DNA of 64,000 nt from a bacterium. Lineage in GTDB: Bacteria; UBA8248. The stretch spans positions 62,001 to 126,000 of the forward strand of contig JAJEJD010000008.1 of assembly GCA_022828125.1 (NCBI GenBank). Direction: 5' to 3'. Made by a program: the position numbers and the translations under genes. The notes under the pieces were generated by a model. That model had not been told where the DNA came from. It ran no database searches and worked only from the letters and a program-made list of their open reading frames with translations. Positions 1 to 64,000 of the stretch are shown piece after piece (position 1 is the first letter of the stretch; each line of letters opens with the position of its first letter).

Positions 1-30
1 GTTCCGAGCCTGCGGCGCACTCTTCGCCGC

Positions 31-57
31 TTGTCTTGACAAAAATTGTGGTATACT
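31..57 (+). promoter_or_regulatory. Candidate extended -10 promoter for the ABC importer operon
   Basis: TATACT at 52-57 is preceded by TGG, giving an extended -10 (TGnTATACT). A poor -35 (TTGTCT, 31-36) lies 15 bp upstream. The first gene starts at 146, leaving a leader of about 80 nt. The better -35-like TTGACA at 36-41 is only 10 bp from the -10 and cannot pair with it. Sequence-only call. Confidence 0.4.
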
Positions 58-145
58 TCCGTCTCCGACTCAGGCCGGATTCACTGTAAAAACCGAAGAC
101 TCATGACACAGAAGCCCCCTTGGGGAAAACCTGGAGGATATACCA

Positions 146-1495
146 ATGACAATGAAGAAAACGACACTCTTTGCCGTCGCCTTCGGCTTGGCACTCGCCG
201 TCCTGGCGGCGCCCCTCGGCGCGGTCGCGCTCGAGAAGAAGCTCGTCATCGTGACGTCCTATCCGCCGGATACGACGACCACCGTCAAGAAGGCGTTCGA
301 GAAGAAACACCCCGGCGTCAAGGTCGAGATGCTCAAGAAAAAGACCACGGCCGGCATCAAGTATTTACAGGAAACCGCCTCGAACAACCGCTCCGACATG
401 TTCTGGGCATCCGCGCCCGACGCTTTCGAAGTGCTCAAGGGCGACAACCTCCTGCAGAAATACAAGGTGAAGATCAAGGGCATTCCGAAGAAGGTGGGCG
501 CCTTCCCGATCAACGACCCCGAGGGCTACTACAAGGGGTTCGCGGCCTCGGGCTACGGCATCATGTGGAACACCCGCTACTTGAAGGCCAAGAAGCTGCC
601 TGAGCCCAAGACCTGGGCCGATCTGGCCAAACCCGTCTACCACGGCCACGTCGGCATGAGCGCGCCTTCGCGTTCCGGCACCACCCATCTGACGGTGGAG
701 ACCCTCCTGCAGGGCAAAGGCTGGGAGAAGGGCTGGGCCGAGTGGAAGGCCATCGCAGGTAACTTCAAGACCGTCACCGAGCGCAGCTTCGGCGTGCCCG
801 ACGGCGTGAACTCGGGCCAGTTCGGCTTAGGCATCGTGATCGACTTCTTCGGGCTCTCGTCCGAGGCTTCGGGCTTCCCGGTGAAGTTCATCTACCCGCC
901 GGTGACGACGCTGGTGCCCGCGAACATCGCCATCGTCAAGAACGCGCCGCATCCCAAGGCCGCGGCGGCGTTCATCGAGTTCCTGCTCTCGCCCGGGGGC
1001 CAGGAGGTGCTGCTCGACAAGAAAATCAGGCGCCTGCCCGTGAACCCGGCGACCTACGCCAAAGCGCCCGCTGACTTCCCGAACCCGTTCAAGGACAAGT
1101 CCATCGGCGCCGCGGTCAAGTTCGACCTGCAGCTCTCCAAGAACCGCTACAACGTCATCAACTCGCTCTTCGACGTCATGGTCACCTACCGCTTGAGCGA
1201 CCTGCGCGCGGCGACCAAGGCCATCCAGGCCGCCGAGGCCCAGATGAGCGGCAAGAAGAACATGGCGGCCAGCAAGCTGATCGATGAGGCGAAGGCGCTC
1301 GTTGCCAAGGTGCCCATCACCGCGGCACAGGCGAGCAAGAAGGAATTCAACGCGATCTTCAAGAAGAAGCGCAAGAAGGCGACCACGAAAGTGACGGGCC
1401 GCCAGGCGGAGATCGAACGCGAGTGGGACGCGCAGGTCAAGGCCAACTACGCCAAGGCCAGGGCGCTGGCCGAGAAGGCGGCGTCCATGCTGTAG
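146..1495 (+). CDS. ABC transporter substrate-binding protein (iron/phosphonate type) with Lys-rich C-terminal extension
   Basis: Periplasmic solute-binding protein of family 1 (Fe(III)/2-aminoethylphosphonate-like), the binding component of the importer encoded just downstream. The ATG follows GGAGGA at 133-138. Residues 1-28 form a signal peptide (MKK, hydrophobic core, A-x-A before LEKK). The mature protein opens with the family-typical strand VIVTSYPPD; motifs FPINDPEGYY and the Pro-rich VTTLVPANIAI also fit. At 449 residues it is about 100 longer than usual. The extra part, from about residue 350, is helical, rich in Ala and Lys, and includes KKKRKK. The permease follows after about 30 bp. 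The ligand cannot be read from sequence; ferric iron, phosphonate or an organic acid are all possible. Confidence 0.85.
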   Translation: MTMKKTTLFAVAFGLALAVLAAPLGAVALEKKLVIVTSYPPDTTTTVKKAFEKKHPGVKVEMLKKKTTAGIKYLQETASNNRSDMFWASAPDAFEVLKGDNLLQKYKVKIKGIPKKVGAFPINDPEGYYKGFAASGYGIMWNTRYLKAKKLPEPKTWADLAKPVYHGHVGMSAPSRSGTTHLTVETLLQGKGWEKGWAEWKAIAGNFKTVTERSFGVPDGVNSGQFGLGIVIDFFGLSSEASGFPVKFIYPPVTTLVPANIAIVKNAPHPKAAAAFIEFLLSPGGQEVLLDKKIRRLPVNPATYAKAPADFPNPFKDKSIGAAVKFDLQLSKNRYNVINSLFDVMVTYRLSDLRAATKAIQAAEAQMSGKKNMAASKLIDEAKALVAKVPITAAQASKKEFNAIFKKKRKKATTKVTGRQAEIEREWDAQVKANYAKARALAEKAASML

Positions 1496-1525
1496 CCCTC
1501 GCGCTTGCGCGGAGAAGGGGGAAGA

Positions 1526-3241
1526 ATGTCTCTGGAAGCGATGGCGCGCGGCCAGTGGGGGCCGGCGGCGGTGGGCCTCATCGTCGGCCTGTTCCTGCTC
1601 GCCTTCCTGGTCGTGCCCGTCGTGAACGTGATCTACGTCGCCTTCCAGGACCCGAATACGGGCGCGCTGACGCTCATCAACTTCGTCGACTTCTTCCGCA
1701 ACAGCCTGTTCCAGGAATCCGCCATCAATTCGATCTACGTCGCATTGATGGCGGTGGTGCTGGCGTCGATTTTTGCGCTCCCGCTCTCCTATTTCACGAC
1801 GCGCTTCCATTTCGGCGGTGCCATCCTCATCCAGACGCTGGGCGTGCTCCCGCTCATCATGCCGCCCTTCGTCGGCGCGGTGGCCATGCTGCTGCTGCTC
1901 GGGGAGAACGGCTCGGTCAACCTGCTGCTCGATGAGTGGTTCGGCTTCACGATTCCCTTCATGGAAGGGCTGAACGGCGTCATCCTGGTCGAGAGCATCC
2001 ACTATTTCCCGTTCATCCTCATGAACCTCTCGGCCTCGCTCAACAGCATCGACCGGTCGATGGAGGAATCCGCCCAGAACCTGGGCGCGAGCGGGGTGCG
2101 CCTGTTCCGGCGCATCGTGTTCCCGCTGGCGATGCCGGGCTACGTCGCGGGCGCATCGCTGGTGTTCCTGAAGGTCTTTGACGACATCGGCACGCCGCTC
2201 CTGCTCAACATCAACAACATGCTGGCGCCCCAGGCCTACCTGCGAATCGCTTCCATCGGCATCTCGGACCCGATGGGCTACGTGATCTCGGTCATCCTCG
2301 TCATTTTCTCCCTGCTTGCGCTGTGGATCTCGTTCCTGGCGCTTCGGGGCAAGGACTACGCCACCGTCCAAAAGGGCGGCGGCGGGCTGATGAAGCGCGA
2401 CTTGAGACCCTGGGAGAAGGCCGGCTGCTACGGGGTCGTTATCTTCATCCTGCTGCTGGTGCTCTCGCCGCACTTCGGCCTCGCCATTCTCTCGCTCGGC
2501 ACGGTCTGGTCATTCAGCGTGCTGCCAGACGCCTACACGTTCTCGCACTATATGCGCGTGGTCTCCGAATCCTCGGAGTTCATCACGAACACGCTGCTCT
2601 ACGCCGGCCTCGCCGCGGGCATCGACGTGCTGTTCGGCACGGCCATCGCCTACATCGTGCTGCGCACGAACCTGATCGGCCGGAAATGGCTGGACTACGC
2701 TGCGATGGGAGCGGTGGCGATACCCGGCGTGGTGCTCGGCATCGGCTACCTGCGCACCTTCTACGCGTTCAACGTGCCGATCATCGACAAGCCGCTGGCG
2801 TCGTGGTGGGTCATCATCGTCGTCGCCCTCGCCATCAGGCGCCTGCCCTACGCGCTGCGCGCCTGCGTCGCGGCGCTGCAGCAGTTGAGCGTCATGCTCG
2901 AAGAGGCCGCCGAGAACCTGGGGGCGACCAAGGGCCGCACCATCTACCGGGTCGTCGTGCCGCTGATGTCGGGCGGCATCGTGGCCGGTTTCGTCACCAG
3001 CTTCGCCACCGCGGCGGTCGAGCTTTCGACGACCATCATGCTCGTCTCGCAGGAATCGGACGCGCCCCTCGCCTTCGGCATTTACGAGTTCATGCAGTCG
3101 GCGGCTGGGCGCGGCCCGGGCGCCGCACTCGGCATCATCGCCGTGCTCATCGTCGGAATCGCGACCTACGTCTCGCACCGCATCATCCAGCGCAAGGAAA
3201 CGCAGCAAACGCCGGACATGGCCATCGTAGCGGGGGTATGA
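1526..3241 (+). CDS. ABC transporter permease, fused two-module type (Fe(III)/thiamine-importer class)
   Basis: Inner-membrane permease of 571 residues with two tandem BPD_transp_1 modules and about 12 membrane helices, as in SfuB/FbpB/ThiP proteins. Each half has an EAA loop: EESAQNLGASGVRLFRRIVF near residue 190 and EEAAENLGATKGRTIYRVVV near residue 460, the sites where the ATPase docks. I chose ATG 1526 over the in-frame ATG at 1505 because GGAGAAGGGGGAAG precedes it and the upstream residues are charged. The stop at 3239-3241 overlaps the ATPase start (GTATGA), implying translational coupling. Confidence 0.88.
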   Translation: MSLEAMARGQWGPAAVGLIVGLFLLAFLVVPVVNVIYVAFQDPNTGALTLINFVDFFRNSLFQESAINSIYVALMAVVLASIFALPLSYFTTRFHFGGAILIQTLGVLPLIMPPFVGAVAMLLLLGENGSVNLLLDEWFGFTIPFMEGLNGVILVESIHYFPFILMNLSASLNSIDRSMEESAQNLGASGVRLFRRIVFPLAMPGYVAGASLVFLKVFDDIGTPLLLNINNMLAPQAYLRIASIGISDPMGYVISVILVIFSLLALWISFLALRGKDYATVQKGGGGLMKRDLRPWEKAGCYGVVIFILLLVLSPHFGLAILSLGTVWSFSVLPDAYTFSHYMRVVSESSEFITNTLLYAGLAAGIDVLFGTAIAYIVLRTNLIGRKWLDYAAMGAVAIPGVVLGIGYLRTFYAFNVPIIDKPLASWWVIIVVALAIRRLPYALRACVAALQQLSVMLEEAAENLGATKGRTIYRVVVPLMSGGIVAGFVTSFATAAVELSTTIMLVSQESDAPLAFGIYEFMQSAAGRGPGAALGIIAVLIVGIATYVSHRIIQRKETQQTPDMAIVAGV

Positions 3242-4326
3242 GCATGGCATCGCAAAACGCCGCCAGCGTCGTCATCGAGCAGTTGAGCCTCGCCTACGAC
3301 ACGACCGACGTGCTGAAAGACGTGAACCTGCGAATCGAACCGGGCGAGTTGTTCACCTTCCTCGGCCCCTCGGGCTCGGGCAAATCGACCCTGCTGCGCG
3401 CGGTCGCGGGCTTCGGCCCGACGCCCCGCGGTCGCATCCTCATCGGCGAGGACGACGTGACGCGGCTGCCGCCCTGGCGGCGCAACGTCGGCATGGTGTT
3501 CCAGTCCTACGCGCTCTGGCCGCACATGACGGTGCGCAGAAACGTCGCCTTCGGCCTCGAGGAGCGCAGGACGCCCTCTGCCGAGATACCGAAGCGCGTC
3601 GATGCGGCGCTGGACATGGTCGGCCTTCTGGAACTTAGCGAAAGGCGACCGTCTCAGCTGTCCGGCGGTCAGCAGCAGCGCGTCGCCCTCGCCCGCACCA
3701 TCGTCGTCGAGCCCCGCGTGCTGCTGCTCGATGAGCCGCTCTCGAACCTCGACGCCAACCTGCGCGTACAGATGCGCCGCGAGATTCTGGATTTACAGCG
3801 CGAACTCGCGCTCACCACCATCTTCGTCATCCACGACCAGGAAGAGGCCAACACCATCTCGGACAGGATAGCCGTGCTCGACGAAGGCGTCCTCCAGCAG
3901 GTGGGAATGCCCATGGAACTCTACGACGAACCGGTCAACCGCTTCGTCGCCCACTTCCTGGGCACGGCGAACCTCATGGAAGGGCGCGTCGAGACGGGGG
4001 ATGACGGCGCGCGTTTCGCCGCGGCGAACGGCATCGTCCTGCCGCTGGCGGGAGAGTCCCACCCGGCGGGCGGGGAGCGGACCGCCGTGTTCCGGCCCCA
4101 GGACGTCGCCATCGCGGCATCCGGCGAGACAGTGCCCGGAATCGTCCTGACCGGCCGGGTGCAGCACCGTGAATTTCTCGGCAACCTCCTGCGCTACTCC
4201 GTCGCCATCGGCGAGGACATCCTGCTGGTCGACGACACCCACCACCCGGGCCGCCGCGCCTTCGCCGTGGGCGATGAGGTCGTGGTAGGCCTCCGCGGCG
4301 AGCAGGTGCGCATCCTGGAGCCTTGA
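3238..4326 (+). CDS. ABC transporter ATP-binding protein (MalK/PotA-like, with TOBE domain)
   Basis: Cytoplasmic ATPase energising the importer. All nucleotide-binding motifs are intact: Walker A GPSGSGKS (residues 43-50), Q-loop FQSYALWPHM, signature LSGGQQQR, Walker B VLLLDEP, D-loop SNLDA and the H-switch in VIHDQEEA. A TOBE-type C-terminal domain (about residues 245-362) begins after the FLGTANLMEG segment and includes FRPQDVAI, typical of the Fe/spermidine/sugar subfamily. The start ATG at 3238 overlaps the permease stop; ATG 3244 is an alternative. The protein is 362 residues, normal for the family. Confidence 0.92.
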   Translation: MSMASQNAASVVIEQLSLAYDTTDVLKDVNLRIEPGELFTFLGPSGSGKSTLLRAVAGFGPTPRGRILIGEDDVTRLPPWRRNVGMVFQSYALWPHMTVRRNVAFGLEERRTPSAEIPKRVDAALDMVGLLELSERRPSQLSGGQQQRVALARTIVVEPRVLLLDEPLSNLDANLRVQMRREILDLQRELALTTIFVIHDQEEANTISDRIAVLDEGVLQQVGMPMELYDEPVNRFVAHFLGTANLMEGRVETGDDGARFAAANGIVLPLAGESHPAGGERTAVFRPQDVAIAASGETVPGIVLTGRVQHREFLGNLLRYSVAIGEDILLVDDTHHPGRRAFAVGDEVVVGLRGEQVRILEP

Positions 4327-4349
4327 GAGAGCGAGCCGCCGCGCATCAG

Positions 4350-4540
4350 GGGAAAAGCAACCCCCTTGAAAGGGAAATCCCATAAAACCAACCCCCCCTA
4401 CCCCCCCTTGTCAGGGGGGCAAGAAAAAGCAAAACCCCCTCAGCCCGGCGAGGGCGCATCGCCTTTTTATACCCCCCTGACAAGGGGGGGTAGGGGGGGT
4501 TGCTTTTGTCCTCTGACAAGGGGGACTTTTTCAACAACCA
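4350..4540. repeat. Type A palindromic repeat, copy 1
   Basis: Non-coding element between two plus-strand genes. Two long GC-rich arms (about 4388-4420 and 4470-4502) each contain ACCCCCCCTACCCCCCCTTG or its complement and are inverted to each other, so the transcript would fold into a large hairpin. A terminal motif GGACTTTTTCAACAACC lies at 4523-4539. The same architecture recurs at about 18.9, 24.5, 38.6, 39.9 and 49.2 kb. Reading frames through it give proline/glycine peptides that are not real proteins. Confidence 0.85.
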
Positions 4541-4666
4541 CCCCTTGAAACGACCATCTGAAAGCCCGCGAGAGCGTGAACCCCCGGCGGGCTTGCCATT
4601 CCCGCGCCGATGGTGGATTCTCCCCCGAAATCTGAAACGGCCTCATCGAATCTGGAGTCAGAACGA

Positions 4667-5539
4667 ATGTCGGAACCGAAAAGCGTTTTCATCGAAAGAG
4701 GCGGCGTGCGGCTGCACGCCCTGGACCACGGGAGCGAGGGGGAGGACAGGCCCATCATCCTCATGCTGCACGGCGCCGCGGCCCACGCGCGCTGGTGGGA
4801 TCACATCGCCCCCGGTTACAGGGACATGCTCCGGCCCGTGGCGACGGATCACCGCGGCCACGGGGACACCGGTTGGCAGGATGAATACATCTTCGAGGAC
4901 CTGCTGCGCGACGTTACCGCCTGGGTGGAGTGGGCCAAAGAGGCGAGCGGCAGGAAACCCTGGATGCTGGCCCACTCGATGGGCGGCGTCATCGCGCTGA
5001 ACCTCTTCGCGCTCGAGCCGCCTGATATCGAGGGCTTGATCGTCGTGGATTCCCCGCTTAAGACGACGGACGCGATCCTGGCCGAGGTGCGCGCGTTCGG
5101 GAACCGCCCCGCCAGACCCTGGGCGTCGCGGGAGTTGTTCGTCGAGAAATTCAGGCTCCTGCCCGCGTCGGACAAGGTGAATCCCGAGACCATCGCCCAC
5201 ATCGCGCGCCACGCCGTGCGGCCGAACGGCGACGGCGGATGGACGGTCAAGGCGGACAGGCGCTTTCACGCCACCCGCCCCGAAACGGATCAGCGCGCGG
5301 GCTGGCGGCGTGTCAGTACCCCCGCCCTCCTCGTTGCGGGGGAACTATCGGACCGCCTGAAATCGGATTCCCTCGAATGGGTGCGCGAGAAGGTTCCCCA
5401 CGTGGAGACCGCCGTCATCCCGGGCGCGCACCACCACGTCTTCATGGACGAGCCGGATGCCTTCATCCGCGTGACGCGTGATTTTCTGGAGAGGAAGCTC
5501 GCCGCTGCGAGCGAGCCGAGCGCATCTCAGAAGGCCTGA
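4667..5539 (+). CDS. Alpha/beta-fold hydrolase
   Basis: Monomeric alpha/beta hydrolase of 290 residues. The oxyanion region HGAAAHARWW lies near residue 44 and the nucleophile elbow AHSMGG near residue 104. A candidate acid is in the VAGELSDRL segment and the catalytic His in GAHHHVFMDEP close to the C terminus. ATG 4667 was preferred to the longer frame starting at 4610 because the latter begins in repeat-adjacent sequence, and MSEPK follows CTGGAG at a usable distance. The substrate is unknown; esterase, haloalkane/epoxide hydrolase-like and lactonase activities all use this fold. Confidence 0.8.
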   Translation: MSEPKSVFIERGGVRLHALDHGSEGEDRPIILMLHGAAAHARWWDHIAPGYRDMLRPVATDHRGHGDTGWQDEYIFEDLLRDVTAWVEWAKEASGRKPWMLAHSMGGVIALNLFALEPPDIEGLIVVDSPLKTTDAILAEVRAFGNRPARPWASRELFVEKFRLLPASDKVNPETIAHIARHAVRPNGDGGWTVKADRRFHATRPETDQRAGWRRVSTPALLVAGELSDRLKSDSLEWVREKVPHVETAVIPGAHHHVFMDEPDAFIRVTRDFLERKLAAASEPSASQKA

Positions 5540-5592
5540 CGACTTCCTGAAAGCCCCTTCCTGTGAGGGTTGTCACTTCCTGCCGAAGTTAA

Positions 5593-5753
5593 AGGATTAA
5601 CTCCCCCCTTGAGGGGGAGTCGGTGAGGTAAGGGCGCAAGCCCGCAAGCGAACCGGTGGGGGGAGTTTTTTCTGTGGCATGTCCCCCCACCGAATCGGCC
5701 TTCGCCCAAGGGCTCGGCCTCTTCGACTCCCCCTCAAGGGGGGAGTTAATCCT
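5593..5753. repeat. Type B palindromic repeat, copy 1
   Basis: Intergenic region between convergent genes. About 30-bp inverted ends (starting AGGATTAACTCCCCCC and ending GGGGGGAGTTAATCCT) flank an interior with ACCGGTGGGGGG and CCCCCCACCGAATCGGC, which forms a second nested inverted repeat. The interior differs somewhat from copies 2-5. A degraded terminal motif CCTTTCCAACAACCCC lies at about 5840-5856. The rest of 5540-5869 shows no gene. Confidence 0.8.
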
Positions 5754-5869
5754 CTCTGCTGAATTGGAACAAACCTCAAGGGGGAGAATGTTGTCTCCTG
5801 CCCCTCAATCAGTTTCATTCGCCGAATCACGAAATCGGGCCTTTCCAACAACCCCTGCAAAACGCCTCC

Positions 5870-7549
5870 CTACTCCGTAACAGCCAGCGGCGCCATGGCC
5901 TCGATGTCGCTCACGCAGTCGATGACGACGGGCCGGTTCGCGCTGAAGGCCCGGTCGAGCGCGCTCTTGAGTTCGCCCGGCTTCTCCACCCGGATGCCCA
6001 GCGCGCCCATGGATTCGGCGATCTCGGCGAAATTCACCTCGTTCAGCGTCCAGAGCTCATAGGCCTGCTTCGTCTGCTCGCCGCCGTAGGCGCGGTCGAA
6101 GCCCCGCTTGGACTGGTTGCCCGAGGCGTTGTTGTTCACCAGCGTCACGGCGTTTATCTTCCAGCGCACGGCGGTCTCGATCTCGGACAGGTGATACCAG
6201 AAGCCCGAATCGCCGTTGAAGGTGAGCACCGGCCGCTCCGGCACGGCGCACTTGGCCCCCAGGCCAGCCGAGAATGCCCAGCCCAGGTGGCCCGCGCTCC
6301 GCATGTAACTCTGGTCGGGGTGCGAGAGGTCGTACATGCCGCCCATCCACATGCCCGAGTGGCCCGTATCGGCCAGCACGACGCAGTCGGACGGCAGTGA
6401 ATCCGTGAGCTCCTGGCAGATGCGCTCGGGGCGCATGGGCGCGGCGTCCGATTCGAGGTATTCGGTGAACTCATCGCGCCAGCCCTGCACGTAGCCCTGC
6501 GCCCGCTCCACCCAGCCCGCGCGCGAGGCGGCGGAATCCCCGCTCGCCGCGTCGAGCATCTTCTGGAGGCTCACCCTGGCGTCGCCCAGGACGGCGGCTT
6601 GAAGCGGGTAGTTGCGCGCGAGCGCCTCTGGTTCGATGTCGAGTTGAATCGCGGGCGTGCCGATGGGCGGCACGGCCCAGAAGTGGGTCGTCATGCCGCC
6701 CGTCTCGGTGCCGACGAAAAAGACCAAGTCGGCCGCGTTCACGACCCGGTTCGCGCTCTTTCTCGAATAGGTGCCCACCACGCCGACGGAGAGCGGGTGG
6801 TTGCCGGGGATGTTGTCCTTGCCGTTCAGAGAGGTCGCCACCGGGATGTTCAGCTTCTCGGCCAGGGCGATGAGTTCTTTGGAAGCGCCCGACGAGCGAA
6901 CCCCGCCGCCCGAGACGATGACGGGCCGCTCGGCCTTCTCCAGCAGTTCGACCGCTTTTTTCACGCGCGCCATTTCCGGTTCAGGCCTGTATGGAGGTAG
7001 TTCCTTGAAATCTTCCTCGATGATCACCTCCATCTCGGCCTCTTCGATGTCGAGCTGGCCTTCGTTCCCTGCGAACTGGAGGTGCACCGGCCCCGGGCAT
7101 CCAGACATTGCGGTGCGGAAGGCCTGCCGCAGCATGTCCGGGAAGCGCGAGGCGTCGTCCACCGTGGCGTTGAACTTCGTCACCGGCTCGAAGGCGGGAA
7201 CGTCGTCCACCTCCTGGTAGACCTTTCGGAACTTGGTCTCGGGCACGCGCCCGCCCGTGAAGGCGAGGACGGGGGCTTTCGCCAGATAGGCGTCCCTTAA
7301 GCCCGCCGCCAGGTTCAGCGCGCCGATGACCTGCGCCATGCAGACGCCCGGCTTCTTGCCGGCGCGGGCGTAGCCGTCCGCCATGTAGGCGGCGGATTTC
7401 TCGCCGTGCGTCTGGATGCGGGCGATGTTCGTGCGCTCTTCCATCTCGGCCATCGAGCGCCTGAGAACAGCGGGAACCAGAAAAGTGTGCGTAACGCCAT
7501 AGCCCTTGAGCATCTCGGCCATGACCTGGGCGCCTGTCATTTTCGGCAT
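5870..7549 (-). CDS. Thiamine-diphosphate-dependent enzyme (acetolactate synthase/benzoylformate decarboxylase superfamily)
   Basis: ThDP enzyme of 559 residues with the usual N-terminal Pyr, central and C-terminal PP domains. The conserved Glu that activates the cofactor is in HGEKSAAYMADGYAR (about residue 50). The Mg-ThDP motif begins GDSGFWYHL and ends LVNNNAS (about residues 440-470). ATG 7549 follows AAGGAG by 9 nt; the in-frame TTG six bases upstream is too close to it. It heads, at some distance, the locus of CoA-ligase and cyclase genes. The family acts on 2-oxo acids by decarboxylation or carboligation; the exact reaction is not evident. Confidence 0.85.
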   Translation of the reverse strand: MPKMTGAQVMAEMLKGYGVTHTFLVPAVLRRSMAEMEERTNIARIQTHGEKSAAYMADGYARAGKKPGVCMAQVIGALNLAAGLRDAYLAKAPVLAFTGGRVPETKFRKVYQEVDDVPAFEPVTKFNATVDDASRFPDMLRQAFRTAMSGCPGPVHLQFAGNEGQLDIEEAEMEVIIEEDFKELPPYRPEPEMARVKKAVELLEKAERPVIVSGGGVRSSGASKELIALAEKLNIPVATSLNGKDNIPGNHPLSVGVVGTYSRKSANRVVNAADLVFFVGTETGGMTTHFWAVPPIGTPAIQLDIEPEALARNYPLQAAVLGDARVSLQKMLDAASGDSAASRAGWVERAQGYVQGWRDEFTEYLESDAAPMRPERICQELTDSLPSDCVVLADTGHSGMWMGGMYDLSHPDQSYMRSAGHLGWAFSAGLGAKCAVPERPVLTFNGDSGFWYHLSEIETAVRWKINAVTLVNNNASGNQSKRGFDRAYGGEQTKQAYELWTLNEVNFAEIAESMGALGIRVEKPGELKSALDRAFSANRPVVIDCVSDIEAMAPLAVTE

Positions 7550-7649
7550 TTGCAATTTCTCCTTGTCTTTACAAAATATTTTCTTGGGACGACGAAATAC
7601 GAAACCACCAGTTTCGGATTTTTCAGGGAATACCGGTTAGAATTATCAG

Positions 7650-8567
7650 CTAAGGGCGAGAAAATCCAGCCCCCAGCGCATCGCGCACGGCGGCGGGAAT
7701 CTCACGCATGTCCTCCACCACGGCGGCGCCCGCCTCTTTGAGCAGCGCCTTTTTCCGCGCGGGCGAACCCTCGCCGCGCTCGATGATGGCCGCCGCGTGG
7801 CCGAAGCTCACCCCCTGCGGGGCGGACTCGTTCACCATCCCCGCGATGAAGGCGACCACCGGCTTGGTGAAGCCGCCGTCATTCATGAGCCGCGCCGCGT
7901 CCTCTTCGGCGCACGAGCCGGGTTCTCCGAACAGGACGACGCACTCCGTATCCGGGTCCTCCTCGAACAGGGGCATGAGTTCACTGAAAGGAGCGCCCAC
8001 CATCGCGTCTCCTCCCACGCTCACGTAGGTGCTCTGGCCGATGCCCTCGCGCGTCAGGAGCCAGCAGGTCTCGCTGCCCATCCCGCCGCTTCTGCTCAGC
8101 ACACCCACCGGCCCGCGCCGGAACAGGAGGTTCGTGACGGGCAAACCCCCGCCCGTGCCGCCCATCTTGGCCCGTCCGGGACTGATAACGCCCTGGCTGT
8201 TGGGGCCCACGAGCCGCGCGCCCGCGCGCCGGGCGTGGGCGATCATCCGCGCCACGTCGTGCTGGGGGACGCCCTCGGCGCATACGAGGATCATCGGAAC
8301 ACCCGCTTCCGCCGCCTCAATCGCCGATTCCGCGGCGGCGGCGGCCGGCACGAACAGGACGGCGGCGTCCGCCGGATGATCACCCAGAGCCGTGGTGAAC
8401 GAGTCGTAGACGGGCACGCCGTCGCAATCCTCACCCGCGCGTCCGGGCACCACGCCGGCTACGACATTCGTGCCGTACGCCCGCATGAAGCCGGTGTGGG
8501 CGCGCGCCTGCCAGCCGGTGATGCCGGCCACGACGACGCGCGTATTCTCATCTAAGAGAATGCTCAC
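7650..8567 (-). CDS. Acyl-CoA ligase (ADP/GDP-forming) alpha subunit, SucD-like
   Basis: CoA-binding and phosphohistidine subunit of a succinyl-CoA-synthetase-type ligase, 305 residues. N-terminal CoA-binding fold VAGITGWQARAHT; ligase domain with GVLSRSGGMGSE; the catalytic phosphohistidine sits in SFGHAAAII near residue 257 (GHAGA in SucD). The GTG at 8567 was chosen over the longer frame because AGGAGG lies 6 nt upstream and GTGA overlaps the beta-subunit stop. Pairing with the downstream-oriented ThDP enzyme and cyclase suggests a malate/methylmalate/oxalate-type or other dicarboxylate ligase rather than the TCA enzyme. That is inference. Confidence 0.88.
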   Translation of the reverse strand: MSILLDENTRVVVAGITGWQARAHTGFMRAYGTNVVAGVVPGRAGEDCDGVPVYDSFTTALGDHPADAAVLFVPAAAAAESAIEAAEAGVPMILVCAEGVPQHDVARMIAHARRAGARLVGPNSQGVISPGRAKMGGTGGGLPVTNLLFRRGPVGVLSRSGGMGSETCWLLTREGIGQSTYVSVGGDAMVGAPFSELMPLFEEDPDTECVVLFGEPGSCAEEDAARLMNDGGFTKPVVAFIAGMVNESAPQGVSFGHAAAIIERGEGSPARKKALLKEAGAAVVEDMREIPAAVRDALGAGFSRP

Positions 8568-9811
8568 CGCGCGCCTCCTGTGCTCGTCCACGGCTCCCCG
8601 CGTTTGACGGCTTCCACCTGCGCGACGATGCGCTCGGCGGCCTCTTCGAGCGTCACCTCGTCTCCCAGATACTGAAGGCCGGGACAACTCTCCGCTATCT
8701 CCCTCGCCTCCTCACCGCCCGCGCCCGCGAAGCGCACGATGAAGGGGAATTTCGCGAGGTCGACCCCCGTCTCCTCCACAGCGCGGGCGATGGCGCGGAC
8801 TTTGAGCTGCACGCGAGAGAAACTCGTGATGTTGCTGCCCGCAAGCGCGCCCTTCACGTTCGGCATACGGAGAATCTCTTTGGTGATCTCGTAATACTTC
8901 TCCTCAAGCGGCCCCGGCGTGATGTCGAACGCCGTGGCGGGCTTGCCGCCCAGGCGCGCCATGGTGTCGAGCAGGTACAGGCCGCCCCCGCCCCCGCTCC
9001 ACATGAGGGCGATCTCCCCGTCCTCGATCTCCGTGAAGCGCGCCGTGTTGAATGGCGGGACCCTGGCGTCGATCTCGGCGACCCGCGCCTCGGCGGGGGT
9101 GGGCGGCCGCCAGCCGCCGCCCGAGTCCTCATCCAGCAACGCTTCCAGTTCGGGATGGCGGAACAGGGCGTCCGCGTCCAGATCGAGCACGCACGCGGCG
9201 GCGACAACTTCATCCATATCGGTCAGGACGATCGGGTTGACTTCCAGAAGCCGCGCATCGCTCTTTCGGAAGAGCGCGTAGCATGCTTCCAGAGCCATCG
9301 CCGCACGGTAGAGGCCCTCCCCGTGCACGCCCATCGCGCGAAGGAACGAGACGCACCGCTCCTCGCTCAGGCCCTCCAGGATATCGACTTCGAGACGCTT
9401 CAAGGCGTCCGGGTTATCTTCCAGGAGCGCCTCGATCTCCACGCCGCCCTCGGTGCTGAACATCACGAGCGGCCCGCGCGATGCGCTGTCGAAGGCGATA
9501 GAGAGATACCACTCCTGCGCTATCGCGACCCTTTCCTCCACCAGCAGGCGTTTCACGGGGAAATGATGCACGGTGCGCCCCAGGAGCTTCCGCGCCGCGT
9601 CTTCCGCCTCACCGGGCGTATCCGCAGCGAGAATCGCCCCCGCCTTGCCGCGCTTCCCGGCGGGCACCAGGGCCTTCACCATCACGGGGCCCCCTATGGC
9701 GCGCGCGGCATCCGCCGCCTCCTCCGCAGTGCTCGCAGAACGCCCTTTGGGAACGCGCACGCCCGCATCGCTCAGAAGCGCTTTGGCCCTGTCTTCGAAC
9801 ACGCGGGGCAT
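8564..9811 (-). CDS. Acyl-CoA ligase (ADP-forming) beta subunit, SucC-like
   Basis: ATP-grasp subunit of 415 residues partnering the SucD-like gene, whose GTG overlaps this stop. KALVPAGKRGKAG near residue 45 corresponds to the nucleotide-binding loop of SucC, and EVNPIVL near residue 200 holds metal/ATP ligands. The C-terminal CoA-ligase domain contains MWSGGGGGLYLLD and IVRFAGAGGEEA; the family has G-G-I and V-R-x-x-G-x in these places. SucC itself is about 390 residues. The CoA-acceptor acid cannot be read from sequence. Confidence 0.87.
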   Translation of the reverse strand: MPRVFEDRAKALLSDAGVRVPKGRSASTAEEAADAARAIGGPVMVKALVPAGKRGKAGAILAADTPGEAEDAARKLLGRTVHHFPVKRLLVEERVAIAQEWYLSIAFDSASRGPLVMFSTEGGVEIEALLEDNPDALKRLEVDILEGLSEERCVSFLRAMGVHGEGLYRAAMALEACYALFRKSDARLLEVNPIVLTDMDEVVAAACVLDLDADALFRHPELEALLDEDSGGGWRPPTPAEARVAEIDARVPPFNTARFTEIEDGEIALMWSGGGGGLYLLDTMARLGGKPATAFDITPGPLEEKYYEITKEILRMPNVKGALAGSNITSFSRVQLKVRAIARAVEETGVDLAKFPFIVRFAGAGGEEAREIAESCPGLQYLGDEVTLEEAAERIVAQVEAVKRGEPWTSTGGAR

Positions 9812-9843
9812 GACTATCTCACCGGAACTGGAAAAAGAGTCGC

Positions 9844-10638
9844 TTACAGGATGGCCACGGGCCGGACGGGCGAGCCCGTGCCGCCGCGCACCTTGAGCGG
9901 CAGACAGACGAAGAGAAACTCATGCGCCCGCGCCCGGCTCAACTCTTCGAGCACGGCGACTTCGAGCAGGTGGATTCCGCTGTCCACCAGCATGTGGCAG
10001 TGCACCGGCAGGGAGGGGGCGGGCAGCACCTCGACCGCGAAGTTATCGCTCCCCGCCATGAAGATTCCTTGATCCGAGAGCCATTTGGCGGCGTCCAGGT
10101 CGATCCCGGGCACGCCGCCTTTTTGGTGATAGTAGTCCCGGCCCGGCCAGTGGCGCATGTGGCCGGTGCGCACGAGGACGACGTCGCCCTCTTCTATCCT
10201 GACGCCCTGGGCTGCTGCGGCGGCTCCCAGTTCCTCTTTCGTGACGGGCCGGCCCGCTTCGAGCACGTCTTTTTTCAAGTGCGCCGCCATGTCGATCATC
10301 ACGCCGCGCCGCACCACGGGCGCGACGCTTTCGATGCCGTGGGTTTTCAAGCCTTCGGTCTTGCTCTGGTGCTCGGCGGCGTCCAGGCCGCCGTGGAGCT
10401 TCATGTCGCGCGCGACGTGGCCCAGGGCGTCGATGTGCGTGCCCGTGTGGCCGGTGCAGAAGAACGTATCCACCGCCGAGCACGCGCCGCCCGCGTACAT
10501 GAAGTCGCCGTGCTCCCTGATCATCGAGTACCCGAACGGGCCGTGGAGCGGCACGTGGGGCATTCCGGGAAACAACTCGACGCCCAGATCGAACACTCTG
10601 CTGCCGCGCGCGATGGCGCGCAGGTCTTCCAGGTTCAT
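9844..10638 (-). CDS. Cyclase family protein (kynurenine formamidase-like metal hydrolase)
   Basis: Putative metal-dependent hydrolase of 264 residues. The family signature HTGTHIDALGH near residue 63 supplies the Zn/Mn ligands, and further conserved residues lie in SVPVHCHML-like sequence near the C terminus. Members hydrolyse N-formylkynurenine, isatin or related amides and lactones. The ATG follows GAGGGA. It is the first gene of a minus-strand locus continuing into the CoA-ligase pair 32 bp away, so it probably opens or releases the acid that is then activated with CoA. Confidence 0.82.
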   Translation of the reverse strand: MNLEDLRAIARGSRVFDLGVELFPGMPHVPLHGPFGYSMIREHGDFMYAGGACSAVDTFFCTGHTGTHIDALGHVARDMKLHGGLDAAEHQSKTEGLKTHGIESVAPVVRRGVMIDMAAHLKKDVLEAGRPVTKEELGAAAAAQGVRIEEGDVVLVRTGHMRHWPGRDYYHQKGGVPGIDLDAAKWLSDQGIFMAGSDNFAVEVLPAPSLPVHCHMLVDSGIHLLEVAVLEELSRARAHEFLFVCLPLKVRGGTGSPVRPVAIL

Positions 10639-10787
10639 GATTCCCTCACTCTGGCACTCAAGGAACTGCGAGTTGATGGGCCTTATTTACGTTTCAGCTA
10701 CTATAGCTTTGCGTCTCCCCATCGGGCAAGGTAAACAGGGATGGAGATGGAAACGCGGCTTATCGAACCTCCCCGGAGCAGAGGCGC

Positions 10788-11210
10788 ATGAATCTGGCGG
10801 CGTACATTCACCCGGCTTTTCAGATCATCACCCTCTCGCTGGGCCTGATTGTGCTTGCGAACGGCCTGCGCGTGAGGCGCTCGCGCAAGGGGGGCGCCGG
10901 CCCCGAGACGGCGCGGGTCGCCCGCCTTCACATGCGGCTCGGGCGTTGGTTTATTGCTCTTTTCTCCGTGGGCTACGCACTGGGGTTGGGGGGGATGCGC
11001 TTCGCCCTGGAAGGCCCCCTCTACGAGACGGCGCACAGCTATTTCGCCACCCTGACGCTCGTCCTGTTCTGGACGACGGCCTGGCTGGGCCGGAAGCTGA
11101 GGAAAAATCCGGGTAAAGATGATCTAAGGCAGCTCCACTCCTACTGCGGCTTTCTGGCCGTCTTTATCGCCCTGTTCGTCGCCGTTCTTGGGATGCGGCT
11201 GCTCCCCTAG
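10788..11210 (+). CDS. Small four-helix membrane protein, DUF4079-like
   Basis: Integral membrane protein of 140 residues with four predicted helices (about residues 8-25, 51-70, 83-100 and 119-137). His residues lie within or beside helices (HPAF, HMRLGRW, HSYF, HSYCG), a spacing like the DUF4079/cytochrome b561-like fold in which His pairs can bind heme. The two following genes encode c-type cytochromes, making an electron-transfer role plausible but unproven. The start has AGAGG upstream. Confidence 0.6.
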   Translation: MNLAAYIHPAFQIITLSLGLIVLANGLRVRRSRKGGAGPETARVARLHMRLGRWFIALFSVGYALGLGGMRFALEGPLYETAHSYFATLTLVLFWTTAWLGRKLRKNPGKDDLRQLHSYCGFLAVFIALFVAVLGMRLLP

Positions 11211-11324
11211 CCCTCTGGACTCTGATATAGTGCGCTCTGCGCCGCCGCCTCACGAGGCAGAATCCATGACCCTGTTCCCCTTCCTGTTGCCGCATCGAAC
11301 GTATCTCATCGAGGAGGTAGAGCC

Positions 11325-12275
11325 ATGCTGAGAAAATCGAGGCTCGTCCTCCCCGGCGCGCTCCTGAGCGCCTCGATATGGGCCGCCCTTCCCGCCCATG
11401 CGGCGAACGCACCCAAGAACCCGTGCGCCGCAAACCCCTGCGCAGCCCAGAATCCCTGCGCACCGAGCAACCCCTGTGCGCCCCAAAACCCCTGTGCGCC
11501 GAAGAACGCCTGCGCCAGGACGGAGAAGAACCCGCGCATCGTCAAACCGTCCACCTCCCCTGCGGGCGGCGAGGCCCGGGCGGCGAGCAAAGAGCCGGCC
11601 ATCACGCATCCGCCTTCCCTCTCCACCCGGAAGCGCGACGTAAGCGTGAAAGACGCCGTCGCCCGGGGCAGGAAAATCTTCCGCAGCACCGGCTGCGTCA
11701 GCTGCCATCCCAGGGGACGCACCATCCGGGGCACAGTGGTGGACGTAAAGGGCGCGAGATATCCCGTTCCGGTTCCCACGCTCATCGGAGCGGCGGACCA
11801 CTTCCCGCGCCTGAGCCCTGCGGGACAGGTGGCGAGCGTCGGGCAGTTCAACGACTGGTGCGCCAGGACGTTCATCGGCAACCCGTCCATGAACCCCTAT
11901 TCGCAGGAATACAAGGACCTGGAAGCCTATGTGGTTTCACTCACACCCGCGCGGTACGAGCGCATGCTCGAGTGGGAGGCGAAGCGCAAGGCGTTCATGA
12001 AGACGGCGCAACCCGCGGTCGCTGGCGCAAACCCCGGCGGAGGCGACCTCGCCTCGCCGAAGAATCCCGGTGGGGATTCTCCCATTGCGAGAAACTCAGG
12101 CGAACCTGCGAATCCGTGTGCGCCGAACAACCCCGGCGCGCCCGCGAATCCATGCGCCGCCACGAACCCGTGCGCACCCCAAAGCCCAGGCGCGTCCAGC
12201 AATCCGTGCGCTGCACAAAACCCTTGCGCTCCCCAAAACCCTTGCGCCGCCAAAAACCCTTGCGCGAAGAAATAA
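11325..12275 (+). CDS. Monoheme cytochrome c with NPC-A repeat tails at both ends
   Basis: Exported 316-residue protein: signal peptide 1-27 (PAHA before ANA), five NPC triplets spaced by A/P/Q residues (about 31-62), a cytochrome c domain with CVSCH at 124-128 and a Met in NPSMNPY as possible sixth ligand, then a second tract (about 258-316) with seven NPC triplets plus NPG and SPG variants. GAGGAGG precedes the ATG. A possible extended -10 (TGATATAGT, 11223-11231) lies upstream. The Cys-rich tails could bind metal or form disulfides; no function is known to me. A diheme cytochrome follows. Confidence 0.75.
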   Translation: MLRKSRLVLPGALLSASIWAALPAHAANAPKNPCAANPCAAQNPCAPSNPCAPQNPCAPKNACARTEKNPRIVKPSTSPAGGEARAASKEPAITHPPSLSTRKRDVSVKDAVARGRKIFRSTGCVSCHPRGRTIRGTVVDVKGARYPVPVPTLIGAADHFPRLSPAGQVASVGQFNDWCARTFIGNPSMNPYSQEYKDLEAYVVSLTPARYERMLEWEAKRKAFMKTAQPAVAGANPGGGDLASPKNPGGDSPIARNSGEPANPCAPNNPGAPANPCAATNPCAPQSPGASSNPCAAQNPCAPQNPCAAKNPCAKK

Positions 12276-12369
12276 TGGTGGCTTGGCCGGCATAATCGGG
12301 TGAGCAACCGGTGCGCTCGAGACTCAGCCTCCAATCCGTATCGACGAGACCGCTGGAAGAGGATAGGAA

Positions 12370-13170
12370 ATGAAGTTTTTAAGGGAAAAGGGGGTGTGGA
12401 TCGCCCTGGCTTGTTCATTCAGCCTCACCGCGCCCGCCGCCTCTCTTGCGGCCAGGAGAATACCCCCGAATCCCGAGACGGCGAAGGAAAACGGCGGGGA
12501 CTATCGGCGGGGCAAGAAAATTTACGGGGAGATCTGCTTTTCCTGCCACGGGGTTAAGGGCGACGGCAAGGGGCCGATCTGGCGGACGGTGAGGCCGAGG
12601 CCCCAGGTGTTCACCAGCCCCTACATGAAGCGCATGACGGATGACTACATGTTCGCCGTCGTGAAGTTCGGCAAGATGAACGTACTCAAAAACCGGACCA
12701 AGGGCCACAAGGTGAAAAACGGCGTCCCCACCGCCATGCCCTCCTTCGGCGAAGCACTCGATGACGGGCAGATAAGGAAGCTCATCAGGTGGGTGCGCGG
12801 CTTCAGCAAAGGGGACCAGCCGAAAGACGCGGTGAGCCGGGAAATCTTCACCGACGCCTGCTCCCAGTGCCACGGCGAAAAGGGCCTCGGGAACGGCGCC
12901 CGCCCCGTGGAGGATCAGGACCCCGGGAAACCGTTCATCAGCCACATCCAGCCGCCGCCGATGAACTATCACTTAAAAGAACAGATGGCTCGCTTCGGCG
13001 ACGGGTTCCTCTTCTGGGTCATCAAGCTCGGCCGCATCGACGCCAGCGAGATAAAGAAGTTCAATTTCATGCAGTCCTACGGCCACCTGCTGAAAGACGA
13101 GGACATCTGGTCGGTCGTCCGCTACGTCCGCGAAGCGTTCATCAACGGAAAGCCGAGAAAGGAAAAATAG
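12370..13170 (+). CDS. Diheme cytochrome c
   Basis: Periplasmic electron carrier of 266 residues. Signal peptide 1-28 (ASLA before ARR); heme-attachment motifs CFSCH at 56-60 and CSQCH at 164-168, each followed by a G-x-G-x-G-like loop (VKGDGKG, EKGLGNGA) typical of class I cytochromes. MPSF near residue 123 and MNY near 208 are candidate axial Met segments. The gene lies about 95 bp after the NPC cytochrome, probably co-transcribed. The redox partner is unknown; there is no oxidase or reductase gene nearby. Confidence 0.85.
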   Translation: MKFLREKGVWIALACSFSLTAPAASLAARRIPPNPETAKENGGDYRRGKKIYGEICFSCHGVKGDGKGPIWRTVRPRPQVFTSPYMKRMTDDYMFAVVKFGKMNVLKNRTKGHKVKNGVPTAMPSFGEALDDGQIRKLIRWVRGFSKGDQPKDAVSREIFTDACSQCHGEKGLGNGARPVEDQDPGKPFISHIQPPPMNYHLKEQMARFGDGFLFWVIKLGRIDASEIKKFNFMQSYGHLLKDEDIWSVVRYVREAFINGKPRKEK

Positions 13171-13219
13171 GCGGCGCGGCGGAAACACTACCCCTCCCTT
13201 CGCCGAGGAGTGATGAACG

Positions 13220-13648
13220 ATGCGCTTGTGGAGCCTTCATCCCGGATATCTGGACGCCAGGGGCCTCGTCGCCCTGTGGCGAGAAGCCCTGCTCGCCCAG
13301 GCGATTCTGGCGGGCGAGACGAAGGGCTACCGCCGACATCCCCAACTGGAGCGGTTCCGGGGTGGAGCCAGGCCCGCCGCCCTCATCGCCGGATACCTGA
13401 GAGCCGTGCATGCGGAATCCATCAAGCGCGGCTACCGCTTCGACAAAACCAAGATAGGCCGCAGCCGAACTTCCAAGCATTTAGACGTTACGAGCGGCCA
13501 ACTCGAATTCGAATGGCGTCACCTGATGAAAAAGCTGGAAACCCGTGCGCCGGAGCAATACGAGAAATACCTGTCGGAGGAGAGTCCCCTTCCCCATCCC
13601 CTGTTTCGCGTTACGCCCGGTGGCGTCGCCGACTGGGAGCGGCCTTAG
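13220..13648 (+). CDS. Pyrimidine dimer DNA glycosylase family protein (T4 endonuclease V-like)
   Basis: 142 residues with the hallmark start MRLWSLHPGYLDARGLVALW and ALLAQAIL, then GYRRHPQLERF, matching the Pyr_excise family (T4 DenV relatives and shorter bacterial homologues). In DenV the N-terminal amine after Met removal and a Glu are catalytic; here the N terminus would be Arg and acidic candidates are D12 and E22. GGAG precedes the ATG. It lies at the edge of a toxin-antitoxin cluster. Confidence 0.75.
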   Translation: MRLWSLHPGYLDARGLVALWREALLAQAILAGETKGYRRHPQLERFRGGARPAALIAGYLRAVHAESIKRGYRFDKTKIGRSRTSKHLDVTSGQLEFEWRHLMKKLETRAPEQYEKYLSEESPLPHPLFRVTPGGVADWERP

Positions 13649-13732
13649 AGGCTCAATTGCGGGGCGAGACGCGCCGCGCGGTTTGTGAGAAAATGTGCGC
13701 GTCGCCCGAAATCTCCGTTTCCCGGGAGTCTC

Positions 13733-14047
13733 ATGATGCGTTTCGACCATGAAGCATCGCGCGAGGAAATCACCTCTTTTTGCGAACGCTGGCAAGTCAC
13801 GCAGCTCGACGTCTTCGGCTCGGCGCTGCGCGAGGACTTCGGCCCCGACAGCGACGTCGACCTCCTCGTCAGCTTTGAGGAAAGCGCGCGCCATACGCTC
13901 TTCGACATGGTCCGGATGGAGGAGGAATTAAAGGGGATTTTCGGACGCGATGTGGATCTCGTCGAGCGCGCAGGGGTCGAACAAAGCCGTAACCATATCC
14001 GCCGCGAAGCCATCCTCCAGTCCACCGAGACGATTTATGCGGCGTGA
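13733..14047 (+). CDS. mntA: MntA-type nucleotidyltransferase antitoxin
   Basis: 104-residue minimal nucleotidyltransferase. The catalytic signature GS-x10-D-x-D is intact (G29, S30, D41, D43), with a third acidic candidate in the GRDVDLVE segment. In characterised MntA/HepT systems the NTase AMPylates a Tyr of the HEPN toxin and neutralises it. GGGAG precedes the ATG pair at 13733/13736. The HepT gene overlaps this 3' end by 11 bp, the standard order for the module. Confidence 0.85.
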   Translation: MMRFDHEASREEITSFCERWQVTQLDVFGSALREDFGPDSDVDLLVSFEESARHTLFDMVRMEEELKGIFGRDVDLVERAGVEQSRNHIRREAILQSTETIYAA

Positions 14048-14375
14048 AGAAGCCTGGCTGATCGACATGCTGCAGGCGGCGCGCGAGGCGGCGGCGTTCG
14101 CCGACGGTTTGAGTTTCGCGGAGTTCAAGCAAAACCGCATGGCGCAACTCGCCATCCTGAAAGCCATAGAAATCGTCGGAGAAGCCGCCTCCCAAGTCGG
14201 CCCTGACGCCAAAGAGGCACACCCCAATATCCCATGGCCCGAAATCATCGGCATGCGAAACCGCCTTGTGCATGGATATTTCAACGTCAACCTGATGCGC
14301 GTGTGGGAGACCGTCCAACAGGACATCCCCCAACTCATTTCCCGGCTCGTACGGCTCGCGCCGCCGGGGTCTTAG
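14037..14375 (+). CDS. hepT: HepT-type HEPN ribonuclease toxin (DUF86)
   Basis: 112-residue all-alpha HEPN protein. The catalytic R-x4-H-x-Y motif is intact in RNRLVHGYF near residue 80: Arg and His for RNA cleavage, Tyr as the AMPylation target of MntA. The start at 14037 overlaps the MntA gene, so the two are co-translated. The longer open frame upstream overlaps mntA out of frame and has no family similarity. Its stop overlaps the stop of the convergent PP-loop gene by 4 bp (14372-14375). Confidence 0.87.
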   Translation: MRREEAWLIDMLQAAREAAAFADGLSFAEFKQNRMAQLAILKAIEIVGEAASQVGPDAKEAHPNIPWPEIIGMRNRLVHGYFNVNLMRVWETVQQDIPQLISRLVRLAPPGS

Positions 14376-15205
14376 CCTAACACTCCCCCATCCCCCGCCC
14401 AGACCTTGACGAGGGTGTGAAACTCCCCGTTTTCGCCGAACCGGTCGATGCGCTCCGGCAGGCGCGTCATCATCGCGCGGTCGAAGCGCTGCCCGACGCG
14501 CACGACGCCGCGCGCCTCCTCCGTCACCGCCGACACCTCGCAGACCGCGCCGCTCGCTTCCAAGTCGTCCATCAGTTCATCATACGGCGCGCCCCACAGC
14601 GGGAAGTGGAGCGATGCGCCGAGATCGGCGGCCAATTCCCGGAACGCCTCGACACGCCAGTCGCGTATGTGTTCGAGATGGAGGTCGCCGAAGACGAAGC
14701 GCGCTACCTTCGGAATCATGCGAGCCGCCTCGGCGATGCGCGCCTCATACGCCTCTCCCGGATGGAGGGGTACGCCCAGCAAGGGGACGCCCAGGTATTC
14801 CGCCTGGCGCGCCACCAGTTCGATATCGAGTTCCTGGTGCGCGATTTTCCGGCTCGCCGCGTCGAAGGTAGTGAGTAGAACGATTGGTCTTTGGCCCTCG
14901 CGCTGCAAGGCCCGCCAGGTGAGATAGCTGTCCTTACCCCCGCTCCAGAAGAGCACGTCGGCGGGCTCCGCGGGAGGTTCCGCGCCCGTCATCCAGGTGG
15001 ACCGGCGGGCGGGGCGGGGGCGTTCTTCCACCGGCACCGCCTCGTGGGCGTAGGGACAGTGGCGGCAGCCGCTGCCGCAGCAACTCCCGCGCCTGCGCAG
15101 CCCGACCTCGGTGAAGACGCGCCACCCCGTCTCGGGGTCGACGTAGAACTCCTCACCATTGCGGCACGCGCGCTCATGGAGAATCGCCCAATTGTTCTCG
15201 TTCAT
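14372..15205 (-). CDS. DUF5522 + Dph6-like PP-loop ATPase fusion
   Basis: 277 residues. The N-terminal 55 residues match DUF5522: FYVDPETGWRVFTEVGLRRR followed by CCGSGCRHCPY, with Cys at 43, 44, 48 and 51 as a likely metal or Fe-S site. Residues from about 84 form a PP-loop nucleotide-binding domain with SGGKDS at 89-94 and the Dph6/diphthine-ammonia-ligase-like segments GDLHLEHIRDWRVE and GEFHTLV. Such ATPases adenylate a substrate before amide or thiol transfer. ATG 15205 was chosen; a GTG lies one codon upstream. It is 15-20 bp after the BtuF-like gene, likely the same operon. Confidence 0.78.
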   Translation of the reverse strand: MNENNWAILHERACRNGEEFYVDPETGWRVFTEVGLRRRGSCCGSGCRHCPYAHEAVPVEERPRPARRSTWMTGAEPPAEPADVLFWSGGKDSYLTWRALQREGQRPIVLLTTFDAASRKIAHQELDIELVARQAEYLGVPLLGVPLHPGEAYEARIAEAARMIPKVARFVFGDLHLEHIRDWRVEAFRELAADLGASLHFPLWGAPYDELMDDLEASGAVCEVSAVTEEARGVVRVGQRFDRAMMTRLPERIDRFGENGEFHTLVKVWAGDGGVLG

Positions 15206-15223
15206 CACTCGTTCCGGTGGGTA

Positions 15224-16168
15224 TCAGGACACACGCGCTTCGAGACGCTCCCATCCCGCGCCCTCGTGGCCGAAGGCGAAAGCGTCAGGATGGAGAATCT
15301 CCGCGAGAATCTCGGCGGATTCGACAAGCCTCGGCCCCGGTCGGTTGAAGAACTGGTTCCCGTCCGTGACGAACACTTGCCCCTTTTGGGCGGCTTCGAG
15401 GCGCGTCCACTCCGGCCGCCCGGTGAGCGCGGGCAATTCGCGTCTCGAGCGCGCGATGTCGAAACCGCACGGCATCAGCACGATGGATTCAGGCCTGGCT
15501 TCTTCCAGCGCCTCCCATTCGAGCCAGGCGGAGTGTTCGCCGGCGACGCCCAGGACGTCCACACCACCCGCGATCTCCACGAGCTCGGGCACCCAGTTGC
15601 CCGCCGCCATGAGCGGGTCGTACCACTCGATGCAGGCGACACGCGGACGGTGCCCCGTCTCCCGCGCACGCCCGGAAATGGCTGCAAGCCTTGTTCGGGA
15701 TTCATCCAGTAGTGCGTTGCCCCGCTCACTGACTCCCAGGGCTTTTGCAACTGATGCAATATCGCGCCAGACGTCTTCGAGCGCATTCGGCTCGAGTGAG
15801 AGAACGTCCGGCTTCGAGCGCACCAGTTCGCGCACGGCCGCTTCGACATCCTTGAGGCTCACGGCGCACAACTCGCACTGGGACTGCGTGACCACGAGAT
15901 CAGGCGCCAGTTCATCGAGCAAGGCGGTGTCGACACTGTAGACCGAGACGGCGTCCTGCAGCACCGCCTTCACGCGCTCGTCAATCTCGCGGCTCGTGCC
16001 GTTCGGGTCGAACTTGGGCGCGGTGCAGGGGGGAAGCGCCGCGATTCCGGCGGGGTAGTCGCACTCGTGCGAGCGGCCCACGAGGCGCTCCCCGCATCCC
16101 AGGGCGTGGATGATCTCGGTGCTGCTCGGCAGGAGCGATACGACGCGGTTCAAGAACCCGCCCTCCAT
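15224..16168 (-). CDS. BtuF-like cobalamin/metal-chelate binding protein (TroA fold), without signal peptide
   Basis: 314 residues with the periplasmic-binding-protein-like-2 pattern: RVVSLLPSSTEIIHALGCGERLVGRSHECDYP at the start, VVTQSQCELCAV centrally and ACIEWYDPLMAAGNWVPEL. These match cobalamin-binding family proteins. No export signal precedes the domain, so this copy may be cytoplasmic, as in many stand-alone family members. A TTG at L6 has a good upstream GGAGGG and is an alternative start. It is followed immediately by the DUF5522/PP-loop gene. Confidence 0.75.
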   Translation of the reverse strand: MEGGFLNRVVSLLPSSTEIIHALGCGERLVGRSHECDYPAGIAALPPCTAPKFDPNGTSREIDERVKAVLQDAVSVYSVDTALLDELAPDLVVTQSQCELCAVSLKDVEAAVRELVRSKPDVLSLEPNALEDVWRDIASVAKALGVSERGNALLDESRTRLAAISGRARETGHRPRVACIEWYDPLMAAGNWVPELVEIAGGVDVLGVAGEHSAWLEWEALEEARPESIVLMPCGFDIARSRRELPALTGRPEWTRLEAAQKGQVFVTDGNQFFNRPGPRLVESAEILAEILHPDAFAFGHEGAGWERLEARVS

Positions 16169-16304
16169 GCAGGATGAAGTTCGACCTCGCGAATCCTAGC
16201 ACACCATAAGCGCTCATGCCGTCGCTCGTTCGTCACTCCTTCACCATCAGCCGAAAAGAGAAGAAGAGACGGGATTTTCCAGAGCAATCAGAAATGATTC
16301 CTCT

Positions 16305-16724
16305 TCAAGACTCCATCCCGTCGCTCAAGCGGCTCTCTACTTCCCGCGCCGCCCGCAGCAGCGCGGCAATGAGTTCCTCGCCCACATCCAAGGCACCCTC
16401 ATATTCTGCGAGGTTGCGCTTGCGGTGGGCTTCGTCCAGCACGCGCCACTGCGCCTGCGGCAAATCGACGGTGTGCTGGAGGCATTGAAAAACCAGATAG
16501 CGCGAATCGGAGCGGTAGCCCCGCAGGCGCAACGCGGCGAGCGCCAGCGCATGGGCGGCGTTATAGGCCAGATCGAAACGGCTCTCCAGGCTCAGTTCTT
16601 CACGCTCGGCGTCGTTCAGGCGGCGAACGCCCGAGCGGACCAGACCCTCGATTTCCTTATCGGCAGCCGGCTCGCTCTTGAGCCTGCCGATATGCACCAG
16701 GTTATCGAGTTGCGGGTGCGTCAT
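16305..16724 (-). CDS. HEPN-like protein paired with an NTase (probable toxin component)
   Basis: 139-residue, mainly alpha protein overlapping the 3' end of the winged-helix NTase gene by about 23 bp, an arrangement typical of NTase-HEPN modules. The usual R-x4-6-H motif is not seen; the equivalent region reads AHRKRNLAEYEG, with Tyr where the catalytic His would lie. This subfamily may therefore not be an active RNase, or may use other residues. Start: ATG 16724 (a GTG at 16754 is the alternative). Not to be confused with the canonical HepT at 14.0 kb. Confidence 0.65.
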   Translation of the reverse strand: MTHPQLDNLVHIGRLKSEPAADKEIEGLVRSGVRRLNDAEREELSLESRFDLAYNAAHALALAALRLRGYRSDSRYLVFQCLQHTVDLPQAQWRVLDEAHRKRNLAEYEGALDVGEELIAALLRAAREVESRLSDGMES

Positions 16725-17331
16725 CTTCGCTTCGGATGAGAATGATGTGCTCACCGGCGAGCACGTTCTTCAGAAAAGGGTTCCCGGCGGCTCTGCGCTC
16801 TTCGAACTCCCGGGACGTGTAAAGCGTGGGGCTGATCCTCCGGGCGAGGCCGGTCTCCACCGGCGAGAGCGCCTCGTAGAGCTCTTCCAGCATCACGCCG
16901 TCTGCGACGACGAGCAGGTCGACGTCGCTGTCCGCCGTATCGGTTCCCTCTGCGACCGACCCGTACACCAGGGCGAGCTCGACGCGATCGAGGAGAACCT
17001 CCAACGCCCGCCAGATCGGCTCCGTCAGGGCGAGCGTCTTGCGCACGATGCCGCTCACCTCCTCGAACACCGGACAATCCGGATTGGCCTGGTAATGCTT
17101 CTGCCTGCCGATAGGGGTGATGCTTACCAGACCGCTTGAGGCGAAGCGCTTCAGTTCACGCTGCACGGCGCCGGAGCCGGACCCCGTCAACCGAATCAGC
17201 TCGCTTGCAAAAAAGCTCCGTCCGGGCTGGCCGAAAAGCAGCGTCAGGAGCCGCTGCTGGGTGGTCGTGAACAGCGCACCCGCGAGACCTGTGGATGCGG
17301 CGTCGGAGCCGGGTGCCTGACGGCGAGTCAT
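16702..17331 (-). CDS. Winged-helix/nucleotidyltransferase fusion (NTase antitoxin with autoregulatory DNA-binding domain)
   Basis: About 209 residues. The N-terminal half is a winged-helix/ArsR-like domain: FTTTQQRLLTLLFGQPGRSF, ASELIRLTGSGSGAVQRELK (recognition helix region), GLVSITPIGRQKHY. The C-terminal half is a minimal NTase with the signature around VYGSVAEGTDTADSDVDLLV, i.e. GS-x10-D-x-D. ATG 17331 is preferred because the longer frame runs through the promoter. Two palindromes lie on that promoter, so this protein most likely represses its own operon. Confidence 0.82.
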   Translation of the reverse strand: MTRRQAPGSDAASTGLAGALFTTTQQRLLTLLFGQPGRSFFASELIRLTGSGSGAVQRELKRFASSGLVSITPIGRQKHYQANPDCPVFEEVSGIVRKTLALTEPIWRALEVLLDRVELALVYGSVAEGTDTADSDVDLLVVADGVMLEELYEALSPVETGLARRISPTLYTSREFEERRAAGNPFLKNVLAGEHIILIRSEDDAPATR

Positions 17332-17357
17332 GCGTGAGAGATGTGGCGAAGACAAAT

Positions 17358-17401
17358 TACCCATAATGGGTATTATAATGCCCGATATGGGCATAAATCA
17401 A
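17358..17401 (-). promoter_or_regulatory. Promoter with two operator palindromes for the NTase-HEPN operon
   Basis: On the minus strand TTGATT (17401-17396), an 18-bp spacer and a perfect TATAAT (17377-17372) form a good promoter. The spacer is ATGCCC-N5-GGGCAT (17378-17394), and directly downstream of the -10 is a perfect palindrome TACCCATAATGGGTA (17358-17372). The shared CCCAT/ATGGG core suggests two operator sites for the winged-helix protein encoded from 17331. Seen directly; the regulator assignment is inference. Confidence 0.75.
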
Positions 17402-17453
17402 GAGCGGATTCAACTTTTTTAACTACTCGTCCGGGTCCACATTCCCTTTCCGC

Positions 17454-17840
17454 TCATGCCGCCTCGATGTCGGTATGGGTAAAGTCCTGGCCCTTGAACA
17501 GCAGCGGCTCGTCCAGCAGGTCGGAGAGCGCGTAGGCGAAACAATCACCGAAGTTCAGCGATGCCGGATGATTCCCCTTGCCGAAGCGCCGCCATGCGCG
17601 CCGGGCCGCTTCCATATGTTCCAGACCAACGGGCACCAATTCGATTTCGGCGTCCCTCAGGAACAAATCGAGTTCGTGCCCCGCCGCCTCGCCGCCGCGG
17701 CCTTCCAGGACGATGGCAGTTTCCAGCACGTTGGCGACCGACATCCGGGGGCGCGCGGCCGAGGCGATAGCCTTCTCGTAGCATTCCGCGTCCTGTTCAC
17801 GGTAGAGAACGGCGAGGAGCGCCGAACTGTCGACGATCAC
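17454..17840 (-). CDS. vapC: VapC-type PIN-domain ribonuclease toxin
   Basis: 128-residue PIN domain. Acidic metal ligands are at the expected places: D4 in VDSSALLAV, E in VLETAIV near residue 40, D in NFGDCFAYAL near residue 98, and the last Asp in GQDFTHTDIEA. The start is GTG 17840, whose GTGA overlaps the VapB stop, so the two are translationally coupled. Family members cleave tRNA or rRNA. All motif residues are present, so the toxin is probably functional. Confidence 0.88.
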   Translation of the reverse strand: MIVDSSALLAVLYREQDAECYEKAIASAARPRMSVANVLETAIVLEGRGGEAAGHELDLFLRDAEIELVPVGLEHMEAARRAWRRFGKGNHPASLNFGDCFAYALSDLLDEPLLFKGQDFTHTDIEAA

Positions 17841-18094
17841 TTCGGCAATCCCCGCTCGTCGTAGAGCACGTCCCCATGCTCCACGGCGGACGGCCCCGGA
17901 CCCACGAGTTTCGCACAGCGCTCCGCGATGGCGCGCAGTTTTTGAGCGCGAACTTCCGTGTCGCGCAGCCTTTTCTCACGTTCGAGACGTTCCTGCAGGG
18001 CGACCGTAATCGCGCCGGTCATCGTCTCGCCGGTCAGTCGGGCCAAATCAGCAGCGAGCCTGCAGGTTTCCTCATTTTTGATGTTGAGACCCAT
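17837..18094 (-). CDS. vapB: VapB-type antitoxin (Rv0623/PSK family)
   Basis: 85-residue antitoxin. The N-terminal GLNIKNEETCRLAADLARLTGET is the strand-helix of a ribbon-helix-helix-like Rv0623 antitoxin; the Lys/Arg/Glu-rich helix that follows and the C-terminal HGDVLYDERGLPK tail would wrap the toxin. GGGAG lies 7-8 nt upstream of the ATG. It overlaps vapC by 4 bp and lies directly downstream of the inverted repeat at 18106-18135. Confidence 0.87.
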   Translation of the reverse strand: MGLNIKNEETCRLAADLARLTGETMTGAITVALQERLEREKRLRDTEVRAQKLRAIAERCAKLVGPGPSAVEHGDVLYDERGLPK

Positions 18095-18105
18095 CGCCGA
18101 CTCCC

Positions 18106-18142
18106 AGGGTAGAAAAAAAATACTCCTTCTACCCTACGTCAA
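18106..18142 (-). promoter_or_regulatory. vapB: VapBC operator/promoter inverted repeat
   Basis: Perfect 9-bp arms AGGGTAGAA (18106-18114) and TTCTACCCT (18127-18135) flank a 12-bp A/T-rich spacer, starting 12 bp upstream of the vapB ATG. A minus-strand -35-like TTGACG (18142-18137) abuts it, and TATTTT in the spacer could serve as a rather close -10. The position fits conditional-cooperativity autoregulation known for VapBC. The arms are seen directly; the function is inferred. Confidence 0.65.
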
Positions 18143-18225
18143 AACGTCGGCATACGCAACGACACGGCAGCAAAGGCGGGATTGCACAAGACCTGAGACA
18201 GTTTCACGGCGACCCGCCCTTCCCC

Positions 18226-18254
18226 TTGCCGGGCCGCCCGCCCCCTGCTAGCAT
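18226..18254 (+). promoter_or_regulatory. Candidate promoter for the PPOX-family gene
   Basis: TTGCCG (18226-18231), a 17-bp spacer and TAGCAT (18249-18254) preceded by TGC, i.e. an extended -10 TGCTAGCAT. The identical TGCTAGCAT occurs upstream of the ferredoxin gene at 25831-25839. The gene start is 49 bp downstream. Confidence 0.35.
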
Positions 18255-18302
18255 CCGAGAAATCCACATATCACTTTTTCACGCTTCAGGAGGACGTGCG
18301 CG

Positions 18303-18827
18303 ATGGCGGAATTCACCGTAGCCAAGTTCAAGGACGTGTCCGAGGGTCTGCAGGAGGGCCAGTTCGCCGTGGGCGAGCGGGCGAAGGCGAGCGGTCTCGC
18401 GGACCTCGACCCCATCTACAGGGATTTGCTGGACATGAAAATCACCGTCACGCTCGGCCTCATCGGCCCCGACGGGCGCGTGAACATGACGCCCATGTGG
18501 TTCGACTACGAGGGCGACACGATTCTGGTGAACACCGCCTCGCACCGGCCCAAGTGCGGATGGATACGAAACAACCCGCAACTCACGATCCTCCTCGTGA
18601 ACCCTGATAACCCCTACCACTGGATGAGCATCAAGTGCACGGTGGTGAACGAGATACACGAGGACGGACCGGGCGGCGAGCGTGCGACGGAGCAGCTCGA
18701 CCGCATCTGGACGAAATACACGGGCGCGGACCCGCCCTACGCGCTCAGGGACCCCGCAATCGACGAGAAGCGCGTGCTGTTCGAGTGCCGCGTGGACAGG
18801 GTGGCCACGTTCGGAAAGCCGGCGTAA
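18303..18827 (+). CDS. PPOX-class flavin/F420-dependent split-barrel protein
   Basis: 174 residues of the pyridoxamine-5'-phosphate-oxidase-like split barrel. VTLGLIGPDGRVNMTPMWFDYEGDTILVNTA is the family opening strand set, and KCGWIRNNPQLTILLVNPDNPYHWMSIKC forms the FMN/F420-binding part. AGGAGG precedes the ATG. Members bind FMN, F420 or heme; TIGR03618-like F420 enzymes are closest in pattern. It stands alone in its transcription unit, followed by a type A repeat. Confidence 0.8.
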   Translation: MAEFTVAKFKDVSEGLQEGQFAVGERAKASGLADLDPIYRDLLDMKITVTLGLIGPDGRVNMTPMWFDYEGDTILVNTASHRPKCGWIRNNPQLTILLVNPDNPYHWMSIKCTVVNEIHEDGPGGERATEQLDRIWTKYTGADPPYALRDPAIDEKRVLFECRVDRVATFGKPA

Positions 18828-18892
18828 GAGCCAGGGTTCACAGGGGCCGCATCCTGTCTTCCCGGGGTTGCCCAATAAACCCCCTTGGCAAG

Positions 18893-19072
18893 GGTTTGTT
18901 GAAAAAGCCCCTGAGGGGTAATGGCAACCCCCTTGAAAGGGAAACCCCATAAAGCAACCCCCCCTACCCCCCCTTGTCAGGGGGGTAAAAAAGGCGATGC
19001 GCCCCCGCCGGGCTGAGGGGGTTTGCTTTTTCTTGCCCCCCTGACAAGGGGGGGTAGGGGGGGTTGCTTTTC
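18893..19072. repeat. Type A palindromic repeat, copy 2
   Basis: Between convergent genes (18828-19281 holds no gene). The terminal motif TTTGTTGAAAAAGCCCC is at about 18893-18911. The inverted GC-rich arms with CCCCCCTACCCCCCCTTGTC lie at about 18953-18987 and 19035-19072. The leader between them (AACCCCCTTGAAAGGGAAAC) is shared with copies 1, 3, 4 and 5. A second small GACAGGTCGCGACCTGTC palindrome lies at about 19168-19186. No right-hand terminal motif was found. Confidence 0.85.
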
Positions 19073-19281
19073 CGGCAGGAGATTGTTTTCCGGCGTCCCG
19101 AGCAACCGCCATCTCGACCTCATCCCGAGTAGGCCCGCAAGGGCCGTATCGAGGGACGCCGCCGTAGGGACAGGTCGCGACCTGTCCCTACAGAACTAAC
19201 CCCCCTTTCCCCTCTCCTCAGGGGGAAAAAGATACCCCCGACGCGGAGCTTTTCAAGAACTCCTCATCGGTCGGGGTTGAC

Positions 19282-20412
19282 CTACCAGACGCAGCCGCGC
19301 GCGGCCACGGGGATCACGGCTTCGAGGACGCCCTCTTCCATGCCGCCGCGTATGCCGTGGTAGACGTCGTAGAGGTTGATGGTCGGGTCGCAGTGGCTGG
19401 GCTGGAACAGGAGCGTCTCGCCGATCTCGGGACGCCTCGAAGCCAGGGAGAGTTCCAGCACGCCGTGCTCATCGGACGCCCGCGCGTGCACGGCGCCTTC
19501 GAGTTCGAGACAGGGCGCCAGCCCGCTGTCCGAGGAGAGCGCCTTGTGGCCGGCGTCCATCACCACGTGGCCGGGGCCGGGCGCGCTCACCACGGTCGTC
19601 AGTACGAAGAGGCTGGGCTTGAAATCGTCATAAGTCTCCGAGTCCTCGCCGCCGATGCTGCCGTAGTGCGAATCCATGAAGAGATAGCTGCCCGCCTGAA
19701 GCTCGTTCAGCACGCCCGATTCCGCGTCCCAGCGCCATGAACCCGTGCCGCCGCCGCTCCTGATTTCCAGCGGAAGCCCGGCGGCCTCGAACGCGTCCAC
19801 CGTCTCGCGCATCCGCGCGATGGCGTCTGCATAGACCTCGCGCCGCTCGGCGAAGCCGTCCACGTGCTGGGCCTTGCCCTGATAGGCCTGAATCCCCTTG
19901 AGTTCGAGTCTTTCCGCCGCCTCCACGCGCCGGGCCAGTTCCACCGCCGGGGCGCCCGGCGCCACGCCGCAGCGTCCCTGGCCTACGTCCACGTCGATGA
20001 GCACGCCGATTTCCGCTCCCGCGGCCGTCACGGCTTCTGCGAGCATCGCCACCCCCTGGGGGTGGTCAACCACCACCATCAGGTCCGCATGGCGCGCGAG
20101 CGCAGCCAGACGCCTGAGTTTCGAGACGGCCGTGACCTCGCTGCTCACGAGCACGTTCCCAACGCCGCCATCCACCATCACCTCGGCCTCGCTCACCTTC
20201 TGGCAGCAAACCCCCACCGCGCCGAGCGCCATCTGCTTTCGCGCGAGCCAGGGGCTCTTGTGCGTCTTGGCGTGGGCGCGGAGACTCACGCCCGTTCCCT
20301 CCAGGCGCTTCGCCATCAGGGCGAGGTTCTCCTCCATGACGTCGAGGTCGACCAGCAGGGCGGGCGTTTCGATATCGCGCACCGGCGTTCCGATGCTCTG
20401 GGTTTGGGGCAT
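19282..20412 (-). CDS. D-threonine aldolase/D-serine dehydratase-like PLP enzyme
   Basis: 376 residues, fold type III PLP enzyme: alanine-racemase-like N-terminal barrel with the Schiff-base Lys in RAHAKTHKSP (about residues 45-54) and a C-terminal D-serine-dehydratase-like domain with metal-binding PSHCDPTINLYD (about residue 345). VDVGQGRCGV and SGGGTGSW are phosphate-binding elements. The product would cleave or dehydrate a D-beta-hydroxy amino acid using Mn/Zn. AAGGA precedes the ATG. It lies divergent to the DUF6282-like hydrolase. Confidence 0.85.
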   Translation of the reverse strand: MPQTQSIGTPVRDIETPALLVDLDVMEENLALMAKRLEGTGVSLRAHAKTHKSPWLARKQMALGAVGVCCQKVSEAEVMVDGGVGNVLVSSEVTAVSKLRRLAALARHADLMVVVDHPQGVAMLAEAVTAAGAEIGVLIDVDVGQGRCGVAPGAPAVELARRVEAAERLELKGIQAYQGKAQHVDGFAERREVYADAIARMRETVDAFEAAGLPLEIRSGGGTGSWRWDAESGVLNELQAGSYLFMDSHYGSIGGEDSETYDDFKPSLFVLTTVVSAPGPGHVVMDAGHKALSSDSGLAPCLELEGAVHARASDEHGVLELSLASRRPEIGETLLFQPSHCDPTINLYDVYHGIRGGMEEGVLEAVIPVAARGCVW

Positions 20413-20584
20413 GGGAAATCCTTTTCAGGGAGAAATCGTTATTCCTGCTCATAAAAACATTTACGAGAGAATATCACCTGGACGGCGCGGCGGGAACCGG
20501 CTTGCCCGCCGTCCCGTCATGGCGCATGATGGATTTTCTTGATTTCAGACGATTTTTCTACTCGAACCCGGAGGGTTTTTCTTC

Positions 20585-21475
20585 ATGCGCACCAAGGCCG
20601 ACGATCTCCTCGAAGGCGCCATCGACGTCCACGCTCACATCTTCCCCCAGGTCTTCGTGGAAGAACCAGGGCGCGTGCTGGACCACGAATGGGCGGAACT
20701 CGCGCGCGACGTCGGCATGCGCGGCTTCGTGATGAAGAGCCATCTGTGGCCCACGATCGCCCAGGCCCGGATCCTGAACGAGGTCTATCCGGGCGTCACG
20801 GCCTTCGGCGCCATCACGCTGAACGCCAACGTGGGCGGGCTTTCGCCCTTCGCGGCGGAAAGCGCGGCGCGCCTCGGCGTGAAGGTCATCTGGATGCCCA
20901 CCTATTCCGCGGCGAACGACATCGCCGTCGGGGCCTACAGCAAGCGCATCGCGGAGGCTTATAACCAACCCCCGCCCGCGCAGGGCCTGACCGTACTGGA
21001 CGCAGACGGCGCGGTACGCCCCGAGGCGGACGCCATTTTGGAAATCGCCCGCGACGCGGACGTGGCCGTGGCCACCGGCCATCTCTCCGCAGAAGAGGGC
21101 GTCGCCCTGGCGAGGCGCGCGAAGGAGATCGGGGTAAAAAAATTCATCTTCACCCATCCCATTATCTTCATCATCGACGCGAGCGAGGCGCAACTGCGCG
21201 AGGTGGCGGACCTGGGCTACATCGTCGAGTTCACCTGGATATCGGCCTTCCCCATGTGGCGCGACCTCGACCCGGTGAAAGTGGCCGAAACCGCGCGCGC
21301 GCTCGGCCCCGAGCGATGCGTGATGAGCACCGACGCGCAACTCGACCTCAACCCCCCGCCGACGGAAATGCTGCGCATGTTCATCGCCACGATGCTGCGC
21401 CTTGGGTTCGAGGACGAGGAGATTCGCTGGATGGTGCAACGAAACCCCGCCCGCCTGATGGGTCTGGAAGAATAA
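20585..21475 (+). CDS. Amidohydrolase-like metal-dependent hydrolase (DUF6282 family)
   Basis: 296-residue TIM-barrel hydrolase. Metal-ligand motifs in order: DVHAHIFP (about 14), KSHLWPT (about 51), ATGHLSAEEG (about 164), FTHPII (about 190) and STDAQLDLNPP (about 250), matching the amidohydrolase pattern HxH...H...H...D. The GGAGG upstream of ATG 20585 fixes the start. The substrate is unknown; it shares a divergent intergenic region with the D-amino-acid enzyme. Confidence 0.8.
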   Translation: MRTKADDLLEGAIDVHAHIFPQVFVEEPGRVLDHEWAELARDVGMRGFVMKSHLWPTIAQARILNEVYPGVTAFGAITLNANVGGLSPFAAESAARLGVKVIWMPTYSAANDIAVGAYSKRIAEAYNQPPPAQGLTVLDADGAVRPEADAILEIARDADVAVATGHLSAEEGVALARRAKEIGVKKFIFTHPIIFIIDASEAQLREVADLGYIVEFTWISAFPMWRDLDPVKVAETARALGPERCVMSTDAQLDLNPPPTEMLRMFIATMLRLGFEDEEIRWMVQRNPARLMGLEE

Positions 21476-21551
21476 GAAGAACCGGCGCCGCACACCATTC
21501 CATGAATTGACGGGAGAACCGCGCCTTACCCTGCCTCGTATCGTTTTTTTC

Positions 21552-21579
21552 TTGACTCCCTTAAAAAATTCCTTACAAA
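21552..21579 (+). promoter_or_regulatory. Candidate promoter of the two-component operon
   Basis: TTGACT (21552-21557), a 16-bp A/T-rich spacer and TACAAA (21574-21579), followed by a 70-nt leader to the response-regulator ATG. The region 21540-21600 is markedly AT-richer than its surroundings. Confidence 0.4.
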
Positions 21580-21649
21580 ATCTTAACGTTGCATTGCCGC
21601 CTATGTTGATACCATGTCAACAGGATATTCAGGCGGGAGAATCCATTCC

Positions 21650-22360
21650 ATGAACCAAAAAGATTCCATTCTCATCGTCGAGGATGAGAAAAACATCGCA
21701 TCGCTCATCGACAAGTCTTTACGCCAAGCAGGTTTCCGCACAATTATTGCTCATGACGGGGAGCGAGCCCTGCAACTGGCGCGCGAGTGCGAGCCGGCTG
21801 TCGTCGTTCTCGATCTGATGCTGCCGAAGGTGAACGGATGGGAAGTTTGCAAGAGCCTCAGAAAAGATTCCAACGTACCCATCCTGATGCTTTCGGCCAA
21901 GGAAGAGGAAGTCGATAAACTTTACAGCTTCTCGCTGGGTGCCGATGATTACGTCGTCAAGCCCTTCAGCCCCAGGGAACTCGCCGAGCGCGTCAAAGCC
22001 ATCTTCAGGCGCACGAACTGCGCATACACGTGCAGGAAGACGAAACTCTCTTTCGGCGATCTGCTGCTGGAACCCGAGAAACACAAACTCACCCGAAACG
22101 GCAAACCCATATGGCTCACTCCCTCGGAATTCGTGCTGCTCCTGACGCTTATGAGCGCGCCCGGGAGGGTTTTCTCTCGACATGAACTACTCACCAAACT
22201 CTATCAATCGTCGGACGCCGTGGTCGCCAGAGTGGTGGACGTCCACATCGGAAAACTCCGCCGAAAAATCGAGGGCGCCCCCGCCAATCCCCGCTTCATC
22301 CTCACCGTGCGCGGCGTGGGCTATCGTTTTGCCGAAAAAGAAGAACATCGTGATAGTTAG
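21650..22360 (+). CDS. OmpR/PhoB-family response regulator
   Basis: 236-residue DNA-binding regulator. Receiver domain (about 1-120) with the acidic pair in VEDEK, the phospho-acceptor Asp in VVLDLMLPKVNGWE, Thr/Ser switch region MLSAKEEE and Lys in DYVVKPFSPRE. The C-terminal winged helix (about 135-230) has WLTPSEFVLLLTLM and the recognition region VVDVHIGKLRRKI followed by TVRGVGYRF. ATG 21650 follows GGGAG; the upstream ATG at 21614 lacks a ribosome-binding site. It overlaps the kinase gene. Confidence 0.92.
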   Translation: MNQKDSILIVEDEKNIASLIDKSLRQAGFRTIIAHDGERALQLARECEPAVVVLDLMLPKVNGWEVCKSLRKDSNVPILMLSAKEEEVDKLYSFSLGADDYVVKPFSPRELAERVKAIFRRTNCAYTCRKTKLSFGDLLLEPEKHKLTRNGKPIWLTPSEFVLLLTLMSAPGRVFSRHELLTKLYQSSDAVVARVVDVHIGKLRRKIEGAPANPRFILTVRGVGYRFAEKEEHRDS

Positions 22361-23432
22361 AATACGAAGCCGTCTGCTTTGGAAACTCCTGGCAGTCAAT
22401 CTACCAGTCATCGCATTGGTCATCACGATTATCTGGCTGTCGATCGATTTCCTTGCCGCCGATTATTTCGCCGCCTTGATGCGCAAATACAACATCTCGC
22501 CAACGGAAACGCACCGGATGTTCCTGGACGCCGTGCATCGCCACATCATCAACACGAGCATATTTGCCATGATCATAGCCGTCACCTTGAGTTTCTTTCT
22601 CACCCGAAGGGTGTTGCGCCCGCTGTACGCGATGGCGGAAGCATCCCGGAAAGTATCGCTGGGCGATTTCACCGCGCGCGCGGATATTTCATCGAAAGAC
22701 GAGGTCGGCCAGTTCGGGATGAAGTTCAACCAGATGGCCGACAATCTTGAAAAAATCGAAAACCTGAGAAGAACCATGCTGGTGGATATCGCGCATGAGC
22801 TGAGAACCCCGCTCACCACGGTACGAGGCTACCTCGAAGGTCTGGCCGATGGTGTTATTCCGCCCGCCAAAGACACGTTCTCCACGTTGAAGGATGAAAT
22901 TTTGCGTCTCGTACGCCTGGTCCAGGATTTTCATCAACTCACCCGTGCCGAGGCCGCAAAGGTCTATCTACGACGAGAGGAAATTGATTTGCCGCATCTG
23001 GTCGAGCGCGTCATCGAACTCTATCGGTACGATTTCGAAGCCAAAAGCATCGGGGTGAACGTGGATTTCTGTGGTGACGTCCCCGTCGTTCAGGCGGACA
23101 AGGACAAAATTGTTCAGGCGATTGGAAACATTGTTCAGAACGCATGGCGGTACACACCCGAGGGAGGTGAGTTCCGCGTCCGCGCGGATGCGAATAAGAA
23201 AAAAGATATGGTAAGTTTAATTTTTTCAAATACCTGCGAGGAATTCCCGGGGGAAGACGTCGGCCTCATCTTCGAGAGGTTCTACCGCGCAGATAAATCG
23301 CGTTCACGCGAAAGCGGGGGTGCGGGCATCGGGCTGACGATAGCGAAAGCTCTCGTCGAGGCTCATGGCGGCGAAGTGGGCGCATCATATGACGAAGGCG
23401 TTATCCATATCTGGTTCAGCCTCCCCGCCTGA
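22350..23432 (+). CDS. Sensor histidine kinase (BaeS-like)
   Basis: 360 residues. Two membrane helices (about 10-30 and 68-88) enclose a short periplasmic loop of about 35-40 residues. HAMP domain about 88-140 with RRVLRPLYAMAEASRKV. Dimerisation helix with phosphoacceptor His in VDIAHELRTPLTTVRGYLEG. ATPase boxes: N (NIVQNAWRYTPEGG), F (IFERFYRADKSR), G (GGAGIGLTIAKALVEAHGG). I assign GTG 22350 as start; it overlaps the regulator stop and removes a 56-residue out-of-family leader. The adjacent exported cupredoxin-like gene may be a target or partner. Confidence 0.9.
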   Translation: MIVRIRSRLLWKLLAVNLPVIALVITIIWLSIDFLAADYFAALMRKYNISPTETHRMFLDAVHRHIINTSIFAMIIAVTLSFFLTRRVLRPLYAMAEASRKVSLGDFTARADISSKDEVGQFGMKFNQMADNLEKIENLRRTMLVDIAHELRTPLTTVRGYLEGLADGVIPPAKDTFSTLKDEILRLVRLVQDFHQLTRAEAAKVYLRREEIDLPHLVERVIELYRYDFEAKSIGVNVDFCGDVPVVQADKDKIVQAIGNIVQNAWRYTPEGGEFRVRADANKKKDMVSLIFSNTCEEFPGEDVGLIFERFYRADKSRSRESGGAGIGLTIAKALVEAHGGEVGASYDEGVIHIWFSLPA

Positions 23433-23485
23433 TCATTCGGCTTACGATGGATTTGGCGTTTTTTCATCCACGAGCCAAGTTTTTT

Positions 23486-23494
23486 TGGTATTCT
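23486..23494 (+). promoter_or_regulatory. Possible extended -10 upstream of the cupredoxin-like gene
   Basis: TGGTATTCT at 23486-23494 matches an extended -10 and resembles TGGTATACT at 49-57. There is no convincing -35. It lies 128 bp before the ATG. Confidence 0.25.
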
Positions 23495-23621
23495 TTCCAA
23501 AGTGAATTCGCGTCCTGAAATGCGCCGAACATCCCAAAGAACCGCCGGCTCGCCGGTTGAACCCCGACGACCTATCAAAAGCCGCAAGAGCCGAGAACAC
23601 GCACCCGAAAAGGAACCTGCC

Positions 23622-24086
23622 ATGCAAAATTTCTACAAAGCGCTCATGATTTTCCTTGCGGTATCCTTGCTGCCTCTCGCATCGACTGGCGTGTTCGCCG
23701 CCGAGCCGACCGTCATCACCCTCACCCAGACGGGCTGTCAGTTCACCGAACCCGAGGGGGAGGACCATGGCTTCAAGACCACGGGGTCGGCCGACTGCAA
23801 GGCCATCAACTCGAAAAGCGGGAAAAAGCGCCTCGCCACAGCCAGTACCATCACGCTGAAGCCAGGCCCCTACATTTTCCGGGTGACGAACAAGAACGTA
23901 CCCTATCCACTCGGATTCTACCTGCGGGGCGCAGGAATAGGACGCCTTACGCTGCCGAAAGTCTCGGGAGGCGGCCTCGTGAAAGGAAAATCGAGGGACT
24001 ACCACATCACGCTCAAAGAGGGTGAGTATCACTATTCTTGCCCCCTCAACCCGACGCCCGACTACAGGCTGAAGGTAACGAACTAG
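23622..24086 (+). CDS. Exported cupredoxin-like protein
   Basis: 154 residues with a clear signal peptide (1-26, GVFA before AEP). The remainder is beta-rich with cupredoxin-like strands: VITLTQTGCQFTEPEG, STITLKPGPYIFRVTNKN, VPYPLGFYL, and GEYHYSCPLNPTPDYRLKV near the C terminus. The last segment resembles the Cys loop of type I copper proteins. The usual Cys-x(2-4)-His-x(2-4)-Met set is missing, so copper binding by the classic site is doubtful. The family is best described as cupredoxin-fold, possibly EfeO-like. AAGGA precedes ATG 23622. It follows the sensor kinase. Confidence 0.65.
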   Translation: MQNFYKALMIFLAVSLLPLASTGVFAAEPTVITLTQTGCQFTEPEGEDHGFKTTGSADCKAINSKSGKKRLATASTITLKPGPYIFRVTNKNVPYPLGFYLRGAGIGRLTLPKVSGGGLVKGKSRDYHITLKEGEYHYSCPLNPTPDYRLKVTN

Positions 24087-24182
24087 ACTTTCGCGCAAGC
24101 GAGAGAGCAGGCCGCGCGCGTCCTCCCGTGCGGCTATGGCGTTTGTCTCATCATGAGCGCGTTTTACGGAAGTCGCCACGTG

Positions 24183-24685
24183 TGGGGTTGTTGGAAAACC
24201 CGACACACGACCCCTACGAAGTCGCTTTACACAAATGAGAACACCAAAATCACTCCCCCTTGAGGGGGAGTCGATGAAGCCGAGCGTATTTTGCGAAGGC
24301 TGAATCGGTGGGGGGTAAAATGCGTTTTATTGTCAGTCCGAATTATACCCCCCACCGAATCGCTTTCGGGCTTACGCCCTCAGCTCTTCGACTCCCCCTC
24401 AAGGGGGGAGTGATTTTCTCTCTCGTCGGTCGGTTACATACGACAAATGATGAGAGGCGTTGTGAGATTCTCTGGAAGGGCAGCACAGGCTCTCTCCTTG
24501 AAAAGCAACCCCCCCTACCCCCCCTTGTCAGGGGGGTATGAAATAGCAAAACCCCTCGCTGCTGGCAAGAAGAACCAAACCCCTCCGGCGGCGGGCGCGA
24601 GGCCTTTTTTTACCCCCCTGACAAGGGGGGGTAGGGGGGGTTGCCTTTATGGGGTTTCCCTTTCAAGGCTTTTTCAACAACCCCG
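24183..24685. repeat. Compound repeat: type B copy 2 followed by type A copy 3
   Basis: Fills most of the 715-bp gap 24087-24801; no gene is seen. A degraded terminal motif GGGGTTGTTGGAAAACCC (24183-24200) is on the left and GGCTTTTTCAACAACCCCG (24667-24685) on the right. Between them are a type B element in reverse orientation (24246-24416, with CTCTCTCGTCGGTCGGTTAC beside it) and a type A element (about 24505-24643). One terminal motif on each side and two cores inside suggest nested or composite insertion. Confidence 0.8.
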
Positions 24686-24801
24686 CGTGGAGGAACGTCC
24701 TCCGTCCTGGCCCGTGCGATGAATGAAAAATACCGGACGCGCTAGAGTCGTGCGCCCGCCTTGCCTTATAATCACTTCACAATATCTAAAGTTCGTGGAA
24801 C

Positions 24802-25758
24802 ATGGCCGGGAACCATATACCCGTTCACATGAAGTCTTATGGAGAAACTTTCTTGAGCCTCGAAAATTCTCCCACCGTCTGCGTTCTGGGATTCGGCATG
24901 GCGGGCAGGCCCATCGCCCGGGGACTGGCGGACGCCGGGGCGGCAGAGGTGCGCGTCTGGAAAAGACCACCCTGGCGGCCCGAACACATCGACGCCTCCA
25001 CTCACCCGGCCATCGAGATGACGCAGTCCATGGAAGAGGCGCTCGCCGGCTCGGACCTCGTTTTATCGCTCGTCACGCCGGAAAGCGCTCTGGAGGCGGC
25101 GCGCAACGCCTCTTCTTTCATTCGGGACGCCGTATACCTGGATTTGAACACCACGACGCCCGAGATGAAGAAGGAAATCGGCCGCGTCATCGAGGCCGGC
25201 GGAGGCAGCCCGGTCGACGGGGCGATTTGCGACCCCGCGGAAGTATACGGACACAAGGTCGTTACTCTTATCTCAGGACCCGAGGCCAGGCGCCTGAGCG
25301 AGGCCATGGCTCGCTACGGGATGCAGCTTCAGGTGCTAAGCGAACGCGTGGGGGACGCCTCCGCTCTCAAGGTCGTGCGCAGCGTGTTCACCAAGGGGCT
25401 GATGATGACTTTCCTGGAATCCATCGAGGCGGCGAGGCGCTGCGGGCTGGTGGAGGAACTCCTCGAATCCATCGCCGGCACCGTGGAGGGCCTTCCGCTC
25501 AGGGACCTGGCCCTGAGTCTCGCGGGCACGAGCCTCATCGTCGCCGAAAGGCGCGCGCAGGAGATGGAAGACGTCGTCTCCACGCTCGAATCGCTGGGAG
25601 TGGACTCGCACATCAGCGCCGCCTCGCTCGAAAAGTTCCGCTGGCTCAAGGGGTTCGATTTCCACGAAGAACTCGGCGGCGTCCCTCCAGAATCGGTCGA
25701 AGCCATGCTCCGCGCGCTCGGGAAAATTTTCGACGCCTCGCCGAAACCGACAGGTTGA
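24802..25758 (+). CDS. NAD(P)-dependent 6-phosphogluconate/3-hydroxyisobutyrate dehydrogenase-like protein (DUF1932)
   Basis: About 318 residues. Rossmann motif VLGFGMAGRPIARGLADAG follows a 27-residue leader; SLVTPESALEAARNA and YLDLNTTTPEMKKEIG are typical of the beta-hydroxyacid dehydrogenase superfamily. The usual catalytic Lys region GxxxxxKxxxN reads GDASALKVVRSVFTKG, with the Lys present. The C-terminal helical domain matches DUF1932-type members. The start is uncertain: MAGNH (24802) or the later ATG at 24832; neither has a strong ribosome-binding site. The substrate is unknown. Confidence 0.8.
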   Translation: MAGNHIPVHMKSYGETFLSLENSPTVCVLGFGMAGRPIARGLADAGAAEVRVWKRPPWRPEHIDASTHPAIEMTQSMEEALAGSDLVLSLVTPESALEAARNASSFIRDAVYLDLNTTTPEMKKEIGRVIEAGGGSPVDGAICDPAEVYGHKVVTLISGPEARRLSEAMARYGMQLQVLSERVGDASALKVVRSVFTKGLMMTFLESIEAARRCGLVEELLESIAGTVEGLPLRDLALSLAGTSLIVAERRAQEMEDVVSTLESLGVDSHISAASLEKFRWLKGFDFHEELGGVPPESVEAMLRALGKIFDASPKPTG

Positions 25759-25809
25759 AAAAACCCCGCCTTCAGGTAAAAAGAATCTTGATTTTGTTCT
25801 TCTATACTC

Positions 25810-25839
25810 TTGATTTTCGGGAGCGGCATCTGCTAGCAT
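25810..25839 (+). promoter_or_regulatory. Candidate promoter of the ferredoxin gene
   Basis: TTGATT (25810-25815), an 18-bp spacer and TAGCAT (25834-25839) preceded by TGC (extended -10). It is the same TGCTAGCAT as upstream of the PPOX gene at 18.25 kb. The leader to the ATG would be about 110 nt. Confidence 0.35.
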
Positions 25840-25956
25840 CGCTCTGCGCTTGGGGTATCCAGGTGAATTTGAGACAAATAACCGCGAATCGCCAGGGGGC
25901 CGTCCCTCGGGGTTCAGATCGCAAAAATCTTCATCATCCGTAGGAGGGAATCATCC

Positions 25957-26268
25957 ATGACATTTGTCATCGGGGAGAAATGCCTGGGCGAGCGTTATGC
26001 GACGTGCGTGAGCGTCTGTCCCGTAGATTGTATGCACCCGGGCGAGTACAAAGGGGAGCCCTTCCTGATCATCGACCCCGAAGAATGCATCGACTGCGGC
26101 GTTTGCCAGCCGGAATGCCCCATTGACGCCATTCTGGAGAGCGAAGACGACGACCCCGTATGGGCGGAAATCAACGCGGAACTCACCGAGGAATTCAAGA
26201 ACAACGAGCCGGTCGAGCCGCGCCCTGCGAACGACCCGCCGCGCAGATCGGACAACGTGCTGCGCTAG
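25957..26268 (+). CDS. Seven- or eight-iron ferredoxin (FdxA-like)
   Basis: 103 residues with eight Cys: 9, 17, 21, 25 and 44, 47, 50, 54. The second set is a canonical C-x2-C-x2-C-x3-CP cluster (CIDCGVCQPECP). The first set is C-x7-C-x3-C-x3-C with CVSVCPVDC, as in 3Fe-4S/4Fe-4S ferredoxins of the FdxA type. An acidic C-terminal tail follows. GGAGGG precedes the ATG and a strong terminator follows the stop, so it is a monocistronic electron carrier. Confidence 0.9.
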   Translation: MTFVIGEKCLGERYATCVSVCPVDCMHPGEYKGEPFLIIDPEECIDCGVCQPECPIDAILESEDDDPVWAEINAELTEEFKNNEPVEPRPANDPPRRSDNVLR

Positions 26269-26285
26269 CTCCATCCTGCTGATTC

Positions 26286-26320
26286 AAACACCGCGGTCAT
26301 CGGGCCGCGGTGTTTTTTAT
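26286..26320 (+). terminator. Rho-independent terminator after the ferredoxin gene
   Basis: Stem ACACCGCGG (26288-26296) and CCGCGGTGT (26305-26313), extendable to 11 bp with flanking A/T, an 8-nt loop, and six T at 26313-26318. Confidence 0.88.
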
Positions 26321-26381
26321 TTACGCCGAAGCGCTTGTTCATTCTTCCCGCCGCACGAAAACGCGGATTTCCGAGGGATCT

Positions 26382-27362
26382 ATGGTTTTAAGCCCACCTG
26401 CAAAAGACGGCCCGCTCATCGCCGTCGCCGGAACGCGCTTCGGCCCCCCCACGGTCGAGGAGGAGATACTCTCGCCTCTGGGTTCCCGCCTGCGCCTTGG
26501 CATGGGAGCGGACGCTGAATCCCTGGCCGAACTCTGCGCGGAGGCGGAAGGCGTCATCATCGGCTCGATTCCCACCTTCACCGCAGATGTCATCTCTCAG
26601 CTAAAGCGCTGCAAAATCCTCGCACGCGGCGGCGTGGGCGTGGACAACGTCGACCTCGAAGCCGCAAGAGCGAAGGGCATCCAGGTCACCTATGTACCTG
26701 ATTACTGCGTCGATGAGGTATCAGATCACGCCATGGCGTTGATCCTCTACTTCGCCCGAAAGCTGGAGCAAGGTATCGCGGAAGCCGAAAAAGGCGGCTG
26801 GGGAATCGCCGCGCTCCGGCCCATCGCCCCGCTGCGCGGCGCGACGCTGGGCGTGGTGGGAATCGGGAGAATCGGCGCGGCCCTCGCCGAAAAAGCGCGC
26901 GCCTTCGGGATGCGGATTATTGCGCACGATCCCTTCGCGCCCGAATCCGTTTTCAAAGATTTAGAGGCCGAGAATGCTCCGTTTTCACAGATATGGGAGG
27001 AATCGGACTACGTCTCCCTGCATGCGCCCTTGACGCCCGAGACGCGCGGCATCGTGAACACCGAAGCGCTCGATCGCATGAAGACGGACGCCGTTCTGAT
27101 CAACGTGGCGCGCGGCGAACTCGTGGACGAGAATGCGCTGGCCGATGCCTTAAAGAGAAACGCCATCCGGGGCGCGGGCCTCGACGTGCTGGAAGTTGAA
27201 CCCCCGGGGCCGAATCACCCGCTGCTCGCCCTTCCCAACTGCCGCGTCACGCCGCACAGCGCGTGGTACAGCACGGCCGCTTTGGATGACATGCGGCGAA
27301 AGGCGGCGACGGACGTATTGCGCGTCCTCCGGGGAGAGGAGCCGCACTATCCCGTGAAATAA
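26382..27362 (+). CDS. D-isomer-specific 2-hydroxyacid dehydrogenase (SerA/CtBP-like)
   Basis: 326 residues. NAD-binding motif GVVGIGRIGAALAEKARAFG with Asp (HDPFAP) at the end of beta2, indicating NAD. Catalytic Arg in INVARGELVDE, Glu in DVLEVEPPG and His in VTPHSAWYS complete the R-E-H triad. The N-terminal substrate domain begins LIAVAGTRFGPP. ATG 26382 follows GAGGGA; the longer frame would run through the terminator hairpin. The substrate is undefined (phosphoglycerate, glycerate or another 2-oxo acid). Confidence 0.88.
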   Translation: MVLSPPAKDGPLIAVAGTRFGPPTVEEEILSPLGSRLRLGMGADAESLAELCAEAEGVIIGSIPTFTADVISQLKRCKILARGGVGVDNVDLEAARAKGIQVTYVPDYCVDEVSDHAMALILYFARKLEQGIAEAEKGGWGIAALRPIAPLRGATLGVVGIGRIGAALAEKARAFGMRIIAHDPFAPESVFKDLEAENAPFSQIWEESDYVSLHAPLTPETRGIVNTEALDRMKTDAVLINVARGELVDENALADALKRNAIRGAGLDVLEVEPPGPNHPLLALPNCRVTPHSAWYSTAALDDMRRKAATDVLRVLRGEEPHYPVK

Positions 27363-27397
27363 TGCCCGGGTCTTTGTTACACGCTACGAGGGTTCCC

Positions 27398-28246
27398 TCA
27401 TTTCTCAATCGGAAAACCGACGATGCTCCCCCACTCCGTCCAGGAGCCGTCGTAAATCTTCACGTCTTCATAGCCCAGCAGATACCGCATGGCGAACCAG
27501 ACCAGACTGGCCCGGTGGCTGAGGCGTCAGTAAAGGACGAGTTCGATCTCGTCACCGGGGGATGCGCCCGCTCCGCCGAGAATCCGCGCGAGTTCCTCCT
27601 TGTCTTTATAAGTGTCGTCCTCATTCAGCAGTTCCCGGAAGAACAGGTGCGCGGCCCCTGGAATGCGCCCGGCGCGCTCGGCCCCGTGGTCGAAGCCGGG
27701 CGGCGGCATCACCCGCTCGCCCCTGTATTCTTCGGGGGAGCGTACGTCGAGCAGCACCCTGCCCGGCGCACCCAGCTTCTCGCGAATATCGTCCCTGCCC
27801 ACGCTTAAGATATCGCCCCCATCCGGTCCGGGGTGGGCGACGGCCTCTGCATCCGGCGCTTCACTCGATACGGGCATTCCGTCCGCTATCCATTTTTTCT
27901 TCGAGCCATCGAGCAGCTTCAGATTATCGAAGCCCGCCATCTTCAGGACCCAGAACGCATAGGTTCCGAACTGCACCGGCTCGCCGTACAGGACGATTTC
28001 ATCATCCGGCCCGACGCCCATCCCGCCCAGACGTTCGGCCAGGGCTTCGGGCGCGGCGAACGCGCGGTCCGTCTCGTGCCAGAGCGCCCCTTTCCAGAAC
28101 CACCAGTGTGCGCCCGGCACGTGGGCCTCGCGGTAGGAGGCGTCGTCACTCGCAGAAGATACCTCGATGACGTGGAGATTCGGATTTTCCAGGTTTTCAG
28201 CGAGCCACGCCGCCGAAACGAGCGTGGAGCCATCTGTTTGCGTCAT
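27398..28246 (-). CDS. Thiosulfate sulfurtransferase-like rhodanese with in-frame UGA at the catalytic Cys (probable selenoprotein)
   Basis: Two rhodanese domains, 282 residues if UGA is read through. The inactive N-terminal domain spans about 10-130 (LLDGSKKKW at its end). The active domain begins [15 protein letters not shown] near residue 167. The reading frame continues past TGA (27527-27529, codon 240): [24 protein letters not shown], then [12 protein letters not shown] to a TGA stop at 27398-27400. In relatives this place reads Y-C-R with the sulfur-carrying Cys. Only that codon is changed; all downstream residues are conserved in type. A SECIS-like hairpin lies right after it. A nonsense mutation or sequencing error is the alternative. 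Confidence 0.8.
27496..27516 (-). promoter_or_regulatory. SECIS-like hairpin downstream of the in-frame UGA
   Basis: In the minus-strand transcript nucleotides +11 to +18 after the UGA (ACCGGGCC) pair with +24 to +31 (GGUCUGGU): eight consecutive pairs, two of them G-U. The loop is AGUCU (+19 to +23), with GU at +20/+21. Bacterial SECIS elements have a short stem at this distance with a G(G)U in the loop; E. coli fdhF, from memory, has AGGUCU at the same position. Read from sequence by hand, without a folding program. Confidence 0.7.
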
Positions 28247-28284
28247 ATCTCTATACCCTCATAAGAAGAAAATGATCCGATATA

Positions 28285-29709
28285 TCACCCGCCGACCATG
28301 GCCGGTTTCTTCTGCCGGACCTCCGGTATCGCTTCCTCGAACGCATGGGAGGCCTGCAGCACGCGGGCTTCCTCCCAGGGCGGTCCCACGATCTGGATCG
28401 ATATCGGCAGGCCGTCTTCGCTGAAGCCCGAAGGCGCCGCCATGGTCGGGAAACCGAAGAGGTTGTAGGGGCCGGTCTGCGGTCTGCCGAGGCCCGTGAA
28501 GAGGTGCTCCTTCCCGTTCACCGTGCCCATTATCGTCGCAACGGGCCCCGCGGGGCAGGGATAGCCGGGCGCCAGGAGAATATCGATCTCATCGAACACC
28601 TTCTCCATCTCGCGGGTGAGGGTGCGCCGCTCTCTCATGGCGTGCATGTATTCTTCCAGCGTCACGCGGCTCGAAATTTCCAGGCGCTCGCGGACGTCGT
28701 CGCCGAATTTTTCCGGATGCGTCGCGAGCCGCTCGCGGTGAACCGCCGCCAGTTCGGCGCTGGCGATGATGCGCCGCACGTCTCTCATTCTATCCGCGTT
28801 CGGATAGCGCACATGGACGATGGCGCCGCCCAGAGCCTTCATGGTCTCTATCGCATTCTCGAAGCCTTTCTGCACCGATGCGTCGTTTTCCGGGAGATAG
28901 AGGTCCTCGCAGACACCGAAGCGCATCCCCTCGATGCCCTCGCCTATCAGGGCGCAGAAATCGGGCGTCTCGCGGTCTCTGGAACCCGCATCCGCCGGGT
29001 CGTAGCCCGCCATGGCCTGCAGCATGATGCCGCAGTCGCGCGCCGTTCTCGCAAGCGGGCCGGCATGGTCGAGAGTCGTAGAGTTCGGGAAAATGCCGCG
29101 AAGGCTCACGCGGCCGTAGGTGGGTTTGAGACCCATCGTACCGCATGCGCTCGCAGGCCCCCGGATGGAGCCGCCCGTGTCGGTTCCCACCGCGCCGGGA
29201 CACATATAGGCCGCCACCGCAGCGCCCGAGCCGCCGCTCGAACCGCCCGAGACACGCTCGGGATTCCAGGGGTTGCGCGCGGGGCCGTAGTGGGGGTTCA
29301 CCGTGGTGGAACCGGCCGCGAACTCGTGCGTGTTGCATTTGCCGACGACGACGGCGCCCGCCTCTTTCAGCTTCCTCACGCACTCGGCATCCTCCGCCGG
29401 CACGTTGTCGGGGAAAAAGCTCGACCCCTGCGTCGTCAGGACGCCTGCGGTATCGATGATGTCCTTGATGCCGACCGGCACGCCGTGCAGAGGGCCGCGG
29501 TAGTGGCCGCCCTGAATCTCGCTTTCCGCCTTTGCCGCGTCCTCACGGGCCTCGTCCGCGCACACGGTGATGAACGCGTTGAGCTCGGGGTTCAGGGCCT
29601 CGATCTGCCGCAAATGCGCGTCCACCACCTCACGCGGGGAGATTTCCTTGCCCTCGATCTGCCGGGCGAGTTCATGTATTGAGAAAAAATTCAGTCCATC
29701 GGCGCTCAT
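28285..29709 (-). CDS. Amidase (amidase-signature family, GatA/AtzF-like)
   Basis: 474-residue cytoplasmic Ser-cisSer-Lys amidase. Catalytic Lys in GVPVGIKDIIDTAG (about residue 80), cis-Ser within VSGGSSGGSGAAVAAY (about 155) and nucleophile Ser in GTDTGGSIRGPAS (about 178). ATG 29709 follows GGAGG; the longer open frame above it is repeat sequence. No second Gat subunit is adjacent, so a stand-alone amidase is more likely than tRNA amidotransferase. Proximity to the Hyu locus suggests degradation of amide or ureide compounds. Confidence 0.9.
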   Translation of the reverse strand: MSADGLNFFSIHELARQIEGKEISPREVVDAHLRQIEALNPELNAFITVCADEAREDAAKAESEIQGGHYRGPLHGVPVGIKDIIDTAGVLTTQGSSFFPDNVPAEDAECVRKLKEAGAVVVGKCNTHEFAAGSTTVNPHYGPARNPWNPERVSGGSSGGSGAAVAAYMCPGAVGTDTGGSIRGPASACGTMGLKPTYGRVSLRGIFPNSTTLDHAGPLARTARDCGIMLQAMAGYDPADAGSRDRETPDFCALIGEGIEGMRFGVCEDLYLPENDASVQKGFENAIETMKALGGAIVHVRYPNADRMRDVRRIIASAELAAVHRERLATHPEKFGDDVRERLEISSRVTLEEYMHAMRERRTLTREMEKVFDEIDILLAPGYPCPAGPVATIMGTVNGKEHLFTGLGRPQTGPYNLFGFPTMAAPSGFSEDGLPISIQIVGPPWEEARVLQASHAFEEAIPEVRQKKPAMVGG

Positions 29710-29867
29710 TTCGACCTCCATTCCACCTGTGTGAATTTCGTTCCGCTTCCACCTGTTTGATGAAACGCCACCATACCACGACAAGGCGGCTTTCGCCCTC
29801 ACGGGAGGGGTTCTCTGTTTCATTTCTGCTATACGTGTGAACCTGGGAATCACTCCTCTCTTGAGGG

Positions 29868-30148
29868 GGTATTGAAAAAGCCCGGAACTCTGGATTTGTC
29901 CTATGTAACCGACCGACGAGAGAGAAAAATCACTCCCCCCTTGAGGGGGAGTCGAAGAGCTGAGGGCGGAAGCCCGAAAGCGATTCGGTGGGGGGATAAT
30001 CCGGAATGGCGATAAAACGCATTTTACCCCCCACCGATTCAGCCTTCGCACAAACCGCTCGGCTTCATCGACTCCCCCTCAAGGGGGGAGTGAACTTCAA
30101 AAGCATGTACTCAACCAAAATCGCTTCCCGGACTTTTTCAACAACCCC
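29868..30148. repeat. Type B repeat, copy 3, bounded by inverted terminal motifs
   Basis: The clearest complete unit. The left end ATTGAAAAAGCCCGG (29871-29885) and right end CCGGACTTTTTCAACAACCC (about 30128-30147) are inverted to each other, giving a 280-bp element. Inside are GACCGACGAGAGAGAAAAA and the B core (29929-30092) with nested inverted repeats CACTCCCCCCTTGAGGGG and CGGTGGGGGG. It lies between divergent genes, so it may also carry regulatory sequence; the rest of the 29710-30293 gap shows no gene. Confidence 0.82.
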
Positions 30149-30293
30149 CAAGATGGGGAGTGATCGGTTACCCCCACTTGGCGGAATCACGGCGATTTGA
30201 TATGGATATTTTCATACCGCCCATTTGAAGCACCCGAAGCAAAAAGACGCGAAAGACGATAGCGCAGCCATCATTCCACGAGGTCAAACCCAC

Positions 30294-31445
30294 ATGAACG
30301 GTAATACTTACGACGCTCTGGTGGTCGGCGGCGGAATCAACGGCCTCTCGGCCCTTTATCACCTGAAGCGCCTGGGCGCCGCGCGCGTCGGGCTGGTGGA
30401 GCGTTTCGAGATCGGCCACGACCGGGGCAGTTCGCACGGCGCCGCCCGCGTCACGAGAAGCGCCTATGTCGCGCCCGAATACGTCCGCCTCATGCAGTGG
30501 GTGCACGCCGAAGAGTGGCCCAGGCTCGAAAAGGACTTACGAAAAAAACTCGTCTATTCCAATCCCGGAATATACACCGGGCCGCCGTGCGAGCGTTACC
30601 ACTCCTACGTCCAGGCGGTGGCGCAAGAGGGCGTGGACGTGGAACTCCTCACCGCGGACGAGGCGCGCAGGAAGTTTCCCCAGTTCACCTTCGAGAATGC
30701 GGAGAGCGCCCTGCTGGACAAGACGGGGGGTTTCATATCCTCGGTAGAGGCGGTCGAATCGCTGGCCGCGCTGGCCCGGGAGAGCGGGGCGCAAATCCAC
30801 GAGAACACGGTCGTCCACGGTTTCGACCCGGCGGCCGATCCCGTGAAGGTCGAAACGAGCGCGGGAACTTTAGAAACCGAGCGCCTCGTCGTGGCGGCGG
30901 GCGCTTGGGCGAAGGATTTGCTCCCGTTCCTGAAACCCAGTCTCAACATCGCCCGCCAGACGGTTGGATACTTCACGCCCGAGGACGACCCGGACGCCTA
31001 CCTGCCCGGCCGGTTCCCGGTCTGGGCCTACAGGGAACAGGACGAGAACAACCTGTTCTACGGAATGCCCGTATTCGGGCGCGCCGGCGTCAAGGTGGGC
31101 CGGCATCTGAGAGTCGGGGTGGATGACGACCCGGACAACCCGCCCGACGCCGTCGACCAGGAGAAAATCGCCGACGTGAGGCGCTTCATGGCGCGCTTTT
31201 TCACCTGCAGGAACTGGACGCTCGCGGGTGCTGAGCACTGCCTCTACACCAACGCGCCGAACGAGGATTTCATTATCGACCTGCATCCCGAGAACCCGCG
31301 CATCGCGTTCGGGGCCGGCTTCTCGGGCCACGGATTCAAGTTCGGTCCGCTCACCGGAAGGCTTCTGGCCGAACTCGCATGGGAGGGGAAAATTTCCATA
31401 CCCGATGCCGAACTGGCGAGGCGCCTTTTTTCACTCGAGAAATAA
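30294..31445 (+). CDS. FAD-dependent oxidoreductase, sarcosine oxidase/N-methyltryptophan oxidase (SolA)-like
   Basis: 383-residue DAO-family flavoenzyme. N-terminal dinucleotide motif VVGGGINGLSALYHL, then the arginine-rich FAD loop in GSSHGAARVTRSAY. HCLYTNAPNEDFIIDLHP near residue 318 matches the monomeric sarcosine oxidase segment whose Cys binds FAD covalently, and GFSGHGFKFGPLTG is the terminal FAD-contact motif. ATG 30294 follows CGAGG. Likely reaction: oxidative demethylation of an N-methylated amino acid with O2, giving formaldehyde and H2O2. Confidence 0.88.
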   Translation: MNGNTYDALVVGGGINGLSALYHLKRLGAARVGLVERFEIGHDRGSSHGAARVTRSAYVAPEYVRLMQWVHAEEWPRLEKDLRKKLVYSNPGIYTGPPCERYHSYVQAVAQEGVDVELLTADEARRKFPQFTFENAESALLDKTGGFISSVEAVESLAALARESGAQIHENTVVHGFDPAADPVKVETSAGTLETERLVVAAGAWAKDLLPFLKPSLNIARQTVGYFTPEDDPDAYLPGRFPVWAYREQDENNLFYGMPVFGRAGVKVGRHLRVGVDDDPDNPPDAVDQEKIADVRRFMARFFTCRNWTLAGAEHCLYTNAPNEDFIIDLHPENPRIAFGAGFSGHGFKFGPLTGRLLAELAWEGKISIPDAELARRLFSLEK

Positions 31446-31512
31446 GGCTTTATCTCTCCTGACGAGGGTCCGCGTCCCTCCTGAGGCGTCGGGTATGGAT
31501 CCCCTCAAAAAA

Positions 31513-31702
31513 GGGGCTGTTGAAAAACCCCGATTAACGAGGATTCGACGCGACCGTGGAGGGGGCGGTTTTTGTAGGGGACGCATAGTATGCGTCCCAG
31601 CTTTTTCGAAGGCGGAACTCGGGCCGCATATATGCGGCCCCTACAATCCCTTCGGCAAGGCGGTATCCCATTGCCGGCATTGCAGGGTTTTTCAACAGCC
31701 CC
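31513..31702. repeat. Type C element with perfect 18-bp terminal inverted repeats
   Basis: GGGGCTGTTGAAAAACCC at 31513-31530 and its exact complement at 31685-31702 bound a 190-bp element. The core is unlike A and B: it has the palindrome GGGACGCATAGTATGCGTCC (about 31579-31599) and GGGCCGCATATATGCGGCCC (about 31620-31640), with TGTAGGGG/CCCCTACA on either side. A partial B-type flank (CTCTCTCGTCGGTCGATTAC) and another terminal motif TTCTTCAACAACCCCG follow to about 31785. No gene lies in 31446-31800. Confidence 0.85.
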
Positions 31703-31800
31703 CTCAAGAGGGGAGTGGTTTTTCTCTCTCGTCGGTCGATTACATAAGACAAGTCCAGGAACCGGGGGTTCTTCAACAACCCCGGCGAACGGAGAATGCC

Positions 31801-32625
31801 CTATGACGCCCCACCATCTATAAGCGCCCTCAAATTCTCCGCCGCCAGCTTCGCCGCCGTGCGGATGTCGGGTTTGGAGACGATCTGGCAGGTCAGCCAG
31901 CCGTCATACCCTATCGAGCGCAGCGCCCCGATGACCTCGCCAAAGGGAATGTGCCCGCCGCCGGGATAGTAGCGGTTGTTCTCGGCGATGTGCATGTGGC
32001 CGAGAAGCTCTCCCGATTCGACGATGGGGTCTGTGAACGAAGCCTCATCCGCGTTCATGTGGTAGGTGTCGAGCATGAGGACGAACGCCTCGTGATCGAG
32101 TTCCCGGCAAAGGGCGGCGCCTTCCGCAGCCGTGGTCACGTTGTTGATCCAGTGGCTGCACAAGGGTTCCAGATAAAGTCTGGCGCCCCGCGCGGCGGCC
32201 TCATCCGCGAGACCGAGCAGCGCGTCGCGCATCCAGCCGAGGGAATCATCGCGCCGCTCGTCCTCGCACAGATTCCCGCGTGAGGAACCGATCACCATGC
32301 CGCACCCGAACCGCTGCGCCATATCGAGCGCGTCCAGGTGTCGGCGGTAGGAGACTTCTCTTATCTCGGGCACGGGGTGGCACAGCCATATCCTGTCCTG
32401 AAAGCCCATGGCCGCCGTGTGGATCATCGAGACGGAGAGTCCCCGGCTTTTGATCTGCTTCTCTATCTCGTCTAAATCGAGTTCAGCGGGTTTTCTCACC
32501 GAAAGCTCCACGCCGCAGAATCCCGCCTCGGCGATGCAGTCGAGGTTTCCCTCAAGCGTCCCCTGCGCGCTGGGGAGGTTGGGGGTGGAGATATCCGGCG
32601 TGGCGATCTGATAACTGAGCTTCAT
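31801..32625 (-). CDS. Sugar phosphate isomerase/epimerase-like TIM-barrel protein
   Basis: 274 residues of the xylose-isomerase-like barrel (AP_endonuc_2 fold). Conserved metal-ligand Glu/His/Asp: GVELSVRKP (about 40), YLEPLCSHWINN (about 153), LMLDTYHMN (about 185), GHMHIAENNRYYPGGGHIPF (about 212) and final barrel strand WLTCQIVSKP. A hydroxypyruvate isomerase or ketose epimerase activity is the usual prediction. Its ATG overlaps the stop of the preceding PPOX gene (ATGA), making it the last gene of the Hyu operon. Confidence 0.82.
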   Translation of the reverse strand: MKLSYQIATPDISTPNLPSAQGTLEGNLDCIAEAGFCGVELSVRKPAELDLDEIEKQIKSRGLSVSMIHTAAMGFQDRIWLCHPVPEIREVSYRRHLDALDMAQRFGCGMVIGSSRGNLCEDERRDDSLGWMRDALLGLADEAAARGARLYLEPLCSHWINNVTTAAEGAALCRELDHEAFVLMLDTYHMNADEASFTDPIVESGELLGHMHIAENNRYYPGGGHIPFGEVIGALRSIGYDGWLTCQIVSKPDIRTAAKLAAENLRALIDGGAS

Positions 32626-33077
32626 TCAGTAGACTCTCCCCTTTGCATCGCGCCCCAGGACGCGGCGCGCTTTGGCGTTATCTCTATCATCCATTGGTGG
32701 ATCGTGATGGCGCCGCGGTACTGCGCGTATTTTTCACGCAAGCGTTCGGCAGCCTTCTCGTAAACCGCTGCGTCCGCCTCGGCGTGGATGATGACAGCGC
32801 TCCCGAAGATGAGGGCGAAGCCGAGTTTCGCCCAGTCGTCCTCGTAATGATCCACCAGAAACGTGACCTGCGCGTTCTCGCGGATGTTGTCGAGCCTTTT
32901 GAGCCGCTCGATGTCTTTTTTCTGCTTGCCGTCCACCGGAATGTAGATTTTCCCGTCCACCACGGCGAACACGACGGGCACGACGTGGGGCGCGGCGTCC
33001 CTGCTTGCCGTCGCCAGCCGCGCCACGCGCGCGCGCTCCACGAACGCCCACGCATCATCGCCGAGCAGAGGCTTCAT
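32622..33077 (-). CDS. PPOX-class F420-dependent protein (TIGR03668-like)
   Basis: 151-residue split-barrel flavoprotein-like protein. FVERARVARLATASRDAAPHVVPVVF is the family N-terminal beta pair, KIYIPVDGKQKKDIERLKRLDNI the cofactor-contact region and QWMIEITPKRAASWG the terminus. Start at ATG 33077, overlapping the HyuB stop (ATGA); stop overlapping the next gene's ATG. Co-translation with HyuA/HyuB suggests a role in the same catabolic pathway, perhaps reducing a ring-opened product. Cofactor F420 versus FMN is not decided. Confidence 0.8.
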   Translation of the reverse strand: MKPLLGDDAWAFVERARVARLATASRDAAPHVVPVVFAVVDGKIYIPVDGKQKKDIERLKRLDNIRENAQVTFLVDHYEDDWAKLGFALIFGSAVIIHAEADAAVYEKAAERLREKYAQYRGAITIHQWMIEITPKRAASWGAMQRGESTE

Positions 33078-34621
33078 GATTCCGCCTCCCCGTAGCCCCC
33101 GCCGCCCGGCGTGATGAGCGTCAGGGTATCGCCCGGCTCCATGTCGGTGGTGACCTTGGGGTCGATTTCGCGCTCGTTGATGCGCACCTGCCCCCGCCCG
33201 CCGTGCCCCCCGCCGAACAGACCGGGCGCCGCCGATTTCGTGCGCTCGGCCATGAACGAGACGGTGATGCGCGCGGGCGAGTCGTTCCGGAAGACGATCC
33301 GCTGCCCGCAGCCGCCGCGGAATTTCCCGGCGCCGCCGGAGTCCCTCAGTATCGTCTTCTCGATTAAGGTGAAGGGCGTGATGCGCTCGATCACCTCGAT
33401 CGGCGTGTGGGAGACGTTGCTGGGATAGCTCAGGCAGGCATGGCCGTCCCCGCGCGCGGTGGCGCCCGTGCCCCCGTTCTGGAAGAACAGCCCCGCCGTC
33501 CGCACGCCGCGCTTGTCCAGCCCCGTGTAGTTCACGCACCAGAGCGGAGAGCCGCTCGCCGCGGGGACTTCTTCGGGGATGACGGGGGCCAATGCCTCGA
33601 AGACGGCGGCGGGCAGGTAGTGGCCCACCAGCATACGGCCCCCTCCGGCAGCGGGGTGTAAGGGTTCTAAAATGCTGCCCGGCTCCGTCCGCACGTCGAT
33701 GGGCCGGAAGCATCCCTCGTTGTTGGGGACCTCGGGGCACAGGACGCATTTGATGGGGTAGACCGAATAGGCGTAGGTGTAGTTGTAGGCCACGTTCACG
33801 GCGCGGTCGACCTGGGGCGAGGAGCCCGCGTAGTCGATGACCAGGGAATCGCCCGTTTTCTCGATCCGCGTCCGCACCCGTATGGGTTCCGCCAGGCCGT
33901 CGGTCTCGATTTCGGACGCGAACTCCCCGTCCGGCAGACGGCGCAGGGCGTCGCGCATGGCCTTTTCGGAGCGGCCCTGAATCTCCTTCGTCAGCGCGCG
34001 CAGATCATCGAGACCGTATTCATCCAGCAGATCGCCCAGGCGTTTTTCCGCCAGGCGGTTCGCCGTGAGCTGGGCGTTGATGTCGCCCATCACCAGGTCG
34101 GGCACGCGCACGTTGTAGCGGATGAGGTCGATGAGCGTCCGGTCGGGCTCGCCGCGCCGGTACATCTTCATCATGGGGATCTGGAGACCCTCCTCGTAGA
34201 CCTCCCTCGGGTCGGGAGAGCGGATTTTGCCGCCGATGTCCGGCAGATGGGCCGTGCTGGCCGAAAAGCCGATGAATTTCTCCCGGTAGAACACCGGCTT
34301 CACGATGTTCACGTCGGGGAGGTGGCCCGTTCCGTACCAGATGTCGTTGGTGATGAGGATATCGCCGGGCTCCAAAGTTTCAGGCGGAAAGGCTCTGAGA
34401 AAATGGCGAACCGTTATCGGCAGCGTGCCGATGAACGAGGCGATGCTGGCCGAGGACTGGACGAGGGAGTGGCCCTGATCGTCGGTGATCACGCAGGAAA
34501 AATCGTTCGACTCGCGCACCAGCGTCGAGAACGAGGTGCGCACGAGCGTCGCCGCCGCCTCGTCCACGATGCCGATGAGCCTTCGCCAGAGCACTTCCAG
34601 CGTAATGGGGTCGAACGCCAT
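33074..34621 (-). CDS. hyuB: Hydantoinase/oxoprolinase subunit B
   Basis: 515 residues of the HyuB family: FDPITLEVLWRRLIGIVDEAAATLVRTSFSTLVRESNDFSCVI at the start (quoted by segment: VRTSFS and ESNDFSC are diagnostic), GDILITNDIWYGTGHLPD near residue 95 and the Gly-rich C terminus GGGHGGRGQVRIN. With HyuA it hydrolyses hydantoins, 5-oxoproline or N-methylhydantoin in an ATP-dependent manner. The start overlaps the HyuA stop by one base (TAATG) and the stop overlaps the PPOX start. Confidence 0.92.
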   Translation of the reverse strand: MAFDPITLEVLWRRLIGIVDEAAATLVRTSFSTLVRESNDFSCVITDDQGHSLVQSSASIASFIGTLPITVRHFLRAFPPETLEPGDILITNDIWYGTGHLPDVNIVKPVFYREKFIGFSASTAHLPDIGGKIRSPDPREVYEEGLQIPMMKMYRRGEPDRTLIDLIRYNVRVPDLVMGDINAQLTANRLAEKRLGDLLDEYGLDDLRALTKEIQGRSEKAMRDALRRLPDGEFASEIETDGLAEPIRVRTRIEKTGDSLVIDYAGSSPQVDRAVNVAYNYTYAYSVYPIKCVLCPEVPNNEGCFRPIDVRTEPGSILEPLHPAAGGGRMLVGHYLPAAVFEALAPVIPEEVPAASGSPLWCVNYTGLDKRGVRTAGLFFQNGGTGATARGDGHACLSYPSNVSHTPIEVIERITPFTLIEKTILRDSGGAGKFRGGCGQRIVFRNDSPARITVSFMAERTKSAAPGLFGGGHGGRGQVRINEREIDPKVTTDMEPGDTLTLITPGGGGYGEAES

Positions 34622-36711
34622 TATCCGGCAACCTCGATGACTATGTGGCCGCCCGCGTCTTTCCTGAAGCGCGCGTCTTCGGGCACCACGATGGTGGATT
34701 CACGTTCTTCGACGATGGCGGGGCCGGAGAACTCCCGTCCGGCGGGCAGCGAATACCGGTGATATACGCGCGCCTCCGAGAATCCACGCTCGGGACCCGC
34801 GTATATTCTTCTGACGCCTTTATCGAAATCCGTATCGTCTTTGAGGGGCGGGACTTCCGTATCGGAGGGTCCGGGGCCCAGCATGGTCAGCCGCCAGGCG
34901 GCCACCTCCGCCGCCACGTTCTCGATCTTTCGCAGATACCGCCGCTCATAAGCGCGCTCGAACAAGTTCTGCATGGCTGAACTATCGCGAACCGGCATCC
35001 CACCCTCCTCGGGCAGGGGGACGCTCACCGTGTCCGTCTGCCCCCGGTAGCGCATGTCGGCCGCGCAGAGAAACTCCCAGCGCCCGTCCACCTCTATCCC
35101 CTCGCCCAAAGAATCTTTCATCTGCGCGGCCATCTCCCGGTACGATTCCTCGACGCGCGCCCAGTCGACCGCATCCACGTCGGACACCAGGACGCGGACG
35201 GCGTCGGCCCTCGGCCGCGCCGCCAGGAGGCCGGCGGCCGAGGCCACGCCCACGTCCGGCGGGCAGACGACCCGGCGGATATAGAGCTTTTTCGCCATGT
35301 GGCAGGCGTGAAGCGGCGCGGCCCCACCGGTGGCGATCAGGGCGTAGTTCCTGGGGTCGCCGCCCTTCTCGGCGATGTGCACGCGGGCTGCGCTCGCCAT
35401 CTGCTCGGTGATGATCTCGTAAATCCCCCACGCCGCATCCTCCATGCTCATGCCCAGTTCACCGGCCAGTGAGGAGACGGCCTCGCGCGCGCGTTCGGCG
35501 TCGAGCTTCATCGCCCCGCCCAGGAAGAAATCGGGGTTCAGATAGCCAAGCAGCAGGTTCGCGTCCGTGACGGTGGGCTGCGTCCCCCCCTGGGCGTAGC
35601 AGGCGGGACCGGGGGCCGCGCCCGCGCTCTGGGGGCCGACGCGTATCAGGCCTAAGTCGCTTATCTCAGCGATGCTCCCGCCGCCCGCGCCGATCTCGAC
35701 CAGGTCCACCGTGGGCGAGAGGATGGGCAGGCCGCTCCCTTTCTGGAATCTCGACGTCCGCGCCACCTCGAATCGGTTCTCCGTCGCGGGTTCGCCGTCC
35801 TCGATCAGGCAGATCTTGGCCGTGGTCCCGCCCATGTCGAACCCCAGGGCGTGGGCCTCCCCCAGCGAGCGGGCGATCTGCGCCGCCGCGAGCGCGCCGC
35901 CCGCGGGCCCCGATTCGATGATGCGCACCGGATGCTCGCGCACGCTTTCGACCGCCGCGAAGCCCGAGTTCGAGAGCATGATGAAGAGATCGCCCGCAAA
36001 GCCCGAATCTCTGAGACTCGCGAGCAGGCGCGTCAGGTACGCATCCGCGATGGGCCGCACGTAGGCGTTCGCCGCCGTGGTGGAGGCGCGCTCGTACTCG
36101 CCCGTCTCCGGGGCCACGTCGGACGAGATGGAAACGGGCGTATCGCCCGCGACTTCCCCGATGGCCGCCCGGGCCGCCCTTTCGTTCGCAGGATTCACGG
36201 GCGCGTGGAGAAAGGAGACGGCGATGGATTCCGCGCCCAGGCGAACGAGTCTTTCCGCCTCGCGCTTCACGGCTTCTGCGTCCAGGGGAAGGGCCACCTC
36301 GCCGTCCACGTGGACGCGCTCGGGCGCCTCGGCCCGCAACTCCTGCGCTATCAGGGGTTCGGGCATCTCCTGGTGCAGGTCGTAGAGGTCGAAGCGCTTC
36401 TCGCGGCCGATCTCGATGACGTCCGAAAACCCCTGCGTGGTGATGAGGCCCGTGCGCGCGCCCTTTCTCTCGATGAGCGCGTTGGTGATGAGAGTGGTGG
36501 CGTGCACGATGCTCGCCAGATCGGATGCGTCGATACCCGCCGATTCGAGTATTTTCCTGAAACCCGCGAGCGTCCCCTCGGCGGGATCACCGGGCGTGGT
36601 CAGCACCTTGGCGATATGGGCCGCGCCGCGCGCCTCGTCGATGAGGACGAGGTCGGTGAACGTGCCCCCGATGTCTATTCCCAGGCGGATTTGCAAGTCT
36701 TTATCCATCAT
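34621..36711 (-). CDS. hyuA: Hydantoinase/oxoprolinase subunit A (ATP-binding)
   Basis: 696 residues with the ASKHA nucleotide-binding fold: LGIDIGGTFTDLVLIDEA (phosphate-1, about residues 9-26), ALGFDMGGTTAKICLI (phosphate-2, about 290) and ALIATGGAAPLHACHMAK (adenosine-type motif, about 460). The C-terminal beta domain includes GPAIVEERESTIVVP. ATG 36711 overlaps the stop of the upstream M29-like gene. It acts as a complex with HyuB, phosphorylating the lactam to drive ring opening. Confidence 0.92.
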   Translation of the reverse strand: MMDKDLQIRLGIDIGGTFTDLVLIDEARGAAHIAKVLTTPGDPAEGTLAGFRKILESAGIDASDLASIVHATTLITNALIERKGARTGLITTQGFSDVIEIGREKRFDLYDLHQEMPEPLIAQELRAEAPERVHVDGEVALPLDAEAVKREAERLVRLGAESIAVSFLHAPVNPANERAARAAIGEVAGDTPVSISSDVAPETGEYERASTTAANAYVRPIADAYLTRLLASLRDSGFAGDLFIMLSNSGFAAVESVREHPVRIIESGPAGGALAAAQIARSLGEAHALGFDMGGTTAKICLIEDGEPATENRFEVARTSRFQKGSGLPILSPTVDLVEIGAGGGSIAEISDLGLIRVGPQSAGAAPGPACYAQGGTQPTVTDANLLLGYLNPDFFLGGAMKLDAERAREAVSSLAGELGMSMEDAAWGIYEIITEQMASAARVHIAEKGGDPRNYALIATGGAAPLHACHMAKKLYIRRVVCPPDVGVASAAGLLAARPRADAVRVLVSDVDAVDWARVEESYREMAAQMKDSLGEGIEVDGRWEFLCAADMRYRGQTDTVSVPLPEEGGMPVRDSSAMQNLFERAYERRYLRKIENVAAEVAAWRLTMLGPGPSDTEVPPLKDDTDFDKGVRRIYAGPERGFSEARVYHRYSLPAGREFSGPAIVEERESTIVVPEDARFRKDAGGHIVIEVAG

Positions 36712-37673
36712 TCCGCGTTTACGAGTATCTCGCCGTCCTGGATGACGGCCTCGCCGTCGAACCAGACGGAAGGCGCGCGGATGATGGCGTCGAAATGGGT
36801 CTTCGCCTGCACGTCGCCGCCGAGGTTGGCGGAGGTGCCGATTCCGATGTGGATGGTGCCGTTCACGCCCTCGTCGTTCAGCATCTCGCCCGTGAAATCC
36901 CTGCATTCGGGATTGAGGCCCATCGCGAACTGCGCGACGTTGTAGACCCACTTATCGTTCTGCGCGGCTAATAGTTCGCGCAAGAATTCCGCCTGCCGCC
37001 CGCCGGTTATCTCCCGCACGAAGCCCTCCTCGATACGGAAAGTCACAGGCTCCTCGATCACGCCCACGCCGTAGTAGGGAATGCTGCCGTCCACCACGAG
37101 CGCGCCGCTCGTCGTCCCGTCCAGAGGCGACGTGTTGGCCTCGATGTTCGGGACGGCGGTGAAGCCCGGCCCGTCGAGCACGCAGGCGTGGCTGTTGCCC
37201 GCGCGTCCTTCAAGGGAGAACGTGAGGTCGGTGCCCGCCGGGTTGGTGACGCGCACTTCGCGCGCCTCGCTCAGGCGCGCCGCCAGGGCGTCGCAAAGCG
37301 GCTTTCTCGCCCTGAAATCCGCCATCAGGCCACCGCGCTCCATCTGTCCGGGCGTGAACGCCGTCATCGAGAGCACGCGCGCGCCCGCGCCTATCGCCTC
37401 CCTCGTCGCCCGCGTATGGGCGAGGGCGTGGGTGACGGGCAGGAATACCACGTCGGACGCCCGCATCGCCTCGGCCACGGCGCGCGGCGGCTCCTCGTTG
37501 TCGATGCTCCGGGGCGGGCATACGGCCATCGTAGCCCTTGCGCCGCGTTCGCCCGCCTCGGCGCAAAGGGCCTGCGCGATGGGGAGACGCTCTTCATCGG
37601 TGACGATGAGCACGTCCTCGCCTTCCTTCACGCCGGCGCAGTCGCCCACCAGGATTTTCGCGCCTTCTTTCAC
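36708..37673 (-). CDS. M29 aminopeptidase-like/2,5-dihydroxypyridine dioxygenase-like metalloprotein
   Basis: 321 residues. The N-terminal half is Rossmann-like (GEDVLIVTDEER, ASDVVFLPVTHALAHT); the C-terminal half has likely metal ligands in VPNIEANTSPLDGTTSG, NDEGVNGTIHIGIGTSANLGG and AKTHFDAIIRAPSV. This is the pattern of the aminopeptidase T family and of NicX-type extradiol dioxygenases that share the fold. The start is GTG 37673 with AAGGAA upstream. First gene of the coupled operon leading to HyuA, HyuB, PPOX and the TIM-barrel protein. Confidence 0.78.
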   Translation of the reverse strand: MKEGAKILVGDCAGVKEGEDVLIVTDEERLPIAQALCAEAGERGARATMAVCPPRSIDNEEPPRAVAEAMRASDVVFLPVTHALAHTRATREAIGAGARVLSMTAFTPGQMERGGLMADFRARKPLCDALAARLSEAREVRVTNPAGTDLTFSLEGRAGNSHACVLDGPGFTAVPNIEANTSPLDGTTSGALVVDGSIPYYGVGVIEEPVTFRIEEGFVREITGGRQAEFLRELLAAQNDKWVYNVAQFAMGLNPECRDFTGEMLNDEGVNGTIHIGIGTSANLGGDVQAKTHFDAIIRAPSVWFDGEAVIQDGEILVNAE

Positions 37674-37830
37674 GATATGTTCCTTAGCCCGGAGTCATGA
37701 ATCCATGATTGCGAAACGCGGTTCGCCTGTATCACCCATCTTGTGGCGTAACGAAACCGCGCAAGGGCTATGAATGCGTCTTTGCGCTGTGCCGTCTGCC
37801 CATATAAAAGTAGGAATCTACACTACGGGA

Positions 37831-38583
37831 ATGAGCGAGGCGAGCATGAGTGAGGAAAAACGCGCAGTTCAAGTATCGGGCCTCAGCCGGAAGCGCCTGA
37901 TGGATATCTACGAGCGCCTTTATGCGCGCTTCGGCCCGCAGGAGTGGTGGCCCGGGGAGACGACGCTCGAGATCTGCCTGGGGGCTATTCTGGTCCAGAA
38001 CACCTCGTGGATGAACGCGGCGCGCGCAATCGGGAACCTCAAGAAAGAAGGCCTCTTGACGGAGAGCGCGCTCAAGAAGGTGCGGCGAGACCGCCTCGCC
38101 CGCCTCATCCGGCCCGCGCGGTTTTTCAACATGAAGGCCAAAAGAATCAAGGGGTTCATCACTTATCTCTGGAATCGACACGAAGGAGACGTGGACAATT
38201 TTTTAAGCCTGTCGACGGAAAAGCTGCACGAGGAACTCATGGGCCTGGACGGCGTGGGCCGCGAGACGGCCGATTCCATCACGCTTTACGCGGCGGAGAG
38301 ACCCGTTTTCGTCGTGGACGCCTATACGAAGCGCATATTTTCGAGGCTCGGGCATTTCGAGGCGTCGAAAAACGGGGACAAGGACTACCTCGCTCTACAG
38401 GAGCGCCTCACGGCGCGCCTGCCCCGCGACGCCCCCCTTTTCAACGAATACCACGCCCTCCTCGTGCGCCTGGGACATACCTTCTGCCGCCCCACGCCCA
38501 AGTGCGAAGAGTGTCCGCTGCGGGCGGTGTGTCCGTATCCGGGGGACGAGGCAGGCCGCATTAACGGGAAAGGCGAGAAATGA
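37831..38583 (+). CDS. Endonuclease III-related HhH-GPD DNA glycosylase (COG2231-like) with Fe-S cluster
   Basis: About 250 residues. Helix-hairpin-helix LMGLDGVGRETADSITLYA (about 150) followed by FVVDAYTKRI carrying the conserved catalytic Asp. The Lys that gives EndoIII lyase activity is Glu here (VGRETAD, versus VGRKTAN), so a monofunctional glycosylase is expected. The C-terminal Fe-S motif is C-x5-C-x2-C-x5-C (CRPTPKCEECPLRAVC), one residue shorter than in Nth. ATG 37831 or 37846; the second has GAGG at better spacing. Confidence 0.83.
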   Translation: MSEASMSEEKRAVQVSGLSRKRLMDIYERLYARFGPQEWWPGETTLEICLGAILVQNTSWMNAARAIGNLKKEGLLTESALKKVRRDRLARLIRPARFFNMKAKRIKGFITYLWNRHEGDVDNFLSLSTEKLHEELMGLDGVGRETADSITLYAAERPVFVVDAYTKRIFSRLGHFEASKNGDKDYLALQERLTARLPRDAPLFNEYHALLVRLGHTFCRPTPKCEECPLRAVCPYPGDEAGRINGKGEK

Positions 38584-38594
38584 CTCCCCCTCTT

Positions 38595-38823
38595 GGGGGG
38601 TTGTTGAAAAAGTCCGAACCCGGGCGGCGCAGGTTCTTTCCTCGAAAAGCAACCCCCCTACCCCCCCTTGTCAGGGGGGCAAGAAAAAGCAAAACCCCCT
38701 CAACCCGGCGGGGCGCATCGCCTTTTTATACCCCCCTGACAAGGGGGGGTAGGGGGGGTTGCTTTATGGGATTTCCCTTTCAAGGGGTTACGATTACCCT
38801 CTCAGGGGGGGTCAACAGCCCCC
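38595..38823. repeat. Type A palindromic repeat, copy 4
   Basis: Between convergent genes. Left terminal motif GGGGGGTTGTTGAAAAAGTCC (38595-38615, quoted in two parts: GGGGGG then TTGTTGAAAAAGTCC); right end GTCAACAGCCCC at about 38811-38823. The inverted GC-rich arms lie at about 38649-38683 and 38729-38763. The remaining sequence to 38916 shows no gene. Confidence 0.82.
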
Positions 38824-38916
38824 TCATGAGGGGAGTGGAAATTCCTGCCTGACATACCCGCACACACCGCTCCCCTTCCGAATCTCCCGAAGGATACCTG
38901 CACACGCCCCCCCGTT

Positions 38917-39699
38917 CTACACAACCGCGCAGAATCCCCCGTCGATGTTCACCGCCGTACCCGTGATGTAGGAAGCCGCGTCGGACGCGAGAAAACACGC
39001 CATGTTCGCGTATTCCTCGGCCGTTCCCATCCTGCCGAGCGGAATGTCGCGCCCGTAATCGGCGACGTATTCCTCGAAAGAAACGTCAGGCTCCTCCCGT
39101 TCATAGCGCCGCGCGATCTGATCCGTCACGATGCGGCCCGTGCACAGCGCGTTCACCAGCACGTTATGGGGAGCACCCTCGCCCGCGAGCACTTTCGTCA
39201 TCGCCATGCCGGCGGCGCGCGAGACGGAGGTGGGCGCGCTCGTAGCGGGCGGCGCCTTTCCCGCCACGGTGACGACGTTGATGATGCGGCCCCAGCGGCG
39301 CTCCTTCATCGCCGGGAAAGCGAGGCGGCAGGTCCTGATGGCGCCGAAGAGTTTGAGGCCCAGATCCTCCTCCCACATCTCGTCGCTTATCTCCTCGAAC
39401 GGCCCCCGCGTGGAAGTGCCCGCGTTGTTGACCAGAATGTCGATTTGGCCCAGATCATCGAGCGCCGCCGTCCACATGGCCTTGACCGCCTCCGCGTCCC
39501 CCATATCGCACGAATAGGCGAACACCCTGCCCCCGGTGGCGGCCTCGATCTCGCCTCTCGTTTCTTCGAGCACGTCGGGCCGCCTCGCGACGATGGCCAC
39601 CTCCGCCCCTGATTCAGAGAACTTGAGCGCCATGCCCCGGCCCATGCCGCGGCTGCCGCCCGTGATGAGCGCTTTTTTTCCGTCCAGACGAATATCCAT
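38917..39699 (-). CDS. Short-chain dehydrogenase/reductase with non-canonical active site
   Basis: 260-residue Rossmann SDR: TGGSRGMGRGMALKF cofactor motif (about 12), NNAGTS (about 88), C-terminal GTAVNIDGGF. At the catalytic positions the usual Ser, Tyr-x3-Lys are not found: the Ser strand reads INVVTVAG and the YxxxK helix reads APTSVSRAAGMAMTK, i.e. Thr for Tyr and Arg for Lys. It may be a distinct SDR subfamily with altered chemistry or a non-redox role. ATG 39699 follows GAGGAG; the open frame above it is not conserved in type. Confidence 0.82.
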   Translation of the reverse strand: MDIRLDGKKALITGGSRGMGRGMALKFSESGAEVAIVARRPDVLEETRGEIEAATGGRVFAYSCDMGDAEAVKAMWTAALDDLGQIDILVNNAGTSTRGPFEEISDEMWEEDLGLKLFGAIRTCRLAFPAMKERRWGRIINVVTVAGKAPPATSAPTSVSRAAGMAMTKVLAGEGAPHNVLVNALCTGRIVTDQIARRYEREEPDVSFEEYVADYGRDIPLGRMGTAEEYANMACFLASDAASYITGTAVNIDGGFCAVV

Positions 39700-39817
39700 G
39701 GTGAAACTCCTCGATGATTGGGTGGTTATGATTGGTGTCAAACAAGATGCAGCTCAATAACTATCACTGAGCGCGGAAACCCCATACATCCGCGAATCGG
39801 CTCGAACCGGCCCGTAA

Positions 39818-40103
39818 TGGGGTTGTTGAAAAAGCCCTCCTCGCCGGGGGACAAAGGCAACCCCCCCTACCCCCCCTTGACAGGGGGGCAAGAAAAAGCA
39901 AAACCCCCTCCACCCGGCGACGGGCATGAAAAAGCAAAACCCCTGCCGGCGGCGGGCGCCGTCTTTTTTCATATCCCCCACTTGCCGGGGCGTCGACCTT
40001 TTTTACCCCCCTGTCAAGGGGGGGTAGGGGGGGTTGACGTTATGGGATTTCGCTTTCAAGGGGGTTGACATTACCCTCTCAGGGGGCCGTTTCAACAGCC
40101 CCC
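39818..40103. repeat. Type A palindromic repeat, copy 5
   Basis: 286-bp unit, the longest A copy. Left end GGGGTTGTTGAAAAAGCCC (about 39819-39838), right end CCGTTTCAACAGCCCCC (about 40087-40103). GC-rich arms at about 39858-39890 and 40003-40035, with a duplicated AAAAAGCAAAACCCC segment between them. It ends exactly beside the stop codon of the downstream ThDP gene (40104), which suggests that the element's insertion defined that C terminus. Confidence 0.82.
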
Positions 40104-41789
40104 TCATGAAATGTTCGGGAGGGGCTGTTCGCGCGTCATGACCTCGACGATGGCCGGCTTGCCCGCGGAGAGCGCCGCCTCGACCGCGTCGTCGAGCTCG
40201 GCGGGGTCTTCCACCCGCACGCCGAACGCGTCGAACGAGCGCGCCATCCCGGCGAAATTGGGGCTCTTGAAATCGCAGCCGTAGGCCGCGCCGTAGAGGT
40301 TTTGCTGCTGGCGGTCGATCTGGCCGTAGGAGCCGTCGTTCAGGACAACCATCACGATGTTCGCGCCGTATTCGCTCGCCGTCACGAAATCGCCGATCGT
40401 CATCAGGAACGCGCCGTCTCCCACCAGGCCGATGACGTCGCGCCCGGGGTATTCCATCTTGGCGACGATGGCCGTCGGCAGCGCGAAGGACATGGCGTTC
40501 CACACGCCCGACTGCATGAAGGAGAACTGGTTCGTGAGCGGCACGTAATAGCGCGCGAACATCTGGCAGTTGCCCACGTCGCTGACGACGATGGCGTCGG
40601 GCTTGATGTGGCGGCTCAGCTTCTCCATCAAGAGCGCGGGGTGAATCGGCGTCTCGCTCTCATGGCCCTGGATGACCTCCAGGGCCTGCCTCCTCAAATC
40701 CGCCTTGCCCTGCGCGATCTGCTCCCTCACCTCGTCTCCCGCCCGTCCGCTCTCTTCCGCCAGATGCGCCTCCAGGGCGCCCAGGAACATCTTTGGGTCG
40801 GCGACTATCTCGTCCGCACCGCCGTAGTGCGCATCCTCCGCATCGTCGAAGCCGATGAATATCCGCTCAGAAGGCGCGTAGGGTTCGATGTGCTCGACCT
40901 CCGCCGTGGCGGCTCTCAGGCCGATGAACATCATCAGGTCGCACTTCCCGGTGACGCCGTTCATGAAGCCTGTGTTCCTGAAGGCGAAGTAATGCCCCAC
41001 CGCCAGGGGGTGGTCTTCCGGGATCACGCCCATCGCATCCTGGGGATAGATGACGGGGATCGAGAACTTATCGGCGAGGCGCGCGAGTTCTTCCATGGCG
41101 CCTTTGCGCATCACCCCCTTGCCCGCGCAGATGACGGGATATTCCGCCGCCAGAAGCCTGCGCGCGTACTGGGCGACGTCCTCCGCATTGGGGGCGACGA
41201 CCTCCACCGGCTGCGGCGCGTATTCGGGCAGCGCGATGGGGGCATCCTGCAACAGGTGGGGGCTGTAATCGCTGAGCCTCGGTATCTCGACGTGGACCGG
41301 CCCCGGCCGCCCGCTTCTCGCGACGTGGAACGCCCTGGCCATGACGCCCGAGATATCTTCCATACGCTTCACGCGAACGCTCCACTTCGTGACCTTCTGG
41401 AACATCTCGACCAGGAAGTCGGGGTCGTCCACCCCGTGGAACGCCTCGCGAGACGCACCCAGCGGCACGGAACCCGTGATGTGCACCATGGGTGAGGCCG
41501 CGCCGTAGGCCTGCGCCACGCCCGCGACCGAATTCGCGCCGCCCGGCCCCGCCGTGAGCAGGCACACGCCGGGCTCCCCGGTGAGCCGCCCGTAGGCGTC
41601 GGCCATCAGGGAGGCGTTTGGCTCCTGCTTGCAGGTGACGAGGCCGATGGAGGGGGCGACTCTGAGCGCGTCGTAGAACTGGAGAAGATGGGAGCCGGGA
41701 AGGCAATACAGCCTCTTGACGTTTTCCCTGACGAGGGCGTCTACGACGATCTGGCCCGCATGCGCGGGCGCGCCGACTTCAAAGGGCAT
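40104..41789 (-). CDS. Thiamine-diphosphate-dependent enzyme (acetolactate synthase large-subunit-like)
   Basis: 561 residues. Cofactor-activating Glu in CKQEPNASLMADAYGR (about residue 55); Mg-ThDP motif from GDGAFLMTIGDFVTASEYG to LNDGSYG (about 440-475). Central FAD-like domain present (VICAGKGVMRKGAMEEL). ATG 41789 follows GAGAGGAT; the TTG codon before it is an unlikely start. Only about 34 bp separates it from the dehydrogenase gene upstream. It is a paralogue of the ThDP enzyme at 5.9 kb; motif loops differ (GDGAF versus GDSGF), so the substrates probably differ. Confidence 0.86.
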   Translation of the reverse strand: MPFEVGAPAHAGQIVVDALVRENVKRLYCLPGSHLLQFYDALRVAPSIGLVTCKQEPNASLMADAYGRLTGEPGVCLLTAGPGGANSVAGVAQAYGAASPMVHITGSVPLGASREAFHGVDDPDFLVEMFQKVTKWSVRVKRMEDISGVMARAFHVARSGRPGPVHVEIPRLSDYSPHLLQDAPIALPEYAPQPVEVVAPNAEDVAQYARRLLAAEYPVICAGKGVMRKGAMEELARLADKFSIPVIYPQDAMGVIPEDHPLAVGHYFAFRNTGFMNGVTGKCDLMMFIGLRAATAEVEHIEPYAPSERIFIGFDDAEDAHYGGADEIVADPKMFLGALEAHLAEESGRAGDEVREQIAQGKADLRRQALEVIQGHESETPIHPALLMEKLSRHIKPDAIVVSDVGNCQMFARYYVPLTNQFSFMQSGVWNAMSFALPTAIVAKMEYPGRDVIGLVGDGAFLMTIGDFVTASEYGANIVMVVLNDGSYGQIDRQQQNLYGAAYGCDFKSPNFAGMARSFDAFGVRVEDPAELDDAVEAALSAGKPAIVEVMTREQPLPNIS

Positions 41790-41826
41790 CAAATATCCTC
41801 TCGCTCATGAAAATAAATTCAAAACC

Positions 41827-42906
41827 TTACGCGCCCGATTTTTCGATGTGCGCGCAAAGGTAATCGCCCACTTCCCTGGTGTTCAGCGAACCGCCCAGGT
41901 CGGCCGTGGTCTTTTTCTCGCGGACGGCGGAGCGAATCGCCTCCCAGATCAGGTCCGCCGCCTTATCAAGACCCAGCGTGCTCAGCAGGATTCTTCCCGT
42001 AAGACACACCGCGAAGGGGTTCGCGATTCCCTTAAGCGCGATGTCGGGCGCCGTGCCGTGCACGGGCTCGAACATGCACACGCGCCCCGGATGAATGCAC
42101 CCCGACGCCGCGAGACCCACGCCTCCGACCAGCCCCGCGCACAGATCGCTCAGGATGTCGCCGAACATGTTGTTGGTGACGATGACGCCGAAATCCTCCG
42201 GCTTGAACAGGAGGTCCTGGCAAAGGGTGTCGATGAAGTAGTGCTCTCCCTCCACGTCCGGGAATTCCTCCGACGTCTGCCAGAATACGCGCTGCCACAG
42301 GCCGTGCGCGTGGATGATGGAGCCGTGCTTGTCCGCCATGGTCACCTTGGGATAGCCGTGTTTTCGCGCGTACTCGAAGGCGTAGCGGCAGATGCGCGAT
42401 ACGCCCTTATACGTGTTGACGTCCTCCTGGATGGCGACCTCATCCGGCGTCCCCTTCTTGAAGTTGCCGCCCACGCGCACGTTCAACCCCTCGGTGTTCT
42501 CGCGCACGACGACGAGGTCGATTTCGGCGTCCCGTTTCAGGGGAGAAAAATCAGGATGCAGCAGCGGCGCCGGCCGCAGGTTCACGTACAGGTCGAGTTC
42601 GAATCGCAGCGCGCGCAGGAGATCGCGGCAGTTCACGTCTTCGGGGATCCTGGGGTCGAGGCCCGCGCTTCCGAACAGGATGGCGTCGTGTTTTTCCGCC
42701 AGGCCGCGCACCAGGCCGTTCACGTCCTCGGGCAGCGGGGTTCCGTGTTCGAGATAGTGGAGCGCGCCGTAGTCATAGATTTCAGGCGTGACTTCCACTC
42801 CCTCGGCGCCCGCCGCCGCCCGGATCACCTCCGTCGCCACGGGCAGCACGTCGTGGCCCACGCCGTCGCCCAGGATGACGGCCAGGGAAACCTTTTTTTC
42901 GCTCAT
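41827..42906 (-). CDS. Isocitrate/isopropylmalate dehydrogenase family (tartrate/isopropylmalate type)
   Basis: 359-residue beta-decarboxylating dehydrogenase. N-terminal AVILGDGVGHDVLP; substrate-Arg region LRALRFELDLYVNLRPAPLL; RENTEGL; ADKHGSII with the catalytic Lys; and the metal/NAD signature NNMFGDILSDLCAGLVGGVGLAASG (cited from 42110-42185). FEPVHGTAPDIALKGIANP supports NAD specificity. It is the size of LeuB/TtuC. Context with ThDP and acyl-CoA enzymes argues for a hydroxy-dicarboxylate substrate rather than leucine biosynthesis. GGGGGA precedes the ATG. Confidence 0.87.
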   Translation of the reverse strand: MSEKKVSLAVILGDGVGHDVLPVATEVIRAAAGAEGVEVTPEIYDYGALHYLEHGTPLPEDVNGLVRGLAEKHDAILFGSAGLDPRIPEDVNCRDLLRALRFELDLYVNLRPAPLLHPDFSPLKRDAEIDLVVVRENTEGLNVRVGGNFKKGTPDEVAIQEDVNTYKGVSRICRYAFEYARKHGYPKVTMADKHGSIIHAHGLWQRVFWQTSEEFPDVEGEHYFIDTLCQDLLFKPEDFGVIVTNNMFGDILSDLCAGLVGGVGLAASGCIHPGRVCMFEPVHGTAPDIALKGIANPFAVCLTGRILLSTLGLDKAADLIWEAIRSAVREKKTTADLGGSLNTREVGDYLCAHIEKSGA

Positions 42907-42919
42907 GGGATTCCCCCGC

Positions 42920-44095
42920 CTAGAGGTGCTTGATGACCTTGATGCGCTGTACGGCGTCGCCCGCGAGGTGCGTCCAGACGATCGCGTCGCGCACGAGTTT
43001 CTCCACGCCCACGTCCTTCATGACGCCCGCGCCCCCGTGGATGTCCATGCACAGGTGGGTGACGCGCTGGATGACGTCCGTCGCGAAGTTCATGAGCAGG
43101 ATGGTGTGCTTCATGTCGCGGTCCGCACCCTTTTCCAGGTCGCACGCGGTGCGCATGACGTAAGCGCGAAGCGCCTCGGTGAGCATGTGCATCTCCGCGA
43201 GCTTGAGCTGTATCGCCTGATGCTCGATGATGTATTTACCGCCCTGCCAGCGCGTCCTGGCCTGGTGCATCGCCATGTCGACCGCCGCCTGGCACACGCC
43301 CAGCCCGTTGGCGGAGAGCTCCAGGTCGCCGAATTCCGACGTATCGCCCTTCCTGGCCTGAACGCCGCGGTTCACCTCGCCCACCACGTTGGCGTGCGGC
43401 ACGCGGGCGTCCTCGAAGATGAGTTCCGCGTTCTGGTAAAAGCGCCAGCCGATCTTGTCGTACACCTTGCCCACGCGGAATCCCGGCGTATCCGAAGGCA
43501 CGAGGAAGAGCGTGGTGCCCTGCGTGATGGGAACGTCTGGGTCGGTCCTGCCGTCGATGAAGAAGAGCTTGCCCACGCTCCCGTTGGCGATGTAGCGCTT
43601 GCGCCCGTTCAGCACCCACTCATCGCCCTCGCGCACCGCCTGGAGCTTCCAGCCCGTCCGCGGGTCGTCGGAAGGCATGCGGTTGTCCGAACCAGCCGAC
43701 TCTTCCGTGCCGCCTTTTCCCAGGAGATAGGTGTCGTCTTCCAGAAAGGGCTTCAGGAACCTGTCTTTCTGATCGTCCGTACAGGAGGCGGCTATCAGGT
43801 GGCTCCACTTCCAGCACTGGCTGAAGGTTTTCGAAATCGCGCTGTCGCCGCGCGCGATCTCCTCCATCACCAGCGCCTGGGTGACGAAATCGATCCCGTG
43901 GCCCCCGCGATCCTTGGGCACGACGGCGGTGCGGAAACCGAGCCTGGAGCCCTTCTTGATGATCTCCCAGTCGAAGGTCTCCCGCGGATCGGAAATCATG
44001 TCCCGCTCGAGCGATATGGGAGCGACTTCCTCTTCCGCGAATTTCCTCGCCTTATCACGCCACGCAATTTGTTCTTCGTTCAAATCGAAATTCAT
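42920..44095 (-). CDS. Acyl-CoA dehydrogenase family protein
   Basis: 391 residues with the ACAD order: N-terminal helices (LNEEQIAWRDKARKFAEEEV), middle beta domain (GTEESAGSDNRMPSDDPRTGWKL, RKRYIANG), C-terminal helices (LCMDIHGGAGVMKDVGVEKLVRDA). The place of the catalytic Glu of GCAD/MCAD appears to be Asp (KDVGVEK versus EEYPVER). FAD-dependent alpha,beta-dehydrogenation of an acyl-CoA is expected, though relatives act as monooxygenases. GAGGG precedes the ATG; 13 bp separates its stop from the dehydrogenase gene. Confidence 0.87.
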   Translation of the reverse strand: MNFDLNEEQIAWRDKARKFAEEEVAPISLERDMISDPRETFDWEIIKKGSRLGFRTAVVPKDRGGHGIDFVTQALVMEEIARGDSAISKTFSQCWKWSHLIAASCTDDQKDRFLKPFLEDDTYLLGKGGTEESAGSDNRMPSDDPRTGWKLQAVREGDEWVLNGRKRYIANGSVGKLFFIDGRTDPDVPITQGTTLFLVPSDTPGFRVGKVYDKIGWRFYQNAELIFEDARVPHANVVGEVNRGVQARKGDTSEFGDLELSANGLGVCQAAVDMAMHQARTRWQGGKYIIEHQAIQLKLAEMHMLTEALRAYVMRTACDLEKGADRDMKHTILLMNFATDVIQRVTHLCMDIHGGAGVMKDVGVEKLVRDAIVWTHLAGDAVQRIKVIKHL

Positions 44096-44170
44096 AAAAA
44101 TTCGCCCTCATCGGTAAAAGAAAACGGACTCTTTTCGAAGTCCACCAGTATATTGCAATGTTCCGGAATA

Positions 44171-45313
44171 CTAGACGGTGACCCCCTGGCTCAGGGGCAG
44201 GAACGCCTCATCCTCTTCGCGCACGAGGTCGAGTTCCCTCTCCATCTCGCGCACGAGGGGAATGACGTGCCTGCCCACGGTCTGGCATTCCTCGTGCAGG
44301 GGGAATCCCGAGAGGATGAGCAAGTCGATGCCCGCCTGCTCGATCTCGATGATCTTCCGCGCGCACTGCTCATACGAACCCACGATGGCGACGGCCGAGC
44401 CCGAGCGAATGCGACCCATGCCCGCCCAGAGGTTGGGGCCCACCATCTCCTCGCGCGTGCGGGCCTGCTGATCCTTCGTGCCCTTGCTCTCGAACGAGGA
44501 GATGACCTTGCCGCGATGGGCCAGCACCTCTGGGTCGACCCGGCTCATGACCTCCTCGGCCGCCTCGAATGCTTCTTCTTCCGTCTCGCGCGCGAATATC
44601 TGGAAGCGCGTCACGTACTTGAGCGGACGCGCCCTTCCCGCGCGCTCGCATTTCCCGTTCATGTAATCGACGCGCTCGGCCACCTGCCCGGGCGTCTCTC
44701 CCCAGAACACCGAATACTCCGCACGCCTGATGGCGATGTCCTGCGCTATCTCCGAAGCCCCCGCCATGAAGAAGGGGATCCGCGGCTTCTGCACCGGCCG
44801 GGGATACACGGTGGCGTCTTGCAGGTTGTAGAACCTGCCCTCGAAGGAGTATTTCTCCTGCGTCCAGAGGCCCTCCAGTATTTCGAGGTACTCATCCGTG
44901 CGCTCATAGCGGGTATCGTGGTCGAGCGTCTCTCCGTAGCTCGCCAGCGCGCCGCCGCCCGTCACGATGTTGTAAAGGATGCGCCCGCCCGTGAGTTCGT
45001 CGAGCGAGGCCATCATCCGCGCGCAGATGGCCGGGTCGATGATGCCCACGCGAACGGCCAGAAGCAGCTTTATCGTCTTCGTCGCAGGTCCTATGACCGC
45101 GGCGTTCACCATGCTGTCCCACGTCGGGGCCTGCGGCCCGTAGTGGCCGCTCACCTGCGACGTCGGCACCAGGATGGTGGTGAAGCCGCTTTGCTCCGCG
45201 TTTTGCGCGATGCGGGTGAACGTCTCATGGCTCGGGGGATGCTCGGCGAATTTTTGGCCGATATAGGCGCTGTCGCCGTCACAAGACATGTACCATGCAA
45301 GCTCTATGGCCAT
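44171..45313 (-). CDS. LLM-class flavin-dependent monooxygenase (SsuD-like)
   Basis: 380-residue bacterial-luciferase-like barrel. LAWYMSCDGDSAYIG at the start; the family segments FTTILVPTSQVSGHYGPQAP, LLLAVRVGIIDPAICARMMASLDELTGGRILYNIVTGG (quoted by parts) and FFMAGASEIAQDIA fit SsuD/alkanesulfonate or dimethylsulfone monooxygenases using FMNH2 or F420. ATG 45313 follows GGGGAGAG; the frame above lacks similarity. It is part of the minus catabolic operon. No dedicated flavin reductase is seen in the window. Confidence 0.86.
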   Translation of the reverse strand: MAIELAWYMSCDGDSAYIGQKFAEHPPSHETFTRIAQNAEQSGFTTILVPTSQVSGHYGPQAPTWDSMVNAAVIGPATKTIKLLLAVRVGIIDPAICARMMASLDELTGGRILYNIVTGGGALASYGETLDHDTRYERTDEYLEILEGLWTQEKYSFEGRFYNLQDATVYPRPVQKPRIPFFMAGASEIAQDIAIRRAEYSVFWGETPGQVAERVDYMNGKCERAGRARPLKYVTRFQIFARETEEEAFEAAEEVMSRVDPEVLAHRGKVISSFESKGTKDQQARTREEMVGPNLWAGMGRIRSGSAVAIVGSYEQCARKIIEIEQAGIDLLILSGFPLHEECQTVGRHVIPLVREMERELDLVREEDEAFLPLSQGVTV

Positions 45314-45413
45314 GAGGCTCTCCCCGGATCGATTACAAATGCCTGACTGAGGGGCAAGTATAGCCCCCCGCACCGCTTTTCGTCACTTGAGATCGGCGAT
45401 TCGCGCACGGGCT

Positions 45414-46274
45414 TCATTCCTCCAGAAACGACTCTATCTGCCGCCGGTAGTCCGCGTCGTTCATGTATTTCTTCATGAAATCGCCTGCGGGCACGTTTTC
45501 GAGATCTTCGGGCTGCGCGCCGTCCTTGAGCGCCTTAAGCGTGGAATAGGCCGCCCCCGCCGCCGCCATGATGGGCTGGTGGCCCTGAAGCGCGACCCGC
45601 ACGCCCAGACCGCCGAGATAATCCAGCCCCCGCACCTCCTTGGCGCTCCCGCCCAGGATGATGGGGAGGTTCACCGCAGCCGAGATGGCCTCCAACTGCG
45701 CGCGGCTCTGGACGCCCACCACGAAGATGGCGTCCACCCCCGCCGCCTCATAGGCCGTCACGCGCGCGACGGCGTCCTCCGTACCCGTGACGCGGGGCGC
45801 GCTCGTCCGGCCGGCGATCACCAGATTCGGGTCCTGGCGCCCCTCGAGAGCGGCGCGCATCTTGCCGACGCCCTCTTCAATCGTGGTGAGCTGAGCGCCA
45901 TCCGCACCGAATGGCTGGGGCAGCACCGTGTCCTCTATCGAGAGGCCCGCCACGCCGGCGGTTTCGAGTTCTTCGACCGTCCTTTTCACGTTCAGGGCGT
46001 TTCCGTAGCCGTGGTCCGCATCCACCAGCAGGGGCATCCCAGTCGCGCGGTTGATCCGCAGTGCCTGTGCGGCGAATTCCGTGAGCGTCAACAGGATGAT
46101 GTCCGGCGCGCCCAGCACGGTGAGCGAGGCGGTGGAGCCTGCGAACATCCCGACCTCGAAACCCAGGTCCTCCGCCATGCGCGCCGTGAGAGGGTCGTAG
46201 ACCGAACCGGGGTGAACGCACCTCTCGCCCGCGAGTAGGGCGCGGAATCTCTCTCGTCTCGGTGTCCAGTTCAT
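45414..46274 (-). CDS. Isocitrate lyase/PEP mutase superfamily protein (oxaloacetate decarboxylase-like)
   Basis: 286-residue TIM barrel. PGSVYDPLTARMAEDLGFEVG at the start, metal-binding VDADHGYGNALNV near residue 87, GLSIEDTVLPQPFG near 117 and AGRTSAPRV near 155. The lyase-specific KKCGH loop is absent; the corresponding place reads PQPFGADG, as in oxaloacetate decarboxylase and related members. ATG 46274 overlaps the stop of the YCII gene (ATGA). Likely carbon-carbon lyase or decarboxylase of a 2-oxo/hydroxy acid in the operon pathway. Confidence 0.85.
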   Translation of the reverse strand: MNWTPRRERFRALLAGERCVHPGSVYDPLTARMAEDLGFEVGMFAGSTASLTVLGAPDIILLTLTEFAAQALRINRATGMPLLVDADHGYGNALNVKRTVEELETAGVAGLSIEDTVLPQPFGADGAQLTTIEEGVGKMRAALEGRQDPNLVIAGRTSAPRVTGTEDAVARVTAYEAAGVDAIFVVGVQSRAQLEAISAAVNLPIILGGSAKEVRGLDYLGGLGVRVALQGHQPIMAAAGAAYSTLKALKDGAQPEDLENVPAGDFMKKYMNDADYRRQIESFLEE

Positions 46275-46663
46275 ATGACCTCGCGTCCTCCGTCCGAATA
46301 GGTGACCTTCATCGTGACCATGCCTTCGTTCAGCAGCCAGGGGCGCAAGGTGAACGTGCGCGCGCCGCTCGCGTGCATGGGGTCCGATTCGGCGATCTTT
46401 CTCGCCTCCGCGATGGAGTCGGCCCGGATGATGATCATCCCCTCTCCCTCCCAGCGCTGCTCGTCGTCGGTCCAGAAAGGCCCCGCGCCGAACATGATCC
46501 CCTTCTGTTCGAGTTCGACCTGAAATTTCAGGTGATCTTCGAGATTCTCCATCACGGGCCCCAGGCCGTTCGCGGGTTTCGTGAAGTAGACGTACATCTG
46601 CTTTTGCAGACAGCCGGCGCTGGCGTTCAGGACGTCCTGCGCACTGATTTGCGGCTCGCTCAT
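46271..46663 (-). CDS. YCII-related (dimeric alpha-beta barrel) protein
   Basis: 130 residues. The C-terminal part has the YCII pattern: MYVYFTKPANG, EDHLKFQVELEQKGIMFGAGPFW, GEGMIIIRADSIAEARKIAESDPMHASGARTFTLRPW (fold-typical D-P-x-H near the end). Family members are small stand-alone enzymes such as dehydrochlorinases or muconolactone-isomerase-like proteins. ATG 46663 follows AGGAG; the frame above it is unlikely to be coding. First gene of the 40-46.7 kb operon. Confidence 0.8.
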   Translation of the reverse strand: MSEPQISAQDVLNASAGCLQKQMYVYFTKPANGLGPVMENLEDHLKFQVELEQKGIMFGAGPFWTDDEQRWEGEGMIIIRADSIAEARKIAESDPMHASGARTFTLRPWLLNEGMVTMKVTYSDGGREVI

Positions 46664-46846
46664 GGTTCGCTCCTGTATGAGAAATGTTGAGTATGAAGAC
46701 GATTCCGGGAGGGCCACTATAGCATTTTTCATCGCATCGGCCAGCGGCCCGGGGCGTATTCGCCGGCGCGTCGAGATGGTCTTCAGCAACTTTGAGAATC
46801 CTGTCCGCCCGATACTCCTCAACCGCAAGAAATGCGCTGTGCGCCG

Positions 46847-47704
46847 CTAGCCGAGAACCAGCATCACCATGCCTGAGAGGATCAGACAGGCCCAACCCAT
46901 GCGCCTGCGCAACTCGCCCTCGCCGAGCAGGATCGACCCCATCGCCACCGTGATCAGGACGCTGACCTCGCGCGCGGGCGCGACGTAGACGATCGGCGTG
47001 AAGACGAGCGCCGTCAGCACCAGCATATACGCGAGCGGGGTGAACACGGCGATTCCGAGCACGGCGAGCTTGTGTTCGCGCCAATGCTTCACGATGAGCT
47101 TCTTGCGCGTGAAGGCGTAGGGCATCAGAAACGTGGCGCGCGCGAAGTTCGACGCGTAATCGAGCAGCAACGGAGGGATGGCGAGCGCGCTGACCGCATA
47201 GGCGTCCCAGACCGTATAGCTGCCGATGAGCACGCCGGTGGAAACCCCGAACAAGAGCGAACTCGTGCGCCGCGCGGAAGACCAGTCGAAGCCGCCGGTC
47301 AGGAACACGATGCCGACGATGATCGCCAGGCCGCCGAGGGCGATCTGGACGGTCAGATTCTCACCCAGGACGGAGACGGCGAACAGGGTCGAGAGGAACG
47401 GGCCGGTAGCCCGCGCAACCGGGTAGACCAGGGACAAATCGCCCCTGCGGTAGCCCTGCTGGAGAAGAAGGAAATAGGCCATATGCAGTGCGGCGCTGCC
47501 GACGTAGAACCCGATCTCGCGCCACTCCATGAGGGGGCGCTCCATCAGATAAACGACCACGACGACCGGCAGGTAGATCAAAACCGAGAAAACGGAAAAC
47601 AGCCAGACGAGTTCCGGCCCGCCGTTGATGCGCTTGACCAGCAGGTTCCAGGTGGCGTGACAAAAAGCAGCGGTCAGCACCAGCGAGAGAGCCAAGAAAG
47701 TCAT
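46847..47704 (-). CDS. EamA/DMT-superfamily permease
   Basis: 285 residues with ten predicted membrane helices arranged as two EamA repeats (first about 1-135, second about 145-285). ATWNLLVKRINGG at helix 1, DLSLVYPVARATGPFLSTLFAV at the end of repeat 1, and PIVYVAPAREVSVLITVAMGSILLGE in repeat 2 are typical. Drug/metabolite exporters, possibly for an amino acid or a pathway intermediate. Its stop is 183 bp from the start of the YCII gene that heads the catabolic operon. Confidence 0.85.
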   Translation of the reverse strand: MTFLALSLVLTAAFCHATWNLLVKRINGGPELVWLFSVFSVLIYLPVVVVVYLMERPLMEWREIGFYVGSAALHMAYFLLLQQGYRRGDLSLVYPVARATGPFLSTLFAVSVLGENLTVQIALGGLAIIVGIVFLTGGFDWSSARRTSSLLFGVSTGVLIGSYTVWDAYAVSALAIPPLLLDYASNFARATFLMPYAFTRKKLIVKHWREHKLAVLGIAVFTPLAYMLVLTALVFTPIVYVAPAREVSVLITVAMGSILLGEGELRRRMGWACLILSGMVMLVLG

Positions 47705-47762
47705 GGGGACACTTTACGGTCTGGAGAGCGGACGCGCCAGACGCACACGCCTGAAACGCGCT

Positions 47763-47924
47763 TCAGGCCAGTGCCTTGCGAACCGTCTCGATGCTGATGA
47801 ACATTCTCAGCGGGCGTGACGGCAGCGACTGAAACCCCATGTCGGCGTAGAACGCGCGGCGTTTTGCCGGGTCGAGCGGTTCGATGAATTTCCCTTGCGA
47901 ATCCGGTATGTCCTCAGCCGTTAC
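47763..47924 (-). pseudogene. Remnant of a TacT-like GNAT acetyltransferase toxin (C-terminal fragment)
   Basis: About 53 codons whose product ends KRRAFYADMGFQSLPSRPLRMFISIETV, the characteristic last strand-helix region of TacT/AtaT GNAT toxins (K-R-F-Y-x3-G-F-x3-P..D..L). The acetyl-CoA-binding part and N-terminal two thirds are missing; upstream sequence in this frame is antitoxin coding sequence read out of frame. It lies directly after the DUF1778-type antitoxin remnant, preserving TA gene order. Confidence 0.65.
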
Positions 47925-48138
47925 GCGCCACCCGCGCTTCGTGCAGGGCCATCGCCTCGCGCAAGGCTTCGGTCGGCTCCTGGGGCGCATCGAGGGCGGC
48001 GAGAACCACGGCGCGATCCTTGGCAGTGAGAAGTGTGCGCTCATGATCGGCAATCGTACTCCGGGCGCGCTCCAAAGCTGTGCCGGCCATGAAAGTCGTC
48101 TCGTCGATAGCGTCAGAAGGGTCGTTGAAGTTCAGCAT
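47914..48138 (-). CDS. Truncated DUF1778 (TacA-type) antitoxin
   Basis: 74 residues. FMAGTALERARSTIADHERTLLTAKDRAVVLAALDAP followed by EALREAM is the toxin-binding half of DUF1778 antitoxins. The N-terminal ribbon-helix-helix part is absent; the sequence starts MLNFNDPSDAIDE. A proper AGGAGCC-type ribosome-binding site precedes ATG 48138, so the fragment may still be made. The toxin gene behind it is broken. Probable decayed TacAT module. Confidence 0.65.
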   Translation of the reverse strand: MLNFNDPSDAIDETTFMAGTALERARSTIADHERTLLTAKDRAVVLAALDAPQEPTEALREAMALHEARVARNG

Positions 48139-48276
48139 TATCTTGGCTCCTTGGTCTTCCTGTAATGAACGGCATATTGCCGGATACCGTAAGTCTTGAA
48201 TTATTCCAGCGGCAGTGTAAAGAGAGAGCGGGGAGCGAAAATGGCGAATGCGAGTTTGGGAACTACTCCCCCCTTG

Positions 48277-48542
48277 AGGGGGCTGTTGAAAAAGTCCTCC
48301 TCGTTCCGAATTCAACTCATCTGCGCGGCTACAGACATTGCCCTAGAACAACATTGCCAACCAACGAGAGAGAAGAATCACTCCCCCCTTGAGGGGGAGT
48401 CGAAGAGCTAAGGGCGTTAGCCCGCAAGCGATTCGGTGGGGGGTATAATTCGGATGGCGATAAAACGCATTTTACCCCCCACCGAGTCAGCCTTCGCACA
48501 AAACGCTCGGCTTCCTCGACTCCCCCTCAAGGGGGGAGTGAT
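48277..48542. repeat. Type B repeat, copy 4
   Basis: Left terminal motif GGCTGTTGAAAAAGTCC (about 48280-48297), then CAACCAACGAGAGAGAAGAA and the B core (48377-48542) with nested inverted repeats. No right-hand terminal motif is recognisable; the sequence runs into CCTCAACAAAG. The gap 48139-48601 holds no gene. Confidence 0.8.
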
Positions 48543-48601
48543 ACAAATACCTCAACAAAGTGGCAAAGAGATATCGGTTACAAGTAAGTAAGAGGCACAC
48601 C

Positions 48602-49054
48602 TTACGTTCGCAGATGCCCACTCTCCTCCCGCCGCACCGTGCCGCCCACGGCGATGGCCGCGCTGAGCAGGATGAGGTTCTTGATGATGTACTGCCCCTC
48701 CAGCGTCGGGGCGAAGGGAATCTGCGTGAAGCAGACCTCGGGTAGCAGGAACAGCGGCAGAATCGTCCCCGGCATCTGGAGGAAAAGCAGAAAGAGCGCG
48801 ACGCGGATGAGCGGGCGGAAGAGCAACCCCACCCCTATCGCCACCTCCCACCAGCCGAGCAGGGGGATGAAGAAATCGGGCGGCAGCCAGTAGACCGTGC
48901 GGCGCACGAGTTCCGCCGCGGCACTGACTCCCAAGGGCTTCAGGATGCCGAACCAGATGAAGACGACGGCGAGCGAGATTCGCAGGAACAGCCGCCCGTA
49001 GCGGTTCATCCAGCCCGAGATGTGGCGATCGATTCGGTCGATGAATTGAATCAA
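48602..49054 (-). CDS. DoxX/DUF417-like small membrane protein
   Basis: 150 residues with four predicted helices. LFLRISLAVVFIWFGILKPLG, the LLGWWEVAIGVGLLFRP helix, LFLLFLQMPGTILPLF and the final KNLILLSAAIAVGG are typical of DoxX/YkgB-type proteins. The start is TTG 49054 (LIQFIDRI), supported by GGAG 6 nt upstream; the longer frame above shows no similarity and runs into repeat-adjacent sequence. Possible role in redox or stress response at the inner membrane. Confidence 0.72.
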   Translation of the reverse strand: MIQFIDRIDRHISGWMNRYGRLFLRISLAVVFIWFGILKPLGVSAAAELVRRTVYWLPPDFFIPLLGWWEVAIGVGLLFRPLIRVALFLLFLQMPGTILPLFLLPEVCFTQIPFAPTLEGQYIIKNLILLSAAIAVGGTVRREESGHLRT

Positions 49055-49169
49055 GGGAAACTCCGTCCCGGCGGCGGGCTTTGGAGCGCAACTGCATCTG
49101 CGAATATAGCCGCTTATCGCTCGCGGGGAAATGGTCCGAGGCCTTGAAATCATCCGGGCGAGACGCTTC

Positions 49170-49390
49170 GGGATTGTTGAAAAAGCCTCGTTGGGGGATA
49201 AAGGCAACCCCCCCTACCCCCCCTTGTCAGGGGGGCAAGAAAAAGCAAAAGCCCCCTCAACCGGTGGTGAGCGAACCGGCGGGGGCGTCGCCTTTTTATA
49301 CCCCCCTGACAAGGGGGGGTAGGGGGGGTTGGTTTTCATGCAGGTGAAAGGGCAATCAAACCGACCGACGAGGCCTTTTTCAACAACCCC
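49170..49390. repeat. Type A palindromic repeat, copy 6, with matching terminal inverted repeats
   Basis: Left end GGGATTGTTGAAAAAGCCTC (from about 49170), right end GAGGCCTTTTTCAACAACCC (to about 49390): about 20 bp inverted with one indel and one mismatch, and extending to CGT/ACG. The GC-rich arms lie at about 49205-49236 and 49298-49331. It sits between divergent genes. The rest of 49055-49574 has no gene. Confidence 0.85.
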
Positions 49391-49574
49391 GCTTTTCTCC
49401 TTCCCTCGCGCCGACGCCTCGGCTGGGAAAATGCAAAAGTCATAAAGTCTCCAAATTGAAAAACGCGCGGCGTTCGCGCATAATTTCCTCACATTCTATT
49501 CATGGAAACGCGGAAAGAGCGGGCGGCCCCGTCTCGGGCGCCGCGGGCCTCATTCTCGAACTCAGGAGGTGCGT

Positions 49575-51302
49575 ATGATTATCGAACGTGATCTGCCCGT
49601 CGAGATGGATGACGGGGTGGTGCTGCGGGTCGACGTATTCCGGCCCGACACCAAAGCGAAGGTGCCCGTCGTGATGGCGGGCGGCCCCTACGGCAAGGGC
49701 GTCAAGTACCAGGAACACTACAAGCCGCTCTGGGATTCGCTGGTGAAGATGCACCCCGACATCCTGGAAGGCTCCCAGCACCGCTGGCTCACCTGGGAGA
49801 CGGTCGACCCCGAGATATGGGTGCCCTGGGGCTACGCCTGCGTGCGGCTCGATTCGCGCGGCGCGGGCCGCTCGCCCGGCTATCTCGACATCTTCTCCCC
49901 GCGCGAGACCAAGGACTTCGCCAACGCCATCGAATGGGCGGGGCAGCAGAAGTGGTCGAACGGCAAGGTGGGGCTCAACGGCGTCTCCTATTACGCCATC
50001 AACCAGTGGCAGGTCGCGGAGCTTCAGCCCAAGCACCTGACGGCGATGATCCCCTGGGAGGGCGCCGCCGACCACTACCGCGACTGGGCGCGCCACGGGG
50101 GCATCCTCTCCAACAAGTTCATGGAAATCTGGTATCCGCGCCAGGTCGAGGCGGTCCAACACGGAAACCCAAAAGGCCCGCGCGACCACTGGATGGAGAC
50201 GCGCTCGACGGGCCCGGCGACGCTCTCGAAAGAAGAATTAAAAGACAACCGCGCCGACACGCTCGCGAACTTCCTGGCGCGCGAAATGGACGACGACTGG
50301 TACCGCTCCCGCTCGCCCGACTGGTCGAAGGTGAAGGTGCCCTTCCTGAGCGCGGGGAGCTGGGCGGGCTTCGGCCTGCATCCGCGCGGCAACTTCGAGG
50401 CCTACACCCAGGCGGCGTCCGAAGAGAAATGGCTCGAAGGCCATCCGGGCAGGCACGAGGAGTGGTTCTATCTCGAATACGGCATGGAGCTCCAGAAGCG
50501 CTTCTTCGATTATTATCTCAAGGGCGAGCAGAACGGCTGGGAGAAAGAACCCCGCGTGTGGCTGAACATCCGCCGGCCGTTCACCGACGAGGTGGAACTG
50601 CGGAAGGAACACGAGTGGCCGCTCAAGGGCACCAAGTGGACGAAGCTCTACCTCCACGCGGGCGGCAAGGGCAAGCTCGACTTTAACCCGCCCAGGGCCA
50701 ACCGCTCCAAAACCTTCCGGGCGCTCACGCGCGGCATCACGCTCAGGACGGCGCCGCTCAAGGAGGAGACCGAGATCACCGGCCCGATGTCGGCCAAGCT
50801 CTTCATCTCCTCCTCCACGGTGGATGCGGACCTGTTCGTCACCGTCCAGGCGTTCTCGCCCAAAAACCGCGAAGTCTATTTCCAGGGCACGGTCGACCCC
50901 AAGACGCCGCTCGCCCAGGGCTGGCTGCGCGCCTCGCACCGAAAGCTGGACGAGGAGCTGTCCGAACCCTGGCGGCCCTACCACACGCACGACGACAAGA
51001 TGCCGCTCACGCCGGAGCGGATCTACGAGCTCGACGTGGAAATCTGGCCCCAGTGCATCGTGCTGCCGAAAGGGTTTCAACTCTCCATCAACATCGCCGG
51101 ACAGGATTTCGACCGCCCCGGCCCCGCGGTGCAGGCCTACGTGCCCTCGCGCGGCTCGGGACCGTTCCTGCACGATCACCCCGTCGACCGCTGCAAGGAA
51201 GTCTTCGGCGGGCGCACCACGCTGCACTCGGGGCCGAACCACCAGTCCTACCTGCTCGTGCCGATCATCCCCAAGCGTCGGCCCGGCGCAGTGGCGAGGT
51301 AA
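49575..51302 (+). CDS. CocE/NonD family hydrolase (X-Pro dipeptidyl-peptidase-like)
   Basis: 575 residues: N-terminal alpha/beta hydrolase (about 1-330) and C-terminal jelly-roll domain (about 345-570). Nucleophile Ser in GLNGVSYYAINQW (about 140), oxyanion region GGPYGKGVKYQEH, candidate Asp before WAGFGLHPRG and catalytic His in GHPGRHEEWF (about 295). AGGAGG precedes ATG 49575. Cocaine-esterase, glutaryl-acylase and aminopeptidase activities occur in this family; the substrate is unknown. A 12-bp hairpin follows 57 bp after the stop. Confidence 0.88.
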   Translation: MIIERDLPVEMDDGVVLRVDVFRPDTKAKVPVVMAGGPYGKGVKYQEHYKPLWDSLVKMHPDILEGSQHRWLTWETVDPEIWVPWGYACVRLDSRGAGRSPGYLDIFSPRETKDFANAIEWAGQQKWSNGKVGLNGVSYYAINQWQVAELQPKHLTAMIPWEGAADHYRDWARHGGILSNKFMEIWYPRQVEAVQHGNPKGPRDHWMETRSTGPATLSKEELKDNRADTLANFLAREMDDDWYRSRSPDWSKVKVPFLSAGSWAGFGLHPRGNFEAYTQAASEEKWLEGHPGRHEEWFYLEYGMELQKRFFDYYLKGEQNGWEKEPRVWLNIRRPFTDEVELRKEHEWPLKGTKWTKLYLHAGGKGKLDFNPPRANRSKTFRALTRGITLRTAPLKEETEITGPMSAKLFISSSTVDADLFVTVQAFSPKNREVYFQGTVDPKTPLAQGWLRASHRKLDEELSEPWRPYHTHDDKMPLTPERIYELDVEIWPQCIVLPKGFQLSINIAGQDFDRPGPAVQAYVPSRGSGPFLHDHPVDRCKEVFGGRTTLHSGPNHQSYLLVPIIPKRRPGAVAR

Positions 51303-51358
51303 GACGCAACAAGCGGCTCGGGTTTCACTACTGCCGCACAGGTTGAGACACAACGAAT

Positions 51359-51387
51359 CGGGGGTGGGGAGAAATTCCCCACCCCCG
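51359..51387 (+). terminator. Strong hairpin after the CocE-family gene (terminator-like)
   Basis: A 12-bp perfect stem, CGGGGGTGGGGA and TCCCCACCCCCG, with a 5-nt loop GAAAT. There is no T-run on either strand, so it may act as an mRNA 3' stabiliser or a Rho-assisted terminator rather than an intrinsic one. Confidence 0.5.
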
Positions 51388-51470
51388 GTGTTGCTCCGGC
51401 ACACATTGTTTTGCCGACACAGCGGAATGGAAATCAGAAATTCGAAACAGAAAAGGGAGGCATTTCAAAA

Positions 51471-51641
51471 TTATTGCGAAGCGGTTCGCTTGATGAGTTC
51501 CTCTAAAGCGATTCTTTGATTATCAAGAGCCTTGTCCCGATCTTTCGACGCCATCCGCATGGTGTGAAGCCCGTACCAAATCAGAACGCACTGGGCGATG
51601 CCTATCATGTCGTTCGTGGTGATTGATTCCAGCGCTATCAT
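51471..51641 (-). CDS. Small single-pass membrane protein, 56 residues, unknown function
   Basis: Starts MIALESITTNDMIGIAQ at ATG 51641, preceded by GGAG 7 nt upstream. Residues about 12-28 (MIGIAQCVLIWYGLHTM) form one membrane helix; residues 30-53 (SKDRDKALDNQRIALEELIK) form a charged amphipathic helix with heptad-like spacing, suggesting coiled-coil oligomerisation. It ends at TAA 51471. The TGA of an upstream open frame (whose last residues read TDKFIPWSR) lies one base away, so coupling to an even smaller gene is possible. No homologue recognised. Confidence 0.55.
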   Translation of the reverse strand: MIALESITTNDMIGIAQCVLIWYGLHTMRMASKDRDKALDNQRIALEELIKRTASQ

Positions 51642-51845
51642 TCATCGGCTCCATGGGATAAATTTATCCGTTTGTTCAAGATGAAGCGTCTCACAATTCT
51701 TGTCAATCCTCATTCTCATGATACGGAAAACCCGCCGGGCTTCAACCGCGTCCTGGAACCGATCGATGCGCCCGACGAGGAACGCCGGGCCTCTGACCTC
51801 CGATTGACACTGAAAATATGACGGCTTATGTTTGTCCTGAGGCGC

Positions 51846-51916
51846 AATCCTGGATGACAAGACAGGATTACCCATCATTCCGAGACCCACGCTCCGGCGT
51901 GGGTTTTCGCGTTTTT
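51846..51916 (+). terminator. Two stacked hairpins ending in an intrinsic terminator (possible small RNA 3' end)
   Basis: First hairpin AATCCTG (51846-51852)/CAGGATT (51863-51869) with a 10-nt loop; second hairpin ACCCACGC (51885-51892), loop TCCG, GCGTGGGT (51897-51904), then TTTCGCGTTTTT. The second is a textbook terminator on the plus strand. No plus-strand protein gene lies between the CocE gene (ends 51302) and here, so a non-coding transcript may end here. Confidence 0.55.
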
Positions 51917-52048
51917 GGGTGGGATCCGGAACTGATAGGGGTCGGTTAATTACCCGGTGTACGGCCCCTAAGGAGACCGCTCCCCTCCGAGAAGAATTCC
52001 AAAACCACTCTCTCTTGAGGATCATTACTCCCCAAGGAGAGAGGAAAT

Positions 52049-52269
52049 CAACTCCCCCCTTGAGGGGGAGTCGAAGAGCTGAGGGCGTAAGCCCGAAAGC
52101 GATTCGGTGGGGGGTATAATTCGGAGTGGCGATAAAACGCATTTTACCCCCCACCGAGTCAGCCTTCGCACAAACCGCTCGGCTTCCTCGACTCCCCCTC
52201 AAGGGGGGAGTGAACTTCAAAAGCGCGCGCTCAACCAAAATCGCTCCACGGGACTTTTCAACAGACCCC
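52049..52269. repeat. Type B repeat, copy 5
   Basis: B core 52049-52213, very similar to copies 3 and 4. It is followed by AACTTCAAAAGC and CTCAACCAAAATCGCT, both shared with copy 3, and the right terminal motif GGGACTTTTCAACAGACCCC (52250-52269). No left motif is seen. A further isolated terminal motif GGATTTTTCAACAGCCCC lies at 52477-52494. Confidence 0.82.
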
Positions 52270-52308
52270 TCAAGGGGGAAGTGATTGCCGACCTTCGAGA
52301 TTACTCAC

Positions 52309-52449
52309 CGTCATTCCGGCGAAAGCCGGAATCCATTTGTTTTGCCTTTATTTTATTTTCTGATTGCTTCCCGCGAATGGTCAGGAAATGAAAAGCCGGC
52401 GTACTGTCATTCTACTTGAAAATGGATTCCGGCTTTCGCCGGAATGACG
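52309..52449. repeat. Perfect 30-bp inverted repeat with 81-bp spacer
   Basis: Left arm 52309-52338 begins CGTCATTCCGGCGAAAGCCG and ends ATCCATTT; right arm 52420-52449 is its exact reverse complement. Each arm itself contains the small palindrome CCGGC-GAAA-GCCGG. The spacer is AT-rich. The core ATTCCGGCGAAAGCCGGAAT resembles short dispersed repeats used as integration targets in several bacterial phyla (for example Neisseria dRS3, from memory). Distinct from the A/B/C family. Confidence 0.82.
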
Positions 52450-52556
52450 ACGGTGGTCAATCCCAAGCTAAGAGAGGATTTTTCAACAGCCCCTGATGGG
52501 CCGGTCGAGAATACAGGAACCCGGCGAAGTCACCTGCCGGCAACTCGCCTGTGTAG

Positions 52557-52632
52557 TGGTGGGCGGGAGAGGGTTCGAACCTCCGACCTATGCCTTGTAA
52601 GGGCACCGCTCTTCCAGCTGAGCTACCCGCCC
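52557..52632 (-). tRNA. tRNA-Val (anticodon TAC)
   Basis: 76 nt on the minus strand. Acceptor stem GGGCGGG/CCCGCCC pairs perfectly; D-arm GCTC-AGCTGGAA-GAGC; anticodon arm GTGCC-CTTACAA-GGCAT with anticodon TAC at positions 34-36; variable loop AGGTC; T-arm GGAGG-TTCGAAC-CCTCT. Discriminator A and an encoded CCA (52557-52559). Confidence 0.95.
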
Positions 52633-52729
52633 CTGTAGGTGTGTACCCAAAAACAGCGCGTGGAGAATAGCATCTTGCGGGCCCGGCTTCCACACCCGAA
52701 GCCCACCCGCGCCGCCTTTCATCTATCGG

Positions 52730-53851
52730 CTAAATCCGGAGTTCCCCGTCCTTGGAGAAGAGTTTTCCGTCCACGTAGACCTCGCCGCCGTCCCTTAAAT
52801 CGCACACCATGTCCCAGTGCAGGGCGGAGTTGTTCTTCGAACCGCTCTGGGGGTAGCCCTTCCCTAAGGCGAGGTGGAGGGTGCCGCCGATTTTCTCATC
52901 GAAGAGCGTGTTCTTGGTGAAGCGCTGGATGCCGGCGTTGAGACCGAAGGCGAACTCCCCCACCCGTTTGGCGCCGTCGTCCATGCCGATCATGGATTTC
53001 AGGAACGCCTCATTCTTCTCCGCCGTCGCCTTGACGACCTCGCCCTTATCGAACTCGAGCTCCACGCCATCCACCTCGCGCCCCGAGATGCAGGCGGGGA
53101 AGGAATAGCGGATTTTTCCGTCGATCCTGTTCTCCTGGGGGCCGGTGAAGACTTCGCCGTCCGGGAAATTGTTGTGCCCCGAGCAGTTCATGAAAGGACG
53201 CCCCGCGATGCCGACGCGAAGATCCGTGCCCGGCGCCCCGATTTCCACGACTTTGCGGCCCTTGAGATAACGGATGACGCGCGCCTGATACCTGTCCTGC
53301 GCGCGCCAGCGCTTGATGCCTCCATCCTCATTCGCGAAACAGGCGCCGAAGACGAAATCCTCGTATTCGCGGATGCCCATCTCCGCATCCTGGGCGTAGG
53401 CTTCGGTGGGGAACAGGGTGAGCGTCCACCTTAAACCCCCCTTCCCCGTTTTCTCGTGCTGGGCGGCGCGCTTCATGAACGTCTCCATGACGGGCTGTCT
53501 GGTTTTGGACATCATCGCCTGTTTCTTCGGGTCCGCGCCCGAGAGCCGCCGGGTGTTCGTCTCGGAGAGTATGGAGATGACGACGTCGAGGTTCTCGATC
53601 TCGAACTTCCGCACCGGCGAGAGGAACTCCAGCTGCCTGCGGCTTGCGTGCTCGTAGAAAATCTCTTCCAGCCCGGGCAGCGACACCTCGGCGGAGACGT
53701 GCGCGCCGCGCCGGACGCACTCGGCGTAGAGCGCGCGGATCAGGGGAGCGGCGGCCGTGCTGCCGCGGATGCCGACGAGGTCGCCCCGCTTTATTTTTGA
53801 GGAATACCCCGTGATGATCTCCGCCATCCGCTCCACGCGCACATCTTCCAT
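52730..53851 (-). CDS. Aminopeptidase, M29 family-like
   Basis: 373 residues. N-terminal VERMAEIITGYSSKIKRGDLVGIRG; metal ligands of thermophilic-type aminopeptidases in NNFPDGEVFTGPQE (two Glu), GGTLHLALGKGYPQSG (His) and NSALHWDMVCDLRDGG (His, Asp). The final strands GEVYVDGKLF follow the family. ATG 53851 has AGGAGA upstream; the longer frame lacks support. It is a co-catalytic metallo-exopeptidase and a distant relative of the M29-like gene at 36.7 kb. Confidence 0.85.
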   Translation of the reverse strand: MEDVRVERMAEIITGYSSKIKRGDLVGIRGSTAAAPLIRALYAECVRRGAHVSAEVSLPGLEEIFYEHASRRQLEFLSPVRKFEIENLDVVISILSETNTRRLSGADPKKQAMMSKTRQPVMETFMKRAAQHEKTGKGGLRWTLTLFPTEAYAQDAEMGIREYEDFVFGACFANEDGGIKRWRAQDRYQARVIRYLKGRKVVEIGAPGTDLRVGIAGRPFMNCSGHNNFPDGEVFTGPQENRIDGKIRYSFPACISGREVDGVELEFDKGEVVKATAEKNEAFLKSMIGMDDGAKRVGEFAFGLNAGIQRFTKNTLFDEKIGGTLHLALGKGYPQSGSKNNSALHWDMVCDLRDGGEVYVDGKLFSKDGELRI

Positions 53852-54202
53852 CGTTATTTCTCCTGTCATGATTTTTTCGGTAATGCTGTAGACGGCCTTT
53901 CTCGATCCACGGCCCGCCATGAACGATGCGGGGAGCCGCGACGCATGGCTCATGATACAACAAAACGGCGGCAGGGTTCAGGGGGAAAGGGGAGCGAGAC
54001 ATCGAAACGACTCCGCACATTTCCCCGCATTTCCCACCCGCGCGTATCCGGGGGATTCTCGTATGACGGCCGAGCCGACCGGCGCATCCGGTGCCGGGGG
54101 AATTTCCGAAAAATACGATAAAATTCGATAAATTCACGGGGTAAAACCGAAAAATAAAAACATCGTGCGTCACTTCAATGACACAACGTAACTAATTGAT
54201 AT
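53852..54202. other. Intergenic region without recognisable gene
   Basis: 351 bp upstream of the M29 gene and downstream of the ketopantoate-reductase-like gene. The half nearer 54202 is AT-rich (AATTGATATTCAATTTG palindrome-like stretch at about 54194-54210). No RNA gene, repeat copy or convincing promoter was seen. Confidence 0.5.
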
Positions 54203-55099
54203 TCAATTTGTTGTTTCCGTAGCAGGCATATTGATAGAGCCCAGCAGGGCGTGAACGCCCGCGTTCAGGGGTGTGGGGATTCCGCGCCTGGCGCCGATGC
54301 GAACGACCGCCCCCGTCATGACGTCCGCCTCGATGGGGCGCCCGGAGCGCCTGTCGACGAGCATGGAAGTCGTCGCTTCGGGGTCGGCATCCTGTAAGCG
54401 CTCGATGGTCCGCTCGGCGACGTCATCCGCCAGCTTCGCGCCCTCCGCTCTCCCCACGGCGGCGCATTCTCGCACGAGCCCGCGGCAGAGTTCGGCGACG
54501 TCGGGCTCGTGCAGCACGCCCCTGCCCTTGTCAGTCAGCGCGGTGGCGGGGCCTGCGCCGATGTTGTTGCACAACTTCGCCCAAGAGGCTGTTTTGAAAT
54601 CGGTTGTCGGCTTCACCGGAATGTCCGTGCCCTCATAAAGGGACGCAAGAAATCGCGCGCCCCGGCCTTCTTCGGGCACGAGCTGAGCGCCTCCCTGCTG
54701 CGCCACGTGGCCGGGCGCCAGCCTGTCCGCCGGACAATTCACCACGACGGGTACGACCTCCGCTCCCCGGGCGTACGGCTCCACTCGCTCCCTGTGCTCC
54801 ACGCCGTTCTGCAACACTGCGACGATGGTATCGCCGCCCACGAGAGCCTCCAGCCAAGGCGCGACATCAGGCACCTGATGTCCCTTCACCGCCAGGAGAA
54901 TGCAATCGACCGGTCCCGCCTCAGAGGGAGAGGTGACGCACTCCACCGGTGATTCGATGACGGAATCGGGCGTTTCCACCACGAGTCTGTCGATGGGCTT
55001 TCGCACACAGAGCGTCACGTCGTGCCTGCCCGCTCGGCATAACCGGACCCCGAACACGCCGCCTATGGCGCCGGCCCCCAACACGGCTACATTGCTCAT
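54203..55099 (-). CDS. Ketopantoate reductase-like protein (PanE/ApbA family)
   Basis: 298 residues. NADP-binding AVLGAGAIGGVFGVRLCRAG; VDCILLAVKGHQV; LQNGVEHRE; the catalytic Lys in TASWAKLCNNIG (family K-W-x-K-L-x-x-N); and C-terminal PIEADVMTGAVVRIGARRGIPTP with the conserved E of the E-x-D motif. ATG 55099 follows GGGAG. Whether it makes pantoate or reduces another 2-oxo acid is open; there are no other pantothenate genes here. Confidence 0.87.
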   Translation of the reverse strand: MSNVAVLGAGAIGGVFGVRLCRAGRHDVTLCVRKPIDRLVVETPDSVIESPVECVTSPSEAGPVDCILLAVKGHQVPDVAPWLEALVGGDTIVAVLQNGVEHRERVEPYARGAEVVPVVVNCPADRLAPGHVAQQGGAQLVPEEGRGARFLASLYEGTDIPVKPTTDFKTASWAKLCNNIGAGPATALTDKGRGVLHEPDVAELCRGLVRECAAVGRAEGAKLADDVAERTIERLQDADPEATTSMLVDRRSGRPIEADVMTGAVVRIGARRGIPTPLNAGVHALLGSINMPATETTN

Positions 55100-55118
55100 C
55101 AACCACGCTCCCGGAAAT

Positions 55119-56045
55119 TCATGCCGGAATCCGGCGGCCCTTCCATGACGCCACGGATTCCAGGACGCAAACGACACCGGCCAGAGAATCCCAGCCCGAG
55201 CTATGTCCTATCTTGTCCAACTCACGCAAAGCGGAACGCAAGCGCGCCTCATCCGCTATCCCCAGCGCCGAAATCGTCTCATGCAGGGCTTCAGCTCCCT
55301 GCCCTCCGGCCGCGCACTCCATATGCGCGCGACTGATTTTATTCGTCCGCTCTCTGGCCTGTTTCAAGACGCTGCCGGAAACTTTTTCCAAAATGTCCAT
55401 AAAGCCCAGCGCGCGCAACGCTATCATCACACCGCACCAGAAATCATCCCCCGACGGCGTGAGTCCCGGCCCAAGGCCAACGAGCCTGCGGGCAATGGCA
55501 GGAAATTCAAGGTTTTCCGCTTGATCCAGAGAGTGCGACAACCAAAGCCGGAAGCTCGATATTCCCTTCCAGGAGACTGCTTGAAATGCGTCCTCGTACG
55601 AGATTTCCTCGCCGCTCACAACCTGCGCGATGAGCGGGGCCAGACCCTCCCGAGGCCCCGTTTCGGCTATCCATTGAACGAGAACCGGGAGATTTTCCAG
55701 AAAAAACTCCAAATTCCACCCGACCGGGAACGGCTCAGGCTCCCACGCCACCGGACGGGAGATATCGATTTTCATCCGGGAGCCAAGTTGCATCCAGCCA
55801 TCCCGGATTTTGGCGGGGCTTCCCGGTTCTACGATTTGCGTGAAATCCACGTCGCCCGAGAATTCACAAAGCGCATTCAAGGGTCCCGGCCCGATACCCC
55901 GATCTCCAATACACGCGATCCGCCCGAGTGTATTTTCTACATATAAACTTCGGCGAAACACACCGATGATTTTTGCTTTATCCGGTGCGTCGAGGAAATC
56001 CCTTGCGAATGCGCCCACAAGATCAACTTTGGAGACAGCCTGCAT
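55119..56045 (-). CDS. DUF2877 domain-containing protein
   Basis: 308 residues. The diagnostic LVGLGPGLTPSGDDFWCGVM lies near residue 190, with ISRAHMECAAGG and GHSSGWDSLAGVV after it. Family genes are commonly found beside purine/allantoin and carbamoyl-transfer genes, but no biochemical role is secure. It lies 19 bp upstream of the ketopantoate-reductase-like gene in the same orientation, so both are probably one operon. Confidence 0.8.
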   Translation of the reverse strand: MQAVSKVDLVGAFARDFLDAPDKAKIIGVFRRSLYVENTLGRIACIGDRGIGPGPLNALCEFSGDVDFTQIVEPGSPAKIRDGWMQLGSRMKIDISRPVAWEPEPFPVGWNLEFFLENLPVLVQWIAETGPREGLAPLIAQVVSGEEISYEDAFQAVSWKGISSFRLWLSHSLDQAENLEFPAIARRLVGLGPGLTPSGDDFWCGVMIALRALGFMDILEKVSGSVLKQARERTNKISRAHMECAAGGQGAEALHETISALGIADEARLRSALRELDKIGHSSGWDSLAGVVCVLESVASWKGRRIPA

Positions 56046-56083
56046 GTATCAGACCCGCATCATGAATTGACTATTTTCAACGC

Positions 56084-56119
56084 GCAAAGAAAATCCCTCA
56101 CCCATAAAAGAGTGAGGGA
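56084..56119 (-). terminator. Rho-independent terminator (minus strand) ending the MoxR operon
   Basis: Stem TCCCTCAC/GTGAGGGA (56094-56101 with 56112-56119), 10-nt loop, followed on the minus strand by TTTTCTTT. It lies 20 bp beyond the stop of the small GPGCG-tail gene. Confidence 0.85.
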
Positions 56120-56138
56120 ATTGTTGCATGCGCAATGC

Positions 56139-56474
56139 TTATCCGCAGCCAGGACCTCTGACCTCACTCGCCGCAACTCCAGATGGAACGAGCGTCTCGG
56201 CAAAATTCGGGTCCATTTCCTGCTTTTCAATCAGTTCAGCTATTTGTGAGAGCAGCATCTCGCGTTTCATCAGTCCCAGACGATATATGCCCATCGGGTT
56301 TACAAGCTTCATATAGTAATGGTTTGCAGCGTCATGCTCGGTCGAGCACGCAGAAGGTTTTTGAGCGATGGAAAGAGGTTTTCCAAAAACATCTGCAAAT
56401 CGGGACAGGATTTCCTCATGATGTAAATCCACCGGTATTTCGGGAAATCTGACTAAGAGTTCCTGGATAGTCAT
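56139..56474 (-). CDS. Small protein of unknown function ending in GPGCG
   Basis: 111 residues, starting MTIQELLVRFPEIPVDLH at ATG 56474 (AAGGAG 8 nt upstream; a GTG at 56480 is too close to it). Mixed charged/hydrophobic helices (HHEEILSRFADVFG, LGLMKREMLLSQIAELIEKQ) and a central HDAANHYYMKLVNPMGIYR. The tail SEVRGPGCG puts a Cys next to the last residue, a layout seen in peptides modified or cleaved at the C terminus, though one Cys also occurs centrally. A terminator follows. No family recognised. It is probably in the operon with the 657-residue protein, 134 bp away. Confidence 0.6.
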   Translation of the reverse strand: MTIQELLVRFPEIPVDLHHEEILSRFADVFGKPLSIAQKPSACSTEHDAANHYYMKLVNPMGIYRLGLMKREMLLSQIAELIEKQEMDPNFAETLVPSGVAASEVRGPGCG

Positions 56475-56607
56475 CGTCACAACTCCTTTATCAGTTGATC
56501 ATTCAAACGTAACAACTCACTCATTCTAGCAGATATCGAATAGCCCGGCTCCCTGCATTCTCATGCTGCGACACAAAAACGAGCAAATCCCAGGAAAACC
56601 GCAAGGA

Positions 56608-58581
56608 TTACTTTTCCCGGATAAAGCGCGCAGCATAGCTTCTGATATTTTTCCCGTTCAGAACATGAAAGCGACGGATTCGGGCGATTGTTTCTCCAGA
56701 AAACCGGCCAATCGGAATGTGAATCAAATGCTTCTTATACAACCGCGCAATCTGCCGCCAGCGTGTATTTGGAGGGTGCGGACTCACCAGGGCGATGAAG
56801 CGCTCTTGCGAGTGAAAACACGCCCCCGCAATCAGTCGCTCCTCCAATGTCTTTGTGTAGTGAAAGCGCGAATCCCGCCAGACATCCTCGATATGCCGGG
56901 GAGGAAAAACAAAGAACGCCCCGCCATATTGCGATTCCGCGATGCCGGGACCAACCAGATTGTTCTCGAACGGGGTCGCATACATGCAAAGAGTTGATTC
57001 TTCATCATGTTCCGCATACCACATCGTACGCCAGGAATACTTCTCTAGAGCCGCCGGTGTATCGAACAAAAAGACGACGACCTCCAGGTTCCCTCGCGCA
57101 GGGGGAATTTCTTTTACATAGAGTTCGCCCGTATGCCAGTTGCGAAGCGTTTCCCTGATATCGAGGCCATCTTTTATCGACGTCGTGAATTTCTCGGTGC
57201 GCGCCAAATCCTCTCCCAACAGCGCCTTGGCCTGCTCGCGCACGTGGGTATGAAAACTCTCTATGGCGTCATCTTCCGGTGGCCAGGAACACATGCCGAA
57301 AGGATTCCACCTCTGGGCCCATTTCTGCTTTTCAAACGGCGTGGGCTTCGGTTTGAGAGAAATACTCCTCCAGGTGACGGCTGATCCGCCCAGGCGGCTC
57401 TTGAGCGTCCCGACGTCTCCATTCGGGAATACCGCACGATCCACGCCAACGTGGACAAAATCGTCTTCATAGAATTCCGGGGCTTCACGCTGATAGGGGT
57501 ATTCTCGCGCGACTTCCAATATCGCCAAGGCGAAAGCATCGCCCGCGGTCTGCTTGGCGGCGAGGACGAGGGTGAATAAATCCGGCGTCAGCCTCCTTCC
57601 CTGAAGCGTCAGATTGCGGACATATTGCAAGAATATCTGGAGTCTTTGAGGCGTCACCCAATTCTGCGCCGGTCGATGTTCTCTCAACCACGACGCTCTC
57701 GCCTCCAGAAGCAGTTCCTTGATGCCGTCGATGGAAAGGTTGGAGTCCCCCAGGAACTCTTCGCGGTTTCTTGCGTACAAATACGTCTGATAGGGAAACT
57801 CCCCCAAGAGGAAAGCCAGGGTATCTTCCGATACTCCATGCCTTCGGGGCGGATTGAGCGACGCGCCCAGGTGGAACTCGAATAATTCATCCCCGCCGGA
57901 TGGCCCTTCCCGGCAGGCCGAGCGAATCCAAGGCCAATCCAACGCGGAACATACCAGGACGATGCGCTTGTATCGCGCTTCGAGCTCGAGCAAGGCGTTG
58001 GCCATCCAGCGGATTCTCGCGGCGCGCTGCGAGGAAGCCGTGGGCTTTGGAGCCGCCGTCAAAAGAGTGGCTGCAAAAGCCTCCATCGGCACTTTTTTCA
58101 GCGCATACGGATCCGGCAGCGTATGAACATCCTGCTGAAAACGCTCTACCTCCATATCAATGAAGACTCTGGGAATACGCTCCCCCATCGCTACCCTGAG
58201 GGCGGAAATCACGGGTTGGCAAGGGTCGATGGGGACATAATTATAGGAAGACAAATTCGTTTCATCCGCCGCCAAGTCTTCTTCAGCACCGAAATCATCT
58301 TCCGGCTGTGAGGGCTGCTCCCATGGCTCATCAAACACTGTTTCATCATCCCCGAAGTATGATGGGGCATCTTCATTTACCGACACCATGGAGACGTAGG
58401 GGAGTTCATCCACACCCGCTTCCACTTCATCCTGAAAAGACGGCGGCAGAGGAATCGCAACGCAATCAGGCTCAAGCCGCAAAATCCTGTCGCGCACTTC
58501 GACGGCAAAGTCTCCCGACCCGTGGATGACAGGAAGTACGCTGATCCGCTCGGTGATGTTCAGGAAATCTCGTGAGGCCAT
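56608..58581 (-). CDS. Large ChaN/TraB-like (DUF5682-like) protein associated with a MoxR ATPase
   Basis: 657 residues. N terminus ISVLPVIHGSGDFAVEVRDRILRLEPDCVAIPLPP resembles the opening of TraB/ChaN/DUF5682 proteins (His after a first strand, then Glu/Asp after 'LxPD'). An acidic linker (about 70-110) follows, then FIDMEVERF, RIRWMANALLELEARYKRIVLVCSALDWPW, as in the second half of that fold. Residues from about 300 match nothing I know; they include Trp/Tyr-rich segments. It starts 3 bp after the AAA ATPase stop, so the two work together. In known MoxR islands a DUF5682 protein and a VWA protein are partners; no VWA gene is present here. Confidence 0.6.
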   Translation of the reverse strand: MASRDFLNITERISVLPVIHGSGDFAVEVRDRILRLEPDCVAIPLPPSFQDEVEAGVDELPYVSMVSVNEDAPSYFGDDETVFDEPWEQPSQPEDDFGAEEDLAADETNLSSYNYVPIDPCQPVISALRVAMGERIPRVFIDMEVERFQQDVHTLPDPYALKKVPMEAFAATLLTAAPKPTASSQRAARIRWMANALLELEARYKRIVLVCSALDWPWIRSACREGPSGGDELFEFHLGASLNPPRRHGVSEDTLAFLLGEFPYQTYLYARNREEFLGDSNLSIDGIKELLLEARASWLREHRPAQNWVTPQRLQIFLQYVRNLTLQGRRLTPDLFTLVLAAKQTAGDAFALAILEVAREYPYQREAPEFYEDDFVHVGVDRAVFPNGDVGTLKSRLGGSAVTWRSISLKPKPTPFEKQKWAQRWNPFGMCSWPPEDDAIESFHTHVREQAKALLGEDLARTEKFTTSIKDGLDIRETLRNWHTGELYVKEIPPARGNLEVVVFLFDTPAALEKYSWRTMWYAEHDEESTLCMYATPFENNLVGPGIAESQYGGAFFVFPPRHIEDVWRDSRFHYTKTLEERLIAGACFHSQERFIALVSPHPPNTRWRQIARLYKKHLIHIPIGRFSGETIARIRRFHVLNGKNIRSYAARFIREK

Positions 58582-58584
58582 GAA

Positions 58585-59553
58585 TCAATCGTCTCGGCCA
58601 GGGTGCAACGGGCTGTCGCCCCCAAAGAAAAGATCGCCGAAATCAAGCGGCGGGGGTTCGTCACCGAGGGCTTGCCGTCTTCTTTGCGCAAGGCTTTTCA
58701 GGTCCAATGCCTCATCTCCCAAAACCTTGGCGAGCGCCTCTCGCCACGCTTCGTCTCGGGAGAGTGGATGCTCCGGGTCCTGCGCAAGACGCTTCAGTGC
58801 GAATTGAAGAATGTGGATTCCGTCTCTTGGGGAATACTCCAGGTCCAGTTCGTGGGCTTCCTGCAAAAACTCCACCGTCAAAGCCAACATCTCTTCGGGC
58901 GCAAACGGCAAATGATACTTCAGGATGGTCATTTCATCTTTTTTGTTCGGGAATTCAAGCGCCAGAGTGGGTTGGAGTCTCGACAAAATGTAGTCGGGCA
59001 CCTCGTATGTCGAGGCGTCTTCATTCATCGTTACGCAGCAGCGAAAATCCGGATGCGCCTTTACCGTGACGCCGGCCACGATAGACTCCACATAACGGCG
59101 GTGATCGAGCAACGGAGCCAGCGACGCCCAACTCTTCTCGCTCATCCGGTTGCCCTCATCGAGCACACAGACGCCTCCGCGTATCATGGCCGTAACCAGA
59201 GGGGATGCGTGATAGGCGATTTTTCCCGACTCCGCCAAAACGGGCGTGATCAAGAGGTCTTCCGGGCGGGTATCGGAGGTGCACTGAAATATGAACAATT
59301 CCTGGTTTCTCTCCCGCGCCGCCGCCATCGCCAGCGTCGTCTTCCCGATACCGGGGGGGCCGACGATTCTTGGAGAAAGAGAAACGTCCTCCTCCGCCAC
59401 GAGCATCCAGCAGGCCAGAAGCTGACGCAGCACCTCCGCCTGACCGATCCACGCTTGGTCGGAATCGGTGCGTCCGCTCAGCTGCAGGGACACCCCTTCG
59501 ATTTCAACTGTTCTTACCCCCGTTTGTTCCTTGCCTGATGTTTTATCGTGCAA
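58585..59553 (-). CDS. MoxR-like AAA+ ATPase
   Basis: About 322 residues. Walker [10 protein letters not shown] (about 68), Walker [11 protein letters not shown] (about 132), sensor 1 CCVTMNED (about 173) and Arg-finger/sensor-2 region [11 protein letters not shown] mark an AAA_5/MoxR-NorQ type chaperone ATPase. No ATG fits; TTG 59553 has AAGGAG with 6-nt spacing, better than TTG 59559. The C-terminal helix bundle ends in an acidic tail ([15 protein letters not shown]). It is directly coupled to the 657-residue gene. Known relatives insert metals or remodel partner VWA proteins. Confidence 0.85.
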
Positions 59554-59623
59554 AATCAACTCCTTATTCCAAAATTCGCATCAAACGGTTTTGGTATCCC
59601 ATCCGTGCATCCGGAGCATGCTA

Positions 59624-60370
59624 CTAATCCGTAAAATACCCCCCGTTTACATCCAGGGCTTCTCCGGTGATATGCGCAGCTTCCTCGCTTGCAAGAAACA
59701 ATGTGGGCGGCACCAATTCCGCAGCAATCGCAAATTTTCCCATCGGATGTTTCGCCAGCGCCCTGTTATACAATTCCGGTCCGAACTCTCGCATCAATGG
59801 CCCGTCAATCGGCCCGGGAACCAGGCAGTTCACGGTCACTCTGGTTTTCGCAAGCTCTCGGGCAAGGTTGAACGTCATGGCCAAGACACCGCCTTTTGAA
59901 GCCCCATACGTGAGATTATGGCCCAGTCCCCCCGATTTTCCGGCCCCGGAGCCAAACAGGATAATCCGCCCCGCCGGAGACTTCATGAGCGCGGGCATCG
60001 CGCCTTGAATACAGAAATAAGGCGCCAGGAGATTCACGTTCAGGGCGCGCCTCCAATCGGATTCAACAAGCGAGAGCGGGTCTTTCACCAGCATGTTCGC
60101 CGTCGTGTAAACCAGGACGTCGCATCCACCCAGCCATGCGATAGCTTCCCGGATCATGGATTTCACATCCGTGAAATTTTCGAAGTCACAGGGAATTTTT
60201 TTCAGCATCTCCTCGGAACCTTCGATGAGACGCAGTTTCTCTGGACTTCGCCCCGTGGCGACGAGTTTGGCGCCCGAATCCAGAAATCCCTGAACGAGCG
60301 CCTTGCCCACGTCTCCCGTGGCGCCGGTCAGGAGCACTTTCTTGCCCTGAAAATTAAAGCGAAGCGTCAT
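59624..60370 (-). CDS. Short-chain dehydrogenase/reductase, canonical type
   Basis: 248 residues. TGATGDVGKALVQGF cofactor motif, DVLVYTTANM in place of NNAG, catalytic Ser in LFGSGAGKSGG and Tyr/Lys in LTYGASKGGVLAM, and C-terminal GEALDVNGGYF. The triad is complete, unlike in the SDR at 38.9 kb. ATG 60370 was chosen by fold; the frame above it has no similarity. It is 70 bp upstream of the MoxR gene in the same direction and could head that operon. Confidence 0.86.
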   Translation of the reverse strand: MTLRFNFQGKKVLLTGATGDVGKALVQGFLDSGAKLVATGRSPEKLRLIEGSEEMLKKIPCDFENFTDVKSMIREAIAWLGGCDVLVYTTANMLVKDPLSLVESDWRRALNVNLLAPYFCIQGAMPALMKSPAGRIILFGSGAGKSGGLGHNLTYGASKGGVLAMTFNLARELAKTRVTVNCLVPGPIDGPLMREFGPELYNRALAKHPMGKFAIAAELVPPTLFLASEEAAHITGEALDVNGGYFTD

Positions 60371-60525
60371 CTCGAGTATGCCGAAAGCCGTCGTACAACT
60401 TTCAGCCTGCCCCCTCTCCTGATATATATCGAATAAGATACAATATCGGCTGAAGGATAGCATTCTCGTTGGTGAAACATCTTCAAGCCGCTTCAAATAC
60501 GGCAGGAACCCCGTGGGGAGTGCCC

Positions 60526-61791
60526 ATGACATTGTTCGATGAATTGAAGCTCCGTGGTTTGGTCCACGATCATACGGACCAAGCGGAACTGACGAGCGCA
60601 TTGGAAAAAGGTGGAATAAGCCTCTATTGCGGCTTCGATCCCACGGCAGACAGTTTGCACATTGGAAATTTGATTCCCATTACGGGGCTCATGCGTTTTC
60701 AACGCGCAGGCCACCGGCCGATTGCCCTCATGGGCGGCGGAACCGGGATGATTGGAGACCCTTCGGGAAAATCAGAAGAGAGAAACCTCCTAAGCGCGGA
60801 AATTCTGGAACACAACCTCAAAGGAATCAGGGCCCAATTCGAAAGGTTCCTCGATTTCGATGCGGGTTCAAACTCTGCGCGTATGATGAACAACGCGGAA
60901 TGGCTGAACGAACTCCGTCTCATCGATTTTTTCCGCGACGTAGGCAAACATTTTTCCATCGGCTACATGATGGCGAAAGAATCTGTGAAGTCGCGTATCG
61001 CCGATGCAGGAATTTCATACACCGAGTTCAGCTACATGGCGCTTCAGGCGTATGATTTTCTCCACCTGTTCGAGAAAGAGAATTGCGCCCTGCAAATCGG
61101 CGGTTCCGACCAGTGGGGCAACATCACGGCGGGAATCGAGCTTATCCGGCGCGTTTACGGAAAACCCGCATTGGGGATGACTTTTCCCCTCATTACGACT
61201 TCCGACGGCAGGAAATTCGGAAAAACGGAAGAAGGGAACATCTGGCTGGACCCGAAGCGAACCAGCCCATACCGATTCTCGCAATACTGGATCCAGACGG
61301 ACGACAGGGACGTCGGCAGGTTTCTGAGATACTTCACCTTCTTACCCGTTGATGAGATCGATGAGATTGAAAAAGAGCATCTCAAGTCCCCGGAGAAACG
61401 AGCAGGACAACATCTCCTGGCTAAGGAATTGACGACATTCGCACATGGTTCTGCCGCAGCGCGCAGCGCAGAGCGCGCCGCCAAAATTCTTTTTGGCGCG
61501 CAACTGGATGGAATCGAGAAAACCGACCTGCTCTCGGCAGCGGAGGAGATGCCCAAAACCCTGCGCTCGGGTGAACCCCCATGTCCGCTCATAGACATCC
61601 TCCTGGAAACCGGCCTTTCCAAGTCGAAAACGATGGCGCGAAAAGAATTAAAAGGTGGCGGTATCTATGTGAACAATCACCGCATCACGGACGAGGAAAG
61701 CGTATTGTCTGCCGAAGACATATTGTTCGGTCAATACATCCTGCTTCGGAAGGGAAAAAAGAACTATCATCTGTTAGAATTTGAAAGATAA
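60526..61791 (+). CDS. tyrS: Tyrosyl-tRNA synthetase (TyrRS)
   Basis: 421-residue class I aminoacyl-tRNA synthetase. Tyr pocket YCGFDPTADSLHIGN containing the HIGH-like HIGN, then GGGTGMIGDPSGKSEER, QIGGSDQWGNITAG and the KMSKS-like DGRKFGKTEEG. The C-terminal S4 domain begins PLIDILLETGLSKSKTMARKELKGGGIYVN. ATG 60526 follows GGGGAG; the longer open frame above has no conserved residues. It charges tRNA-Tyr; a housekeeping gene. Confidence 0.97.
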   Translation: MTLFDELKLRGLVHDHTDQAELTSALEKGGISLYCGFDPTADSLHIGNLIPITGLMRFQRAGHRPIALMGGGTGMIGDPSGKSEERNLLSAEILEHNLKGIRAQFERFLDFDAGSNSARMMNNAEWLNELRLIDFFRDVGKHFSIGYMMAKESVKSRIADAGISYTEFSYMALQAYDFLHLFEKENCALQIGGSDQWGNITAGIELIRRVYGKPALGMTFPLITTSDGRKFGKTEEGNIWLDPKRTSPYRFSQYWIQTDDRDVGRFLRYFTFLPVDEIDEIEKEHLKSPEKRAGQHLLAKELTTFAHGSAAARSAERAAKILFGAQLDGIEKTDLLSAAEEMPKTLRSGEPPCPLIDILLETGLSKSKTMARKELKGGGIYVNNHRITDEESVLSAEDILFGQYILLRKGKKNYHLLEFER

Positions 61792-61933
61792 GCAAATATG
61801 GAAACCATCATTGGTCGCATTCTGGTGCAAGAGTTGAGCAAATCCTCTTGGAAATTCCGAGACATCTATAGATGGCGAAAATGAACTTGCGAATCAGACG
61901 ACGCTTCAGCGAAGCCGAAGCAAACCTCCAAAC

Positions 61934-63211
61934 ATGAACGAACGAAGAAGCGCTGCCCAGGTCGATTATCATGACCTGCCTCCCGAGTTTCACCACTGGA
62001 AATGGCGTATTCTCATCGCTTTTTGCGTTTTCTATGCCTTCAACTATCTGGGCAGATTCAACTTCAGTCTGGTGCAATACGCGGTCATCCAGGATTTGGG
62101 CATCACGCGAGTCGATACTGGGTGGATCAATTCATGGATGTTCTGGGGGTTCGCTTTCGGCGACCTGGTCTTCGGCAGGATTGCGGAAAAAGTAGGCTAC
62201 AAAAACACCATACTCTTCGCCGCCATAACCACGTCGTTGTTCAACTTCATCGCGAGTTTCGGGAATTCCATCACTTCGCTCGCCATACCCTGGGCGATGG
62301 TCGGTTTTGTGAACGCGGCCACATGGGGGCCAGGACTCGGCCTGGTGGCGCAATGGTGGCCCAGACGCGAGCGGGGGCAGGCGATTGGGCTCGTGGGAAC
62401 AGCCGCCGGAATAGCGCTCCTCATCGTTTGGGCGGTCGTACCCTGGACGGCGGCGCAATACGGCTGGCGAACCGCGATCCGCTACCCCCCCATGATCATC
62501 GCCGTTTTGGGAATCATTTTTTATTTTATCGCCAAAGACAAACCCTCTGATCTAAACCTCCCTGAGTATATAGAGTCAGATGACGTATCCCGCGAAGCAG
62601 AAACGGCAGGCAGCGAGAGTGAACATGGACTGAAGGCGTATTTTCACTTGATGACCAATCTGCGCTTCTTTTTGGCGTGCCACGTAAAAGGACTGGACAA
62701 CGTGGTTCGTTATGGAGTCGTGTCTTGGGCGCCTTTGTATTACGCTCAGGTGGGTGGATTCAATCTAAAAGAGATGGGTTTGCTGACCTTCGCATATCCT
62801 TTGGGGTATTTGTTCGGGCCTATCTTCGGTGGAATCATTTCCGATCGATTCTTCAAGAGCAACCGCTCCATCGTCATCATACTTGCCGCCTTTCTAAGCG
62901 CCGCCGCGATGATGGGGATCGCCTATGCGCCCGCCGATAACATTCCCCTCGCCGTCATTTTGCTCATCGTCGGTGGGTTTTGCGTCAACATGTCCACTGT
63001 GCAAGCGCTGGGAGTAGACCTGGCCGGCAGGCGGCTGGCGGGAACAGCGGCGGGCGTGTTGGATGCCCATGGGTATATTTACGGCGCGCTCCAAGCCATA
63101 TTCTTTGGATGGCTGTCTCTGGCGATTTCTAATGGGTGGTTCTGGGTGTTCACAGCCATGGCGGCCAGTAGACTCATTGCGGTATTACTCGTCTGGAGGG
63201 TGCGGGCATAA
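61934..63211 (+). CDS. MFS transporter, organophosphate:phosphate antiporter-like
   Basis: 425 residues with 12 predicted helices. After a short N tail, FNYLGRFNFSLVQYAV (helix 1), NSWMFWGFAFGDLVFGRIAEKVGYKN (motif A region), ATWGPGLGLVAQWWPRRERGQAIGLVGTAAGIA (typical of GlpT/UhpT-like proteins), a 40-residue acidic middle loop, then GYLFGPIFGGIISDRFF and AGTAAGVLDAHGYIYGALQ. The substrate is probably an organic anion or sugar phosphate. The 142-bp gap after tyrS makes co-transcription possible. Confidence 0.87.
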   Translation: MNERRSAAQVDYHDLPPEFHHWKWRILIAFCVFYAFNYLGRFNFSLVQYAVIQDLGITRVDTGWINSWMFWGFAFGDLVFGRIAEKVGYKNTILFAAITTSLFNFIASFGNSITSLAIPWAMVGFVNAATWGPGLGLVAQWWPRRERGQAIGLVGTAAGIALLIVWAVVPWTAAQYGWRTAIRYPPMIIAVLGIIFYFIAKDKPSDLNLPEYIESDDVSREAETAGSESEHGLKAYFHLMTNLRFFLACHVKGLDNVVRYGVVSWAPLYYAQVGGFNLKEMGLLTFAYPLGYLFGPIFGGIISDRFFKSNRSIVIILAAFLSAAAMMGIAYAPADNIPLAVILLIVGGFCVNMSTVQALGVDLAGRRLAGTAAGVLDAHGYIYGALQAIFFGWLSLAISNGWFWVFTAMAASRLIAVLLVWRVRA

Positions 63212-63264
63212 GCGAGCGGTTATCCTGAGAAAGGTCGAGAAGTCTGCGTTTTCGGGTTTGGCCA

Positions 63265-63996
63265 TCATTTGTCGTTTTCCCGTTTTATGCCCCTCAGTAT
63301 TTCGAGGCGAATTCTGTCCTCGTCACTTCCAAACTTCTCATCCAGAAAAGAAAGGAGGCGCCGCACCCAAATCTCATGATGCTCTTGCGCCATCATCAAG
63401 TACAAAGACGTCCCGAAACGCCAATCCTTGTCCGAGCCACGGACGATGACGTCGAGTCGAAAATCGTCCTGCCTCGCCAGACATATCGCGGCCAAAAGGT
63501 CTCGTCCATTCTCCAAATCGAATGGAAAAGGTTTTTTCGTACCATCTCCGAATCGAATGATCAATTTCAGCGCGGCCGAATCCGTCCGCTCCGGCGCATC
63601 GAAAACGATTGAAAGCAATTCGGGGGATGCAGAAGCATCAACGCCGACCACGATGTAAGTCTCACCACCCACGGTGAATCTTGATGACGATAGAATACTG
63701 CCATCCCGATGTTGTTCGCTCAAAAAATCATTCAGCCAATCAGGCAGTCTCTCCCGTCCGGGATAAGCCGTGGGCGTTTCGCCTTCATCCAGCAACTGGA
63801 GTTTGTTCGCCCATGCAAGCAAAGAAACTAACAACGGTGGCGCGGGGCGCAGGGTTTTCGACTCCCAAGGCGTCATGCCTTCCATGGCGCCATTGAAGCT
63901 CCTCATCAATACAGCCTGCATATCCTCCCACGCGGTTCTTCGTTCCAGGGCACCTCCAGAATCAATTGAAATTCTCAATCCCTCTATCGCCGCCAA
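63265..63996 (-). CDS. Unknown protein, possibly truncated at the right edge
   Basis: 243 residues readable from a TTG at 63996; the frame is open to the window edge, so the true start may lie beyond. No known motif. PLLVSLLAWANKLQLLDEGETP, PGRERLPDWLNDFLSEQHRDG, beta-rich ETYIVVGVDASASPELLSIVFDAP and DDFRLDVIVRGSDKDWRFG suggest a mixed alpha/beta soluble protein with a helical end (EHHEIWVRRLLSFLDEKFG). It is oriented against the MFS gene; no partner is visible. Confidence 0.5.
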   Translation of the reverse strand: MAAIEGLRISIDSGGALERRTAWEDMQAVLMRSFNGAMEGMTPWESKTLRPAPPLLVSLLAWANKLQLLDEGETPTAYPGRERLPDWLNDFLSEQHRDGSILSSSRFTVGGETYIVVGVDASASPELLSIVFDAPERTDSAALKLIIRFGDGTKKPFPFDLENGRDLLAAICLARQDDFRLDVIVRGSDKDWRFGTSLYLMMAQEHHEIWVRRLLSFLDEKFGSDEDRIRLEILRGIKRENDK

Positions 63997-64000
63997 ACGC

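Follow-up and report, generated by a model that had tools for sequence, protein, structure and literature searches.

A MoxR-type ATPase gene and a gene for a large DUF5682-related protein recur together in diverse bacteria and may encode a remodelling machine without a VWA partner

Two neighbouring genes on the minus strand of the window (the whole stretch of DNA analysed, 64,000 nucleotides in length) encode a MoxR-type AAA+ ATPase (P0002) and a 657-aa protein (P0001). MoxR ATPases are thought to act via VWA-domain co-chaperones. We consider it somewhat probable that the two genes encode a single MoxR-type remodelling machine in which the 657-aa protein takes the place of the VWA co-chaperone. 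The combination of a MoxR ATPase with a dedicated partner is already known; what is new is the architecture of the partner and the absence of a VWA protein. The initial annotation of this DNA had proposed the AAA+ gene and the large gene as a possible undescribed system, and this proposal gains weight from their strict co-occurrence across distantly related bacteria.

Gene organization

The region contains four ORFs, all of which are on the minus strand at the positions initially assigned to them. In order of transcription, these encode an SDR (about 60370 to 59624), the ATPase (58585-59559; about 322-324 aa; Pfam AAA_5, 4.3e-21), the large partner protein (56608-58581) and the small protein P0003 (56139-56474/56480; 111-113 codons). 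Initiation at the ATG at 56474 would produce a P0003 protein of 111 aa, while initiation at the GTG at 56480 would produce one of 113 aa. The SDR start at approximately 60370 agrees with a 248-aa relative in L025. The spacing of 3 bp between the ATPase gene and the large gene was confirmed: the TGA stop codon of the former is followed by TTC and then by the ATG of the latter at 58581. P0003 ends in RGPGCG and, as first described, this protein with a penultimate cysteine is encoded ahead of a terminator: a terminator-like hairpin (10 pairs with a T-rich tail, 56119-56094) separates its gene from an AllH/DUF2877 gene (55119-56045, minus strand) located 3' of the hairpin. Genes for an ApbA/PanE-type reductase and then an M29 peptidase, also on the minus strand, come after AllH in the order of transcription.

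When the genes of the pair were compared with those of L024, divergence was found mainly at third codon positions, indicating that both are coding. The dN/dS ratios in this comparison were about 0.14 for the large gene and about 0.07 for the ATPase gene, and both genes are under strong purifying selection.

The SDR and P0003 genes had also been suggested to belong to the unit, a suggestion that the relatives contradict: in these, the two genes are retained where the pair is missing or lie at a distance of several genes from it. In G009, genes for an SDR, a CMD protein, P0003 and ApbA lie side by side without the ATPase pair. One to three genes lie between P0003 and the pair in other genera, and an SDR gene ahead of the pair is limited to the window's own genus. 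Based on this synteny, both genes were left out of the module. P0003 has no family match above cut-off. Its C-terminus consists of RGPGC and one variable residue in 10/10 aligned sequences within the family, with the penultimate cysteine invariant. In other genera, the P0003 gene is found near an amino-acid-kinase (carbamate-kinase-like) gene, AllH and ApbA, and neighbours of this type (SDR, CMD, carbamate-kinase-like, AllH and ApbA) raise the possibility that P0003 may take part in an oxamate/carbamoyl-type pathway. The carbamate-kinase-like gene adjoins AllH in relatives, and two AllG genes are present on other contigs of the window genome.

Co-occurrence of the ATPase and the large protein

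A sample of 386 genomes across the domain was searched, with an E-value cut-off of 1e-30 for the ATPase profile. The large protein was found in 34/386 genomes and the ATPase subfamily in 34/386, with both present in 32. Eighteen of the 34 genomes with the large protein belong outside the window's own family; outside this family, the large protein was found in 18 genomes, the ATPase in 19 and both in 17. The corresponding Fisher p-values (about 5e-42 overall and about 4e-26 outside the family) are indicative only, because the genomes are not independent. The distance matrices of the two proteins are correlated (r = 0.85, Mantel p = 1e-4, uncorrected for shared ancestry).

The two genes are adjacent in 11 of the 18 genomes outside the family, and contig breaks in a further two (G096 and G287) are compatible with adjacency. 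Homologues of the large protein lacking the ATPase had been named at the outset as evidence that would count against the pair. Four genomes (G153, G290, G344 and G365) do lack an adjacent ATPase gene, but the dedicated ATPase is encoded elsewhere in each of them (E-values: 1e-123 to 1e-165, with the next AAA protein at about 39 bits or less). Sequence features of their neighbouring genes would place the G153 and G290 loci in Planctomycetota. The large protein was found without the ATPase in G014 and G376, where both copies are at contig ends. Conversely, G173 (L106, 4697-5677) and G312 (L105, 5174-6112) encode a sister ATPase without a detectable large protein, which indicates that the ATPase may have other partners; a replacement partner may exist in these two genomes.

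Within its own family, the pair is nearly universal and largely syntenic. It is kept in 16/18 of the genomes of the source phylum that were examined, a distribution that points to a constant function in the cell. In distant genomes, the genes flanking the pair vary from one genome to the next, and none is conserved as a third gene.

The ATPase

P0002 has the features expected of a MoxR-type AAA+ protein: an AAA_5-type core with intact Walker A (GPPGIGKT), Walker B (VLDEGNR), sensor 1 (TMN) and arginine finger (SRLQP) motifs. These motifs are kept across the 21 members aligned. The only solved relatives found were midasin, CbbQ and NorQ. In a phylogenetic tree, the dedicated ATPases (including the G173 and G312 copies) form one group with support of 99/97, while YehL and the DUF5682-associated ATPases are found on a separate branch with support of 100/100; the deeper order is unsure due to long branches. 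YehL scores only -1.8 bits against the profile of the dedicated ATPases.

The large protein

The 657-aa protein searched alone had no matches in Pfam, NCBIfam, PADLOC or the PDB. Its family comprises 23 diverse members, the alignment of which includes sequences with as little as 20-30% identity to the window protein and has 7 invariant columns. Two of the related genes have irregularities that may be assembly faults in MAGs: an apparent frameshift divides the G010 gene (L088/L026) in two, and in G017 a stretch of masked bases lies close to the end of the gene (L011).

The initial annotation had noted a likeness of the N-terminal part to DUF5682 and TraB, and profile-profile comparison establishes this as homology. 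The DUF5682/TraB-like region was delimited by hhalign and alignment to residues 12-347 approximately (57541-58548, minus strand), and it contains a variable acidic insert at residues 66-115 or thereabouts. The N-half (residues about 13-346) matched the N-half of DUF5682 proteins, including E. coli YehM, with an hhalign probability of 98.5% (E-value: 2.6e-15), while the N-half alone matched DUF5682 with a probability of 99.4% (E-value: 1.5e-20). Over all comparisons, the probabilities were 98.3-99.4% (E-values: 1e-14 to 1e-20), as opposed to ≤0.1% for 20 column-shuffled controls. The window protein has no match to DUF5682 (PF18934) at the Pfam gathering cut-off (26 bits), and the best of the 23 members has an E-value of 0.007. 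A search of the window genome identified no DUF5682 protein.

The metal-dependent signature of TraB/PrgY/GumN proteins, known from TIKI/TraB work, consists of a histidine in the first motif and a glutamate that ends the next strand. The histidine (H20) is present in 19/22 members of the family. The glutamate (E44) is present in 8/23 and is replaced by proline in the window protein; as it is not kept, a TraB-type active site in the N-half is unlikely.

The C-half is specific to the family (residues about 366-657 of the 56608-58581 gene product, minus strand) and is the best-conserved part of the large protein. Columns that are at least 87% conserved number 32/231 in this half and 13/305 in the N-half, and a conserved C-terminal domain was delimited at residues 415-657 (56611-57339, minus strand). 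Its invariant or near-invariant residues are S432, E436, D437, D471, G472, R476-E477-T478, R480, F506, W521, E524, E528, S529, GPG544-546, YGG552-554, W568, H639 and R647. The C-terminal part had been described as unfamiliar, and it went without a match in every library searched: there was nothing above chance in Pfam, NCBIfam, the PDB or PHROGs, the hhalign probability with the C-half of DUF5682 was 0.0, and hhalign comparisons with VWA_CoxE proteins and with the ATPase gave no match. When the C-half was searched alone in the 386 genomes, only the same full-length proteins and two marginal hits were recovered. AF2 models built from six sequences were too poor to use (pLDDT 46.9 and 41.4). A PDB fold search with the first of these models found nothing below an E-value of 0.04, and weak matches to subunits of Tetrahymena complex IV were not used.

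Two other candidates for the relationships of this protein were rejected. A degenerate VWA domain hidden in the C-half was discarded because hhalign was empty and the DxSxS (MIDAS) motif was missing, this motif being present in none of 21 large proteins. A link to TOMM biosynthesis or peptide maturation was indicated by a match to TIGR03882 (NCBIfam, E-value: 5e-4) in one relative; this match involves an N-terminal stretch, is below the cut-off and was judged to be due to chance. Peptide maturation, one of the functions first suggested for the locus, gained no support.

The conservation of the C-half bears on an alternative in which the large protein is itself an enzyme with an active site in the C-half, while the ATPase is a CbbQ-CbbO-like activator or repair chaperone for which this enzyme is the client. 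The concentration of conserved columns in the C-half is in keeping with such an enzyme, as are the identities of the residues (E, D, R, H and S), which are those typically seen at catalytic or ligand sites. Further points in its favour are that the C-half is always accompanied by the N-half and that there is no conserved third gene. However, neither the fold nor the family of any enzyme was matched, the TraB-type H...E pair is not kept in the N-half, and the conserved residues are equally explicable as structural or client-binding. We regard this alternative as rather unlikely.

Comparison with known MoxR systems

In E. coli, the YehL-YehM-YehP(-YehQ) system is made up of a MoxR ATPase, a DUF5682 protein, a VWA_CoxE protein and a SWIM protein, with yehM flanked by yehL, which encodes the MoxR ATPase, and yehP, which encodes the VWA protein. 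The pair resembles this system in that a MoxR-type ATPase gene directly precedes a gene with a DUF5682/TraB-like first half. It differs in that it has no VWA or SWIM gene and in that the C-half is unrelated by profile. The ATPase also appears from the tree to be of another clade than YehL, and the likeness to YehL-YehM therefore covers one domain only. G145 carries both the new pair (L074) and a MoxR-DUF5682 system (L093), so the two systems are not simply alternatives.

The statement that the usual VWA partner is missing was correct for the locus, as there is no VWA gene in the unit or beside the pair. When VWA genes outside the window were sought, one VWA_CoxE gene was found elsewhere in the window genome (C10). 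This gene, together with the presence of both MoxR and VWA_CoxE genes among the neighbours of DUF5682 genes, might suggest that the pair is an incomplete copy of YehLMP whose third member is a VWA protein encoded elsewhere. In a search limited to the VWA_CoxE family, however, three of the 14 pair-bearing genomes (G022, G309 and G362, which are 97-98% complete) had no match, which argues against an obligatory VWA_CoxE partner in trans. Given this result and the position of the ATPase outside the YehL clade, we believe this explanation to be improbable.

NorQ-NorD and CbbQ-CbbO each consist of a MoxR ATPase and a VWA partner, and they function in metal insertion and Rubisco activation. The pair has the same broad type of ATPase and the same two-gene layout of an ATPase and a large partner. 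In contrast to NorD and CbbO, the partner has no VWA profile match and no DxSxS motif, and in distant genomes the genes next to the pair encode no target enzyme. McrBC, a restriction nuclease, resembles the pair in having a non-VWA partner, and no sequence relation was seen. It has been proposed that the NorQ ring twists its large partner NorD, opening the client for metal insertion, and McrB-McrC provides a precedent for a related AAA+ ring with a partner lacking VWA (PMC13036017). A search of open-access literature found no paper that describes the pair or mentions DUF5682, and YehM appeared only incidentally. A yehM mutation has been reported in copper-evolved E. coli (PMC12409786), but this is too weak to use.

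Occurrence on mobile elements

One further pair was found on plasmid pS13 of Neochlamydia sp. S13, the sole match among plasmids. There were no matches in the phage genome collection. IMG/VR contained two relatives, on contigs L068 and L069, to which further profile scans added none; matches to DNA patterns on L127 and L128 were false. On L068, the pair (1362-4583) directly adjoins an integrase gene, which suggests that it is carried by an integrative element. A tail-like gene is located near the large protein gene on another IMG/VR contig.

MoxR-VWA-VMAP and ternary conflict systems related to it have been described (Kaur et al. 2020, PMC7159879), and these resemble the pair as MoxR-centred multi-gene modules with unusual partners. 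Together with the plasmid copy, the integrase and tail-like neighbours and the patchy spread of the pair across families, this precedent speaks for a reading of the pair as an anti-phage or other conflict system on mobile elements. The known ternary systems have a VWA component and effectors, whereas the pair has neither. PADLOC had no match for either protein and gave only very weak scores for neighbouring genes, and defence, another of the functions initially suggested, gained no support. Furthermore, the near-universal and largely syntenic presence of the pair in its own family, the strong purifying selection and the lack of a variable effector domain all argue against a conflict system. 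Retention in 16 of the 18 phylum genomes and the empty PADLOC search disfavour a role in defence, and we consider it very improbable.

Predicted mode of action and significance

Under the favoured reading of the pair as a MoxR-type remodelling machine, we infer that the two proteins would form a physical complex in which a ring remodels its target and a client is matured. Powered by ATP, the ATPase ring would pull or twist the 657-aa protein, and the latter would fill the slot occupied by the VWA co-chaperone in NorQ-NorD, CbbQ-CbbO and RavA-ViaA. The N-half, being common to YehM, is probably involved in complex formation or client binding, and the C-half, with its many invariant motifs of charged or glycine-rich character, is probably the part that does the work or contacts the client. 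The 657-aa protein would then either act on a client or be itself an enzyme that is kept active. The most likely outcome would be that a housekeeping client, which may be a metal or cofactor enzyme, is matured or reactivated; by analogy with NorQ-NorD, metal-centre assembly is a possible role.

We tentatively suggest that the pair represents an undescribed machine of the MoxR clade that works without VWA, composed of a dedicated ATPase and a partner with a DUF5682-type N-half and a novel C-half, with a new fold or active site, and present in several phyla as well as on an environmental chlamydia plasmid. A related machine that is widespread and has another conserved partner would reveal which parts of the MoxR mechanism are essential. 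The pair would also provide an entry point for studying the TraB-like half that it has in common with the unexplained YehM/DUF5682 proteins. In addition, the large protein contributes a domain of about 240 residues that lacks annotation and has striking invariant residues.
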